Shown here piece by piece: positions 1-64,000 of a stretch of DNA of 64,000 nucleotides. The stretch is taken from contig JAOTOM010004789.1 of the NCBI GenBank assembly GCA_034440615.1, positions 248,001-312,000 on the forward strand. The letters are read 5' to 3'. This stretch comes from Ashinkailepas kermadecensis (taxonomy: Eukaryota; Arthropoda; Thecostraca; Neolepadidae). The notes beneath the pieces were generated by a model that did not search any database, had not been told where the DNA came from, and was given only the letters and a program-made list of their open reading frames with translations. Made by a program: the position numbers and the translations under genes. How positions within the stretch are numbered: position 1 is the first letter of the stretch; each line of letters starts with the position of its first letter.

Positions 1-115
1 CAGGATCCTCTATGGAAATGAAATAGGGCATAATGATACCAATTAAATCTAGGGAGATAATCAACAAAACCAGACCCTTAGTCAAGTCATACACCAAGGA
101 ATGATGGGATTTCTT

Positions 116-248
<133 letters not shown>

Positions 249-378
249 GCATTCCAGCACCTGCGGTGGATGGGGGCGAGATACCAGAGGTGGAGATTGG
301 AGATGAGTGGAACACCAGGGGTGGATAAAAGCGCACGAGTCACGAGTGATTCACCAAACTTGACCCCTTTTTTGTCAG

Positions 379-584
379 ACACGTATACAAATCCGTCGTC
401 TCTCGGTGGAAGTGCATGACTTCCTCCATCAATGCCGCCTACCTATTCTTGACAATTCTTATAATTGATATTCCGATTACTCTCATGCTGCTAATGTATC
501 TTGCCGTTCGTACATACTGGATCGGCTTCTGTTGTGCGATTCGTTCATGCATATATAATGCCAGCACAAGTAGAAAAACAACAG
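379..584 (+). CDS. Sur: Probable exon 1 in window: SUR-like ABCC transporter, TMD1 helices
   Basis: The exon is open in one frame and encodes a strongly hydrophobic stretch followed by a basic loop and an IYN motif. ABC subfamily C proteins have the same order, with a helix and then a loop ending in IYNK just before the segment encoded by exon 2. It is preceded by a textbook pyrimidine tract and AG (ccccttttttgtcag) and followed by ACAG|GTGTAA. It ends in phase 1, which is exactly what exon 2 at 7914 needs. Base composition is more AT-rich than most later exons and primary similarity is weak, so the call rests on position, hydropathy, splice signals and phase. It would be the first of the exons visible here. 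The true N-terminus lies outside the window. Confidence 0.45.
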
Positions 585-1167
585 GTGTAACGTATCGGCG
601 GAAGATGAGGCTGTTGAGTAGGTATGATGAAAGGACGGGATGATGGGGTCTCAAAGTAATGATGTTAAAACGAACGTTTTTCCAAGCAAAAGCTGGTGTG
701 AACACCATGATACTTTTTCGGTCACATCGTCAGCACATGCGATTTGATGCCGTTTTTTCATTGCCTAATTTACACGTGGCGGTACCTTACCTTCATCACT
801 GTGCCGTATCGCACGGCAACACCTCAGACAACAACACAAAAACGCACCAAAATTATCGAAAACCAAGGCCAATCATTGGCCATGTGCTAATGATGAAACT
901 CCTGGTGTTTTCAAGAATCCAGGGTAATTCCCGCACTTTTCCCGAACTTAACAGCCAACGTTACATTCATTGAACACTTTCCTCCGTCCGTACCCTGACG
1001 TGATACACAGAAGTGCGATGCAGTGTTTTGCTGCACGAACGTGGTTTGTGGGTGAATCACTGTCGATTCCCAGACTGTATGCACACAACGATGCATAATT
1101 TGTTCCGTTTGTACAACAATGTGACAATCGAGCCGTATCGTTATCTCGCAGCCAGCTCCCAGTCATT
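585..1167. other. Intron sequence, nothing recognised
   Basis: Unique-looking intronic DNA with short scattered reading frames on both strands and no motif I can assign. Confidence 0.4.
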
Positions 1168-1970
1168 GCGGGTGTGTGTCTGCCTCATCTGACTGTACAG
1201 GTCACTGTCTGGTGTGTGTCTGGTTCACCTGACGGTACAGGTCACTGTCTGGTGTATATCTGGCTCACCTGACTGTACAGGTCTCTGTCTGGTGTGTGTC
1301 TGGCGCACCTGACGGTACAGGTCACTGTCTGGTGTGTGTCTGCTACACCTGACGGTACAGGTCACTGTCTGGTGTGTATCTGCCACACCTGACGGTACAG
1401 GTCACTGTCTGGTGTGTGTCTGCCACACCTGACTGTACAGGTCACTGTCTGGTGTATATCTGGCTCACCTGACGGTACAGGTCACTGTCTGGTGTGTGTC
1501 TGCCACACCTGACTGTACAGGTCACTGTCTGGTGTATGTCTGGCTCACCTGACGGTACAGGTCTCTGTCTGGTGTGTGTCTGGCGCATCTGACTGTACAG
1601 GTCACTGTCTGGTGTATGTCTGGTTCACCTGACGGTACAGGTCTCTGTCTGGTGTGTGTCTGGTTCACCTGACGGTACAGGTCACTGTCTGGTGTATATC
1701 TGGCTCACCTGACGGTACAGGTCTCTGTCTGGTGTGTGTCTGGCGCATCTGACTGTACAGGCCACTGTCTGGTGTGTGTCTGGTTCACCTGACGGTACAG
1801 GTCACTGTCTGGTGTATATCTGGCTCACCTGACGCTACAGGTCACTGTCTGGTGTATGTCTGCCTCACCTGACTGTACAGGCCACTATCTGGCGTGTGTT
1901 TGCCGCACCTGGCGGTACAAGTCACTGTCTGGTGTGTGTCTGCCTTACCTGACGGTACAGGTCATTCCCT
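1168..1970. repeat. 40-bp minisatellite, about 20 copies
   Basis: Unit of 40 bp built around cacctgacggtacag and gtcactgtctggtg. The register is perfect over roughly 800 bp, since copies recur every 120 bp in phase. Units differ by single substitutions such as GACGG/GACTG and GTGTGTC/GTATATC. Each unit contains a TACAG|GTCACTG block that looks like a 3' splice site followed by AGGT, but no exon here is an evident source. Confidence 0.95.
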
Positions 1971-2467
1971 GGCGCGGCATTCAGCTGATAAATAAACGGC
2001 CCACTCGGGTGTGGTGCTCGGAGATTGTCCGTGGCACAACAATCAGCTGTGCGACAATGGGTTAGTCAGCTGGGTTAGTGTGACGGTGCTGCAATCAGCT
2101 GGATATCGCACAGACACTGCCCCCCCCGGAACAGCTGGCGCGATCTACTGCACACTGGAAGGATTGCATCGCTTGTGACTTCTTCCCAACAGAGTTTGGC
2201 TGCCTTCTTGAGCTTATGCATCATTGGCTTTTGCATCATTGGCGTGGTTGAGGCTTCCGGTCTCGATGGAGGCACTCGGCCCTCAAGAATTCGGTTCAGC
2301 CCAGGTTTGGAAAAGGAGCCGGGACTCGGATTTTGTCATTCAGAATGTTATCTTCCGAGCTCCAAAATTATCCTCTCCGCTTTCTGCTGGTGGGCTGAGG
2401 TGCTGTTCGACAAAGCAATAGTGCATGCTTATTGCTCTTTGATGAACATGTTCAACACTGTGGATTC

Positions 2468-2650
2468 TTAGGAGCGAGTGGTCTAGCATTCAAGGTATCC
2501 GACTCCCATCCCAACCGAAATGTTGAGTTCGAGTTTCGCCTGTCGCTACTCTTCGCCCTCGACTAATCGGCTTCAGCGGCTAGATTGGCGACGTCAATTA
2601 AAAATCCGACAATCAACGCATCGTAAAGCCGATGACAACCACCACTTGTG
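2468..2650 (+). repeat. Decayed copy of tRNA-derived SINE family 1
   Basis: The segment starts gagcgagtggtctag (box A-like) and continues through gttgagttcgagtttcgcc (box B-like) and ctgtcgctactcttcgcc. All are shared with the intact copies at 62557 and 27743, with many substitutions and an insertion in the 3' half. It is the oldest-looking copy of the family in the window. Confidence 0.6.
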
Positions 2651-2713
2651 TGCTCTTAAGCCCAGCTTATCATTCCAGTAATAGCGCACTGCACAGTTGT
2701 ACGCAATTAGTTA

Positions 2714-3160
2714 AAAAAAAAAAAAAAAATTTAAAAAAAAAAAAAAACGATTGAATATGTTTTCACTTTGATATAGAAGAGAGTAGAAGCTTTATTGTTG
2801 GACAGGGTTATCTCAGGGAACTGTTTGATTTAAAAAAAAAAAAAAAAAAAAGGGAACCAAAAAAAAAAAAAAAAAAATAACACAAGGAAAAAATTAAAAA
2901 AGCCCTCCTCCCCCACCAGGGGAGTAAAAAAAAAAAAAACCCCCAAAAAAAAAACCATAAAAAAAAAACACAAAAAAAAATTTAAAAAAAAAAAAAAAAA
3001 AAATAAAAAAAAAAAAAGTTGTTTTTTTTTTTTTATAGAGGGGAGAAAAAAAAAAATTTGATAAAAAAATAATTGAATGAAAAGAAAAAAAAAAAAAAAA
3101 GGGGCGTTTTTGTTATTATTATTTTTTTTTTTTTTTTTTTTTTTTAATAAAGAGAGAAAA
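2714..3160. repeat. A/T-homopolymer low-complexity tract
   Basis: About 450 bp dominated by long A runs with T runs and short CCC or GGG islands. It lies directly after the decayed SINE. A similar tract lies inside another SINE copy at 54917-55112. It could be an expanded SINE tail or a badly resolved homopolymer region of the assembly. Confidence 0.7.
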
Positions 3161-3709
3161 ATATCGCGCGAACGGGCCTTCGTTCCACTTATTTCTTACC
3201 GTATTTTAGTAAACAACAAACAAAAATTAGTCGTACCCAAGGCCGGCAAGCACAAGAACGAGTTTGTTTAGCTACAAGCAAGGAAAGTTGTCGATTGCGA
3301 ACTTGCTGAACCGAAAATTATGGTTTTTCAGTCCACGATTCAGAGATTTTAATCCAAGTCTGGTTGAGCCCCTTCAATATTACATATTCTAACATGGGAG
3401 CTGATCAGTGAGGCCCTCCGATGCGTTTTTAGCTCCTTGGCATTGGCCTAGCACTGGCCTAGCAAGGCTAACCCTTCAGAGGTCTTCGCAATTCTTCAGT
3501 GAATCTCCGCCTCGGATTCGTTAATTTACTCAGAAAGCTGTGCCATCAATTATAATAGTTTTACAAGGCCAGCTAGACGCTGTGAGAGGGAGCTGTTATC
3601 TCTAGCAGAATTGAAGCGGCTGTTGTGATAAGGAATACTGTACCACAGCTTATACTGGAAATCTCCATGACTCCTCTCCTGACTGGGATTCCGGAGTCAT
3701 TTATTATCC

Positions 3710-4060
3710 TGATCTCGCACTGGTGACTGGTCTGCCAGGGATTCCCTGGACATCTCGCGAAGATTTCCAGAACCCCATCCCCGCTGGGATCCCCAGGCCA
3801 TTGTCCCGACCTTCGCACTGGTGGCTGGTCTGCATGGCATTTGGCCTTTGACATTTGGCGAACATTTCCAGAACCCCTCCCAGCTGGGATCCCCGGGCCA
3901 ATACTCCGACTCTCGGACTGGAGAACCATCTGCCTGGAATTCCACAGACATCCGGCCGATGTTTCCAGGCCATCTCTCCCGGCTAGGGTATCTACGATCA
4001 GTTCCCTGCCATCCCACTGACTGCACTGGTGGCTTGCCTGCCTCACATCATTAAGTCCAT
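3710..4060. repeat. Degenerate tandem repeat, unit about 95-105 bp
   Basis: The block (g)cactggtg-ctggtctgcc plus cc-ggattcc, catc and cgattttccag-like words recurs near 3715, 3811, 3910 and 4020. The copies are diverged and there is no reading frame of interest. Confidence 0.55.
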
Positions 4061-7000
4061 TCTCCCAGCCTGGTGGAAAATGCTGGTGAGATATGTTGGA
4101 CAGCATCGTGCATCTTAATCGATTTGAAGTGAGGGAGGCTGTAATTACTTCGAACGGTTCCGATCTCTCCTCCCTCCTCAGCTTCCATCGCTAATCTATT
4201 ATCCTACCTCCAAGCAGTGATTGCAATCTGAGTGATCATCGGCGGCTATGGCAATAGCGTCTCTTTGATGAGGCAGCAACACGGGTGATGAGGCAGAAAC
4301 ACTGATGGCCACGGTGTACGATAAGTCGCCGACGATTCCGCCGAGGTCGGCACTGCTGGGCCCGGGGATGAGTCAGGCCACTTTTTCCAGGCCCTGGTGT
4401 ACGACAAGTCGCTGAAAATTCCGCTGACCTCCACGGATCGGATGCCAGATGGAAGCTCCGAGACTCTCCAGTCGCTCGGTAAGCCAGCAAAGGCAGCTCC
4501 AACCGAACGTGCCATGGGCACACAAGATGGAACAAAGGCTGGGCCCCTAATGCTGTGGTTGGTATTGTTACCGTCTGAGTCTTACCATTTCGTCCTATTG
4601 TGTGCTAATAAACAAACGCCGGCTGAGTTGGCACCATGCACCAAGTGACGAGGTGAGGTGTGCCATGTTCCAGCAGGTAGGTATGGCATATTGGAAGAGG
4701 TGACTGACTTTCCATTTGCAAGCAGTCGACAGTACCGCATGACGTGGTTGCGGTAAAGGTTCGTATTTCGTAGTGCTTACGAGCGAGACAGAAATCCGAG
4801 TTAGTCTTACCTGAAACACGGCGGAAGGTTTCAACTTGAGTAGCGAGCCCGCCCAGGCGCTAGCGCTCATCTTCTGCTCTCATGGCTTCCGCTCATAAAT
4901 TCCACTCGGTTAACAACTTTTCTCAGCTAGCTGACCTAAGTCGTCACCGAATGTTGCCATAGTTCAAGGGAAATTGTTATGTGCGTCCAACTGCATATGC
5001 AATAGTTTTTTTTTCAGGTAGCGATTTGTTGTCCCCGTGCAAACACTACTCCAGGCGGTCAGCCTGGGGAGTCCTGTTGCCTGTTGGGTTCTTCTCATGA
5101 GGCGGAAAGGCCACTTGTTCGCCCACTGGCTCCGTCTGTTCCTCGGGAGGGGGGGGGGGGAATGATTCAGGGGAATTGGGCTGGCTTTTTCTCCTGAAAT
5201 GATTTTCTTAGTTTGAAGTGAAGTGAAATGCAGTGGTCTGATGCAAAATAGTCTGGCCTCGCGTGACACTGAGCTTCTTGTTGGGAAGTTGGGACCATCC
5301 GTCAGCCTTTGGGTGCCTCCTATCGGCCATCTACAATGTACATCTGTAAGTGTTGGGTCTCCTCATCAACTTTAGGCAGCCTCTTATTGCATGAGGAGAG
5401 TTCCAAGTGTTGAAGCTTCTTCATGGACTGCAGTATCTCTGGTTTGGCTCATTTTGGAATAATGAGGATAGTTGTAATCTGTATGTGTTATTGTCTCATT
5501 TGTGCGTCTCCTGTCGGCCTGGGCATTCACAGGATGTCTGCACCTGTGCCGTGTGATGTCGCCCGCCATGGGTGCAGAGGCCTTGTTAAAGAAGTCGTGT
5601 CCCCTGTATGTAAAGAAGCGCGTGTGTGTGTGAGCGTGTGTGAGCAAAGAAGCGTGTGTCAATAGATGCGTCCGCGCCAAATTTGTTCTCAAGCAGTTCA
5701 AAATAAATGCGATTACTCAGTCAATGAGGTGCATCTTTTCGTTTTCAGAATGTGGGGTTTGAAACGCCAGAAGGTTGATATTACAGTAATTGGTGGTGAT
5801 AAAAACCCTTCAGTGTTGTCGGTGAGATATGATCGTACATTTTTGACATTGATGCTGACATTGAGGCGGAAATATATTGCATAAGGTGAAAACATTTATT
5901 TTACTTTTCTCCTTACAAGTGCCGATCTTGGATTTCACAAAGCATCCTTCGTCGCTTCTGAATTTCCAAAATAGCATTGCGACTGTCTCGAAGGTCCAAC
6001 TAGGTCACGTTATCTTAGGTCACAAGCTTATGATTTAAAAAAAAAACGTGTGAACACAAATTTAGAACTTGACACAAGATGCAGTGGATCATGACGAGTT
6101 CAGCGATATATAGTTTCGTGCGATTCGTGTTACTCTTCATTGAGTTCCAGGTATCCAAAGACTTAGGTGACCTCTCAAAAATGTACGATGTTATAACTCC
6201 TTAACCGTTGCTCCGATCTTTCCCAAAATTACACAGCTGCATTATAGAGACAAATTAACCGTACATAAATATTTTCATCGATATATATATATAGTGTAAT
6301 TTTGCCCCTTCACTTGTCGATTTGTCGTGAAATGGACCACCTACCACAATTCGGAGACATTTCTGCCATTTGTTTCACCCTTGACCTCACAACGAGTTAG
6401 AACACTTGTACAACACAACACTCAAGATCAGACGACTAACGTTCACATCCCATCACGCCTGTAGCTTGCCCCCACTCGTCCAACGCTCCTAATGGAACCT
6501 TACCAGGGGTGTCACTTTGTATGCGCTAATTGGAGCAACTGCTCCCCCCCACCCCCACCCCCAATAGTTAATTTGTACCCTCAATCATTGATTCCCCTCC
6601 CCCCAAAAAAAAATCAGGCCAAGCTTACATATTTAGCATATGGAGCGTCTTTCCCGAACGCTTGAATGCATCCCCCGCCAACGAGTTTTCCAACCGATGG
6701 CGCTCCTCCGGCGGAAAATAAAAATTACATCAAAAACATCAATTGGCCCCCAATAAATTTCACAAAGTGACACCCATGCGCTGTATATTGCTGCAGATAT
6801 TTATTATCCGAATAATGGATCCTTGTGAGACTGAGTGGGAGACTCTCGCACCAGAAGGTCCGCTTCCTTTCCTGACCTCCCCAATTTATCGTTACGATAA
6901 AAATATGGTCCCGCTGTTCCCTGGTAACGTCGCACGCGGCACCATCAACTGAATAATTATAATATTAGCTCCAGGCAAAGTATGGAAGAAAATCACTGCG

Positions 7001-7170
7001 AACGAAGTGATCTACGGCCCACCCGACTTCAACAATTTCCTACTTTGGTGAATTAGTGACAGCAATAACTTGATAGTAATTCTGACTCGGCATAGGTACA
7101 GGGTTCCTTTTTTCTAAAGCGAGGTAAGTAGAAGTTCAGCCTGAACATGTGTGTTCCCATGACGCTCCTA
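4061..7170. other. Intron sequence, nothing recognised
   Basis: Mixed-composition intronic DNA with only short unsupported reading frames. It contains a poly-G run near 5150, GTGTGTG words near 5630 and a short AT run near 6285. Confidence 0.4.
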
Positions 7171-7455
7171 AGCAGGCGGCTTTGTGTAGTGCAAGTGTGG
7201 AAGCAGCTTATGCTGAGCAGAAGCCACAATAGCGGAAACTGAGGGTTCACCTTATGACACCCAATAGCAGGCGGCTTTGTGTAGTGCAGGAGTGGAAGCA
7301 GCTTATGCTGAGCAGAAGCCACAATAGCGGAAGCTGAGGATTCACCTTATGACACCCAATAGCAGGCGGCTTTGTGTAGTGCAGGAGTGGAAGCAGCTTA
7401 TGCTGAGCAGAAGCCACACTAGCGGAAACTGAGGGTTCACCTTATGACACCCAAT
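7171..7455. repeat. 95-bp tandem repeat, three copies
   Basis: agcaggcggctttgtgtagt recurs at 7171, 7266 and 7361, a strict 95-bp period. Each unit continues through aagcagcttatgctgagc and ttcaccttatgacaccc. The copies are nearly identical, so the duplication is recent. Confidence 0.9.
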
Positions 7456-7523
7456 TCCACGAACGTTTATGGGACCTTCCTCGGAATGTTATGTTTGGAC
7501 GGGGAATACTTGTCCGCCCTCCG

Positions 7524-7527
<4 letters not shown>

Positions 7528-7589
<62 letters not shown>

Positions 7590-7755
7590 CAACGTGCCTT
7601 CAGGCTGCTTCACCGTTGTCCGATGCCGTACCATTGGCCGATGCCGTACCGTTGTCCAATGCCGTAACCTTTTTCTATGTTGTACCACTGTTCGATGCTG
7701 TGCCATTGTCCGATGCCGTACCATTGTCCGATACCGTACCGTTGTCCGATGCTTC
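7528..7755. repeat. (TA)n microsatellite followed by 18-19-bp GC-richer repeats
   Basis: About 60 bp of pure TA is followed by repeated gttgtccgatgccgtacc-like units up to about 7755. Reading frames through it are repeat artefacts. Confidence 0.85.
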
Positions 7756-7913
7756 CCGACTTTCCCATTGTTCTAGCCTGTCCGAAACTAATCCGGCCTA
7801 TGGTGTGGATGCCGCGATGTCCACTGCTGCAGGACTGTGTTGGCCCAGGTGAGATCGATGCTCAATGGTGATCTTGACCTTGGTAGCCTTGACCTCGGCG
7901 ACCTTGACCGCAG

Positions 7914-8047
7914 GTTCGGCCACTAGTGACGCCATGAAGACGGCACACATCGACTGCGGCAGCATGATCAGCCTTCTGTCCGAGGATGCCGCCGCCCTCA
8001 CCGAGCTGGTGTGTCAGGCCCAGTACATCTGGGCTATCCCACTCAAG
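7914..8047 (+). CDS. Sur: Exon 2: SUR-like ABCC transporter, TMD1 cytoplasmic loop and helix
   Basis: Encodes a segment with ISLLSED, AAALTEL and an aromatic IWAIPLK end. This matches the ABCC TMD1 stretch where a Gly-x-Ile-x-Asn-Leu/hydrophobic-Ser-x-Asp loop leads into a helix with Trp-Ala/Ser-x-Pro-Leu/Val-Gln. The acceptor is gaccgcag|gttcgg and the donor AAG|GTCAGC. It enters in phase 1 and leaves in phase 0, compatible with exon 1 and exon 3. GC-rich codon use agrees with the downstream exons. Confidence 0.8.
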
Positions 8048-10798
8048 GTCAGCGCCCGAACCCGAGCCAGGGCCCACAAGGTCAGCAGCCCTGAACTAAG
8101 CCTGAGTTACTGACAACAGCTTACGTGGCCACTTCCCGCTGCGTTGGCCCACGTCTCCTCTCGAGCTCGTGTGCTGGGACTCCGGGAGTGGTTGGGGGGT
8201 TTCGAACTCTCTGCTCTGGAGGGAAGGGGAGGTTTTGGGCGGCACACAATTCTGATTTACATTTACTGACAGGGATATAAATTAGAGTTAGCGAGGAGGA
8301 AGTCATCCTGAGGCTGCCACCTAATCGGCTACAGTTGTATAAGTATTAAAGTAAACTAACACGGTATTTGGTGGCATTTGTGGTACCTTTTGGTGGCATT
8401 TGTGGTCTAAATTAGGTTTATATGAAGTAGACATGAAAATGTCCATTGGTATCGAGTATAAGATTTGCTCCCAGCCGCAAAAGGGTTGCGAATTGTTAAG
8501 TATGCGTCGCAGTACTACGTATCGCCTGGCTCAGACCAGCAACCTGATGTGATATGGCGTCCAAGTCTTACGAAAATTATGAAATTGATTAATCGAAACG
8601 TATAGAAAATGTCGTCTCGCTGCGCCGTCTGCTCATTTTCTCTGTACTTTTTGCTTTTTTGTAAAGAAAATCATCGGGGCGCATAATTACGCAGGTTAAA
8701 GATGCAAGACAATTGGCACAGGCTGTATCTTTAATATGCTGACATCTGCTGTGACATTACTTAGTTCCCCCTACCCCGACTTATTCGTGATCCATGGGTA
8801 TAGCATCAGTATGCCAAACTAGGAGTCATCACCACGGTCCTCCCTTGGAGATACTCGCTGGGCTAAGCGTCAGGTCACTGTGACTGCGCAGTTCAGAGCA
8901 ACGGGTCTCTGGCGAAATGGTAATGATACCGTTCCTGGAACCAACTCAGTCCACAGGCAGGGGCGCACCCAGGTAATTACTTCGGAGGCGGTCAACGTAC
9001 AGAATGGGAAATGAAGCATGTCTTTGTATGGCTGTGGCGTGCAGTGAAAACCAAAACTAGACACAAAAGTCTGCAAGTTACGCATTTCAGCGATCAGGTA
9101 AACACTGCGCGTCGAATGGCGCAATCGCTTCAGCCAATTTCCCACGGCAAACGGAGCAAAACCTTGCAGTTGCACCGATACGTCAAACATTTCGGGGATC
9201 GTGCTTCCCCGGGCCACCCCACGAGCGTGCCACTGTGCGGCGGTAGCAGCAGCGCCAACTGCCCACCCGGAGTAGCTGTAATTGACGTCGACAGCGGCGC
9301 GCCTGAATTACGCCAGTCAGAGATGGATGGTCCACGCGAGACTTGTTGAATGTAACGGCAGCAGCTCGGAGTCATTCCCGCATCTGCTTCCTGGCTAGAT
9401 GATTAGCCTTTTACTGGACGGTCGGTCCCACCCACTCCTCTACCGCCGGAAGTAATAGGCGCTGCGAAAACCCGCGCGAAAGTTGCGGGAATGCCAATGT
9501 TGGTGCATGCCTGCGGGGACAACATAGTATGTCAGACAGGTAGCACACTAGGTTAGTTCAAGTGAACCGATGTTGGCAGCATGCAGCAATTGTTGAGAAC
9601 TTAGAGCGAATGAGGTGGTGTTGGCAAACCAAATATGTTCAGAAGTTGCTCACAATGCCCGCCAATCTGCATACAGTGGAATGTCGGTGAAGCCGGATCG
9701 AAGCCGAAGGGTGCCAACAATCGTTTAGCATTGTTTTCAGTAATATTGTTTTTTTTTAATAGCGGGATATTGGCTCGTGTCGTGAACACTTTGTGCATCC
9801 GAAATGCATTTTTTTATTTCAGGAAAATTAATGCAGTCCCTTTAAAAATGGAGACGTTCCTATTGCTGTTATTGCCTCTCGGTTCCATTGGCACTTGCTG
9901 CAGGAGACCAACGACAACGAATCATTACACACCTGATTGTCTAACGCTCTTAATGGACATGCAAATCTACTAAGATAATGCAATTGTTATGCATGGTTCG
10001 CCACGTCCGAAATTCACACGTTGTGACTCCGATTTCCCCGGACATGGACGAGCCCAAGGGGAGCAGGGTCAGCAAGCCGCTACGCTTACCCGTGCAACTA
10101 TTGTTGACTTTGTCCGTGGCACAAGACCTGGGAGAAACTTTTCCTCCTTACCGTCCCCTTAATGAAAATCTCGTCTATTATGATGTTGACTGGAAATAAT
10201 CCACTTAAATCCCTCCCATAACACTTCGTCGTCCGCCTGGAGTGAATTCTGGACTCACCCGGTCGTGTTCAATTACTAATGCAACGCGAACTATATTCAT
10301 GGACGGAGTCCCGTATGGAGCTGTAAGCAACCCACTTGCAGAGTGGTGATAATTCGATATATTCGTGAACGTCAAGGTGGAATAATTCCATCTGGAAGTG
10401 ATCAATATCCGTATTTCTGTAAAATAATGGCACTTCACATCCTATAAAAAAACGCGGAAGGCAAACGTATCCAGCCGCAGCATACATACAACCATTTCCT
10501 TCCTTATGTTGCGTATTTCTTAGCATTGCAACGGGAAATTGATTTTTGCATCCGACAACTCTCAATCCATGTGCCATGGTGCGAGATGGGGCCAGATTGG
10601 CTAAAGATGTTTCTGTGAGTCGATGCTTGAAGAAAAAAAGAACAGTATACAACATGAGGTCGCGTTGCACCCTGCGTATCTTAAACGTAATCATTGTACA
10701 TATAATGGTGCAGCAAGTCTGCATACGACAGCGAGTAAGAAGCACATTGTGAAGGAAACTGTGCTTTCAGCCACATGGAGACTTTGTGCACAACTGTC
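8048..10798. other. Intron sequence, nothing recognised
   Basis: About 2.7 kb of mixed-composition DNA. Short reading frames exist on both strands but none has supporting composition, motifs or splice signals. Confidence 0.4.
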
Positions 10799-11092
10799 TC
10801 AACTCGATCCGTGTGAACGTTGGCTGCTCCTGCCCAATAATACTGCAGTACTCAAGCACTGACCAGACGAGAGCGTAGTACAATGCCTGTAGAAACGGCT
10901 GCTTGAAATATCTTCAAGTTTGTACTTTTTGAAAACACCGAAGTAAGAAAGCGAGTGCCCTGTTGGCTTGCTCACGATGCTGTCGGGGCCAAACGTCAAT
11001 TTGTCGTCTAATATGACACCCAAGTCCCGAATGGCATTCACATGCTCGATGGCAGCGTTTTCAATGACACAGGCGTGCTTTACTTGTGATGT
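10799..11092 (-). pseudogene. LINE reverse transcriptase fragment (C-terminal part)
   Basis: The minus-strand frame contains IRDLGVILDDKLTF, SIVSK and FGVFKKYK. These match the stretch of non-LTR retrotransposon reverse transcriptases (jockey/I-like LINEs) where VRDLGVxLDxxLxF is followed by SIVxKA and a Phe/Lys-rich thumb. Only about 95 residues are readable and neither the catalytic YADD part nor an endonuclease is present, so this is a dead fragment. It sits 25 bp upstream of exon 3, on the opposite strand. Confidence 0.6.
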
Positions 11093-11116
11093 CACACGTG
11101 TCTGCGCCTTTCCCAG

Positions 11117-11254
11117 GTCACCGTGCTGCTGGTGCTGATACATGGCCAGCTGGGTCGCAGCGCTGTGTTCGGATCGCTCGTCGCAATATTCGTGCTGACC
11201 CCGCTTCAATTCGTCGTTGTGAAGCAACTGCAGTCGAACAAAAAAGTCCTTCAG
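11117..11254 (+). CDS. Sur: Exon 3: SUR-like ABCC transporter, TMD1 helix pair
   Basis: Forty-six codons, phase 0 to phase 0. The encoded segment starts VTVLLVLIHGQLG, continues with a hydrophobic FGSLVAIFVLTPLQF and ends with VVVKQLQSNKKVLQ. This is the classical ABCC TMD1 order of helix, short Gly turn, helix with Pro-Leu/Val-Gln, then a basic coupling region. The acceptor is cctttcccag and the donor is a consensus CAG|GTAAGC. Confidence 0.85.
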
Positions 11255-13350
11255 GTAAGCTAATAAGCCCATGGTTCTACCGGTGTAGACGCTACACCAA
11301 CTAGACCACTCGCTAGGAAACGTCAGATAGCATTGTAAGAGTCACGGCCAGGCATTCATAAATGCAGCGTCACCAAGTGGTTCGGCCATCTCGTGTTGTG
11401 ATGCGGTGTGACGACCTGGGTAGGTCGCGGCCGGTGAACCGGTGCAAGGATGGCGACCACATATCGGCCTGAAATAGCCACTTGTTGCTGATCTTTCAGC
11501 TTGCGGGGCACTTCCAAACCCTCTTCAAAGCGAATGCGCTTCTTCCTTTGTTAGTTAACCCAGCTGAGAAAAGACCGTTCTCGACATTGTCAGATCAAGA
11601 AATAAAGGGGAGAAATTGAAAAGCGAATTCAGAGACAAGGTGAAAATGACTTCCAATATTTCGATGCATTTGGTATTCGCTTTGAACTACTAAAAGCTTT
11701 TACCAAACCCATCCCCCTCCATTTATACCGACACCGAGCAGTTTACGTTCACCCTGTGAGGCAGTTAACGGCGCTGGATGAGTGGGCGTGGGTTACGGAG
11801 TCGCCGTGCTGGCGACACAGGTGACAGGATCGCGCATCATGCCGCTGCCACAGAAATCCTCCAGACGGACGGCAGCTGCACTCTCGGCACCACGTGATGG
11901 TGTACCTGTACGCCATGTTGTGTCCAGTTTCGGTGGAAGGACATGCGGTCGCCAAATAAGCACAACTTACGTCGAAAAAGTCGGTTCTGGGAGATCGGCG
12001 TGAGAAATAAAGTCACGAGGCTTTATTTAAAGATTGCGAGTGCTTCAGAAGAAGCAATGAGATAACGCTGGGAAATCACCATTTAGGGCAAAGTTGCTCC
12101 ACATGCGCTGTTATTGCCTATTCAATACAAGATATGGAGCCATTTTTGTTGTCCATATAAATGGTGACTGTCGGGTATGGTCAGGTCGGTTGGCCGATGT
12201 GAGCTTCCTTCCATGGGTTTCTCCACATATTTCGGATAGGGAGGGAGGGAGGGGATGGGGCGAAAGGGTTGCATGCCGATTTTTCATGCAACGCCCTAGG
12301 CGTAACGATAAATTTCACGAAGGTTGGGTATGAGGGAGACGAGTCCACATACCCCATCTCCAACGGTGACTATCCCCATGCTTCTTTCATCAGAGACTTG
12401 CCTAGATTCTTCATAATATTCTTCATAATATTCTTCATAATATTCTTCATAATATTCATCATAATATTTATAGACTTCGCCCTAGATACTACATATTATT
12501 ATCGAATGGCTCTGGTGCAATTTCGATGTAACCATCAGTCGCAAAATAAATAAGGCAAACGAAGCTAGTATGGTGAGGGGTACCAGTGTAGTAGGTTAAT
12601 GTATTAACCTATAACCATGGCACTCTTCCTAACTACTCACTGTACAGAATATAGTATAGGTAACAGAAGAGTAGCATGTTGCTAGAAGTAAACACGGGAC
12701 CAAGGTATAAAGGTCGCCATATTTTGTTCCACTTGTCAAGATAAAAAATATCTAAGTTAATCGGACTATACAGGCGGGTGCAAATGAAATGTTGTCTACG
12801 AAAAGGACGATCAATGCATTTTTATTTCGTGAAATAGTAATTGACTGGTTTCATGTACTTTCCTTACCAGCCCAAAAGTTGTCTGCTGGATGCATTAGTT
12901 TTTGGACACTTCGGAGCCTAAATGAATGAATGGGCAACGACGCCATGCATGAGAATGCGTTGAGATGGTATTTCGAGCCGGGCCCCGGCCCCTGGCCCCC
13001 TGTGGGTGTCTCTGTAGGACATGTACATTTAAAAAATTACATTGTTGAATTGTTGGCGACAAATAGTGTTCCGTGTGTGGTGGCAGCATGTGATGATAAT
13101 TAGTTAGGAGGACAGGAGATGCGAGACCATGGGTGTTACTTTATAAAGTTGGATGACCTTTTCATGGCCAAAGTCGCCCCGAAAGCCATTCGTATCTAGT
13201 GCATGCCCATATGCCATAAGTCCAATGGTTAGGCTTCAGTTTGGTTGGGGGATGGGGAAATCGATGATTGAGGGGCCACATCAATGACTGAGTGGGCCAG
13301 TGCCTCCTTAGCATATACAAAGTGACTCCCCTGCGCGTGACTGGGGCTAA
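11255..13350. other. Intron sequence with a short 15-bp repeat
   Basis: Mostly unassigned. Around 12410-12468 the word ttcataatattc is repeated with a 15-bp period about four times. I see no gene. Confidence 0.45.
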
Positions 13351-13589
13351 GGCTTGACCTGCTGGACGGCGTGACTGTCTACAGACCGAACGGCTTGACC
13401 TGCTGGACGGTGTGACTGTCTACAGGCCAAAAGGCTTGACCTGCTGGACGGTGTGACTGTCTACAGGCCAAAAGGCTTGACCTGCTGGACGGTGTGACTG
13501 TCTACAGGCCAAAAGGCTTGACCTGCTGGACGGCGTGACTGTCTACAGGCCAAAAGGCTTGACCTGCTGGACGGCATGTTTGTTTACAG
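13351..13589. repeat. 41-bp minisatellite that repeats the 3' splice site of exon 4
   Basis: Six units of ggcttgacctgctggacgg followed by gtgactgtctacaggccaaa, starting at 13351, 13392, 13433, 13474, 13515 and 13556. The last unit runs straight into exon 4, where gtttacag|gccgaaag replaces ctacag|gccaaaag. The array is therefore a tandem repetition of the exon 4 acceptor with a few flanking bases. Confidence 0.9.
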
Positions 13590-13756
13590 GCCGAAAGTGA
13601 CGAAAGGCTAAGTCTCACGGCCGAGTTTATTGCCGGAATCCGCCTGCTGAAACTCAACGCACTGGAGTTTATCTACGAGAAGAAGATTCAGCATGTCCGG
13701 AAAAGGGAACTGCGTCTTCTGCTAAAGGACTCGTTGTTCTGGGCTTTGAACAGTAC
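13590..13756 (+). CDS. Sur: Exon 4: SUR-like ABCC transporter, TMD1 intracellular loop (3' end uncertain)
   Basis: Starts in phase 0 after gtttacag and encodes DERLSLTAEFIAGIRLLKL, the highly conserved ABCC loop (xNERLKxTxExLxGIKxLKLYAWE in relatives). It continues with EFIYEKKI and RKRELRLLL. Exon 5 must be entered in phase 2. Phase 2 donors after this point are weak: tt|GTTCTG ending at 13735, ac|GTGCGG ending at 13756 and gg|GTAAAA ending at 13834. The best-looking donor, GTACGT at 13753, gives phase 1. I give 13756 as a placeholder; the start is firm and the end is not. The coding sequence near the end also contains a short duplication (ctgggctttgaacagta twice). Confidence 0.75.
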
Positions 13757-14367
13757 GTGCGGGTCGTTTTGCTTGCTCTGGGCTTTGAACAGTAGGCACC
13801 TGTGGGCCGTGCACTGGCGGATCCACACATTTGGGTAAAAATAGCAATCATCCCCCTCCAGCTACCGACTTTTTAAATGTGCAGAGAGCAGCGGTTTTTT
13901 TCTCGGATTCTAGAGACATCTTGCGAAGAATGCCTTTGCTTAAAACGACCACACTGACGCTATGCACCCAAATCTAAGGTGTTGTCGGGAAGTCAAGAAA
14001 CTTTTTGAAAACTTTGTTCGTTCCAAATCGTGTTTGCTTCTTCCAACTCTGATGCCTAGATCCGCCTTTGCGTACACGAATGATCATAATTTGTATTGCG
14101 GAATTGGCTGGTCATCCTGAATTACAGTCGTTTTCGGGGATTGCAGGATGAACAAGTTGTATTTTTTAACAATCTGAACTGAAAATGTGGTATGATTTTT
14201 ATCGTGCAATAACTGTGATAGAGATCATGACCTGACCGGTGCTGCTGGCACACGTCTTCCTGACAATAGTGATCATGACCTGGCCAGTTATCGCTGCACT
14301 TCTCACCCATCACTCCCTAACGGTGGTGACACTGACGTGACGCGACCTGTCTGTATTCCTGACCCAG

Positions 14368-14593
14368 GTATCATTGGCTGCGAAGGCGTAACCTGATCCG
14401 ACTCGTGTCGGCAGCGTTCCTGACGCAGGCCTGCCTGACGGTGGTGACCCTGACCACATTCGGCCTGTACGGATATCTGGAGGACAAGCCGCTGGTCTCG
14501 TCGCGCGTGTTCAGCGGGCTGGCCCTCTTCAATCAGCTGACGGTGCCGCTGTTTGTTCTGCCGCTCGTCGTCAAGGCCGTCATCGACGCGCGC
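14368..14593 (+). CDS. Sur: Exon 5: SUR-like ABCC transporter, last TMD1 helices
   Basis: Encodes a basic LRRRNLIRL start, a long hydrophobic helix (ACLTVVTLTTFGLYGYL), a short loop and the typical FSGLALFNQLTVPLFVLP helix. ABCC proteins have Phe-x-Ser-Leu-x-Leu-Phe-x-x-Leu-x-x-Pro-Leu at this place. The acceptor ctgacccag|g follows an in-frame stop, so the start is well constrained. The donor is a consensus CGC|GTGAGT, phase 0. Confidence 0.85.
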
Positions 14594-15426
14594 GTGAGTC
14601 TCGCAAGCTCCTAGAATGCCGACTGACGCGTGGAAACCACATATTGTGGCTGGCTACCGCGTAAAACCCCGTGCCACCGCGTGACAACCCTGCTTCCGGT
14701 CCTGGTTCGAACGAACAGCGAACTGTTAGGAAGAGGATCTACGCAACACCAGCAACATCAAGAGGAGCCAGTCACTGATCCAGGGCGAAGCAGGCGGTAG
14801 CCCTTCCCTCTCCATGAAGAAGTGCCACCCCCCCCCCCTCATCAGCTGTGTGACGCCAATGGACTCTTGGAAGAGCCGAATCATACTATGTATCATGAGT
14901 AGAAATATATTCATGACTATGTGTAGATTGATTGGTTAATGGTGTTCATTTCCAATATTGAAGTCAATCCTATATTAAACCGCTGAACCCACATCCCCTC
15001 CGAAGTTATCAGGTGGAAACGCATGGTTGACATCTGAGCGCTTTTTTGTTGCTGCCATGGCGTTCCTCTGCAAACACGAAGCTCTGCACTTTGTACTCTG
15101 TCAATGTCTGGCCAGGGGCTCCAGTCCCCTGGTTCGGAGTAAGAAATCCTGTTCATGGAGAGCCAGATAGGCCCAGAAAACGAAGCAGCTTGACATAAGA
15201 CATTTGTCCTCATATTTGTAACAACTGAGGAGATTTACAACTCTATGAAATGCATTTAACAAGTTGGCCTCGATACAATGCGCCTAATTTTCTAGTCTGT
15301 ATCTCGTTTTGTTCATCTCGATCGGCTTGGGGAAGCAACTCGGCTGGAACGCTCCTCCCCGCATCTGCCGGTGCCTATGCTGCTTTCAGGACGCCACCGG
15401 TAGCTCTAAGTGTGCACAAAGTGCTC
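14594..15426. other. Intron sequence, nothing recognised
   Basis: No supported gene. A poly-C run occurs near 14830. Confidence 0.4.
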
Positions 15427-15958
15427 CTCTGTGGCCGTCAAGGCGCCCTCCTCTGGAGCCATCAAGGCGCCATCCTGTAGCCGTCAAGGCGCCCTCCTCT
15501 GGAGCCATCAAGGCGCCCTCCTCTGGAGCCATCAAGGCGCCATCCTGTAGCCGTCAAGGCGCCCTCCTCTGTAGCCTGTAGCCGTCAAGACGCCCTCCTC
15601 TGTAGCAATCAAGGCTCCCTCCTCTGGAGCCGTCAATGCGCCCTCCTGTAGCCGTCAAGGCGCCCTCCTCTGGAGCCATCAAGGCGCCCTCCTCTGGAGC
15701 CATCAAGGCGCCCTCCTCTGTAGCCAGTCAAGGCGCCCTCCTCTGTAGCCACTGTAGCCGTCAAGCACATGCCAAGGCGCCTCTGTAGCAATCATTGCGT
15801 CATATCCTCTGGTGCACCAATGCCGCGGTCCTCCCTGTAGCCGTCAAGGCACCCTCCCCTGTAGCCGTCAAGGCACCCTCCCCTGTAGCCGTCAAGGCAT
15901 CCTCCCCTGTAGCCGTCAAGGCTCCCTCCTCTGTAACCAGCAAGGCGCCCTTCTCAGC
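15427..15958. repeat. 24-bp minisatellite in two blocks
   Basis: Units of the form ggagccatcaaggcgccctcctct or cctgtagccgtcaaggcaccctcc, both 24 bp, fill 15427-15770 and 15836-15958. The unit length is divisible by three, so several frames stay open through it; those frames are not genes. Confidence 0.9.
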
Positions 15959-16015
15959 CACCATACTCGCACAGGCACATGCCAAGGCGCCCTGTAGTTT
16001 GCGTCATATCCACTG

Positions 16016-16610
16016 GTGCACCCGCCGCGGTCCTCCACAAGTGCGATACGCGCCGCCGCGGTCTTCCGCAGGTGCGATACGCCGTACCAGCGCTCCGAAA
16101 TCGGTCAAAGAACGTGAAGAAAATTACAAAATTATAAAGCTGGAATAATCTTCATGATACGAAAATTTGGACAACTGTGTGTGTGATATCTGAGGAAGTG
16201 CGGGCTGACGACTGGCTGTTCAGCTGGCTGACCGACTGGCTGACCGGCTGGCTGACCGGCTAGCTGACCGGCTGGCTGAGGTGTGCGCCGTGACTCTGAC
16301 GCGCAAGGTCTTGGCTCGTGGCGTGCCTGTGTCGCTTTCCTCGTCGTTCCGTGCGAACAGGGGCACGGAATCACGAGACAAGCCTATCTGCTCCACGCGT
16401 TACAGTCAGCAGCCGACGCCGATGCTGACAGAGCTGCCACCAAGCCCAACTGTGTAACAACATCCCGGAAGGGATCAACAGATCCCGGGATTACCCGGCC
16501 AACTGATGCCGATAAGGGCGGAGCTGCCACCAAGCCCAACTGTACAACAATGTCCCAGAAGCGATCGCCGGATCCGGAGATTACCCGGCCAGGGATGCCC
16601 TCAAGCTGAG
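16016..16610. repeat. Cluster of short tandem duplications
   Basis: Contains a roughly 40-bp duplication ending in gtgcgatacgc (16025-16085), a run of 12-bp gctggctgaccg units (16213-16278) and a roughly 105-bp two-copy repeat (16434-16590) with the shared words gctgccaccaagcccaact and attacccggcca. Confidence 0.75.
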
Positions 16611-17068
16611 CCGGCGGACGATTAGAGGCGATGCGGCTGGTTTGCAAGTACTGGTGATCCGCGCGTGCGCGTCAGCTCTTTATCTTGACCTGTGCAAGTG
16701 CGATTAATCGTGTTGACAGCTTTCATCCATGGATCGTGCGACCAGAGGCGTCAATTTCTTAACATCATCGGGGGACAATGCATGGAGGGTATGGGTAGGG
16801 TGGGGGTGAAAGCGAAAGCGATTGGAGGGACTGGGCCTGCCGATAGGGTACCACGTTCAAACTTGAAGTCATTGGGGGCCAAGCCTACAATGGGGGTAGA
16901 TCTTCAAAATGTTCCAAGTCGACAACCGACGACTGATGCCATGCAGCACACGAAACAAAACAATGCGATGGGATGGTGAGTCGTTGTGTGGTAGCCAGTT
17001 TCCTAACTAAACTGTAGTCGATCGCGCAACACTACATACATTGCAGAGCAGAACGCGTCGCAATGTGC

Positions 17069-17200
17069 ACTGCATACACCACTGTGAGGAACAGGAATAT
17101 AAAACTCTATCTCATACACCACTATCGGGAGCAGGCATATACAGCTCCATCCCATACGCCACTATCAGGGGCGGGAATCTATAGCTCCATCTCTGCGCCG
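17069..17200. repeat. 46-bp tandem repeat, about three copies
   Basis: catac(a/g)ccactatc followed by gggagcagg-atatacagctccatc recurs with a period near 46 bp. It has no coding meaning. Confidence 0.7.
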
Positions 17201-17734
17201 GACTCAATCGTTCTTACGCAGTACCCAGTATCGCAGTATCGCGAGTGAGGACGTGTGATTGTTCTGTTCTGTCATGTGGTCTACTTTTCTATGGTTTGGT
17301 CTGCTTTCGGTGTGTGGCCTGACACGCACAGGCGAACTGCCGATGAACGTGCGATCGCACGTCAGACCACCACGGGCAGTGCGATTGCGCGTGATTGTGC
17401 TGAAGGTGCAAGTGGTTGATCTGTGAGTGATGATTTTATATTAGCGGCCTACACTGTGATACGCGATTTCTCGAACTCCTATAGGAAATGCTTGGCAAAT
17501 AGGTGACTTCTTGTCAAAGATGAAGATCAAATATAATTAAAGTTCCGCCAATAAGCGAAGTTTACATTGTATCGAACCGTGTAATGCGGAATGCATTTGT
17601 TCCTCCCAACATTGACATACTGTCGATTAATATCGGTGCGATTCAACCCTAGCACTTCTCTCGTCCGAACTGGGAGCTGGAGCGTGCCCGGCCGGCCCCG
17701 AATGCAACTGAAGGCGGAGTCTGTCTGTGCACAG

Positions 17735-17845
17735 GTGAGCATGCGGCGGCTGAAGCGCTTCCTGGCCTTCTCCGAAGTGGAGACTCCCTGTGAAGGCCGG
17801 CAGGATACTGAAGAGGCCAACGACAACGTGTACAGCGGAACTGAG
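17735..17845 (+). CDS. Sur: Exon 6: SUR-like ABCC transporter, end of TMD1 and start of linker
   Basis: Thirty-seven codons, phase 0 to phase 0. It starts VSMRRLKRFL, the conserved ABCC helix end that leads from TMD1 into the NBD1 linker (VSxxRIxxFL in relatives), and becomes acidic and polar afterwards. The acceptor is gtgcacag and the donor GAG|GTACGG. Confidence 0.8.
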
Positions 17846-20800
17846 GTACGGCCAACGCGACCTGACCTGATCTGACCAGAAGGTCGGCTAAGTGACCTGA
17901 GGCGTTGTCTAGTAATGCTGATGAAATCGTGCGAACAGGCGAGTGGGGAGCCAGGTGGGTCTCGTGTCGGCTGGCAGCCGTCGGACAGACGATGTTCACC
18001 ATCTATCAACACGAATGCGTATCATGTATAATCATAATCAACATATCATATCATCATAATCAACATGGGTACCGTTCAACTAAAGGCCGCCTGGAGAGCC
18101 AGCCAGCCGCAGGGGGAAGCACGAGGCAGACCTGTTCATCTGTCCCATGGCTCTAGACGAGATGCATCCTGGGATCCCATGGTCCGGTCCAGGATCAAAT
18201 CCGAAGATCATGCTCTGCCCGTGATCAAGGTTTGCAATCCTTTCTAAACATCCACTCTCAGCGGTGAATTAAATGACAAATGAGAGGGTTTTTTCTTACG
18301 GCGAATGGAGAGGCTTCGCGTCACGAGATTAGCGATAAGGTTCCAAGTTACCTTTAAGCGTGCTTTACATATTTTATGTATGCTTTGGGATTTCTAAGTG
18401 TGTTTATGCGTTCCCATGGGTATGCAATTGCCCACCAAGATACTGAAGAGATGCCAGCATTATGTGGAGCATTTCAGACACGTATCGGTTATTGTTTTTG
18501 CACATGCAACGATTAGACGTGTAAATCCTGGATTGCGTCCCCCAAAACCAGGGGCGGTCGGCCCATGTAAGGCACTAAGGCAATGCCTCACCTGAGTAGA
18601 GCTGGGAAGTATTTTTGTATATTATTTCCGTACAAATTGATGCTTTCATGCACCGGAAAACAGAAAAGTTGAAACACTGGACACAAATATGCATGGGTGA
18701 CTCGTAGTTATGGTGAAAATTTAGGTTCCCATTTACATCTTAACTTCAAAACAGCTGTCACCGGTCGGCAGAGGCAAGCCTCTGGCAGATATCGTCATAT
18801 AGTGCGCTTTCGTTTCATAACAAGCGCAGGGTGTGCGGCCTTTTTGGAGTGGAGTCCATTGTACTCTCAATGGAGATCGCTGTGCGAAAGACATTCTTGA
18901 GGTACATCGGGCCATGCTTTATACAAAAATGTTCCCATTGATTCGTGAACTTACGGGAATGTGCGGCATTGTGGGGCAGAAGCAAGTTACCTACCCACTC
19001 ACTTAGGTAGGTACGAAAGGTGGCAGATACTTGAACAGAAAGCCCGACGAGGAAGTCTGTTCGGGACCGGTGGGCTCTTACTGGGTTTTGATGTGATGCC
19101 TAGTCAGCTCTGTAAATTCAATGCATTCACTAGTGCAACCAAGAGGGACATCTCAGCTCAGCAAAAAAAACAGTCTGATTTACACCTTTTTGCGTGGAAG
19201 TTTGAACAAACTGCACTGATTTCAGTATTAAGCGCATCCAATTTCGGCGTTTGAGAACATTGCGTCCGAATATGACACAAGACGGAGAAATTGGGCCGGG
19301 CAGCGTGCATTTCGAAAATAGTGCAATCAATTTCGGCATAGTGCATTATAATTCAATGAAATGAGCATGGCATTCGACATGCAGGTTTGTTTCGGCTCGG
19401 CAACAACCGATTTCGGCTGTGCGCAACCAAATTCTACGCAAAAATTACGGTTCAAAAGTGAAAAGTGTGGTCAATATAAATGCATCTGCGTATTACCTCC
19501 AATGCTACTTGGCTTTTTACGATAACGGCTTACTTCTACATATTCTGATGTGTCAACTCGTTATTCCGGTGCTGCGATACTGAACTGAACACTACTGACT
19601 AGAGGGTGGTTTTAACCACCTCCCCACCCTCGTTTTATATCAGGAAGTGATGTTTAAGGAAGCACCCCACTGGCTGCTATCGCATTATGTACATAAAACG
19701 TTAAAATTTGGTCTTTTATCCCGCACCGTCTCGGGGGTTGGGGGGGGGATTGATATGTGTTCCCCCTAAGGTTTTCTGCGGATAGTGAAAGAATGGCGCA
19801 TGGCAGCGCGCCAAAATTTGGCATACCTTTTCCCACATCAATTTGGTATGTTGTGTAATAATTTTGAGGTCAGGTCATCTAGGGTCAATGAGTTAGTCAA
19901 GGTCAAGTGAGGTCACCTCCAGCAAAGTTCAACCAGTCGTCACACTTTAACGGATAAAGATATCTTAGTGAAACTTTCAGCGTTTGCTTATCTTTATGGA
20001 CGAAGCAAAACGCACCAGAGAAATTACTTTTTTATTTTTTATTTATTACTTATTAGTTTTGTATATTTGCCCATTAAGGCTAAAATCAAAGATTATGGCT
20101 AAAGCAAGCATTTTTTATGAGAGCAAGTTGACTTGGAACAACGCTTTTCGATCGGCTCTACCCATTATAAAAATAAAAATAAAAGAAAATTGAAAACTCA
20201 AAATTTTGCATTCTCAAAAAATTTACGTTTGAATTTTGGTTTGGCACAAATTTTAGGGCCATGGACGATTTTGCCTTCCTCTTTTTATTCCAAATAGATT
20301 TTTTAAAATCTCCCCTAAAATGAACTCCCCAGAGCCAAAAACATGATGTAAGTCATGAAAACCTAGGCCCCCTGGTGACGTCACATTTTTTGGTGGGGGG
20401 GGTATAATTTTGTGTGTGGCGTCTGGCCCTACTCGTTAAGCGCTTTCCGATGATTCCTCTTTCGTTTTCGTGCGGCGCTTAGTTTGGAGATTAGAGGGGG
20501 GGGTATGTATCAACCCCCTCCCCCGAGACGGGGTATGAGGATATGACCGGAAAGACGGGGAGGGTTATTGGACAATATGTATTTCTCTGTTGTGTAACAA
20601 ATAACATTGCTGGCTATGTTGAAACCATATGCACTTTAAACTTGTGCATATGTAGAAATATCCAGATATACAAATAACATGTATTTAAAAATGTCATTAA
20701 TTTCGCATGAACGTCTTACAACGGAGGGTACAAATAGCGAGGTGCTCGCAATGAAGGGCACATACCGTGCACTTACACGCCAGAGCACAGGGTGTACATC

Positions 20801-21640
20801 AGTCACCTAGTCCGTGGGTGACACACTTAGTCGATAATGTTCTCACGGGCTGCGCAGGCCGGCAGGAAGTACCCAGAAAGATGAGCATTGATGACTGCCC
20901 ATATTTCACCTTCAGTTGGGTTCCTGTACCGCCCCCTCGTACGTCCTTCGCCACGTGGCATGAAGACGTCCAGACGAGCTGTGACCTCCTGACCTTGTGG
21001 TTGCGGCATGCTCGGCTTCAAATAAATATTACTGGCTTCTGATTGGTTGAGTGCGTTACTATGCCGAGACGCGCCGCTTAGCAACTACCCGCTGGTCAAT
21101 GTCGCATTATGTATTGGATATACAATTACACACATAAAACGTCAAAAATTGCCCCTTTATTGGACAATGGGTACATATTTAACCAAATATGACAAAAACA
21201 AGTATCATAGCGGAGTATTTTTAGCGTCGAACTTGTTTCCACTCTGCCGAAATTCATCGCATTATCACTGAATTATCCACACATGCCGAGATATTCACTG
21301 CAAATCTGAATTCGAATGCAGTTCTGCCGAAATCGGTTGCACTAGTACGAAAATGAATGCTGCTGGGCCGAAGGTGGAGCTGTGATTTGTAAATTGGATG
21401 CGCTATGCCGAACTGTCGAAAATGGATGGGCTTATCGCTGAAATTGATGCACAGGCGGCGAAATTGGACGCAAAAGGTGTAGAGCAAGCTTGTATTGAGC
21501 AAGTCTGATTTGGAGCAATCTTCAATCTCAAATTATGCAAAGCCCAGTAGCATTTTATGAAACAATGTTGCTTTGAGCTCATGCTTAAGTAGGTAGGCAC
21601 CTACTAAGCTTTCCAAATCCAAGGAATTTGAAAATTGTTT
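17846..21640. other. Intron sequence with degenerate Gly/Glu-like short repeats
   Basis: This is the first part of the 14-kb intron. Around 19150-19450 and again in inverse orientation around 21240-21480 there are loosely repeated words such as aatttcggc-gtgca (or their complement), about 28-30 bp apart. Several A/T runs and a poly-G run occur. I see no gene. Confidence 0.4.
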
Positions 21641-23977
21641 AATACAACGAAGAATGGCTCTTAGATGCTCCTGGGTTTTAGACATTGCGTGTAAAGAAAG
21701 CATACGACCTTCAATATACCAGGAGGTGCTGAGTTGACATCAAAAGTAACGTTAAGGATTATACTTTATTACTCAACGTTTCGGCCAGGGACCATCGTCA
21801 GGAGTGATATAAAAATGTCAAGTTTAGCAATTGAAAAAAAAAAGCACGCGAGAAAAAAAAGCTTGCAAAAGACACCTGGAATGCAGAAAAGCCTCCTCAG
21901 TGGTGCAGACACTTAAAGAAACTCCAAACCAGAAACAAACTATGTCAAGATAGAATCCTCTGAGGAAGCCCGAGCCGATGGTCCACATACATATCGATAC
22001 ATACACTCACGCACATATATAGACATAGATCCAATATAACGCGTAATACATAACATATAATTTATGTTTATGTAATTTAAGTGATATACCAAGACGTCGT
22101 TTGCGTGTTTAGTTGCGGCCGTAGATTACGTATGTGTAGAGATTCGAGGACCTTTAGATCAGCGTTGTCCCTGGCTGTTGCTAGAATTTCTACTTTGAAG
22201 TTTGCGTTAGTGTCGCTGTGTTCCATGTTAGAATGTTTGTCGATCATGTGTTCGCCTGAAGGTGTGTATGCTCTTCGAAGTCTGGCATCTCCCAAGTGCT
22301 CATTGTACCTATCCCTGATACTACGTTTGGTTTCACCGACATAAAATATTCCAAGACAGCGGTTGCACGTTATTTTATAAACTACGTTTTTCCGCGTGCA
22401 TCTACCTTTGAGCCCGTTGATACAGGTGTGGCAGGTTCTTCTACCAGCAGGGCATGGCGGAATTTCCAGGGCTGAGCGGACCAGGTAAGATTTCAGCGTA
22501 GGTCCGCTAGTCCAGGCTACCCTAACATGGTTTAGATGAGACGAACGGATGGCTGCGTTTACCTGTCGACATAGTTGGTCATCGACAAATGGAAGTCTCA
22601 TGTAAACATAGTTGGGATTACTACCCGCTCGATGCCGACGTTGCCCACTTATCCTACTCCTGTTGTGAGGGTGAACAGCACGAGCGGCGGAGTGTACCCG
22701 ATGTGCTGGGTATCCGTTTTCCAGGAAAAGAGTTGTCATCTTCTCAAGGCTCCGCTCGCATGAAATAGTATCGGAGGAGACTCGTGCTGCTCTCCTCATT
22801 TGGGATGTTAAAACGGCCTTTTTAGTAGCCATCGGGTGGGCCGAATCATAGTGCAAGATGATGGGGGCTGCCATAGGTTTAAAGTACAGTTCGGTGGTGT
22901 AGCTCCCATCAGCCTGAACTACAAACAACGTATCAAGGAAAGGAATCGAACTGCTATGACCAGTGTGTTCTAAGGTGAACTTGATGCTGGAGTGTTGTTG
23001 GTTAATTTCTGCAAAGAAGTCGAGCAGAGAGGCCAAGCCATGTATCCAAACACCAAAAATATCGTCTATATACCTCATGTAGAGAGCTGGTTTCAAATCA
23101 TACGAAGCTAAGAAGATCGACTCAAGGCGGTGCATAAAAGCAATCGCTAAAGGAGGTGCACATCGGTTACCCATAGCCACTCCTTTTGTTTGCTTGTACA
23201 TGGAGTTACCGAAACGTATGAGGTTATTGCTGAAAATATGTGTTAGTAATTTCACACAGTCCTGTACCCCAATCCCAAAAAGACAAATGTCATCCAGATT
23301 GTCCTCGATCAGACGAATCACAGCATCTATTCCCTCCTTTATCGGAATGCTGCCATATAGATTTTTCACGTCCATGGTGAAAACAATACTGCCTTCCGGA
23401 AGTTTGGTAGGGAACGTTTTTTTCACCCTCTGTAGGTACGACTCCGTGTTTGTCAGATGGGCGGGAACCAACGCTAGTATCTGGACCAGAATCTTGCTCA
23501 AGAACCAAGATAACTTGTCTAGGGGGTCACCACTCGCCGACACTATAGGGCGCAGTGGAACCTCTAGTTTGTGGTTTTTGGGGAGCCCGTATAATTCCGC
23601 TGTGCGGCTGGAATGAGGAAGGAGAGATAACACTATGTCTTTATGTAACTTCCCTGATAAAGTTTCCTTGATAATAGTACGTGTTTCAATTTCGAGACGT
23701 TTGGTAGGGTTTGGCTGGGAAGAAATGCTCTGATAATCGTCCGTTATTTTACTGGCCTTTTCAATGTAATCCGTTTTGTTTAGCACGACGAATCCTTTGC
23801 ATTTATCTGACGGCTTTACTATTACATTATCGTTGTTTTTCATTTCCCGAAGTACTTCCTTCTGTTTCGCATAATTGTCCGACCTTTTGTTCGATGCTTT
23901 GTTGTGATATTTATATGCTTTTAGAACTTTTGTTTTTAAATCTTTCAACTCAGATTCTAATTGAGTTGTGGCTCTCG
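21641..23977 (-). mobile_element. Penelope-like element, left copy of an inverted pair (5'-truncated)
   Basis: From 23977 down to about 21641 the minus strand matches the + strand copy at 24925-27139 almost base for base, including the 3' untranslated part. The 3' end extends through gtataatcct-taacgttac to a terminal block ending near 21641, also found at 29951-30031 and in the 45.4-kb foldback. The 5' end is cut at the codon for the PRATTQ segment, so the N-terminal part present in the right copy is missing. The two copies meet head to head, with 3' ends pointing outward. Confidence 0.85.
21776..21805 (-). ncRNA. Hammerhead-ribozyme-like core in PLE 3' region (left copy)
   Basis: On the minus strand CTGACGA, then TGGTCCCTGGCC, then GAAACG. 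CUGANGA and GAAA are the invariant halves of the hammerhead core, and GGUC/GGCC can form helix II with a three-base loop. One extra U lies next to the helix. PLEs are known to carry hammerhead motifs in their terminal repeats. I could not draw a convincing helix I, so activity is not claimed. Confidence 0.35.
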
Positions 23978-24089
23978 GTGTCAAGCACTTGTCTTCCGGG
24001 AAGTACCCTCCTGCAGGTACCGTGTCCAAGTCGCTTGCCTGAAAATGCCCAGAAGATCGAGTCTCCTGTTTCCTCAAGTGTTGCAGCAA
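22077..24089 (-). CDS. Penelope-like reverse transcriptase with GIY-YIG endonuclease (left copy)
   Basis: An intact 670-codon frame. Domain order is an N-terminal Lys-rich part, reverse transcriptase with FTMDVKNLYGSIP (motif A Asp), GVAMGNRCAPP (motif B) and MRYIDDIF (motif C, YIDD), then a Cys-rich linker and a C-terminal GIY-YIG nuclease. The nuclease shows VVYKITC, FYVGETKRS, and RYNEH with the conserved Arg and Glu. This RT plus GIY-YIG pairing defines Penelope-like retroelements. The first 37 or so residues (upstream of 23977) are not shared with the right copy, so the apparent start is probably chance. It differs from the right copy at about ten residues out of 640. Confidence 0.85.
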   Translation of the reverse strand: MLQHLRKQETRSSGHFQASDLDTVPAGGYFPEDKCLTPRATTQLESELKDLKTKVLKAYKYHNKASNKRSDNYAKQKEVLREMKNNDNVIVKPSDKCKGFVVLNKTDYIEKASKITDDYQSISSQPNPTKRLEIETRTIIKETLSGKLHKDIVLSLLPHSSRTAELYGLPKNHKLEVPLRPIVSASGDPLDKLSWFLSKILVQILALVPAHLTNTESYLQRVKKTFPTKLPEGSIVFTMDVKNLYGSIPIKEGIDAVIRLIEDNLDDICLFGIGVQDCVKLLTHIFSNNLIRFGNSMYKQTKGVAMGNRCAPPLAIAFMHRLESIFLASYDLKPALYMRYIDDIFGVWIHGLASLLDFFAEINQQHSSIKFTLEHTGHSSSIPFLDTLFVVQADGSYTTELYFKPMAAPIILHYDSAHPMATKKAVLTSQMRRAARVSSDTISCERSLEKMTTLFLENGYPAHRVHSAARAVHPHNRSRISGQRRHRAGSNPNYVYMRLPFVDDQLCRQVNAAIRSSHLNHVRVAWTSGPTLKSYLVRSALEIPPCPAGRRTCHTCINGLKGRCTRKNVVYKITCNRCLGIFYVGETKRSIRDRYNEHLGDARLRRAYTPSGEHMIDKHSNMEHSDTNANFKVEILATARDNADLKVLESLHIRNLRPQLNTQTTSWYIT

Positions 24090-24924
24090 CGGAAGAAGAA
24101 GTCTCCAGTTCGACGCTTCGGCCCAATCAGAGCTCTAGGGACTCCACTTCACTACCCCTAGAAACCAGTCATCTCTTGCCTGAGGAGTCGGAGGAGGACA
24201 AACACTGCGGCCCAGTGAAAACAGCTGTTTGTAGTGATGTTGGCGCTTCACCACGTAGTGTTGTCGATTTTCGCTGCTGTGCGGACAGGGTCTGGTGCGC
24301 TTCGTTGTTTAGTGTGTTCGTGCCCAGCGTTGTGACTGTTTGGAGCTTTGGGTGGGCTTTGGTCATGCGTGGGTGGTCTCTGTGTTTGACGATCTCCAGC
24401 GTTGTTTCTGGAGTCAGAAACTGCGGCGTGAGGCCAGCAGCCGTCCGCAGCGCACCACAAGAGGACGAACTTCACCTAGGTACACATTCATCGTACCAAC
24501 CACCTACGCCACTCCCGGATAAAAATAATTTACTTCACCACGCGGCTACCAGTGGAAAAAGCTCGGGTAGTTGCATTACTTCTGGCACCCACGGTACGGA
24601 CACCAACGGCGATGGCACTGAACAATATCGTACAAATCGCACGTCTAAACTAAGTACGTTACCTCTAGACTCAGATATATTGGGATTGCTTGACAAAGGC
24701 CCCAATTTTGCGTTAGCTCAAAAAGTAGATCGTAGCTGCTTGGAAAAGGCAGAATCAGGCGTAGAAAGGGCGATCTATGGTTTGCGGTGGAGGAATGTGA
24801 GGGAGACAAAACAGCAAACTGTACCTCAGGTACCGCGGGCAGGCTTATCACAAAGCACCTCTAGCACAGGTCATTCAAAGCTTCGCCCCATGTTTCCCGA
24901 CACTCCTGCATACCAACCACCGAG
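23978..24924 (+). mobile_element. 5' part of the right Penelope-like element
   Basis: Roughly 950 bp between the inverted arms. The + frame here is open and joins the RT frame. Its last 100 residues contain LLDKGPNFALAQKV and ERAIYGLRWR, which resemble the conserved N-terminal segment of PLE proteins (Leu-Gly-Pro-Lys/Asn-Phe-Ala). The part before about 24365 has no recognisable coding signal. Confidence 0.55.
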
Positions 24925-26821
24925 AGCCACAACTCAATTAGAATCGGAGTTGAAAGATTTAAAAACAAAAGTTCTAAAAGCATATAAATATCACAACAAA
25001 GCATCGAACAAAAGGTCGCACAATTATGCGAAACAGAAGGAAGTACTTCGGGAAATGAAAAACAACGATAATGTAATAGTAAAGCCGTCAGATAAATGCA
25101 AAGGATTCGTCGTGCTAAACAAAACGGATTACATTGAAAAGGCCAGTAAAATAACGGACGATTATCAGAGCATTTCTTCCCAGCCAAACCCTACCAAACG
25201 TCTCGAAATTGAAACACGTACTATTATCAAGGAAACTTTATCAGGGAAGTTACATAAAGACATAGTGTTATCTCTCCTTCCTCATTCCAGCCGCACAGCG
25301 GAATTATACGGGCTCCCCAAAAACCACAAACTAGAGGTTCAACTGCGCCCTATAGTGTCGGCGAGTGGTGACCCCCTAGACAAGTTATCTTGGTTCTTGA
25401 GCAAGATTCTGGTCCAGATACTAGCGTTGGTTCCCGCCCATCTGACAAACACGGAGTCGTACCTACAGAGGGTGAAAGAAACGTTCCCTACCAAACTTCC
25501 GGAAGGCAGTATTGTCTTCACCATGGACGTGAAAAATCTATATGGCAGCATTCCGATAAAGGAGGGAATAGATGCTGTGATTCGTCTAATCGAGGACAAT
25601 CTGGATGACATTTGTCTTTTTGGGATTGGGGTACAGGACTGTGTGAAATTACTAACACATATTTTCAGCAATAACCTCATACGTTTCGGTAACTCCATGT
25701 ACAAGCAAACAAAAGGAGTGGCTATGGGTAACCGATGTGCACCTCCTTTAGCGATTGCTTTTATGCACCGCCTTGAGTCGATCTTCATAGCTTCGTATGA
25801 TTTGAAACCAGCTCTCTACATGAGGTATATAGACGATATTTTTGGTGTTTGGACACATGGCTTGGCCTCTCTGCTCGACTTCTTTGCAGAAATTAACCAA
25901 CAACACTCCAGCATCAAGTTCACCTTAGAACACACTGGTCATAGCAGTTCGGTTCCTTTCCTTGATACGTTGTTTGTAGTTCAGGCTGATGGGAGCTACA
26001 CCACCGAACTGTACTTTAAACCTATGACAGCCCCCATCATCTTGCACTATGATTCGGCCCACCCGATGGCTACTAAAAAGGCCGTTTTAACATCCCAAAT
26101 GAGGAGAGCAGCACGAGTCTCCTCCGATACTATTTCATGCGAGCGGAGCCTTGAGAAGATGACAACTCTTTTCCTGGAAAACGGATACCCAGCACATCGG
26201 GTACACTCCGCCGCTCGTGCTGTTCACCCTCACAACAGGAGTAGGATAAGTGGGCAACGTCGGCATCGAGCGGGTAGTAATCCCAACTATGTTTACATGA
26301 TACTTCCATTTGTCGATGACCAACTATGTCGACAGGTAAACGCAGCCATCCGTTCGTCTCATCTAAACCATGTTAGAGTAGCCTGGACTAGCGGACCTAC
26401 GCTGAAATCTTACCTGGTCCGCTCAGCCCTGGAAATTCCGCCATGCCCTGCTGGTAGAAGAACCTGCCACACCTGTATCAACGGGCTCAAAGGTAGATGC
26501 ACGCGGAAAAACGTAGTTTATAAAATAACGTGCAACCGCTGTCTTGGAATATTTTATGTCGGTGAAACCAAACGTAGTATCAGGGATAGGTACAATGAGC
26601 ACTTGGGAGATGCCAGACTTCGAAGAGCATACACACCTTTAGGCGAACACATGATCGACAAACATTCTAACATGGAACACAGCGACACTAACGCAAACTT
26701 CAAAGTAGAAATTCTAGCAACAGCCAGGGACAACGCTGATCTAAAGGTCCTCGAAACTCTACACATACGTAATCTACGGCCGCAACTAAACACGCAAACG
26801 ACGTCTTGGTATATCACTTAA
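24365..26821 (+). CDS. Penelope-like reverse transcriptase with GIY-YIG endonuclease (right copy)
   Basis: An open frame of about 818 codons counted from the Met at 24365. The same frame stays open further upstream to 23711, but there it reads the antisense of the left copy, so the true start is not certain. It carries the N-terminal GPNFAL segment, RT motifs with YIDD, a Cys cluster (CPAGRRTCHTC, C-x2-C) and the GIY-YIG domain ending just before TAA at 26819. PLEs copy RNA by target-primed synthesis using the GIY-YIG nuclease to nick DNA. The lack of frameshifts or stops in both copies suggests recent insertion. No intron is visible. Confidence 0.85.
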   Translation: MRGWSLCLTISSVVSGVRNCGVRPAAVRSAPQEDELHLGTHSSYQPPTPLPDKNNLLHHAATSGKSSGSCITSGTHGTDTNGDGTEQYRTNRTSKLSTLPLDSDILGLLDKGPNFALAQKVDRSCLEKAESGVERAIYGLRWRNVRETKQQTVPQVPRAGLSQSTSSTGHSKLRPMFPDTPAYQPPRATTQLESELKDLKTKVLKAYKYHNKASNKRSHNYAKQKEVLREMKNNDNVIVKPSDKCKGFVVLNKTDYIEKASKITDDYQSISSQPNPTKRLEIETRTIIKETLSGKLHKDIVLSLLPHSSRTAELYGLPKNHKLEVQLRPIVSASGDPLDKLSWFLSKILVQILALVPAHLTNTESYLQRVKETFPTKLPEGSIVFTMDVKNLYGSIPIKEGIDAVIRLIEDNLDDICLFGIGVQDCVKLLTHIFSNNLIRFGNSMYKQTKGVAMGNRCAPPLAIAFMHRLESIFIASYDLKPALYMRYIDDIFGVWTHGLASLLDFFAEINQQHSSIKFTLEHTGHSSSVPFLDTLFVVQADGSYTTELYFKPMTAPIILHYDSAHPMATKKAVLTSQMRRAARVSSDTISCERSLEKMTTLFLENGYPAHRVHSAARAVHPHNRSRISGQRRHRAGSNPNYVYMILPFVDDQLCRQVNAAIRSSHLNHVRVAWTSGPTLKSYLVRSALEIPPCPAGRRTCHTCINGLKGRCTRKNVVYKITCNRCLGIFYVGETKRSIRDRYNEHLGDARLRRAYTPLGEHMIDKHSNMEHSDTNANFKVEILATARDNADLKVLETLHIRNLRPQLNTQTTSWYIT

Positions 26822-27139
26822 ATTACATAAACATAAATTATATGTTATGTATTACGCGTTATATTGGATCTATGTCTATATATGTGCGTGAGTGTATGTA
26901 TCGATATGTATGTGGACCATCGGCTCGGGCTTCCTCAGAGGATTCCATCTTGACATAGTTTGTTTCTGGTTTGGAGTTTCTTTAAGTGTCTGCACCACTG
27001 AGGAGGCTTTTCTGCATTCCACGTGTCTTTTGCACGCTTTTTTTCTCGCGTGCTTTTTTTTTTCAATTGCTAAACTTGACATTTTTATATCACTCCTGAC
27101 GATGGCCCCTGGCCGAAACGTTGAGTAATAAAGTATAAT
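26822..27139 (+). mobile_element. 3' untranslated part of right Penelope-like element, interrupted
   Basis: Inverted match to 21765-22076. It ends at gagtaataaagtataat where the 2.8-kb element is inserted. The missing terminal 81 bp resume at 29951. Confidence 0.8.
27096..27120 (+). ncRNA. Hammerhead-ribozyme-like core in PLE 3' region (right copy)
   Basis: CTGACGA, TGGCCCCTGGCC, GAAACG. Compared with the left copy the helix II pair changes from U-G to C-G, which keeps pairing. Downstream, ACGTT could pair with AACGT of the terminal block as helix III, but in this copy that block is displaced to 29951 by the 2.8-kb insertion. Confidence 0.35.
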
Positions 27140-27742
27140 CACGGATAATAGTAAACGGATCGGAAACTCTCGGGCGGCACTTTGATGTTTGCGACCACCG
27201 ACCGATACTAGCGACATCTATCGGACGATCGGAGAAGTACTCCTGGATAGGTGATGCGAAGTACACCCCGTCGAAAAAGCTTGACGGGATGGGGAAATAT
27301 AGCTGAATCGGCCTTCTACCACGCGTCGTTTGAAAAAAATGCGCCTTCGGCGCCAGCCGGGGACGCATACTCCAGTAGCCGCCATCACTTCGGCCGCCGT
27401 ATAGAACCATGAAGCTCGTGACTAACTAACCTGTGCCGACTAACTGAGGGAAGCGGAGTGTCATGAGAACCGGCAGAAAAACAAGGGCGAGCACCTGCCC
27501 CCTCCCATTCCAACTGTATATGCCTGGGACTCGTCTGGGGCAGGCCAATTCCATTTCGATGCCCCCCCGCAAAAAAGGCTGCTGATTGGCCAAAGACCGA
27601 TTGACTGATTGGCCCTGGCAGTCACATTTCCCCCTGAAGTATATTCTTTGACAAACGAGGGGACCCTGAGCAGGCATAGGGGCACATGATGAACATTGAT
27701 TGGGCCGAGGGGCCCCGGAACAGCCATTGGAGCCCTCTGAGG

Positions 27743-27900
27743 TTGGTTATTGGTTTTACGACACGTCGACCGTTGAGTCATGTAGCGTCGCCAATCTCTC
27801 ACGCCGATTGGTCGCAGGCGAAGAGTAGCGACAGGTGAGACTCGAACCCACAACCTTTCGATTGTGAGACGAGCATCTTACCCCTAGACCACTCGTCCCC
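27743..27900 (-). repeat. tRNA-derived SINE family 1, full copy with target duplication
   Basis: The minus strand begins ggggacgagtggtctagggg (box A) and contains ggttgtgggttcgagtctc (box B), with a CTCACAA anticodon-loop-like word, consistent with descent from tRNA-Val(CAC). A body with gagagattggcgacgc and an aaccaataaccaa tail follow. The flanks carry an 18-bp direct repeat, cattggagccctctgagg, at 27725-27742 and 27901-27918, which proves insertion by target-primed integration. Confidence 0.9.
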
Positions 27901-29048
27901 CATTGGAGCCCTCTGAGGAACTGTCAGGGGCCCCCTGCATGACCCCATTGCAGCTACCACGTCTCCCATGTTAACCCTCGCACGCCCGGGTGGGTGGGTA
28001 AATTCCTACCCCCCCCATGACGTTTCGTACCATACCCAAAAGCGGTTTGCACTAGAGCTCTAAAATTGTACAGCACCTTAAGCTACATCAATTTGACACA
28101 TCCTCCAAAATTATCAGGTTAAGCTCATGTCGGGTCAATGACCTACAACACTTTTAGTGGCAGCATGTCGGACCAAACTGCGGAAAATCTCACATATTGT
28201 GACAATATAGATACACGATCGATCAACAGACTGCATATCGTTCTCAATAGCCATTGCACACTTTGAAGCATACCTTACCATAATGACCCTAGCAAGGTCA
28301 TCATAGGTCTCCGACCGACTTCACCTGAAAATTGACCTTTGAAATCACATGACAAATTTCTCGCAAAAGCTATACAATTGTCAGTACCATGCATTGGATA
28401 CATATTTGGTGTGGCGAATGTCAGGTGCAGGTCATCCTAGGTCAGTGACCTATGCAGTGCCGATAACATGTGTGATAATATGATAAACTGGCTTCATTTG
28501 CCTCCGGTTTATCAAATTTTTAACCGTCATCTCAGGTCATTATAGGTCAAGGACTAAATTAATCTACAAATCAGTTTTGGCCGTGCAGTGGAAGAATAAT
28601 TGTGGACTATAGTTCTTGAAGTCTTTGTGCCGCCTGCGGTATCAATTTGTTTTTGTTTGACATGATATGACATCTACGTTGACCTCGGATCAAAAAGTGA
28701 CTGAACCAACTCCTTCTTAGAATCACCCAATCTATCTGATGCCGTTATGTATATGGGGAGGGGTAGGTAACCCACCCACCTCCCCGGCCGGAGGGTAGGT
28801 AACAACCCCCTCCCCGGCCGGACGAAATTTGCACGGAGCATCGGCCGGGCGGGGGTTATGGTCGTCGGCGGTGGGCTGCTAGTGGGTGAGGCAGCTAGAT
28901 TAGGTACCGCGACCCATTGGAATAACGACGCCATGCGAGTACTGGTTTGCAAATGTTCAATTTTGGGCACCCATAATGCGATATTATTGGGATTGATTTC
29001 AATTTAAAAAACAAGCTATTGAGCCATCTCCATAAAAAACTCGAAGTT

Positions 29049-29290
29049 CTATAGTATTTTATTCTTCTGAAATGTGTAGCGACGGCAACCCGATGAGAAC
29101 CGAATCAGACAATTGCTATGCTTCAGGGTGGCCAGAAGGGCCCTGTAGTCCTGCAGCAGCTCCTCACTCCTGGCAGGACCTATGTTATTTACTCCTACCT
29201 GCACAACAACTGCCCGATACTGGTGCTCACTGGTGACCTGTGTCACCACTGGCACCAAGTATTTAACCTTGGCACCAGGCCTGGTGATGC
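29049..29290 (-). pseudogene. SGNH-hydrolase-like fragment, probably retrotransposon-derived
   Basis: The minus-strand frame shows PGAKVKYL, then AVVVQVGVNNIGPARSEELLQDYRALLATLK. This fits the block with VVxVGxNDI and an acidic helix of SGNH/GDSL-type esterase domains, which are carried by ORF1 of CR1-like LINEs and related repeats. The catalytic Asp of the usual NDI is replaced by Asn and no complete domain is present. Fragment only. Confidence 0.4.
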
Positions 29291-29950
29291 ACCGATCCTT
29301 TCACTCACAACCTTTCAAAATATTCAGCCATGTACCTTAGATAAAGATTGCAATATTTTACGTCAGATAATACCTCCTTCGGACTGCTCCTCAGCCTCAA
29401 ATCGGACATCCTCCAGCCAAAACCCTTAGTTTCGGAGCTGCATATGCAGGTGAAAAATGGTGTATTTACGGCGCCCCCTTTGACCAATGCTTCAAGGCAA
29501 GCAAAAGCTCAAACAGACTAAATACCACTGATTCAGATTGTCTCGTGATTTAGAGTAAATATCTGGGCAATGCAATGGAGAATTACATGCTTCACTTGAT
29601 TCAAAACACATAAGTTGCTCCCAAAAACACACACAACGCGCCATAAACGTAGTACACCACGCCATGCTTTTAAATGTTCCCTGAAACAAAGAAATGAAGG
29701 CAGAAATGTTTTTCATTAACTCCTTACCACCATAGTGTTCCATGCAGCAGAATCACGGTTCCCTAGCTTCTCCAAAAAGCGGAAATTGGCCGAAACTAAA
29801 CCACGCTTTACTCTCCAACGCGGGAATGTCCTGCTGGAATCAAACAATATCCTATCCAGGATTAGCTTCGGCCTCCAACCGCTAGGTGGCAATAGCCCGT
29901 CCTTGGTCGCCGATTCCGGGGACTTTCCTATCCGTTTACTATTATCCGTG

Positions 29951-30031
29951 GTATAATCCTTAACGTTACTTTTGATGTCAACTCAGCACCTCCTGGTATA
30001 TTGAAGGTCGTATGCTTTCTTTACACGCAAT
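29951..30031 (+). mobile_element. Displaced terminal 81 bp of the right Penelope-like element
   Basis: An exact inverted copy of 21684-21764 (81 of 81 bases by eye). Together with the arm ending at 27139 it completes the right PLE 3' end. Confidence 0.85.
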
Positions 30032-30033
30032 TT

Positions 30034-30218
30034 GAAAATTGTTAGGAATTGGTTTTATTTGGCCCTACCAAACGACTCAAAACCAACTTTCGGGATCTGC
30101 ACAATGCATGCAATTTGGGTAAATATATTTACCCAAATTGAATGAATTGTGCAGATCCCGAAAGTTGGTTTTGAGTCGTTTGGTAGGGCCAAGTAAAAAC
30201 CAATTCTTAACAATTTTC
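30034..30218. repeat. 185-bp near-perfect palindrome (foldback element)
   Basis: Two arms of about 92 bp are inverted copies around a centre near 30126 (ggtaaatatatttacc). The arms start gaaaattgtta and contain ccctaccaaacgactc and actttcgggatctgcac. Only a few mismatches are present, so the transcript would form a long hairpin. It is inserted beside the right PLE end; the outer flank aattccttgga also occurs at the left PLE border near 21618. Confidence 0.9.
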
Positions 30219-30499
30219 GAATTCCTTGGATTATATATAGAATCTATATATAGAAGAAGCCCCTAGGGCACTTTTGGTTTAAAAATGGGTTTTCCATTGT
30301 CGTGATGTGCTTTGAAACAATTTTAAATTCGTATCTTTGGTAAATGAAAACTTGTTTTGGGCATAGGGTTTTCAAATTTTACTTATATCTCAATAAGCAG
30401 TCCTTTAACCAAAACGAGAACATCAAAATCAATCAAATGACATTTAAAGCAACCACATAATTTTTTGTGACAATATAGATGTATGCTATACCCCTTGAC

Positions 30500-30727
30500 T
30501 TCAACAAAATATGGCAAGTATATGGATTTTTTTTTGTGTGGTGCAGATATATTGGAGAATAATGTAATATTACAACAAAAACCTAACTTAACCTGCCATC
30601 ACTTCAACAAAATATGGGAAGTATATAGAACAATTGTTTTGTGTGGTGCAGTATATATTGAAGAATAGTGTAATATTACAACGAAAACCTAACCTGACGT
30701 AACCTGACCTAACCTAACCTAACCTAA
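30500..30727. repeat. Two-copy ~105-bp tandem repeat ending in (AACCT)n
   Basis: cttcaacaaaatatgg(c/g)aagtatat through gtaatattacaac(a/g)aaaacctaac occurs twice. The second copy runs into aacctaacctaacctaacct near 30700-30727, the complement of the arthropod telomere unit TTAGG. Confidence 0.8.
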
Positions 30728-31750
30728 TCTGCTGATGGTAGATCACCTACGCCTACTGATATTGAATCACCTAATGCTTTAAATGCTATTAAATGCTATA
30801 TGCTTTAAATGCTATTTTAATGATATGCTGTAAAGGGAATGTATGCTTTTCTTCGAATAGATGCGTTTAAGATCTACAACGTGCTCTCTGGAACTGCTGA
30901 AATCATCTCGCGAAAAGCATTGCACAGGGAGCAGTCTTAATCGGCCAGCAATAGGCTTCGGAGTAGCCAAAGATATTACCCAGCAGACAATTTTAGAAGC
31001 GAAAAAGTACGTGCATAGGAAAATAAGTGTGATTATTCCAAGACGGGAGAGGAAAATTATGCCGAACTTTAAACAGCGATCAGTGAAGTTGCGGTCGTCT
31101 AATCAAATGCGCTAACTTTGCGTTTCCTTCACCCAGGCAAATGGAAGAAACAAATGTGAAAACCTTATGCCTTGGCTCCATGGTAATTTTTCGCAAGATG
31201 GTTCCCCTTTTATGTGGCGACTGTCTGGACTCACTGATTGTTGCACCGTAATTCCACGTTTAGTGAATATCATGCAAACGTGCTTGTCGGAAGGTGGGGC
31301 CTTCTACATTGAGTTTTTAGTTGTGATTAAATTGCATGTAGGAACTGCAGTGCTCGTCTAAACGGTGAGTGTATTGGTGGTCAAAGGAGCACAGTGCTCC
31401 AAGCCGGTGCCGAGTACATCAAGCTGTACTGCAGTGCGGCATGTTCGAATTATTTCTGAACATTTCCGCTGAATGGTTGTACTCTTCTCTTTGATTTGAT
31501 GATCTCGAGAAGAATCATACTCTAGCAATATTATATCCCAGTTACATCAGCCAAGACCAACATCGTCCATCTCCATCAAGTTGTCACCGGTAAAGACTTA
31601 GATAATCGATCATACGTAAACTAAACTAAAAGTATCATCCACCTAAGCTCTCTTGAAGCGAACAGTCAATATGTCACGAAGTCTCCCGGGAGCACTGGTT
31701 CCATGGCGCGCAACACAGACAGGACGCTACCCTCCACTTGTGCCCGACAT
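30728..31750. other. Intron sequence, nothing recognised
   Basis: No supported gene or repeat over about 1 kb upstream of exon 7. Confidence 0.4.
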
Positions 31751-31774
31751 CACGTGATCACGTGACATCACGTG
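31751..31774. promoter_or_regulatory. Cluster of three CACGTG E-boxes
   Basis: CACGTG at 31751, 31759 and 31769, each within TCACGTGA or TCACGTGAC. This palindrome is bound by bHLH-zip factors of the USF/MITF/TFE type. It lies 28 bp before an ATG (31802) in the reading frame of exon 7, so an internal start is conceivable. No TATA box or initiator is evident. Confidence 0.35.
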
Positions 31775-31840
31775 ACCCGCATCACGCGATCCGTGTGTTG
31801 TATGGCTGCAGCCATGGACCGTCACGGCTTCTTGCTTCAG

Positions 31841-32514
31841 ATTCCGGCCGACTCTGAGCCAGCAGTCAACTCGACCAGCAGGTCGGTCAAGGGCGACTCG
31901 TGGCGGCAGCGGCCCACCTTGCTGGACGTCGGCGCCGCCGGCTCCCCGTCGTGCGCCTGGGGCAGCCAGGACTCGGTGTTTCCCCTCGAGCAAATCCCCG
32001 AGGGCGACGAGGAGTTCACGGCCGTCGAGGACAGCGACGAGGAGCCGCTCGGCGCCTCGGCAGAGCCGCTGCTCGGCGGAGAGAGTGGCGCTGCGAGTGC
32101 GGCCGTGGCGCCAGTCGGCCGCGCAGCCGGCGCGGACGCGCCCGCAGAAACCGCCGCAGGCGTCGGGCCGGCCGCGTCCGACGCGAACGGCGACGTGCCG
32201 CAGCCGACGCCGGCCATCCCGCCGGCCGATCACACCGGCCCCATACGGCCCCTGCCGCCGCTCAACGTGCAGGCGGCGGCGGCGGCGGCGGCCGGCCCGC
32301 AGCCGGCCGACCAGCGGTCGCCGGCGGTGATCGTGGCCGGCGGCTGCTTCTGCTGGCACCGCGACCAGGCCGCCACGCTGTGCGACGTCAGCGCGTCGGT
32401 GCGCCGCGGCGCGCTCGCCGTGGTGGTGGGGCCCATCGGCAGCGGCAAGTCGTCCTTGCTGTCGGCCCTGCTCGGCGAGATGCACAGGAAGGGCGGCGCC
32501 GTCACCTGGGCACC
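31841..32514 (+). CDS. Sur: Exon 7: SUR-like ABCC transporter, linker and start of NBD1 with Walker A
   Basis: The largest exon, entered in phase 0 after gcttcttgcttcag and left in phase 2 at CC|GTGAGT. About 150 residues of low-complexity linker come first, acidic and then Ala/Pro-rich with a poly-Ala run. NBD1 then begins with VIVAGGCFCWHRD (Trp as the A-loop aromatic), TLCDVSASVRRG, Walker A GPIGSGKS and the LLSALLGEM that follows it in ABCC proteins. The linker is longer and more repetitive than in vertebrate relatives. The frame is also open upstream to an ATG at 31802. Confidence 0.9.
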
Positions 32515-33697
32515 GTGAGTGCGAGCCAGGCGCTGCAGATGTTGCCTGCTGGCGGGGCGGGGGAGGAGGGCCAGCTCGCCGCCACCCTGCCTAGTCAAGC
32601 GGCCTGACTCTAATCGAGAAGAAATGTGCTGCAGGGGAAGATGTAATTTGGATGATCTTATAGTGCCGTTTTGTACTTTTATATTTTTGACTTTCGTGCA
32701 ATAAAATATTACATTTAAGCTGGCAAGACGAGTGAAGTTACGAATGAATTGAACGAATTGATCACGAATTAAGTCTAGAAATTGCATCTCGTCAAACTTG
32801 GAAGGGCTTCAAAATGCTTCGCGGTGCAGTCAGGGCACCTTGTGACGCTTAACACTCAATGTAATTATTATAGTGAGTGCAATGCATGCATTGAAGTGAA
32901 GTGAAGTGTAGTAAGATGAGTATGTACTATCATGCATCGTAATGCATGTTTGATTATGTGTAATGTCTCTAGTGGTGTGCATGTAATGCATTGCAACTGC
33001 ATTGCATCAATATCCTTTGTGAAACAGCACCAACTCTACATCGGCCTACATCATCTCTTCGCGGCCGTACATGCACCCAGATATCTCTGTCGTGCTTCCA
33101 AAAATCTGCTGGATGTGCGCATCAATTTGCATTACGTGTTATGTCCATTACTGCTACCCTTGGAACTTCCCTATTTAGAACAGGCAGCCGAGGTACTGTT
33201 ATCGGCTTTGGCTATCCATCATTCGTATACCCTATTACCCATTTAATACTCTAGGCTTTAATACTCTAGTTTAGCTACCCGGCTTTGGCATCCGAATTCA
33301 TGAAATATTTGTGCAGATCTCACAATTTGTAGCCTCCAGTAAAGTTTGTTTCGGACACTGCTGGCCTTGAATTTCCCAACATTACGAAAATGCTTCGGTT
33401 GGTCTCTGCTGCTGACACAACCATGCAGACCCCACTCAGATTAATGAGTCGGTACAATTCAGATGTAAACCCACCGATTGCCGAAGTTGCTGATGGTACA
33501 ACAGATCTAACATTTATAGTCGAGAACGATGGAGCACAAGTGGAAGGTGATCGTGCTTACTGTTTACACGTTTAACGGTCACAATCTGTCCATATTTTCA
33601 CGGAGACCCAGTTGCGTCGTTTATGCAGTGCGACAGCTTCCTGCCAGCAGCGCCAGTGTCCACCGATGCGAACCGACGCCGGCTCTGCTGCCGCCAG
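32515..33697. other. Intron sequence, nothing recognised
   Basis: About 1.2 kb between exons 7 and 8, without recognisable repeats or genes. It contains gaagtgaagtgaagt near 32895. Confidence 0.4.
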
Positions 33698-33959
33698 GGG
33701 GACGTCTCTCGCCTACGCGCCGCAGTCGCCGTGGCTGCTGAACGACTCGCTGCGGAACAACGTGCTGTTCGGCCGCCGCCTGCAGCCGGCCCGCTACCGG
33801 CGCGTGCTGACCGCCTGCGCCCTGCTGGACGACATCAACCTGCTGCCGGACAAGGACCTCACCGTCATCGGCGAGCAGGGCATGCTGCTGTCGGGCGGGC
33901 AGCGACAGCGCGTGGCCGTGGCGCGCGCCCTCTACTCGTCGGCCAGCGTCGTCATTTTG
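33698..33959 (+). CDS. Sur: Exon 8: SUR-like ABCC transporter, NBD1 Q-loop and signature
   Basis: The first base completes a Pro codon with exon 7. The exon encodes SLAYAPQSPWLLNDSLRNN (Q-loop Gln), the helical subdomain with ACALLDDINLLPDKDLT, the signature LSGGQRQRVAVARALY and the start of Walker B (SVVIL). It ends in phase 0 at TTG|GTGCGT, with the acceptor gctgccgccag. All elements are in the canonical order of an ABC ATPase. Confidence 0.92.
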
Positions 33960-36179
33960 GTGCGTGACGTCGCTGGCGGCCGGCCGACATGGCGGCCGCG
34001 TACTGTGCGCTGCCGGACAGGCGCCGTTTCGGCAGCGGTTGGGAGGCTGGGGCAGTTAATGGAAAAGCAAACAACACGATACAGCGTGAAAAGCAAAACG
34101 GAAACTACTTTTGGCGCCTTAAGAACGAAAAGAGACCAACGTAGACCTAAGACTATAATCCCTCCAATGAGCACTTGAGGGGGATTTACAGAGGGATATC
34201 AAACTCCATCTATGCTACACACGGCAAGGGGTTTCTCACGGTTGATATGACATGCCATCACTTTCGTAATGCAACATTAGAACATTCATGCACAAAATAT
34301 TTATGGACAATATTTCAGTGCTTGCTATTCACGATGCTCGAAGGACTTCGCGGGTGTGTAAAAGTGGTCCATATAGTATCAGCGGCAATAGGGAGACCAC
34401 TGCGCATTTGTTGGTCCACCAACGGTGACTACCCCCTCCACAGCACAATTATCTGAGCTATCTTGATTGGAAAACATGCGACACTGCCAATAGAATATGT
34501 TAAAATGTGAGGAAACATTTCTTGTTTGTCGCCACAAACTAGAACACACAATTCGCGACAATTCGATCGTGATATAAGCGAAACATAACTTGAGCTTAAA
34601 GAAGCATGAAGGCTCGTTGACACCTGGCTTTTTCGGCAGCTTTTTCGGCGAAGTTTTCGGCGGCCGCCAGCAGCCCACAGATCTGTAACGTATGGGCCGA
34701 TTGTTATGACGTCACCTTCAAAATAAGCCAATGAAATCGCTGTACCGACCGGCCCCAGGCCGACGACCGAAATGTTTAATAGTTTCAACTTGTTCGCTGT
34801 GCTTGACAGCTTTTTTTGCTTTTTGTTGCCCGTCGCCTGCAACGGAATTGCAATACGTGTTAATATTGGCCTACCTACTAGTGGAATTCTAGCTCATAAA
34901 GTCTGATGATGAACGTAGGATGTCTTATGACAGCTTACCTTCAGACTACCTTAAGATCGTCTTTTGCTCCCGGAATCCGGATGTTAGAATACGTAACGGC
35001 AGAAAATGCAATTGGCTCTCTCCTAATAAGCCTGATGGACCCTGATTTCCTATGAACAGCGGGTCAGCACCCCGTCTTTGGAAAGCTATTATTATTTTAT
35101 GTATAAATACAGTCCGAATGCGTGCTGGGACGGTTTCACGAGCCCGGCGCATATGCCAGGCATAGCTTGTTGTTTGAGCCCTGACACAATCGCTCAACCT
35201 GGGAATTCTAGTTCAACAACAGATTTTTGACCAAAAGCTTGACATGTCGCCAATGCACCGACACGACCTGCCTCGTTCCCGGCCTTATCGGGCCAGTTGC
35301 TAGCCAACCATCCCAACCGGAGGCCATGCGAGCACGCGGAACGACTCGTACACCGTCTTGCCGGGACAGGGGAGACCAATGTAGGCCGGCGCTCTACCCA
35401 ACTGAAATATCGGGGCCGGCTTGGCAAGGGTAGTTTTAAGTAAATCTCATCTTGATTCCTTCATTTTGGCATTGTGGGACGGATTCCCCGTCTCCAGTTC
35501 GGATTGCATGTCCCAATTATGCTCGATAATGAATCGGTTTCTTTTCGGGACAAAGTTTTCAATGCTGCAAACGTAAGCTGAACGCCAAGTTTTTAGTTTC
35601 TATTCTTGAAGCTAAGATTTGCTATATCACTATGTTATGGATACGTCCGACTTCACAAATGTACTTAATGGCTATATTTTTGTTACAGCTCTGCCGCGCG
35701 CTTCCTCTGTCGTCCATGTACGCCAGTCGGTACCATTGTCTAATCCTGATCACATTGAGCTCTGGTCAATTACACATCGGGAGCTTGCCTATCTCCATAC
35801 GACACAACAAGCCCACCGTCCGTGTTGTGTTTGTGCATGCCATGTTCCGTTTGTGCAGCTCCTGCACGGCACTACGGTTCATCATGTCTGAATCGGAGCT
35901 CCCGCTAATCCACGTTTCCTTTTGGTGTCCGTTATCGATGTTGGGTGCTTCATAAGCTGATCTGTAGCAAAAGCGACTCAGAATGTCCGACCGGGGACGA
36001 GGGGTGTAGGGGGGAGAGGCCCCCCCCCCAAAAAAAGGTGTTGGGGTGGAGTCTCCCCTCTCCCCCCCCTCCCCCCCCCACAAACGGGGGAGAAGGGTGG
36101 GGGAGACAAAAAAAAAAAGAGAAAAAGTGGAAAAAAAAAAACAGAATGTCCGACCCGTTTATGCCTCTTGACTCAGAGT
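33960..36179. other. Intron 8, first part, with a CRE/CCAAT module
   Basis: Mostly unassigned. A TGACGTCA (cAMP-response-element consensus) at 34707-34714 is followed by CCAAT at 34728, a promoter-like combination without further support. Poly-G, poly-C and poly-A runs fill 36010-36145. Confidence 0.35.
35279..35432 (-). repeat. tRNA-derived SINE family 2, copy A
   Basis: The minus strand contains ttcagttgggtagagcgccgg (box A-like, as in tRNA-Ala or tRNA-Lys) and gtacgagtcgttcc (box B-like). The rest (cctccggttgggatgg, ctagcaactggcc) is shared with the copy at 57131. The Pol III box layout and repetition support a SINE; no target duplication was found. Confidence 0.5.
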
Positions 36180-36725
36180 GTCCCTGTCGTTGTTGCCTGT
36201 TGACTCGGGCATTACATGCTGGCTCAAAATGTCCCAGTCACTGTTATCTGTTGACTTGGGGTGTCCCAGTCACTGTTATCTGTTGACTTGGGGTGTCCCA
36301 GTCACTGTTATCCATATACTCAGACTGTCGGAGTCATTACTATCTATTGCCACATGGTGTCCCAGTAACTGTGATGTGTGTACTCAGACTGTCAGAGTCA
36401 TGACTATCTATTGCCACAGGATGGCCCAGTCACTGTGATGTGTTTGCTCAGACTGTTCGAGTCACTATTATCCCTTGATTCAGAGTGTCCCCGTTGCTGT
36501 CATTTGTCTACTCGGGGTGTCCCAGTCACTGCTGCTTGTCTCAGGTTGTCTCGGGGTGTCCCAGTCACTGCCGCTTGTCTCAGGTTGTCTCGGGGTGTCC
36601 CAGTCACTGCTGCTTGTCTCAGGTTGTCTCGGGGTGTCCCAGTCACTGCTGCTTGTCTCAAGTTGTCTCGGGGTGTCCCAGTCACTGCTGCTTGTCTCAG
36701 GTTGTGCAAGTAATTGCCATATGTT
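36180..36725. repeat. 39-bp minisatellite and diverged relatives
   Basis: The core at 36512-36707 repeats tcggggtgtcccagtcactg followed by ctgcttgtctcaggttgtc every 39 bp (36512, 36551, 36590 and so on). More diverged units with gtcccagtcactgttatc precede it. Each unit holds a cttgtctcag|gt word like a 3' splice site. Confidence 0.9.
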
Positions 36726-36799
36726 GACCTAGGGTGCACCAATCCTGGAACCCGGGGTTGCCTGGTGACTGAAGAAGACATAGTCAGAGTTTCCTGATG

Positions 36800-37345
36800 A
36801 TTGAGGATGTCCCAGTCACTGATGACCTTGTCTCAGGTTGACTCGGGGATGACCTAGTCACTGCTGCTTGTCTCAGGTTGTGCAAGTAACTCTGTGCCAT
36901 TGAGGATGACCTAGGATGCGTTACCTCTGGTGACTGAGGATGACCTAGTCAGCGTTACCTCTGGTGACTGAGGAAGACATAGTCAGAGTTACTTGGTGAC
37001 TGAGGAAGACATAGTCAGAGCTCTGGTCCTGATGATGACCTAGTCAGCGTTACCTCTGGTGACTGAGGATGACCTAGTCAGCGTTACCTCTGGTGACTGA
37101 GGATGACCTAGTCAGCGTTACCTCTGGTGACTGAGGATGACCTAGTCAGCGTTACCTCTGGTGACTGAGGATGACCTAGTCACTTCTCTGGTGACTGAGG
37201 AAGACCTAGTCAGAGTTACCTCTGGTGTTTGGGAGCCTGTTTAGTGATGATGACCTAGTCAGCGTTACCTCTGGTGTTTGAGGATGATATAGTCAGATAC
37301 CCGGCGATTGAGGGTGACCTAGTCAGAGTTGCCTCGTGACTAAGG
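36800..37345. repeat. ~34-bp minisatellite leading into exon 9
   Basis: The unit gatgacctagtcagcgttac followed by ctctggtgactgag is repeated about a dozen times with deletions. The last stretch before exon 9 (gttacctgctgattcag|gacgatcc) lines up loosely with the unit (gttacctctggtgactgag|gatgacct). Confidence 0.85.
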
Positions 37346-37372
37346 ATGACCCAGTGTTACCTGCTGATTCAG

Positions 37373-37510
37373 GACGATCCGTTGTCGGCGCTTGATGTAC
37401 ACGTAGCGTCTCACGTCTTCACCAGTGGCATCAGGAAGCTGCTGCTGAAGGAAGACAGGACAGTCATCATGGTTACCCACAAGTTGCAGTACCTGGAGAA
37501 GGCCGACCAG
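37373..37510 (+). CDS. Sur: Exon 9: SUR-like ABCC transporter, NBD1 Walker B, D-loop and H-loop
   Basis: Forty-six codons, phase 0 to phase 0. It begins DDPLSALDVH. Together with exon 8 this gives a Walker B whose catalytic Glu is Asp, usual for the degenerate site of ABCC proteins. It continues IRKLLLKEDRTVIMVTHKLQYLEKADQ. THKLQYL is characteristic of SUR proteins rather than MRPs, which have THxxxFL. The acceptor is gctgattcag and the donor CAG|GTTGGT. Confidence 0.92.
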
Positions 37511-37574
37511 GTTGGTGGTACCACCATGTCCACATTCGCAGTGCGTTTGGTTGTTTCTGTAGAGAGCATAGTGG

Positions 37575-38145
37575 GTATCGCAGGTGTTGAAGTGTTTTGC
37601 GGAGAGGACAGGATATCACGGGAGCTGTAGTGCTTTGCGGAGAGGACAGAATATCACGAGAGCTGTGTTTTGCGGAGAGTATAGAATATCACGGGAGTCT
37701 TGGTGCTTTGCGGAGAGGACAGTATTGCGGAAGTTGTGTTGGCTATATGTGGAAGACCAGAGTTCCATCAGAAATGTGGGTGTTTCTGTAGACAGAACAG
37801 GGTGCCGGACCGGGTGAGGCGATTCTGTAGAAACAGAGCTCCAAAGAAGTGATTGCGTTTGTGTGGCTACGACCGGGTGTTGGTTGGGTTGATTTCTGTG
37901 AGAAGGACGTAGTGTCACACTGTTGGCCTTTCCGAGAGAGCAGGGCTTGTCCGACAGCTGTGCGTCATCAGCACCACCCTGATGCAACATATCCGATCAA
38001 CATATCTGATGCAACATATCTGCAACACCCTGATGCAACATATGTGGCTCAGCTGCCGCACTCGTCCCAGATGATAGACCCTATATGATATGATATAGCA
38101 TGTGATGATATGATATAATATATGATGATATGATAGGTCACAACG
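37575..38145. repeat. Short imperfect tandem repeats in intron 9
   Basis: tttgcggagaggacag-atatcacgggagc units (37595-37730), gatgcaacatatctg units (37980-38045) and gatatgatata units (38080-38135). Confidence 0.7.
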
Positions 38146-38561
38146 CCCTTCCCCACCCCCAGCCCCAACCCCCACGACACTTTGTCCACATGCTCGGCTC
38201 TGCCCGTGTCGCAAAACCATCCCAGCGCGGTGCTCAGGGGCGTCGCGTCGATTTCAGAAAATCATCAGAGGGCAATGATATGTGGTTGATTGATTGATTG
38301 ATGCCACTTGCCACTTTCCACTTTCCATTTCCTCCCATTGATATATGGAGGCAGTGGGCGGGCTCAACTGGATTGGGAGGCATGCTACGTAGGGTCCCAT
38401 GTTAAAAGTTGAAATTATTGGGGTGGGGAAAAGGAAGCATCGAGCGGGCACTTCCCCTCTAAAGTGTATCAAACAACACCTGTGGCGGTGCCGTCTGGCC
38501 GCATACCTGGTCTGGTCAGCACCACCAGGCCGCCGTCCCAGCTGACGGCCGATGTGGCCAG

Positions 38562-38762
38562 GTGATCGCGCTGGAGGGCGGCCGGGTGCGGCAGCAGGGC
38601 AGTCTGGCGGAGATCGCCGCCGCCAGCCCGGCGCTGGTGCGCGGCTGGCGGCTGCTCATCCGGCGGCAGCGGCAGCAGGAGAGCCGGCTGGCCGCCGCCG
38701 AGACGCGCACCGCCAAGGAGCGCTGGCGACTGCTGCGGGTGGTGCACAAGGCCAGCAGAGCG
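38562..38762 (+). CDS. Sur: Exon 10: SUR-like ABCC transporter, end of NBD1 and start of central linker
   Basis: Sixty-seven codons, phase 0 at both ends. It encodes VIALEGGRVRQQGSLAEI, the last strand of the ATPase core (IxxMxxGxIxxxG in relatives), and then a long basic/acidic helix rich in Arg, Gln and Ala that begins the linker to TMD2. The acceptor is gtggccag and the donor GCG|GTGAGC. Confidence 0.88.
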
Positions 38763-40048
38763 GTGAGCAACGGCGCGCCCTCTGGTGCTGGACACTCGGC
38801 GGTGGATGTGGCGCGAGGACGCGGGGCTCCGTCAGCTGTGTGTGGTTGTTTCTCTGTGTGTGGAACTGCGGAATCGTGCGATGCAGCCGTGTTGCGGAGA
38901 CAAAATACGAACGCTTTGAGCATCCTGAAATATTTATATTCAACGTAATATAAATATTTAATTCATGCATTATTTCATCAAATAATGCAGCTTAGGTTGC
39001 CAAATGCGCCATGCACTCCGTGAGTCAAGGACAAATACCAAAGTTGGTTCAAAAGGCATGTTTTTCGGCCTCACGTTAGCGGCAGGTAGTGATGAAGACA
39101 TGTGACTCACGCGATAGTACGCGGAAGTGAATCACTCTTGTTTTGTACCTTGATTTCTGCAGTACGTCAGACCAATGGCCACTATAGCTAAAAGACAATG
39201 CCTATGCTGTGCTCATTCTGAGGTTAAGAGCAAAGCATTACCTTGACCTCCCATTTAGAGCTCAAGTGAACATGGGAAAATGTGTGGTAAGACCTGCATA
39301 CAAACACACTGTGCACAGAGTGCATTAAAAACACAGCGGAAAAAAATGACAGCTGACGGTGACGTGGTGTGCATGAGTAATAATCCCATCTACTTAACGT
39401 AAAACCTGACACAAGATCCGAATGAGCAATGGGTGCAGATAATAAGGTTGGACAGTGGACGTGCTGTCAGGTATTGACTAAGCTGTTGCATCGACGGTGT
39501 TGACCGATGTGCTGCGGATTCCCACAGCAGGACACAAAGACCTCACATCATCGCATCCACTCATGCATGCCAACATTTAGCTGGATGTGCGTCGGACCGG
39601 CATGTGTGGAGGAAAGTTCTCGAGAGGGAGATCGGAGGCTGTCCTATGTGACATAAAGTATCGAATTGTTATCTCCTGTTTGAAAGACTAGCAGTTTCAA
39701 ACAATACTTAGCGCTGGCGATCGGATGTCGGTTCAGGTGGGCCGAATTGTGCCAACTTGGTTGTGTGGAATCCGCGATATATACACTCAGAATCCTAAGA
39801 GTTCCTGCAAAGCAGCCACTATGAAACCTGGTGGTAGCCGCAATCCAAAAATGGCGACGCAATCTGTGGTGCGCATGTGCATGTGCGTGCATTCACGAGT
39901 ATGTTGATATGGGCATCTGTGTGAATGTCTGTGTATTCTTTGGTGTTGGTTGTACTACGCTCGTGCGGACCACAAGTGTGTGAAATAGAGCGTATCGACC
40001 TGTCCACCTACCCACGTGCGGCCCGACTGACGGCCGTGCCTGTGCCAG
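38763..40048. other. Intron sequence, nothing recognised
   Basis: About 1.3 kb with no supported gene or repeat. Confidence 0.4.
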
Positions 40049-40467
40049 GTGACGCCCGACCTCAGCCGGGACAAGTTCTCCACGTTCCGTCTGGCCACCG
40101 TGCGGCACCACGTGTCGCTGCGCCACCACATCTCGCACGTGCTGCCCATGAGTCTGGACGCTGGCGGGGAGCAGCTGGGGGCGGCGCCGCGTCGCCGCTG
40201 GACCACGGCCGGCCGGCGGGCCGCCGGGCTGACCTCGCCGACCTCGCCGCCGGCGCACCCTGCCGCCCTTCGGCCGCCGTACGCGCGCTCCAGCTCGCTG
40301 CGGACCGCGGCGTCGCCGACCGGCTCGGCCGAGCCGGGCGGCGACCGGCTGGCGCTGCAGCGGATGATGTCGTCTCCGCCCAACATGCCGTCGCCGCGCC
40401 AGCCGCGCACCAGCTTCGTGTCGGAGGTCGACCGGTGGCCCAATCTGCTGCGCAGGATCACCAGACG
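40049..40467 (+). CDS. Sur: Exon 11: SUR-like ABCC transporter, central linker
   Basis: About 140 codons from gtgccag| in phase 0 to CG|GTCAGT in phase 2. The product is hydrophilic and rich in Arg, Ser, Pro and Ala (for example SPTSPPAHPAALRPPYARSSS), without domain similarity. In ABCC proteins this place between NBD1 and TMD2 is a disordered regulatory linker and this copy is unusually long. Assignment rests on open frame, GC-rich codon use, splice sites and phase fit to exons 10 and 12. Confidence 0.75.
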
Positions 40468-40735
40468 GTCAGTCCTGTCACAGGGTCACCAGGCGGTCTA
40501 CTGTCACAGGGCCACCAGACGATCAGTACTGGCACAGGGTCACCAGACGGTCAGCATTGTCACAGGATCACCAGACAGTCTACTGTCACAGGGCCACCAG
40601 ACGGTCAGTACTGTCACATGGTCATCAGACGGTCAGTACTGTCACATGGTCATCAGACGGTCAGCATTGTCACAGGATCACCAGACAGTCTACTGTCACA
40701 GGGCCACCAGACGGTCAGTACTGCCACTGTACAGT
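40454..40735. repeat. ~31-bp minisatellite that repeats the 5' splice site of exon 11
   Basis: About nine units of gtcaccagacggtcagtactgtcacag type. The first lies at the exon 11 end itself (aggatcaccagacg|gtcagt), so the last 14 or so exon bases and the donor are copied along the intron. Most units keep ACG|GTCAG. Confidence 0.9.
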
Positions 40736-41149
40736 TGTTGGCGTTAGCGAACGGTCAGGCTATGGCTTGTAGCGCAGCTTACCGGGATGGACCGCACGTC
40801 AGGCAATGTTAAATGGACTACGGCTGTTCGCATGAATAAAGAATTGGATGGCAGGCACATGAATATTACAAGGTTTAATAAATGTGAAAAACAACGAAAG
40901 ACCGGAGGCATCAGAGTTATTTTCATTTGTAGCACTACGTTTCCTATACGAGTTACTTCACTGCTTAGCCGGTATTTCGTGGTTTTACTTTGCGTGACTT
41001 TTCCATTTATTTTCTTCTACGTGCATGTACCATGAAGTTCACCATATGGTTCCCGAATGGTCGATTGTTTTTCGTCGCGGCTTTATGCAGACTACACCAA
41101 GCGCTACCACAGACAATACGTGCAGTAGAGGAGCCGGGCATTGACACTC

Positions 41150-41837
41150 TGCACTATTCACAGAAGTACAATAGCTCCCCTGACACCCTGGCTCCTCCAA
41201 TACGCTCTGTACTCTCAACAGAAACACAACAGCCCCTCTGACACCCTGCCCCCTAAAAGCTCACGCTCTGTCCTCTCCACAGAAACACAACAGCTCTTCT
41301 GACACCCTGCCCCATAAAAAGCTCACGTTCTGTCCTCTCCACAGAAACACAACAGCCCCTCTGACACCCTGCCCCCTAAAAAGCTCACGCTCTGTCCTCT
41401 CCACAGAAACACAACAGCCCCTCTGACACCCTGCCCCTAAAAAGATCACGCTCTGTCCTCTCCACAGAAACAACAGCTCTTCTGACACCCTGCCCCATAA
41501 AAAGCTCACGTTCTGTCCTCTCCACAGAAACACAACAGCCCCTCTGACACCCTGCCCCCTAAAAAAGTTCACGCTCTGTCCTCTCCACAGAAACACAACA
41601 TCCCCTCTGACACCCTGCCCCCTAAAAAGCTCACGCTCTGTCCTCTCCACAGAAACACAACAGCCCCTCTGACACCCTGCCCCTTAAAAAGCTCACGCTC
41701 TGTCCTCTCCACAGAAACACAACAGCCCCTCTGACACCCTGCCCCTAAAAAGCTCACGCTCTGTCCTCTCCACAGAAACACAACAGCCCCTCTGACACCC
41801 TGCCCCATAAAAAGCTCACGCTCTGTCCTCTCCACAG
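41150..41837. repeat. ~62-bp minisatellite that repeats the 3' splice site of exon 12
   Basis: About eleven units of ctgacaccctgccccctaaa, aagctcacgctctgtcctct and ccacagaaacacaacagcccc. The final tctgtcctctccacag|aaacacag is the real acceptor of exon 12; all earlier units carry the same pyrimidine tract, AG and first exon bases. Confidence 0.92.
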
Positions 41838-42010
41838 AAACACAGCCACTCGGCACACGCCGTCGCCGGAGGATGTGCGACAGGCGCCGCAGCAGGCGCT
41901 GCCTCTGTCCGGCTCAGACACCGCTCGGTCACCGCCGCCGCCGCCGCCGCCGCCGGCCGACCGTACCGTATCTGTCACATCTACCCTCAGCGCCAGCTAC
42001 GAGGACGAAG
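41838..42010 (+). CDS. Sur: Exon 12: SUR-like ABCC transporter, proline-rich linker
   Basis: Phase 2 in, phase 1 out, with the acceptor cctctccacag and donor GAAG|GTCAGC. It encodes a polar segment with PSPEDVRQAPQQALPL and eight consecutive prolines coded by (CCG)8, then STLSASYEDE. No domain is present. It continues the disordered NBD1-TMD2 linker. The phases on both sides fit exons 11 and 13 exactly. Confidence 0.75.
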
Positions 42011-42534
42011 GTCAGCTATCCGTGCACTAGCGGCGGCGATACGGCGTGCGAGCCCTCCGCCTGGGTGAACCGCCAGCCCCTCGAAGAAGGGCCATGGCCC
42101 CGGGGCTCTCCCTCGTATTGAAATGATAGTGGAAGTTGTTCAGTGGAACAGTTTGGGGTACGGGCTATGCCTTTCTCAATTGCACTGCGAAGCACTCCCG
42201 TGACCGAGATATCCCGTGATGGCACTAGCCTTCGTCGAGTGGTGTTTAGCCTTCTGAAGCTTGCTTGATGCTCATCGGATGCTTTGGATGATGATGCTCA
42301 CGGATGATGATCGGTGTGTGGACGTTTCTCGGAAAGTGTTATTTTCAGGGCTGTGTAAACATTTTCCGCATTATGTGTGCTGCAGAGCGCTTGTCTCTAG
42401 TTCGTTGGAAGTTCTCGGCGCCATAGGAACAGGCATTTTGTTCAGGTTCGTCTCTGCATGGATGCGAACCGCCGGAAACGCCTCCAGATTATTGGCTCCA
42501 GACAGTTGCATGGAGCCAACTGTGGAATGATAGT

Positions 42535-42577
42535 GTAATAATAATAATAATAATAATATAATATAATATAATATAGT
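42535..42577. repeat. (TAA)n/(ATAAT)n microsatellite
   Basis: Short AT-rich simple repeat just before the acceptor of exon 13. Confidence 0.85.
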
Positions 42578-42596
42578 GTGCTCTCTTCTCGTACAG

Positions 42597-42737
42597 AAAG
42601 TGAATTGGATGCAAGGCCGTTCTCGCACGAAGAGCGAGAAAAAGGAAAGCTGTCCAAGCGGCTGTACTTCACTTATATGAAGACATGCGGCTGGGGCTTC
42701 GGCTTTTTATACATTGTGATGGTTCTTCTTACTCAGT
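42597..42737 (+). CDS. Sur: Exon 13: SUR-like ABCC transporter, start of TMD2
   Basis: Phase 1 in, phase 1 out, with the acceptor cttctcgtacag and a consensus donor T|GTAAGT. It encodes FSHEEREKGKLSKRLYFTYMKTCG, the conserved Glu/Arg-x-x-Gly-x-Val/Leu-x-x-x-x-Tyr-x-x-Tyr lead-in to TMD2 of ABCC proteins, followed by the first hydrophobic helix (FGFLYIVMVLLTQ). Confidence 0.88.
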
Positions 42738-43130
42738 GTAAGTACCGCGTATCTATTCCGCACTATGTACCAGACACCAGATGCACATTATGGAAATAGC
42801 CCTGACGTGTGCAACAGAAGGGTACCCCCTCCCCCTCCCCCACCCCTCCCGAGTTGTCGCCACGGAGATGCCTCGGTGGGCCACCTGACAGTGGCCTGTC
42901 ATATGACCACGACTGATAATGTCAAACCTCCCGGCATGTAACCGCAATTCCACAGTGTTCGCCTGGTATTGAACCGCGACTATTGGGCACTGTCCTGGCG
43001 ATGGGCCGCTGAGTGGCAGCTACTGAACAGTTCCTGGTGACCGCGGACTTCCGGTGTATGGCTGCAGACACGAGATGTCGCCGCCTTGTCTTCGGCGGAG
43101 TGTAATACTTGGAATGTCTCTGGCTTTTGC

Positions 43131-43345
43131 ACTAGAACAGACGTTGACATTGGCGCTGATGCTGACACTGATGCTGACACTGATGCTGACACCAACACTG
43201 AACTGGCACCTGCACTAAAAGTCGGACGTGACGCCGACACTGAACTTGCAGCTGTACTGACATTGACACCTGCACTGACATTGACACCCACACCTACAGC
43301 AACGCCAGCTTTGACACCGACCGTTGACACCTGCATTGGCACAAA
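43131..43345. repeat. Degenerate GCTGAYGCTGACACT repeat
   Basis: Units of 6 to 18 bp of the type gctgatgctgacactgat decay toward cactgacattgacacc. They translate to Asp/Thr/Ala strings in one frame, a repeat artefact. Confidence 0.75.
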
Positions 43346-43376
43346 CGCTCCGCAGTCCTGATGGCTGATCTGAACA

Positions 43377-44365
43377 TCCATACCGACGGTAAGCTACTCC
43401 AGCCAAACACCCATACCGACGGTAAGCTACTCCAGCCAAACACCCATACCGACGGTAAGCTACTGCAGCCAAACACCCATACCGACGGTAAGCTACTGCA
43501 GCCAAACACCCATACCGACGGTAAGCTACTGCAGCCAAACACTTATACCGACGGTAAGCTACTGCAGCCAAACACCCATACCGACGGTAAGCTACTGAAG
43601 CCAAGCACCCATACCGACGGTAGGCTACCGCAGCCAAACACCCATACCGACGGTAAGCTACTGCAGCCAAACACCCATACCGACGGTGAGCTACTGCAGC
43701 CAAACACCCGTACCGACGGTAAGCTACTGCAGCCAAACGCCCATACCGACGGTAAGCTACTGCAGCCAAACACCCATACCGACGGTAAGCTACTGCAGCC
43801 AAACACCCATACCGACGGTAAGTTACTGCAGCCAAACACCCATACCGACGGTGAGCTACTGCAGCCAAACACCCGTACCGACGGTAAGCTACTGCAGCCA
43901 AACACCCATGCCGACGGTAAGCTACTGGAGCCAAACACCCATACCGACGGTAAGCTACTGCAGCCAAACACCCATACCGACGGTAAGCTACTGCAGCCAA
44001 ACACCCATACCGACTGCAAGCTACTGCAGCCAAGCACCCGTACCGACGGTAAGCTACTCCAGCCAAACACCCATACCGACGGTAAGCTACTCCAGCCGAA
44101 CACCCATACCGACGGTAAGCTACTGGAGCCAAACACCTATACCGACGGTAAGCTACTGCAGCCAAACACCCATAACGACGGTAAGCTACTCCAGCCAAAC
44201 ACCCATACCGACGGTAAGCTACTGCAGCCAAGCACCCATACCGACGGTAAGCTACTGCAGCCAAGCACCCATACCGACGGTAAGTTACTCCAGCCAAACA
44301 CCCATACCGACGGTAAGCTACTCCAGCCAAACACCCATACCGCCGGTAAGCTACTTCAGCTCGCC
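43377..44365. repeat. 33-bp minisatellite, about 30 copies
   Basis: The unit acccataccgacggtaagct + actgcagccaaac is 33 bp, so both strands stay open for more than 360 codons with an 11-residue period. Each unit has CG|GTAAGC (a strong donor) and ctgcag (an acceptor-like end) 12 bp apart. The array fills the intron upstream of exon 14. Confidence 0.95.
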
Positions 44366-44513
44366 TTGCAGCACTGCACCCCCAGCACTTTCATGGGCGA
44401 AAATGATCAATTCTGGTCGAAGCGCCCTAAAGCCCAAATAACTAACTAACTAACCTAGCACTTCCAGCTCTGTAGCGCACGGCACAGCTGACAGTCGTCT
44501 GTGACGTCGGCAG

Positions 44514-44911
44514 GCGCGCACGTCGGCATGGACTACTGGCTGAGCGTGTGGAGCGACGCGGCCAGCCAGTGGAACCGCACCCACGAGCGGCAGTGGCGCG
44601 AGTACCTGGCCACCCAGCAGGCGCGCTCGGCCACCCAGCTCGTCACGCTCAACGTCACCGACGCCTACCACCAGCTGGTGGCCGACGAGACGCACCGCTA
44701 CCTGCTGGTCTACGGCGTGCTGGCCGTGCTGGTGCTGGTGCTGGCGCTGCTGGCCAACCTGAGCGGGCAGTGGGCGGGCGCGCGCGCCCGCCGCCGCCTG
44801 CAGCAGAACCTGCTGGCCGCCATCACCAGGGGCAGGAAGGACTTCTTCGACCGCACGCCCGCCGGCAGGATCATCGACCGGTTCTCGCGCGACATCAGCT
44901 TCATCGACAAG
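44514..44911 (+). CDS. Sur: Exon 14: SUR-like ABCC transporter, TMD2 with large loop
   Basis: Phase 1 in, phase 0 out. It encodes HVGMDYWLSVWSD, the very conserved ABCC segment (DxWLxxWT/SD), and a charged extracellular loop of about 50 residues. A helix follows (YLLVYGVLAVLVLVLALLAN), then an amphipathic stretch with FFDRTPAGRIIDRFSRDISFID, equivalent to FFdxTPxGrIxNRFsxDxxxiD in relatives. The acceptor is tgacgtcggcag; the donor AAG|GTGGCG is weak but is placed by the alignment. Confidence 0.93.
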
Positions 44912-44944
44912 GTGGCGGTCGCGGGAAGTGCGGTCCCCGCTGGA

Positions 44945-45305
44945 TAGTGATCTCCGTTGTGGCGCGTCGTCTCTGCTGTGACCTGTGGTCTCCTGTGGAG
45001 TGTATCCTACGTAGTGACGTGTCGTCTCTGCTGTGGCCTGTGTTCTCATCTGTTGAGTGTAATCTCCGTTGTGACTTATCGTCTCGCTGTGACCTGTGGT
45101 CTCCTGTGGAGTGTATCCTACGTAGTGACGTGTCGTCTCTGCTGTGGCCTGTGTTCTCATCTGTTGAGTGTAATCTCCGTTGTGACTTATCGTCTCTGCT
45201 GTGACATGTGGTCTTCTCTGCGAAGTGTGATCTCCGTTGTGATTTGTCGTCTCTGCTGTCACATGTGGTCTTCTCTGCGGAGTGTGATCTCCGTTGTGAC
45301 GTGCC
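44945..45305. repeat. ~111-bp tandem repeat in intron 14
   Basis: gtgtatcctacgtagtgacg recurs 111 bp apart (45000 and 45111), with many shorter repeats of gtcgtctctgctgtg and atctccgttgtgac. Confidence 0.8.
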
Positions 45306-45308
45306 TTA

Positions 45309-45325
45309 TGTTAGGTTAGGTTAGA
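45309..45325. repeat. TTAGG-type short run (left of foldback)
   Basis: ttaggttaggttag, three units related to the arthropod telomere repeat, directly abutting the foldback at 45324. Confidence 0.6.
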
Positions 45326-45509
45326 CATTACGTGTAAAGAAAATATACGACCTTCAACACACCAGGAGGTGCTGAGTTGATATCAGAAGTAACGATATAG
45401 GTTATATTTTATTTTGAGTAATAAAATATAACCTTTATCGTTACTTTTCATATAAACTCAGCACCTCCTGGTATATTGAAGGTCATATATTTTCTTTACA
45501 CGTAATGTC
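45324..45509. mobile_element. Foldback made of two inverted Penelope-like 3' ends
   Basis: The arms of about 90 bp are inverted copies around attttgagtaataaaat. Each arm matches the terminal block of the 22-27-kb PLEs (acgtgtaaagaaa, accttcaa, ccaggaggtgctgagttga, agtaacg). Sequence beyond the right arm (aaaacccaggagcatc, ccattcttcgttg) matches the left PLE border at 21641-21684. All coding sequence is gone. Confidence 0.75.
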
Positions 45510-45554
45510 TAAAACCCAGGAGCATCTAAGAGCCATTCTTCGTTGCATTAAACA

Positions 45555-45573
45555 AGGTTAGGTTAGGTTAGGG
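45555..45573. repeat. TTAGG-type short run (right of foldback)
   Basis: ggttaggttaggttaggg, again TTAGG-like, on the other side of the foldback. Confidence 0.6.
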
Positions 45574-45599
45574 TCTCTGCCGTGACGTTTGGCCTCCGC

Positions 45600-47430
45600 T
45601 GTGGAGTGCGCTGTTTGTTGTGTGTCTCAGGTGTGATGTGTTCGTTGCGTAGTGCTATCTCAGGTGTGATGTGTTTGTTGTGTAGTGCTGTCTCAGGTGT
45701 GATGTGTTCGGTGTGTAGTGCTGTCCAGGTGTATTTGTTCGTTGTGTAGTGCTGTCTCAGGTGTGATGTGTTCGTTGTGTAGTGCTGTCTCAGGTGTGAT
45801 GTGTTCGTTGTGTAGTGCTGTCTCAGGTGTGATGTGTTTGTTGTGTAGTGCTGTCTCTGGTGTGATGTGTTCGTTGTGTAGTGCTGTCTCAGGTGTGATG
45901 TGTTCGTTGTGTAGTGCTGTCTCAGGTGTGATGTGTTCGTTGTGTAGTGCTGTCTCTGGTGTGATGTGTTCGTTGTGTAGTGCTGTCTCAGGTGTGATGT
46001 GTTCGTTGTGTAGTGCTGTCTCTGGTGTGATGTTTTCGTTGTGTAGTGCTGTCCCAGGTGTGTGTATTCGTTGTGTAGTGCTGTCTCTGGTGTGTGTGTT
46101 CGTTGTGTGTGCTGTTCAGTGTGATGTGTTCGTTGTGTAGTGCTGTCTCTGGTGTGATGTGTTTGTTGTGTGTGCTGTCTCTGGTGTGATGTGTTCGTTG
46201 TGTGTGCTGTTCAGGTGTGATGTGTTCGTTGTGTAGTGGGTCTCGGTGTATTTGTTCGTTGTGTAGTGCTGTCTCGGTGTAATGTGTTCGTTGTGTAGTG
46301 CTGTCTCAGGTGTGATGTATTCGTTGTGTGTGCTGTCTCTGGTGTGATGTGTTCGTTGTGTAGTGTGTCCAGGTGTGACGTGTTCGTTGTGCGTGCTCTC
46401 TCAGGTGTGATGTGTCCGTTGTGTAGTGCTGTCTCAGGTGTGATGTGTTCGTTGTGTAGTGCTGTCTCAGGTGTGATGTGTTCGTTGTGTAGTGCTGTCT
46501 CTGGTGTGATGTGTTCGTTGTGTAGTGCTGTCTCAGGTGTGATGTATTCGTTTTGTAGTGCTGTCTCAGGTGTGATGTGTTTGTTGTGTAGTGCTGTCTC
46601 AGGTGTGAGTGTTCGTTGTGAGTGCTGTCTCGGTGTGATGTGTCCGTTGTGTAGTGCTGTCTCTGGTGTGATGTATTCGTTTTGTAGTGCTGTCTCTTGT
46701 GTGTGTTGCTGTGTGTGTGTCGGTGTGTGTGTTGTTGTGTGTGTGTCTCATGTGATGTGTTCGTTGTGTGTGCTGTTGGTGTGTGTTGTTTTGTGTGCTG
46801 TTCTGGTGTGCGTGTCGTTGTGTGTGCTGTCTCGGTGTGTGTTTGTTGTTGTGCTGTCTCGGTGTGTGTTTCGTTGTGTAGTGCTGTCTCTGGTGTGATG
46901 TGTCCGTTTTGTAGTGCTGTCTCAGGTGTGATGTATTCGTTTTGTAGTGCTGTCTCAGGTGTGATGTGTTCGTTGTGCAGTGCTGCCTCTGGGGTGATGT
47001 GTCCGTTGTGTAGTGCTGTCTCTGGTGTGACGTGTTCGGGTGTGCTCGGGTGTGTGCCGTTGTGTGTGCTGTCTGGTGTGTGTTCGTTTGTAGGCTGTTC
47101 TGGTGTGTGTGTTGTGTGTGTGCTGTCTCGGTGTGATGTGTTGTTGTGTGTGCTGTCTCGTGTGATGTGTTCGTTGTGTGTGCTGTCTCGGTGTGTGTAT
47201 TCGTTTGTAGTGCTGTCTCTGGTGTGACGTGCGTTGTGTAGTGCTGTCTCAGGTGTGTGTTTTTTGCTGTCTGGTGTGTGTGTTCGTTGTGTAGTGCTGT
47301 CTCGGTGTGACGTGTTCGTTGTGGTGCTGTTCGGTGTGCTGTTCGTTGTGGTGCTGCCTTGGGGTGTGTGTCGTGTGTTGTGTTCTGGTGTCGTGTTGTG
47401 GGTGTTTGGGGTGTGTGGTTGTTGCTGTCT
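45600..47430. repeat. 33-bp minisatellite, about 1.8 kb
   Basis: The unit gtgctgtctcaggtgtgatg followed by tgttcgttgtgta is well kept at 45640-46020 and increasingly eroded by small deletions toward 47400. Each unit contains ctgtctcag|gtgtg. Long frames on either strand are artefacts of the 33-bp period. Confidence 0.95.
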
Positions 47431-47550
47431 GTTCACATTCCCAGTGTTGTTCGACTTCACGTGCTTCGTTCGACACGGACGTGCGACCTGACGATTTGTG
47501 GTCGGCTGCGATGCGATGCCGACTGTGACTCGCCATGTTCTGGCCGGCAG

Positions 47551-47708
47551 AAACTGGCCACGGCCATCCACATCCTGCTGTTCTTCGTGCTGCAGTGCGT
47601 GACTGCCATCATCGTCAATGCCGTGGTCACGTGGTGGTTCATATTCATTGCACTGTTTATCAGCGTCATCTACTACTTCCTGCAGAAATTCTACCGCTCT
47701 TTTGCCAT
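47551..47708 (+). CDS. Sur: Exon 15: SUR-like ABCC transporter, TMD2 helix pair
   Basis: Phase 0 in, phase 2 out at AT|GTAAGT. It encodes KLATAIHILLFFVLQ and a second helix ending IALFISVIYYFLQKFYRSFA. The tail YYFLQKFYR corresponds to the SUR/MRP motif YxxxQxxYxxxSRxL that enters the long intracellular helix. The acceptor is tctggccggcag. Confidence 0.9.
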
Positions 47709-48790
47709 GTAAGTTGTTGTGCCAGTTGTTGTGTTGTGGGTTGGCAGGACTCCTTTAACGTATTCCGGACCTGACATGGGATCTTTTGGCAGGGGTGTAG
47801 GCATCCTGATCAAAAGTGAAAGCGGTTGGCACCATTTTGTCCCATAAAGCTGTACTCAGGCAAGCTTAAGATCACAAAAAGTAGGCATGGCCCTGCCCCT
47901 CCCCACATACCTAAGTCTATGGTCTATATAATTTTTCCACCTTCAAGTGCTGGGCAGCCTCATAGCTCATGCATGCTTTCCCAATCGATTTAAGAAAACA
48001 TCATTCCAAAATTCACCCCACTCACGTGAGCTCATCACGAATGGCATCTCCAACTCCTGGAATGTCCAGTGCACAGGGACTGGCACTGCATGCTGCGGCT
48101 CAGTACATTTGGAGATACACTGTTGTCTTGAGCAAAAGAGGCAGCAAAATTACATGACAACGAAATAATGAGTATGTGTGAGATAACTCTGAGATAATTA
48201 TATGCGTGAGAATCGCACAAGGGCAATATTTTTGCATGCCAAAATCATCCGATGTTTTGCGGGTGGGAACCACGGTGGCTTGTACCATTGAGTCCCGTCG
48301 TGGCTATCAGAGCCTCCAACAGATTCCTAAGCTTCTGCTTATTTGTGACCATAAAGTACGTATGGGAGTTCTTCATTTCAGATTGCATCTAACATCATTC
48401 CTGATCAGTTTAAGATTTATAGAAAAATGTTTGCCCCTTTTGTGGGTACAGCTTGACTGTTAAGACTCATGTGAATTTATAATTTATGTCGGATGTATTT
48501 AGCGGCAAGCAAGTGGCGTAAAACCATTTTGCACTTTTTGACAGCGAATTGTCGAGTTGATCTTGTAATATCAGTGTCTCTGTTGCTCTCAGTGTCTGCC
48601 TGTGCCTGTCACCGTTCGATCACGTCTACCGATTGACTCAGCACTGCTAGGCTCTGACCGTCAGTCCGGCACGCCGTGCCAGGCCGGCACAGTCAGTCCG
48701 GCACGCGGTGCCCGGCGGGAGCTGTGGGTCGCGTGCGCAGTGTCCTGCCACGGCGCTGACCGTGACGCACACCTGCGCCTCCGATTGTAG
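47709..48790. other. Intron sequence, nothing recognised
   Basis: About 1.1 kb without supported genes or repeats, apart from a short duplication of agtccggcacgc(c/g)gtgcc near 48660-48710. Confidence 0.4.
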
Positions 48791-48986
48791 CGAGCTGCAG
48801 AGGCTGGACAGCATAGCGCGGTCGCCCGTGCTGTCGCATTTTGCCGAGACTCAGAGCGGCCTCGCGGTAGTTCGGGCGTTCGGCCACCAGAGGCGCTTCT
48901 TGGCGGTCATGCTGCAGTGCATCGACCTGCACCTGCTCACCACACTCATCTACGAGTCTGGGCAGCGCTGGCTCGGCATCGCCTTG
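48791..48986 (+). CDS. Sur: Exon 16: SUR-like ABCC transporter, TMD2 intracellular loop
   Basis: The first base completes an Ile codon. The exon encodes ELQRLDSIARSPVLSHFAET, QSGLAVVRAF, RRF and LIYESGQRWLGIAL. LSHFAET followed by Gly-Leu and RAF/RAY is the best family marker in the window; MRPs have xSHFxETxxGxxxIRAF and SURs LSHFAETxxGL. The acceptor is ctccgattgtag and the donor TTG|GTGAGT, phase 0. Confidence 0.93.
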
Positions 48987-49621
48987 GTGAGTTCACGGGC
49001 ATTCTGGCAACGTTTATCACATTCTGATAATACGATGATATTTGGGACACGCTAAGGCGCAGCGTCAATCTCGCATGTGCAGACTCTTGGTTGGTTAGTT
49101 GAATTCTTGTGAGGCGCTTCTTGTGAGGCGGTTTTGATGGGATTTTTTTCTGGTGATTTATTAGCGAAGATCGGATAAAGCCCGTGAGGGTTGGGTATGC
49201 AGCTGACATGGGGAGGATGAAGCTGTTCATTAAAAAAAATTACACAACCGACAACACCCCCGCATTTCAGTGAACCTGTAAATAACTATGGCAACCAACT
49301 ACAATGCTTTGATGTGGAAATGACGATATATGCGCCGAATTCCTTTTAAGCCTATTTCTGCGCAATCGCACACCCTCCTTCCCTCTGCCCTACCCATACC
49401 AAATCCCGCTTCTTGGCCAGTCTGTATGGCTGTATCCGATCCTACATACCATTCCATATCCCATCCAGTCTCACTTATATCCCGTTCTCTCTTCGATCTC
49501 GCATCCCGTCCCTTATGCCCTCTCGGTCCATCTCTCGTCTTATTCTCCTGTCGCGTATTCGCAACGGCCGGTCTTTTTCAGCACCCGACGATGAGGGAGT
49601 CGTGGCCGTGTCAGTATGTAC

Positions 49622-50360
49622 ACCTCTTCCCCAGGACTACCTCTGCGCCATGACGGTGTCTGGTGTGATTCCTACCACATGACTACCTCGGCGCCGTGAC
49701 GGTGTCTGGTGTAACGGTGTGATCTCTACCACAAGACTACCTCGGCACGGTGACGGTGTCTGGTGTGATGGTGTGGTCACCTCTGCCCCACGATTATCTC
49801 GGCGCCGTGATGGTGTATGGTGTGACCTACTCTGTCACAGCACCGTGACGGTGTAATCTCTGCCACATAACTACCTCGGCGCGGTGATGATGTGATCACC
49901 TCTGGTACACGACTACCTCGGCGCCGTGATGGTGTGATCACCTCTACCACAGGACTACCTCACCGCCGTGATGGTGTTCGACCGGACGGTGTGATCTCTG
50001 CCGCAGGACTACCTCGGCGTCGTGATCGTGTCCGGTGTGACGGTGTGATATCTCCTCTGCCGCAGGACTACCTCGGCGCCGTGATCGTGTCCGGTGTGAC
50101 GGTGTGATTTCTCCTCTGCCGCAGGACTACCTCGGCGCCGTGATCGTGTCCGGTGTGACGGTGTGATATCTCCCCTGCCGCAGGACTACCTCGGCGCCGT
50201 GATCGTGTCCGGTGTGACGGTGTGATATCTCCTCTGCCGCAGGACTACCTCGGCTCCGTGATCGTGTCCGGTGTGACTGTGTGATATCTCCTCTGCCGCA
50301 GGACTACCTCGGCGCCGTGATCGTGTCCGGTGTGACGGTGTGATATCTCCTCTGCCGCAG
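49622..50360. repeat. 59-bp minisatellite that repeats the 3' splice site and start of exon 17
   Basis: The unit is tctcctctgccgcag|gacta + cctcggcgccgtgatcgtgt + ccggtgtgacggtgtgata. Six clean copies end near 50062, 50122, 50181, 50239, 50298 and 50360, with older diverged ones back to 49622. The last copy is the real acceptor of exon 17. In every earlier copy the exon 17 frame runs into a TGA (gtg tga) after about 14 codons. Confidence 0.95.
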
Positions 50361-50604
50361 GACTACCTCGGCGCCGTGATCGTGTTTGTGTCAACCGTGA
50401 CGACGGTGACGGTGGCCGTGACCAGCGACGCCGAGGTGCCGTCGGCCATGGTTGGCCTGGCCATCAACTACACCCTGCTCATCCCCATGTACCTGGTGTG
50501 GGTGGTGCGCTCCCTCAGTGCCGTCGAGATGTACATGTGCGCGGTGGAGCGTGTGCACAAGTACACCAATCTCAACATTGAAGACTACAGGAAGAAGAAG
50601 ATAG
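50361..50604 (+). CDS. Sur: Exon 17: SUR-like ABCC transporter, last TMD2 helices
   Basis: Phase 0 in, phase 1 out at AG|GTGAGA. It encodes DYLGAVIVFVSTVTTVTVAV, then VGLAINYTLLIPMYLVWVVRSLSAVEMYMCAVERVHKYT. The pair VGLxxxYxLxxxxxLxWxVR and ExxxxxVERVxxY is invariant in ABCC proteins and marks the end of TMD2 before NBD2. Confidence 0.95.
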
Positions 50605-53600
50605 GTGAGAGCGAAATGGAAGGCTCCTACAGCGTCCCGGAGCCACTGCTGTGTTCTTTGTGGATTTCGGCCGGATTGTGGTGACAATTGCTTTAGTTAA
50701 TTTAGCTGTTGGTGTATTTGTATCAGCTAAATTTGTTCCAAGTAAAGTTGTGTTTCTCATATGGTGTGGTATTGTGTGACATTATTATGCTATTTCTAGG
50801 TGAAATTATTATAACTCAGGTTGAAATACGTGATGTCCAATTTCATATAGTTGTTACAGTTCAGTGTTCAAAGTGCAACAGGATTTGCAACTGCATTTGA
50901 GAACAGTGTTGGGTAGGTTAAGGGAGAGGGTAAATACTTTGTGTCGCGGATACCGGTGCTCATTAGAAGTTACTGTGCATCGGATTAGACTAAGACCTTT
51001 GTGATTATCATTTTGGGAACATGCTTACTACCTGTCAATTAATCAGATCGACTAAGATCTTTGTGCTCATCATTTTGGAACATGTTTTCTACCTGGCATT
51101 TGAATCAATTCCTTCTCCGAGAAATCCTTCCTTCTTCCTCCCTCCTCTAGTTCTATGAAGGTCTTCATATCAATGCTCTTGCCCTTCTCCCACTTTCCAT
51201 CAGAAGGACGTTAATTTTGTGCGTCCCACTTACGGTCGACTTCCCACTTCGGGACAGATGACATTACCATGATGAAAATTGACACATTTTGCTTTCCATG
51301 GTGGACATAGTGCACGCAGAAGCCAAATGGTGGGTAAGATATACCAGACGACTCACGGTGCGGATGACGAATCAGGGAGAGACGCTTCTGGCGTAGCCGA
51401 TATCTGGCAAAGCCGTGAATGTGGGTACCACCTGCCTTTATCCGACGCGTGTCGATCGACCGTAGGGACGGATATTCAGGTGCGGTCCAGGAAACAGACG
51501 AACCTCTGGCTGCACTGAAGTTCTCCTGGAGATACAAATTTTAACTAAAGTATGTTGTAACATTGTTCATGTTTTACGCGTGTTATGTGGCTTTCAGCCA
51601 ACCGGAATACGTAGAGTGAGCCGGCCCGCATGTGGTAGCCTCTGCCGTCGTAACGTTGTGACGTCACACGCGGTCGGCCTTGGCGCCGCGTCCTGAGTAC
51701 GGCCGCCAATCACAGCGCCCAGATGGGACCGTCGCCCGGCGGCGGGTAGCCGCCGGCTCTGCAGAGAGAAACGACTGAGCAGCGGGCGCGCGCGGATCGT
51801 TCCGTTGTTGTAAAACTGTCGTTGTAGTGCCGACAGAAACCGCTAAAATACTGTCGGCACTTGTCATTTTTCGGCCCTTACTCACACAGTCAAATATAAC
51901 GCAAACATACCGCCATACTTTGAACGGAGTTATCGCGACGCGAGGTGCCTAGACTACATCACGAGCCAACTAGAACTACCCCACAATGTGAAGTGGATGC
52001 AAACCTTCCGAAACCTCCCGGAAATGAGAAAAAAGACGTTACGATCACAAGAATTTTGCATACCTTTGGAACATTTGTAGATGATTGTCTACATAAACTC
52101 CATAAATGTTTACGAGATGGAATGGTAAATGATGACTGAAAATGGGGCTAAGCTGACTGGAAATGGTTATGCAGAGCTTAAAATAGAATAAAACAGAACA
52201 GAATGAAATGAACAGATGAGCACCTTCCAAAAACATATGCTTAACATAATGCACTGATGAACTTGAACGTGAAAATCAATTAGCTACCAAGTTGTTATGC
52301 AAACTGAAAATCAAAGATATCTCTCGACGTTTCAGTTGTATTGTATTCATCTTGGGAACAGTTCGAAACATTACAAACAGTTACCTTACACATATTCTAA
52401 GTAGATTGTCAAAATTATGGTCGATTAAACTTTAAAAAAAAAATTATTTCATTAGTTTGATCTTGGAAGACCACTTAGAACATGTTTTAGATCGCTACTT
52501 TTACATGCTCTTGGCTGTTACCCCGATGCATACAATGCAGTGGAAACGTCAGGAATTATCTTTGAATTTCAGTTTGAGTATGTACTGTAAGCAAGTCTAT
52601 GTTTGCCTGGCAGTGATAGTCTAGATTTTCCTCGTTTGTGCGATAACTGGTTCTCAAATCAAATGGGTTATCTCAGTCCCCGAGTTCTCAATTTGGACAG
52701 CTTCTCAAACCAACAGCCGTAAATGAATGTCCTTGTATTTTACAGGGCTGATTAATGAACCAATACGGCGACAACTTATTCAACAGTTTCAAGGGTTCAA
52801 CAGCGATAGCAAAATTGACCAACGTTCCAGCCTCCACATCAACAGGCAATCACGACTGACAGTGGCGGGAACGGTGCAACCGAGCGACCAAACTTTACAG
52901 CGCCCACATCTTGTAACAGGCTACATCTCACGAGCCTCGACAATCCAGCTCTTCCTCTCACCTCTGTCTCACGCGTACGTCCGCCCGCGTCCAATGTATC
53001 GGGGCGACTGATCTCTAACCTGGTCCTTCGCGCGCACGAGAGCGGGGTACAGTTCGCTCATGGGGAAGGGGAGGCAACGCCCCTGGTCTGCCCGGCTGAT
53101 AACCTATTGCACCACGCCGCGACGAGAGGCGCCGGGCAGTCATTTCCGACCAGCACCCCTGCTCCACCTGCACTGCTGCATGATACAATTGTGACACGGA
53201 TGTCACGATAACATGACACCCAACTGTGTCATGTCGTTGACATTCTCGGCCGACCGACCGTCGGCTCGCTGTGAGAACGGATGCTGAGTCTGCAATATCT
53301 CACAGCCGGCCAGCGCCACGGCGGCGTCGTCGTGCCAAGACTGCTTAGGTTAGGACCGGCATGCAGGTGCCAGCCAGATGCCTGGGATCCGCTCAGAGCT
53401 CGGATCCCAGGATACATGGGAGCCAAATGCATTGAAATGAGGCGGTCCAAAACTAACTTCGTTACAGTATGATCAGTTAACTAGTCTAGCGTATCACGTT
53501 CGCCATTCCATTGTATGAACCACTATGCAACTCCGTCAGTTGGAGACTACACTCGTTTACGAATACATGTCAGGAGACGTCTGGCTGCATACAGCGTCGT

Positions 53601-53777
53601 GCGCTGATGTAGATACCTATCGGTTGTGCTATATTTATGCTGATATCGCCACTTCATGTCCCAACTCAGATCCAGTCACGCTCAGCATCAGCGCCAGCCG
53701 CACACGCGTGCCGCATCAGTGCGTAGCGTCGGCATCCAGCGGGGCCGCTACTTACCTGGGCTGTGGCGTCGTTGCAG
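50605..53777. other. Intron 17, with a CpG-rich promoter-like patch
   Basis: Mostly unassigned. At 51659-51666 there is TGACGTCA, then a GC-rich stretch with CCAAT at 51706 and a 9-bp hairpin tgccgacag...ctgtcggca at 51829-51860. A minus-strand frame of 73 codons starts in this patch, but nothing supports it as a gene. Confidence 0.35.
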
Positions 53778-53908
53778 CCGCTCCCGGTTGGCCGCAGCAC
53801 GGCAAGATCGAGTTCATTGGCGCCACTGTCGGCTACGGATCGGATGGAGCCGGGCCGGCCACGACTGTGCTCAGAGACCTCAACATCACCATCGAGCCGG
53901 GCCAGAAG
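53778..53908 (+). CDS. Sur: Exon 18: SUR-like ABCC transporter, start of NBD2
   Basis: Phase 1 in, phase 0 out. It encodes PGWPQHGKIEFIGATVGYGSD, the standard WPxxGxIxFxxxxxxY (A-loop Tyr) opening of NBD2, then TVLRDLNITIEPGQK. The acceptor gtcgttgcag is placed by phase, since the frame stays open upstream. The donor is AAG|GTGATG. The join to exon 17 is short compared with relatives, so a small additional exon cannot be excluded. Confidence 0.88.
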
Positions 53909-53954
53909 GTGATGCATGGTGCCCGCCCGCGCCACGTGGCATACCATCAACGCA

Positions 53955-53955
53955 T

Positions 53956-54003
<48 letters not shown>

Positions 54004-54030
54004 ATATATATGTGTGTGTATGTATGTGTA
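53955..54030. repeat. (AT)n/T-run/(TG)n microsatellite
   Basis: An AT run, a T run and TGTGTATG words just after exon 18. It marks the outer edge of the left PLE end described next. Confidence 0.85.
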
Positions 54031-54183
54031 TGTGTGTTCTTAAATGTCACAGCAGCTTTGTTATAAATCTTCCTTCCTATGCTTTCAATTATGTGTATAA
54101 GTCGTCTGCTATCTGGCCGGTGTTCATTGAGCACAGATCCAGAATCGTACATGCATTCGGTATGTTCTGAACACGTGGCGTTA

Positions 54184-54213
54184 AGCGTTTCGTCCATCGT
54201 TGGACATCTTCAG
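54184..54213 (-). ncRNA. Hammerhead-like core, second PLE family (left copy)
   Basis: The minus strand reads CTGAAGA, TGTCCAACGATGGAC, GAAACG. GUCC/GGAC can form helix II between the invariant CUGANGA and GAAA. Helix I was not established. Confidence 0.3.
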
Positions 54214-54589
54214 GAAACACTTGCATATAGATTAACAGCTTACAGATATCGATGCAAACAATCTACAGTATCGGTGGTTGAAGTTATCGCTATTTCAGTT
54301 CAAAGTTCTGTTCTAGTTACGATCGTATTCAGGTCACAGACCAGTCGTTTGGAAATTGTACAGTAACGTGCATATATGAATTGCATCTAACACTACGGAG
54401 CTGCAAAATAATCAATACAATTACTGTGTTGGGGCGACCTAGTTTGGTTTTAACCGTGGTTCCACAGTAGGTCCATCATACAGGAGACGGGTGCCCCCTG
54501 CATTGCCCTGACGGTTAATGTTTGGCTTTGTCTGGTTGTTTTGTATGATTGAAAATTTCTGTTTAGATGATCATTATGATGTGTCATAG

Positions 54590-54607
54590 TGTGTGTGTGT
54601 GTGTGTA

Positions 54608-54676
<69 letters not shown>
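54590..54676. repeat. (TG)n microsatellite inside PLE coding sequence
   Basis: About 85 bp of TG. The right copy has only about seven CA units at the homologous codons (56203-56216). Confidence 0.9.
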
Positions 54677-54679
<3 letters not shown>

Positions 54680-54837
54680 CCTCCCCCCTTCCCCCCCGCG
54701 CAAATGAACTCCGGAACAATAAGGATATTGTCATCAGGGAGGCAAATAAGTCTGCGGTATATGTCATCTCAGACAAATCACCGCATGATGCCAAAGTGGA
54801 GGATTTTGATGGTCATAGAAGTTCACTACGAGAATCT

Positions 54838-55324
54838 TTCACCTGTCGCTAATAACACCTTCGCCCGTTCGACCAATCGGCGTGAGAGATTGGCGAATAC
54901 AAACCAGGTTTTTCGCTAACGAAAAAAAAAAAAAACAAGTTAAAATTTGCCCCAACAAAACCCAAAAAACCTTCCCCCCCCTTAAATAAAAAAACCCCAA
55001 AAAAAAAAAACATATAAAAAAAAAACAAACAAAAAAAATAAAAAAAAAAAATAAAAAAAAAAAAAAAAAAAAAAGTTTTTTTTATATATTTTTATTAAAT
55101 TATAAAAAAAAAAAAACGCCGATTATGTTTACCTCAACGGTCGACGTGTCTCCCCATTTAAACCAGTCACAAATATTACCAATGATGACTCAACTCACAA
55201 TCGAAAGGTTGTGGGTTCGAGTCTCACCTGTCGCTACTCTTCGCCCGCGACCAATCGGCGTGAGAGATTGGCGACGCTACATGACTCAACGGTCGACGTG
55301 TCGTAAAACCAATAACCAACCAAC
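54838..55324 (+). repeat. SINE family 1 sequence, two pieces around an A-rich tract
   Basis: 54838-54899 matches the SINE middle (cacctgtcgct, ccaatcggcgtgagagattgg). 54917-55112 is A-homopolymer sequence. 55130-55150 resumes with tcaacggtcgacgtgtc. A 5'-truncated second copy occupies 55193-55324, from ctcacaatcgaaaggttg to the ccaataaccaaccaacc tail. Confidence 0.75.
54917..55112. repeat. A-rich low-complexity tract
   Basis: About 200 bp of A runs with short CCCC islands and a T run, similar in texture to 2714-3160 and also next to a SINE. Confidence 0.7.
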
Positions 55325-56411
55325 CATTGCTATGGGATCACCCTTGGGCCCAAGGGTGTCTTGTTTGCGCAAGCTTATATGGCCAGTGTCGAATAACATG
55401 TCTTACATGATCCTGCTGTGACGCCGTGGATTTATTGTCGCTATGTTGATGATACCCCAGTCGATGCCAAGGATGATGTGAGCCTAGACACTGAAAAATC
55501 GTCTGGAGGAGGAGTCGGGCCTCACTTTTACCACGGAACACTCGGTGCGAGAGCAAATTAACTTTCTCGATGTGTCTATTGACGCTGGTAGCGACAACTT
55601 TATCACCAATGTGCACCGAAAACCAAGTGGTGTAGGAATGTGCTTAAACGGAGAGAGTGATTGCCCCATGAGGTATAATACAAGTGTAGTTAAGGCTTAT
55701 GTTCTCAGAGCTATCGTACACTGTTCAACCTGGACATTGGTGAATCAAGAATTGACTCGAGTGAAGCAAATGCTGGTGAATAATAACTACCCGATTTCAG
55801 TTATTGATGAAGAAATATACAAAGACATCTCGCTGCAGAAAAACCCTACCCCATCTAGTAGTGCACCGGTCAACAGGCATACATTATTTTACAAAAACAG
55901 CACGTCCCCAGCCTACAAGCAAGATGAAAAAGTACTTCGAAATATCGTGGGACGTAACTGCAAAACTACTTCCCAAGAGGACGAACTGAAACTTGTTGTA
56001 TACTATAAGAACCCAACGACTTTTTCCCTCATTGTCAAAAACAACCTGTCTGAAGACACGACTCCCCTCAAGCAGTCTAGCGTAGTCTACCATTATAAAT
56101 GCAACATAGGAGACTGTGCACTCCTCCTCCACAGTGGCTACATAGGACTCACAACCACAACATCAAGCAGACGCCTTACGATGCATTTGCGAAGCGGAGG
56201 ATCACACACACACACTATGACACATAATGATTATCTGAACAGAAATTTGCTCACATCGAACACCAAGATCATAGCAAAACAACCAAACAGGAGAAGGTTA
56301 CAAGTGCTGGAAGCCATCCCGATTAGAGAGAAGAACCCCTCGTTAACCGTCAGGTCAATGCACGGGGTACCCTTTTCCTGCGTGATGGACCGACTGTGGG
56401 ACCACGGTTAA

Positions 56412-56827
56412 AACCAAACTAGGTCGCCCCAACACAGTAATTGTACTGATTGTTTTGCAGCTCTGTAGTGTTAGATGTAATTCACATATGCACGTTCCTG
56501 TACAATTGTCAAACGACTGCTCTGTGACCTGAATACGATCGTAACTAGAACAGAACTTTGAACTGAAATAGCGATAACTTCAACGACCGATACTGTAGAT
56601 TGTTTCCATTTATATCTGTACGCTGTTAACATACATGTGAGTGTTTCCTGAAGATGTCCAACGATGGACGAAATGTTGAACGCCACGTGTTGAGAATATA
56701 CCGAATGTATGTACACTTTTGGATCTGTGCTCAATGAACACCGGCCAGACAGCAGATGAAGCAGATACACAGAATTGAAAGCATAAGAAGGAAGATTTAT
56801 AACAACAAAGCTGCTGTGACATTTAAG

Positions 56828-56828
<1 letters not shown>
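56412..56828 (+). mobile_element. 3' region of right copy, second PLE family
   Basis: Inverted match to 54031-54450. It contains CTGAAGA, TGTCCAACGATGGAC, GAAATG at 56648-56675 (the hammerhead-like core) and ends in ttaagaacacacac. Confidence 0.75.
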
Positions 56829-56873
<45 letters not shown>

Positions 56874-56883
56874 TACACACACA

Positions 56884-56980
<97 letters not shown>
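56829..56980. repeat. (CA)n-(TA)n microsatellite
   Basis: About 85 bp of CA with few interruptions followed by about 60 bp of TA. The left PLE end has the complementary TA/TG arrangement at 53955-54030, so the microsatellite belongs to the element terminus. Confidence 0.92.
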
Positions 56981-56981
<1 letters not shown>

Positions 56982-57130
56982 CTTGTTGGTGAGCCGTTGC
57001 AGAATCATTCAATGCCAGGCACAAGCGTGCTGCATTGTCCTGGACCCACTTTTTGATCGGGAAATTCCAGTTGTATAGCACAATTTTGACGGAGAGTTTA
57101 ACGTACCCACATGTCGAGCACGGCCGCCTG

Positions 57131-57260
57131 GGGGCTACGCCCCCGATTTTGTTTGGCCAGTTGCCAGCTGGCCATCCCAGCCGGAGGCGTTTGTAGCGGG
57201 CGCATGAAGCGACTCGACCCGTTGTGCCAGGACGGAGAGACCTTTGCAAGCCAATTATCT
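57131..57260 (-). repeat. tRNA-derived SINE family 2, copy B
   Basis: The minus strand carries gggtcgagtcgcttc (box B-like), cctccggctgggatggcc and gcaactggcc, matching copy A at 35279. The box A half is less clear. Confidence 0.45.
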
Positions 57261-58090
57261 CCCTGCCAGTTCTCTGTTGTCTTCTATGCGCTATTTACTA
57301 ATTTAGTACTATTTCGGTTATTCGTTCGGTATTGCATATTTTACCGGTGCTTGATGTTTATGCCTGACTGTATGATGATATTGTCGTTTCATATTGTGCA
57401 AAAAGGGGCCTCCAGCTTAGTGAACCAATTGTCTTCCTTCATGATATATTTCCCCTTGAGGAGTTTATCACACTGAAACTTCGGACATTTATCAAACAAT
57501 GTTTGAATTTTAAATGCACCCTAACTACTCATAGCTGTCATCCTACACTCATTCAAATTTTTCTGCTCTTTAACAGCCTGCCATTTTCCCCACATGCGTT
57601 TTCTACGAGGTCATGCAAAGGCCTTTTCCAAGCAATCATTCCGGATCCCATCAATTGAAATGCAGCCAGACTTTGCCAGGCTCTTCATAATTTCCTAGCC
57701 AAGGCTTGGATGTCGGGACGTCCTCGCACACTCATGCCAAGAATCCTCGCCGGTGCGCTGCTGCTCCACTGAGGAAACAAATTTCCCGCGCGGAACAGAT
57801 TTAATCGAGACCGTTAAGTACACTAACTCCTCGTCGCGTCCACTGCAGAAGAAAGAAAACTACGATTGCTGTCAATCGCACCCACCACCAAATTGTCGCA
57901 AATTGTCATTGCTTCTCCCTCCCCACCGCGCTATCATCACTATAAGTGTAGGGTTCGCTCTTGAACATATGGTGCATACTAATGTATAAGGGAGCGGCTC
58001 GAAGAGTTGCGATATTATCACAGAATGTCAACCTGCGATATTATCACTGAACGTCAACCTAGATGACATTTTGTCCCCGCTCATCGGCAG
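57261..58090. other. Intron sequence, nothing recognised
   Basis: About 0.8 kb; a short direct repeat gcgatattatcac occurs near 58010-58040. Confidence 0.4.
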
Positions 58091-58278
58091 GTGGCGCTGG
58101 TGGGCAGGTCGGGCAGCGGCAAATCCACACTGGTCCTGGCGCTGTTCCAAATGTCCGACCTGCTGTCCGGCGAGATCCGGATCGACGGCCAGGAGCTGAC
58201 GCGACTTCCGCTGCTGGCGATCCGCTCACGGCTGGCGCTGATTGCTCAGGAGCCGCTGCTCTTCTCCGGCACGATCAG
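58091..58278 (+). CDS. Sur: Exon 19: SUR-like ABCC transporter, NBD2 Walker A and Q-loop
   Basis: Phase 0 in, phase 2 out. It encodes VALVGRSGSGKSTLVLALFQM (Walker A GRSGSGKST), GEIRIDGQEL, LPLLAIRSRLALIAQEPLLFSGTI (Q-loop Gln). All are at the standard spacing. The acceptor is gctcatcggcag and the donor AG|GTCCGG. Confidence 0.95.
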
Positions 58279-58779
58279 GTCCGGTCGGGGGCAGATCCGA
58301 ACAGAGGCACAGCGGCCGTGTCCCTCCCCACTGACGTTGGAGTGTAGCACCCTCTGGCTGTACGTGCCCCTCCGGGAACGTTTGAGTGCTCCATGTTTAT
58401 TTTTTTTAGCCGATGGTGCCCCTCCAGGGACGCTCGAATGCACCCAGCCATCGACATTTTCGTAGCGGTGGTGCCCTTCGAGACAAATGTCCTCCCCTCC
58501 CTGTTTCCCTCCGATCAAAATTCCTGAAAACGCTCCTGAGTCAGGTCAGATCAGTTAAGTCAACCCGGGGCAGGCGGCCCTGAGGTGTCTGTTGTGGTGC
58601 TTGAGTCGTTCTTGGGAGCAGGCGGTGTGCCAGCCGCCCCAGCTAGCTGGGTCCAGTACGGCAGCCACGTCATCGACCTTGCAGAACCTCGACTTGTTGA
58701 AGTTCGTGCCGGATATGCCTGGCGGACCCATTGGCGTTACATGCAGTTCACATGACCCGTGCCATGATTTCCCTTCCAG

Positions 58780-58883
58780 GTCCAACTTGGACCCGAAGTG
58801 CGATCAGCAGGACGATGAGATATGGAATGTCTTGGAAATGGTACAGCTGAAGGAGTACGTGATGAGTTTGGGCAGTGGCCTAG
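58780..58883 (+). CDS. Sur: Exon 20: SUR-like ABCC transporter, NBD2 helical subdomain
   Basis: The first base completes an Arg codon. The exon encodes SNLDPKCDQQDDEIWNVLEMVQLKEYV, matching NLDPxxxxxDxxIWxxLExxxLKxxV of ABCC NBD2. The acceptor is tttcccttccag; the donor G|GTAAGT is consensus, phase 1. Confidence 0.94.
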
Positions 58884-59398
58884 GTAAGTACGGACCGATG
58901 CAGGCTGCGCCTTCCTGGGTTAGAGGCGGTCGGTGTGTTCGTAGCGTGCTGACACGGTGGCCCATTGTTGTTCACCAGTTGCGAGATATCCGAAGCCAGC
59001 TGCGAACTGTGCCAACTGGTCACAGACTGAAAACAAAACAGGCCGCTTAAGCCGCTTTTTGACTAGAGCGACAACATTGTAGTCGCGTGTCATGGGTATG
59101 AATAGTATGAATTGTGGTGTCAAGGGTCAAATTGTACCTGATGTCGAGCGGAGCCGCTGGAATGAAAAGTCGCCGGACCGACCCCGTTGAGTGCCCGTTT
59201 TCACAGCGCACACCATGTTAGTATGTACGTACAGCGTTCACGCATGATTCGTTATAACGTGCTCATGTGTGTCACCGACTTTTGCGTTGTGCCGTGAGCC
59301 ACTAGCACACAGACACGCGCCGTCTGCGCGCCGTCTGCACGCGGCCTGGCGTACTGGCCGTGCTCGCCGCACCTCACGTGACGGCCGGCGTCCGACAG
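58884..59398. other. Intron 20, nothing recognised
   Basis: About 0.5 kb without repeats or other coding signals. Confidence 0.5.
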
Positions 59399-59766
59399 AG
59401 TCCAAAGTGCAGGAGGGCGGCGACAACCTGAGCGTGGGCCAGCGCCAGCTGCTGTGTCTGGCGCGCGCCATTCTGCGTCGGGCGCGCGTGGTGGTGATGG
59501 ACGAGCCGACCAGCTCGCTGGACGGCGACTCCGAGCGCATGGTGGCCGACATCGTGGCGCGCGCCTTCGCCGGCAGCACGGTCATCACCATCGCCCACCA
59601 GCTGTCCACGGTGCTGGACGTGGACCTGGTGCTGGTGCTGGACAACGGCCGGGTGGTGGAGCAGGGGCCGCCGCGACTCCTGCAGAACAAGCCGGACGGC
59701 CTGTTTGCCGGCATGCTGAGGGCGGCCCGGGAACAGGGCACTTCGGACGGACTGTTGCTGTCGTAG
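59399..59766 (+). CDS. Sur: Exon 21 (last): SUR-like ABCC transporter, NBD2 signature to stop
   Basis: Begins in phase 1 after gcgtccgacag. It encodes SKVQEGGDNLSVGQRQLLCLAR (signature LSVGQ), RRARVVVMDEPTSSLD (Walker B with catalytic Glu, D-loop), AFAGSTVITIAHQLSTVL (H-loop His) and DLVLVLDNGRVVEQGPP. A short Leu/Ser C-terminal tail ends at TAG 59764-59766. This is the complete C-terminal half of a canonical ABC ATPase. About 1590 codons of the gene are visible in the window. Confidence 0.96.
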
Positions 59767-59780
59767 CTCCCGGGCTGTGT

Positions 59781-61435
59781 CGCACGGTGGCCAGTGGGAC
59801 CGTCGCACAGTGGCCAGTGGGACCGTCACACAGTGGCCAGTGGGACTGTCGCGCAGTGGCCAGTGGGACTGTCGCACAGTGGCCAGTGGGACTGTCGCAC
59901 AGTGGCCAGTGGGACCGTCACACAGTGGCCAGTGGGACTGTCGCACAGTGGCCAGTGAGACTGTTACACAGTGGCCAGTGGGACTGTTACACAGTGGCCA
60001 GTGGGACTATCGCACAGTGGCCAGTGGGACTGTTACACAGTGGCCAGTGGGACTGTCGCACAGTGGCCAGTGGGACTGTCACACAGTGGCCAGTGGGACT
60101 GTCACACAGTGGCCAGTGGGACTGTCACACAGTAGCCAGTGGGGCTGTCGCACAGTGGCCAGTGGGGCTGTCGCACAGTGGCCAGTGGGACTGTCGCACA
60201 GTGGCCAGTGGGGCTGTCGCACAGTGGCCAGTGGGACTGTCGCACAGTGGCCAGTGGGACTGTCGCACAGTGGCCAGTGGGGATGTCGCACAGTGGCCAG
60301 TGGGACTGTCGCACAGTGGCCAGTGGGGCTGTCGCACAATGGCCAGTGGGACTATCGCACAGTGGCCAGTGGGGCTGTCACACAGTGGCCAGTGGGACCG
60401 TCACACAGTGGCCAGTAGGATCGTTACACAATGGCCAGTGGGACTGTTACACAGTGGCCAGTGGGACCGTCGCACAGTGGCCAGTGGGACTGTTACACAG
60501 TGGCCAGTGGGACCGTCACACAGTGGCCAGTGGGACTGTCACACAGTGGCCAGTGGGACTGTCACACAGTGGCCAGTGGGACTCTCGCACAGTGGCCAGT
60601 GGGACCGTCACACAATGGTCAGCGGGACCGTCACACAGTGGCCAGTGGGACCGTCGCACAGTGGCCAGTGGGACTGTTACACAGTGTCCAGTGGGACCGT
60701 CACACAGTGTCCAGTGGGGCCGTCACACAGTGGCCAGTGGGACCGTCACACAGTGGCCAGTGGGACCGTCGCACGGTGGCCAGTGGGACTGTTACACAGT
60801 GGCCAGTGGGACCGTCGCACGGTGGCCAGTGGGACTGTTACACAGTGGCCAGCGGGACCGTCACACAATGGCCAGTGGGACCGTCATATAGTGGTCAGTG
60901 GGACCGTCACACAGTGGCCAGTGGGACCGTCACACAGTGGCCAGTGGGACCGTCACACAATGGTCAGTGGGACTGTTACACAGTGGCCAGTGGGACCGTC
61001 GCACTGTGGCCAGTGTGACTGTTACAGTGGCCAGCGGGACCGTCACACAATGGCCAGTGGGACCGTCATATAGTGGTCAGTGGGACCGTCACACAGTGGC
61101 CAGTGGACCGTCACACAGTGGCCAGTGGGATCGTCACACAGTGGCCAGTGGGACCGTCACACAGTGGCCAGTGGGACAGTCACACAGTGGCCAGTGGGAC
61201 TGGCACACAGTGGCCAGTGGGACCGTCACACAGTGGCCACTGGGACCGTCACACAGTGGCCAGTGGGACCGTCACACAATGGCCAGTGGGACCGTCACAC
61301 AGTGGCCAGAGGGACCGTCACACAATGGCCAGTGAGACCGTCACACAATGACCAGTGGAATTGTCACATGGTGGCCAGTGGGACCGTCACACAATGGCCA
61401 GTGGGACCGTCACACACAGTGGCCAGTAGGACCGT
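59781..61435. repeat. 23-bp minisatellite, about 70 copies, in the presumed 3' UTR
   Basis: The unit cagtggccagtgggactgtcgca (23 bp) and its variants (gaccgtcaca, gactgttaca) begin 15 bp after the stop codon. Single-base variants cluster, with GTCGCA units toward the 5' side and GTCACA units toward the 3' side, which suggests expansion from inside. Frames up to 539 codons across it are artefacts, since 23-bp units rotate through all three frames. No AATAAA was seen directly before the array. Confidence 0.95.
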
Positions 61436-61930
61436 CATATAGTGGCCAGTGGGATCGTTTGGTGGTCCAACGGATATAAAGAGGAGTTGATGTCTTTGTT
61501 AAAATGCCGAATAGAGCACAATGCTTTATTATGTTTATACATGTTGTAATTTGCTTCGACATCGAAAAGTTCTGTATTTTTATGACGGTGCGCCGCACGT
61601 AATGCCGTTGATATTTGTGTTGTAAGGAATGCAACTCGAGATTGATCAATGTTGTGAGGCTTGAAGCCAAACTCCATTACATGCCGGAAAGTCGCCTCGT
61701 TTTTACGCCGTTTTTTATACGTGATGCACGATATATGGTGCAAGTGGTCGAACACAACCGACAATACTGAATATACTACTCTGTGCCTGACTCCTGTCGC
61801 CAGTTTTAAATTATTTGCATTGAAGAAGGCCATTATCAGAGCATCTACATGGAACAACGCAGTTCCTGTGCAGCTGGTGCCACGCACAAATGCGCATACC
61901 ACACATCAATCAAGTACACTGTCACGCCCC
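61436..61930 (-). other. Unrecognised open frame of 155 codons
   Basis: The minus strand is open from 61902 to 61435, with ordinary amino-acid composition (for example FRHVMEFGFKPHNIDQS). I do not recognise a family. Its last codons read into the 23-bp array, so at most the N-terminal 145 or so residues could be real. It may be a transposon remnant or chance. Confidence 0.2.
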
Positions 61931-61946
61931 CCACACACACGAACAT

Positions 61947-62045
<99 letters not shown>

Positions 62046-62110
62046 GAGGGGGGGGGAGGGATTGATGGATGGATGGATGGATGGATGGATGGATGGATGG
62101 ATGGATATAT
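61930..62110. repeat. (CA)n-(TA)n-(GGAT)n microsatellite
   Basis: CA run, about 80 bp of TA, a G run, then about ten GGAT units. Confidence 0.93.
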
Positions 62111-62556
62111 GTATATAATACTTATCCTATTGAGACCCGAGAATAAGCCAAGTGTGGAAAATCAATGCAAAACACAGGCGAGGCCTATTAGAGACCAAGA
62201 AGAGAGTTTCTGTCACGTTTTTCTGCTAAGTATCATTGCGCATGCGCTGTGACCTGAAAACCATAGTGCACTTCAGGCATCTGAACTTCGAGATGAGGTA
62301 TTTTTGCACAGATCATCGCATCATCGGTTTCGCACGCCTCCTCGGTTTGAGACATCGCTGGTCACGTAGAAGACGCCGCAGCAAGCATCGCAAGAGAACG
62401 ATCGCTATACTGCAGCGAGACAACACCTGCCACCCGCCACCATACACCGACACTCACACTCACACACACACACTCTCCACACACCCCATCTCCCTGCTCC
62501 AGTGACCTCTGCTCTTCCCTTCGCACACTACTACCTGCCTATCCCCTTTCGACTTC

Positions 62557-62721
62557 GGGGACGAGTGGTCTAGGGGCAAGATGCTCGTCTCACAATCGAA
62601 AGGTTGTGGGTTCGAGTCTCACCTGTCGCTACTCTTCGCCCGCGACCAATCGGCGTGAGAGATTGGCCACGGTACATGACTCAACGGTCGACGCGTCGTA
62701 AAACCAATAACCAACCAACCA
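62557..62721 (+). repeat. tRNA-derived SINE family 1, full-length copy
   Basis: Starts ggggacgagtggtctagggg, has box B ggttcgagtctc, the shared body and an aaccaataaccaaccaacc tail. Flanking words cccctttcgacttc (62543-62556) and cccctttcgatttc (62722-62735) form a 14-bp target duplication with one mismatch. This is the best reference copy of the family in the window. Confidence 0.92.
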
Positions 62722-62735
62722 CCCCTTTCGATTTC

Positions 62736-63559
62736 ATCTACCCTACAAGAATCTACTAGACTCCACTGCAAGACTCTACTAGACCTGGACCTCATTACAA
62801 CTCCGACTTCATCTCCAGCAACATCTCCCTTGTGCCAGTGCTTCAGTGCCGTGTCTCATATACGTCTCATCTACGCCTCTGCGTCTTCGTCTACAAACGG
62901 TCAGTCCGGCGGTGCTGACACCTCCTCCCACCCCGGGCTCCCTCCAACCCACCCCCGGTTTTCCCTCTAGTGCCTTCTGCACGATCTTGTTCTGCTCTTT
63001 CTAATCGTGCTCCATTCAAGCACAGTTTCCGATTTCTTTGTGTTCTCTTCATCTTGATCTGCCCCACTTTCCAATCTGTCTGGGCTCTCTTCGTGCCCTT
63101 CTGACCCTCCGCCTGATACTCTGTACTGTTTACTGTTACTGTTTACTGTGCTACACGCACCCGCCACCGATTCACCCTTTGCCCAACACCACATACAACA
63201 TAAACACATACACCACCACACGTCACAGCACCACAAACACATACCTTGGGGTTTGACCTTGACATGTCCCGGCTTGAGGGTTCACCACGAGCTGTCGTTC
63301 GCTATGGGCAAGCTTGAGGGAAAAACGAGAGAAAAGTGCGAGTCCACCGAAGAAACCGGTTTGCGACTGATTGTAACTTCACCGTTGAATTGGTCATGTG
63401 ATACCTATGGAGTTGCTTCCAGCGTGTTTAGCACAGGCAGAAGCATTCGTGGTAATTGATTGGAACGAACATAAGCCCGTCGCTGAACGTGAATACGAAT
63501 ACGCCTCTGCCTAACTCGTCGCTGAATACGAATACGAATAAGTCGCTAATTTGTGCTTA
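62736..63559. other. Sequence downstream of SINE, nothing recognised
   Basis: C/T-rich DNA with short CACCAC runs. A cgaatacgaata duplication lies near 63490-63530, just before the ORF1-like fragment. Confidence 0.4.
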
Positions 63560-63973
63560 ATGGGTGGGAAAAGAAGACATAATTCCAACCCCCAGTCGCA
63601 GGAAGCCTCGGAACTTGGTGAGTCAGTGGAAGAACTTAATAGCTTTATAGCTCAACAGGTTCAGGCTGCAATTGATGAAATAAGCAGACGAAGCAGAGAG
63701 TAGCTAACGGCCATTGAAAAGTCGCTTAGTTTTGTCCTGGAAACGGTTGATGAGCTTGCCAAAGGTCTGAGGAACATAAGAAAGCAAATCGGAGGTCTTA
63801 CCGCGAGCTGCGACCATCTCTGGCAACGAGTTCTAAGACTCGAGGACGATCAAGACAGGAACGAACAGCAGAAAAGGAATAATCTCCTTATTTTTGCGGG
63901 ACAAGATTTGACACATGTACCCAGAGATGAATACCTGATTAAAATGCTGCGACTACATTTAACCGTCATTTAG
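63560..63973 (+). pseudogene. LINE ORF1-like fragment (coiled coil), with an in-frame stop
   Basis: From ATG 63560 the frame gives a polar start, then VEELNSFIAQQVQAAIDEI, a TAG near 63701, and continues in the same frame with heptad-like LETVDELAKGL and LEDDQDRNEQQKRNNLLIF. A coiled coil ending in an Arg-Asn-Asn-Leu-x-Ile-Phe motif is typical of ORF1 proteins of L1/CR1-like LINEs. It ends at TAG 63971. The rest of the element would lie beyond the window. Confidence 0.55.
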
Positions 63974-64000
63974 AGCTCGATGTGGACAGGCAGAAAATTG

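Follow-up and report, generated by a model that had tools for sequence, protein, structure and literature searches.

Exon k of the Sur gene of the barnacle Ashinkailepas kermadecensis is preceded by 13 copies of its own splice acceptor, each joined to about 25 bases of the start of the exon, in a tandem array of 14 units when the genuine one is counted. The array belongs to a described class, the mirages of amphioxus, and the unusual point is frequency: among 74 splice sites tested in two genes of the contig, 14 are accompanied by junction-spanning copies. We consider it very probable that the exon k array is a mirage that was seeded from the exon into the intron, grew and was homogenised, retains a working last copy and needs no function. 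Most likely it arose as a side effect of a kind of duplication to which splice junctions are often subject here. The DNA analysed, referred to as the window, is a stretch of 64,000 nucleotides (positions 248,001 to 312,000 of contig JAOTOM010004789.1, assembly GCA_034440615.1). Its principal features are listed in Table 1, and positions are those of the window unless the contig is named.

The host gene was identified using a frame of the window that, with stops read as X, matches ABCC proteins in the Protein Data Bank. The gene encodes a sulfonylurea-receptor-like transporter: the closest proteins are Sur (ABCC8/9-like), and NBD1, TMD2 and NBD2 follow in order. The best protein relative is the Sur of the barnacle Amphibalanus amphitrite (59% identity, 91% of the query covered); that of a second barnacle, Pollicipes pollicipes, is 53% identical with 85% of the query covered. 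In addition to the 15 exons that run from NBD1 to the stop codon, five upstream exons in the window were added by tblastn with the barnacle Sur proteins, the first of which (u1) is weak, and four more were found upstream on the contig. The sequence-only reading had numbered exons j and k as 16 and 17; the number 17 does not hold, as exon k is the 20th of the 24 exons mapped by similarity, a total to which unmapped exons could add.

Table 1. Features of the Sur locus in the window (positions of the window; scores are those of the junction comparisons).
Feature	Position	Strand	Basis, score or remark
41-bp boundary array on exon u4 acceptor (13590)	13349-13597	+	score 31
Sur exons a-o (15 exons), NBD1 to stop	31841-59766	+	consistent phases, one open frame of 1264 aa, single stop
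34-bp diverged array, ends 18 bp before exon c acceptor (37373); weaker case	36901-37355	+	score 19
28-bp boundary array on exon e donor (last exon base 40467)	40453-40727	+	score 37
62-bp boundary array on exon f acceptor (41838)	41202-41844	+	score 41
Exon j (19th of 24 mapped)	48791-48986	+	spliced open frame; SUR1 and barnacle Sur alignments
Old diverged units of exon k array (7 and a remnant)	49601-49977	+	acceptor AG gone in 5 of 7
Junction unit, exon copy from 50007, clean on exon side alone	49978-50031	+	unit alignment
Five full clean 59-bp units	50032-50326	+	false acceptors end at 50065, 50124, 50183, 50242, 50301
Genuine acceptor CAG of exon k	50358-50360	+	phase, spliced frame, SUR1 and barnacle Sur alignments
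Exon k (20th of 24 mapped)	50361-50604	+	first 25 nt common to array units

The claim that the last copy alone is the real acceptor was borne out by phase, by the spliced frame of 1264 residues, and by comparison with the two barnacle Sur proteins and SUR1. The donor GT of exon j lies at 48987, in phase 0. The piece encoded by exon j aligns to SUR1 residues 1186-1250 and that encoded by exon k to residues 1251-1326. In the read-through alignment an intronic Gln before exon k faces Met1251 of SUR1; when the spliced Leu is placed, we read the alignment as Leu opposite Met1251 and Asp opposite Glu1252, with no residue missing or extra. Both Amphibalanus and Pollicipes Sur have WLGIALDYLGAVIVF at the exon j/k junction, and this fixes the genuine acceptor at the position given in Table 1. 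The junction 48986 to 50361 thus fits both SUR1 and barnacle Sur. The Pollicipes model is labelled low quality and diverges a few residues past the junction, so it is the Amphibalanus protein alone that supports exon k over its whole length.

Tandem copies of the acceptor and exon start were confirmed both by TRF and by aligning the copies in register. TRF placed a 59-bp unit at 49926-50385, with 7.9 copies and 92% matches, and a related array with a 54-bp unit at 49624-49769. Each unit consists of about 34 nt of intron end and 25 nt of exon start, and the 25 exon bases said to be shared proved to be so (GACTACCTCGGCGCCGTGATCGTGT), with one difference each in units 50007 and 50243, units being named here by their first exon base. 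These bases begin at 49635, 49681, 49735, 49792, 49869, 49911 and 49953 in the older units and at 50007, 50066, 50125, 50184, 50243, 50302 and 50361 in the younger ones, the last being genuine; the spacings, in order, are 46, 54, 57, 77, 42, 42 and 54, then 59 six times. A remnant near 49841, which keeps CAG and lacks the exon core, lies outside the count of 13 upstream units. All 9 matches listed for the array in a search of the species' own assembly fall within one locus.

The units differ in age. Five (50066 to 50302) are 97-98% identical to one another and 98-100% identical to the genuine unit, and unit 50066 is identical to it. Six clean units had been counted previously; five are clean in full, whereas the sixth (50007) has 77% identity to the genuine unit and is clean on its exon side only. 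The seven older units show 70-79% identity to the genuine unit and 66-86% to one another. The clean block is therefore homogenised (97-100%) and the old units are diverged, and homogenisation extends to the edge unit that is joined to the exon. Since the genuine unit is identical to a false one, the genuine copy takes part in homogenisation.

Copies of splice boundaries were also found at other exons. In the window, 14 arrays were compared with 39 Sur splice-site windows, some upstream exon edges being approximate, and five of the 14 matched their adjoining splice site best: the acceptors of exons u4, c, f and k and the donor of exon e. In intron e-f, the donor is copied at the start and the acceptor at the end. 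In this comparison exon c scored 16 and two unrelated pairs scored 15-16, and the case for exon c therefore rests also on adjacency and register. The remaining nine arrays had no support as boundary copies against the 39 windows (unit and start: 40-bp, 1171; 95-bp, 7171; 24-bp, 15424; 39-bp, 36511; 38-bp, 37591; 33-bp, 43373; 57-bp, 44950; 33-bp, 45616; 23-bp, 59779). Two more Sur arrays lie upstream on the contig, one on the E3 acceptor and one adjoining the E4 donor.

A second gene, for an FHOD formin, was chosen for the coding signal of one exon; it lies on the minus strand, some 108 kb beyond the Sur gene on the contig. The best relative of the chosen piece is from Amphibalanus (79% over 80% of the piece), and 19 exons were mapped (contig positions 415445-465614). 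Recurrence was then measured at 74 splice sites (39 Sur, 35 FHOD) as a junction-spanning copy within 700 bp in the site's own intron with a score of at least 17, for which at least one copy, as opposed to a long array, was needed. Sites whose edges were not exactly fixed (Sur E2 and u1 at both ends, the E3 donor, and the E4 and u2 acceptors) were left out, as was the ambiguous FHOD x17 acceptor; the FHOD x16 donor was set by hand to the second-best candidate after inspection of the sequence.

Such copies were present at 14 of the 74 sites, where 0.03 would be expected. Only 2 of 5094 mismatched pairs reached 17, and the best site below the threshold scored 11. Exon k scored 60, against a control maximum of 20; the two weakest sites, Sur c (19) and the Sur E4 donor (17), are within the control range, and adjacency was also used for them. 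Eight acceptors (Sur k, f, E3, u4 and c; FHOD x7, x4 and x5) and six donors (Sur e and E4; FHOD x16, x13, x4 and x15) are copied. FHOD x7 has one 71-bp copy and x13 two copies, and x5 was identified by the recurrence test alone. Of the 18 array-site pairs no more than 40 bp apart, 11 have a TRF unit that itself spans the junction (score of at least 16), compared with about 3 of 2853 non-adjacent pairs; in the other seven the TRF unit has no junction match, and of these FHOD x7 and x15 matched on direct inspection. In FHOD, both boundaries of exon x4 are copied, and the array at the x16 donor has 27 copies, of which 26 keep GT.

Splice junctions in the two genes examined, both on this contig, are thus frequently copied, and the occurrence of copies at acceptors and donors alike argues for a general duplication process as opposed to a device of exon k. 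A broader proposition, that in this barnacle lineage the process favours splice junctions, with about one fifth of splice sites carrying copies of themselves, is offered tentatively and is somewhat doubtful.

For exon k, the proposed sequence of events would begin with copying of its boundary into the intron. This direction is suggested by the exon part of the unit, which encodes conserved Sur residues: DYLGAVIV is conserved in the two barnacle proteins and corresponds to EYIGACVV in SUR1. Growth and homogenisation would have followed by unequal exchange or replication slippage. The last copy is the working acceptor, probably because it alone is joined to the rest of exon k and its donor, and exon definition may be the reason that it wins. 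The upstream copies are intronic, and any that were used would lead to a stop codon, with probable decay of the misspliced mRNA. The array would need no function, given how frequent boundary copying is at the splice junctions of both genes.

The strongest alternative is that the array is a decoy, or poison array, whose upstream acceptors are used at some rate, so that a stop after 13 codons and mRNA decay set the level of Sur. We regard this as unlikely. All 13 upstream copies do end in a stop. The six youngest meet TGA after 13 codons (DYLGAVIVSGVTV, two units having one change), in keeping with the figure of about 14 codons proposed for every copy, whereas the older units stop after 8-37 codons. 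The acceptors also resemble one another closely: across 38 positions (-16 to +22) five upstream sites differ from the genuine one at 0-1, which supports the notion of a row of equivalent acceptors, but the sixth differs at five. Furthermore, there is no AG in the 59 nt, exactly one unit, that separate the genuine acceptor from the false one before it. Under the scanning rule for 3′ splice sites (PMC1431707), the branch site used by the genuine acceptor should then lie in the last unit or immediately upstream of it, and each clean unit probably carries a branch site of its own, although no clear yUnAy site was found in the unit by eye. The near-identical acceptors and the AG-free stretch would suit a decoy. 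Against it stand the junction-spanning copies in two unrelated genes, which affect 14 of 74 sites and donors as well as acceptors, and the suggestion made for amphioxus mirages that they do not interfere with splicing (PMC3087553, PMC3902484).

Loss of AG from old units was considered in the same light. Every unit had been said to carry CAG; this is true of 8 of the 13 upstream units, but five of the seven older ones read CAT, CAA, CAC, CAT and CAC instead. At the G of the AG, the seven old units show all four bases between them, whereas the two preceding bases do not vary and the following ones scarcely do (nominal p 0.006 by a binomial test; 0.017 for the occurrence of three derived states at the named column). 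In this one array, a small sample, the pattern would fit the removal of acceptors whose use is harmful, as a decoy might predict, and two small donor arrays show a similar loss of GT (E4, 2 of 4 copies; x13, 2 of 2). When the ten other arrays were pooled, however, AG/GT cells were changed less often than flanking cells (11/184 vs. 168/1656). Losses per array were 0/7 for E3, 0/5 for u4, 0/10 for f, 0/6 for the x4 acceptor, 0/5 for the x4 donor, 1/27 for x16, 1/9 for e and 4/17 for c. Selective purging of false acceptors was accordingly dropped, as the pooled arrays show no general excess of AG/GT change.

A second alternative, which we judge improbable, is that the array is a live intermediate of intron gain, in which a unit within the array could turn into a new exon or provide the acceptor of a new intron. 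There is precedent in a potato RdRp gene, which acquired an intron by duplication of a boundary (PMC4974935), and the authors of the amphioxus work proposed this route for mirages (PMC3087553). As described, the potato duplication crosses an intron-exon boundary and includes the polypyrimidine tract, the acceptor and the start of the exon; being of the boundary type, it is a nearer precedent for the exon k array than the duplication of AG|GT-containing segments that had been invoked. That model is not supported here, as the boundary reads CAGGAC and the 59-bp unit has AGGA there and no AGGT. The barnacle array differs from both forms of tandem-duplication intron gain (Rogers AGGT; potato RdRp) in the missing AGGT, in its greater number of copies and in that no new intron is seen. 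The stops that follow all 13 upstream copies also weigh against an intermediate, and exon k matches a continuous stretch of Amphibalanus Sur (residues 1677-1756), from which it follows that there is no new intron inside exon k. In a separate comparison, the tail of the unit was considered as a piece of the body of the exon and the match was not significant (p 0.08).

That the array is an ordinary intronic minisatellite touching an exon by chance appears very doubtful. Tandem arrays are abundant on this contig, with 52 non-redundant arrays in 144 kb (unit 15-120, at least 2.4 copies) or 74 in 130 kb (unit 15-160, at least 2 copies), but their overlap with exon edges exceeds what random placement within the same introns would give: 8 of 73 compared with 1.7 (P 0.0006), or 10 of 75 compared with 2.4 under a looser limit (P 0.0001). 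For arrays listed by hand in the window the figure was 4 of 16, compared with 0.52 (P 0.0008) or, with a looser limit, 0.87 (P 0.009). Moreover, the copies span the junction itself far more often than mismatched controls do. Creation or multiplication of the copies by the assembler is the least plausible explanation. Tandem arrays are error-prone and the copy number comes from one assembly, but private substitutions distinguish the units, the older units are 66-86% identical to one another, and the two genes have boundary copies, unrelated to these, at 13 further sites.

The mirages to which we assign the array are minisatellite-like duplications of intron-exon boundaries described in the amphioxus genes Adh3, TnC and PGBD5 and the globins BflGb6 and BflGb9; they affect the acceptor or the donor side, many but not all of their units keep AG or GT, their inner units are homogenised and their edge units diverged, RT-PCR suggests that regular splicing is undisturbed, and their length differs between haplotypes (PMC3087553, PMC3902484). 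On these accounts, the barnacle array is alike in its tandem units of intron end and exon start, in the copying of either boundary at this locus and in FHOD, and in the retention of AG by many but not all units. It differs in its host, an arthropod and not a cephalochordate, in its 59-bp unit (150-160 bp in the globins and 10-72 bp in Adh3), and in the number of sites affected in two genes. Transcripts of the amphioxus globins and Adh3 were checked, whereas the barnacle array is known here from DNA sequence. A related case is the 31-bp VNTR of human CBS (c.1444_1467+7; PMC2630376), which has 16-21 copies and varies in copy number. To judge from its name, this short tandem repeat takes in 24 exonic and 7 intronic nt across a donor; unlike the exon k array it is on the donor side and is a human polymorphism. 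Among the matches listed in the open-access literature, there was no report of boundary arrays in a barnacle or other arthropod.

Boundary minisatellites were described gene by gene in amphioxus, and the proportion of sites copied in two barnacle genes suggests a general process that could be widespread in a genome. Arrays in which a single correct acceptor or donor stands in a row of near-identical copies offer a direct test of spliceosome choice, and boundary arrays are material for the tandem-duplication route of intron gain. If duplication does prefer junctions, this genome would serve as a permanent natural experiment in how splice sites are chosen and would hold a store of intermediates of intron gain.

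Several other features of the locus were recorded. The 307-aa open frame at 55488-56411 matched no Pfam family at E 0.01. A 33-bp unit repeated 30 times between exons g and h (43373-44360) contains GGTAAGC, a donor-like motif, and gave no strong match to any of the 39 Sur splice-site windows. The reading frame of exon e is open from 40031 to 40747, a span that takes in the whole 28-bp donor array, so that splicing from a later donor would not of itself run into a stop codon there. A large Sur intron contains a near-perfect inverted repeat (21757-27140; arms 21854-23980 and 24918-27044, 99% complementary), each arm of which contains the greater part of a long open frame that matches the reverse-transcriptase family RVT_1 weakly, at a score under the cut-off for that family; these are probably two copies of a retroelement in opposite orientation. 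Finally, 73 copies of a 23-bp unit (59779-61458) begin 13 bases past the end of the Sur stop codon (59766) and probably lie in the Sur 3′ UTR.
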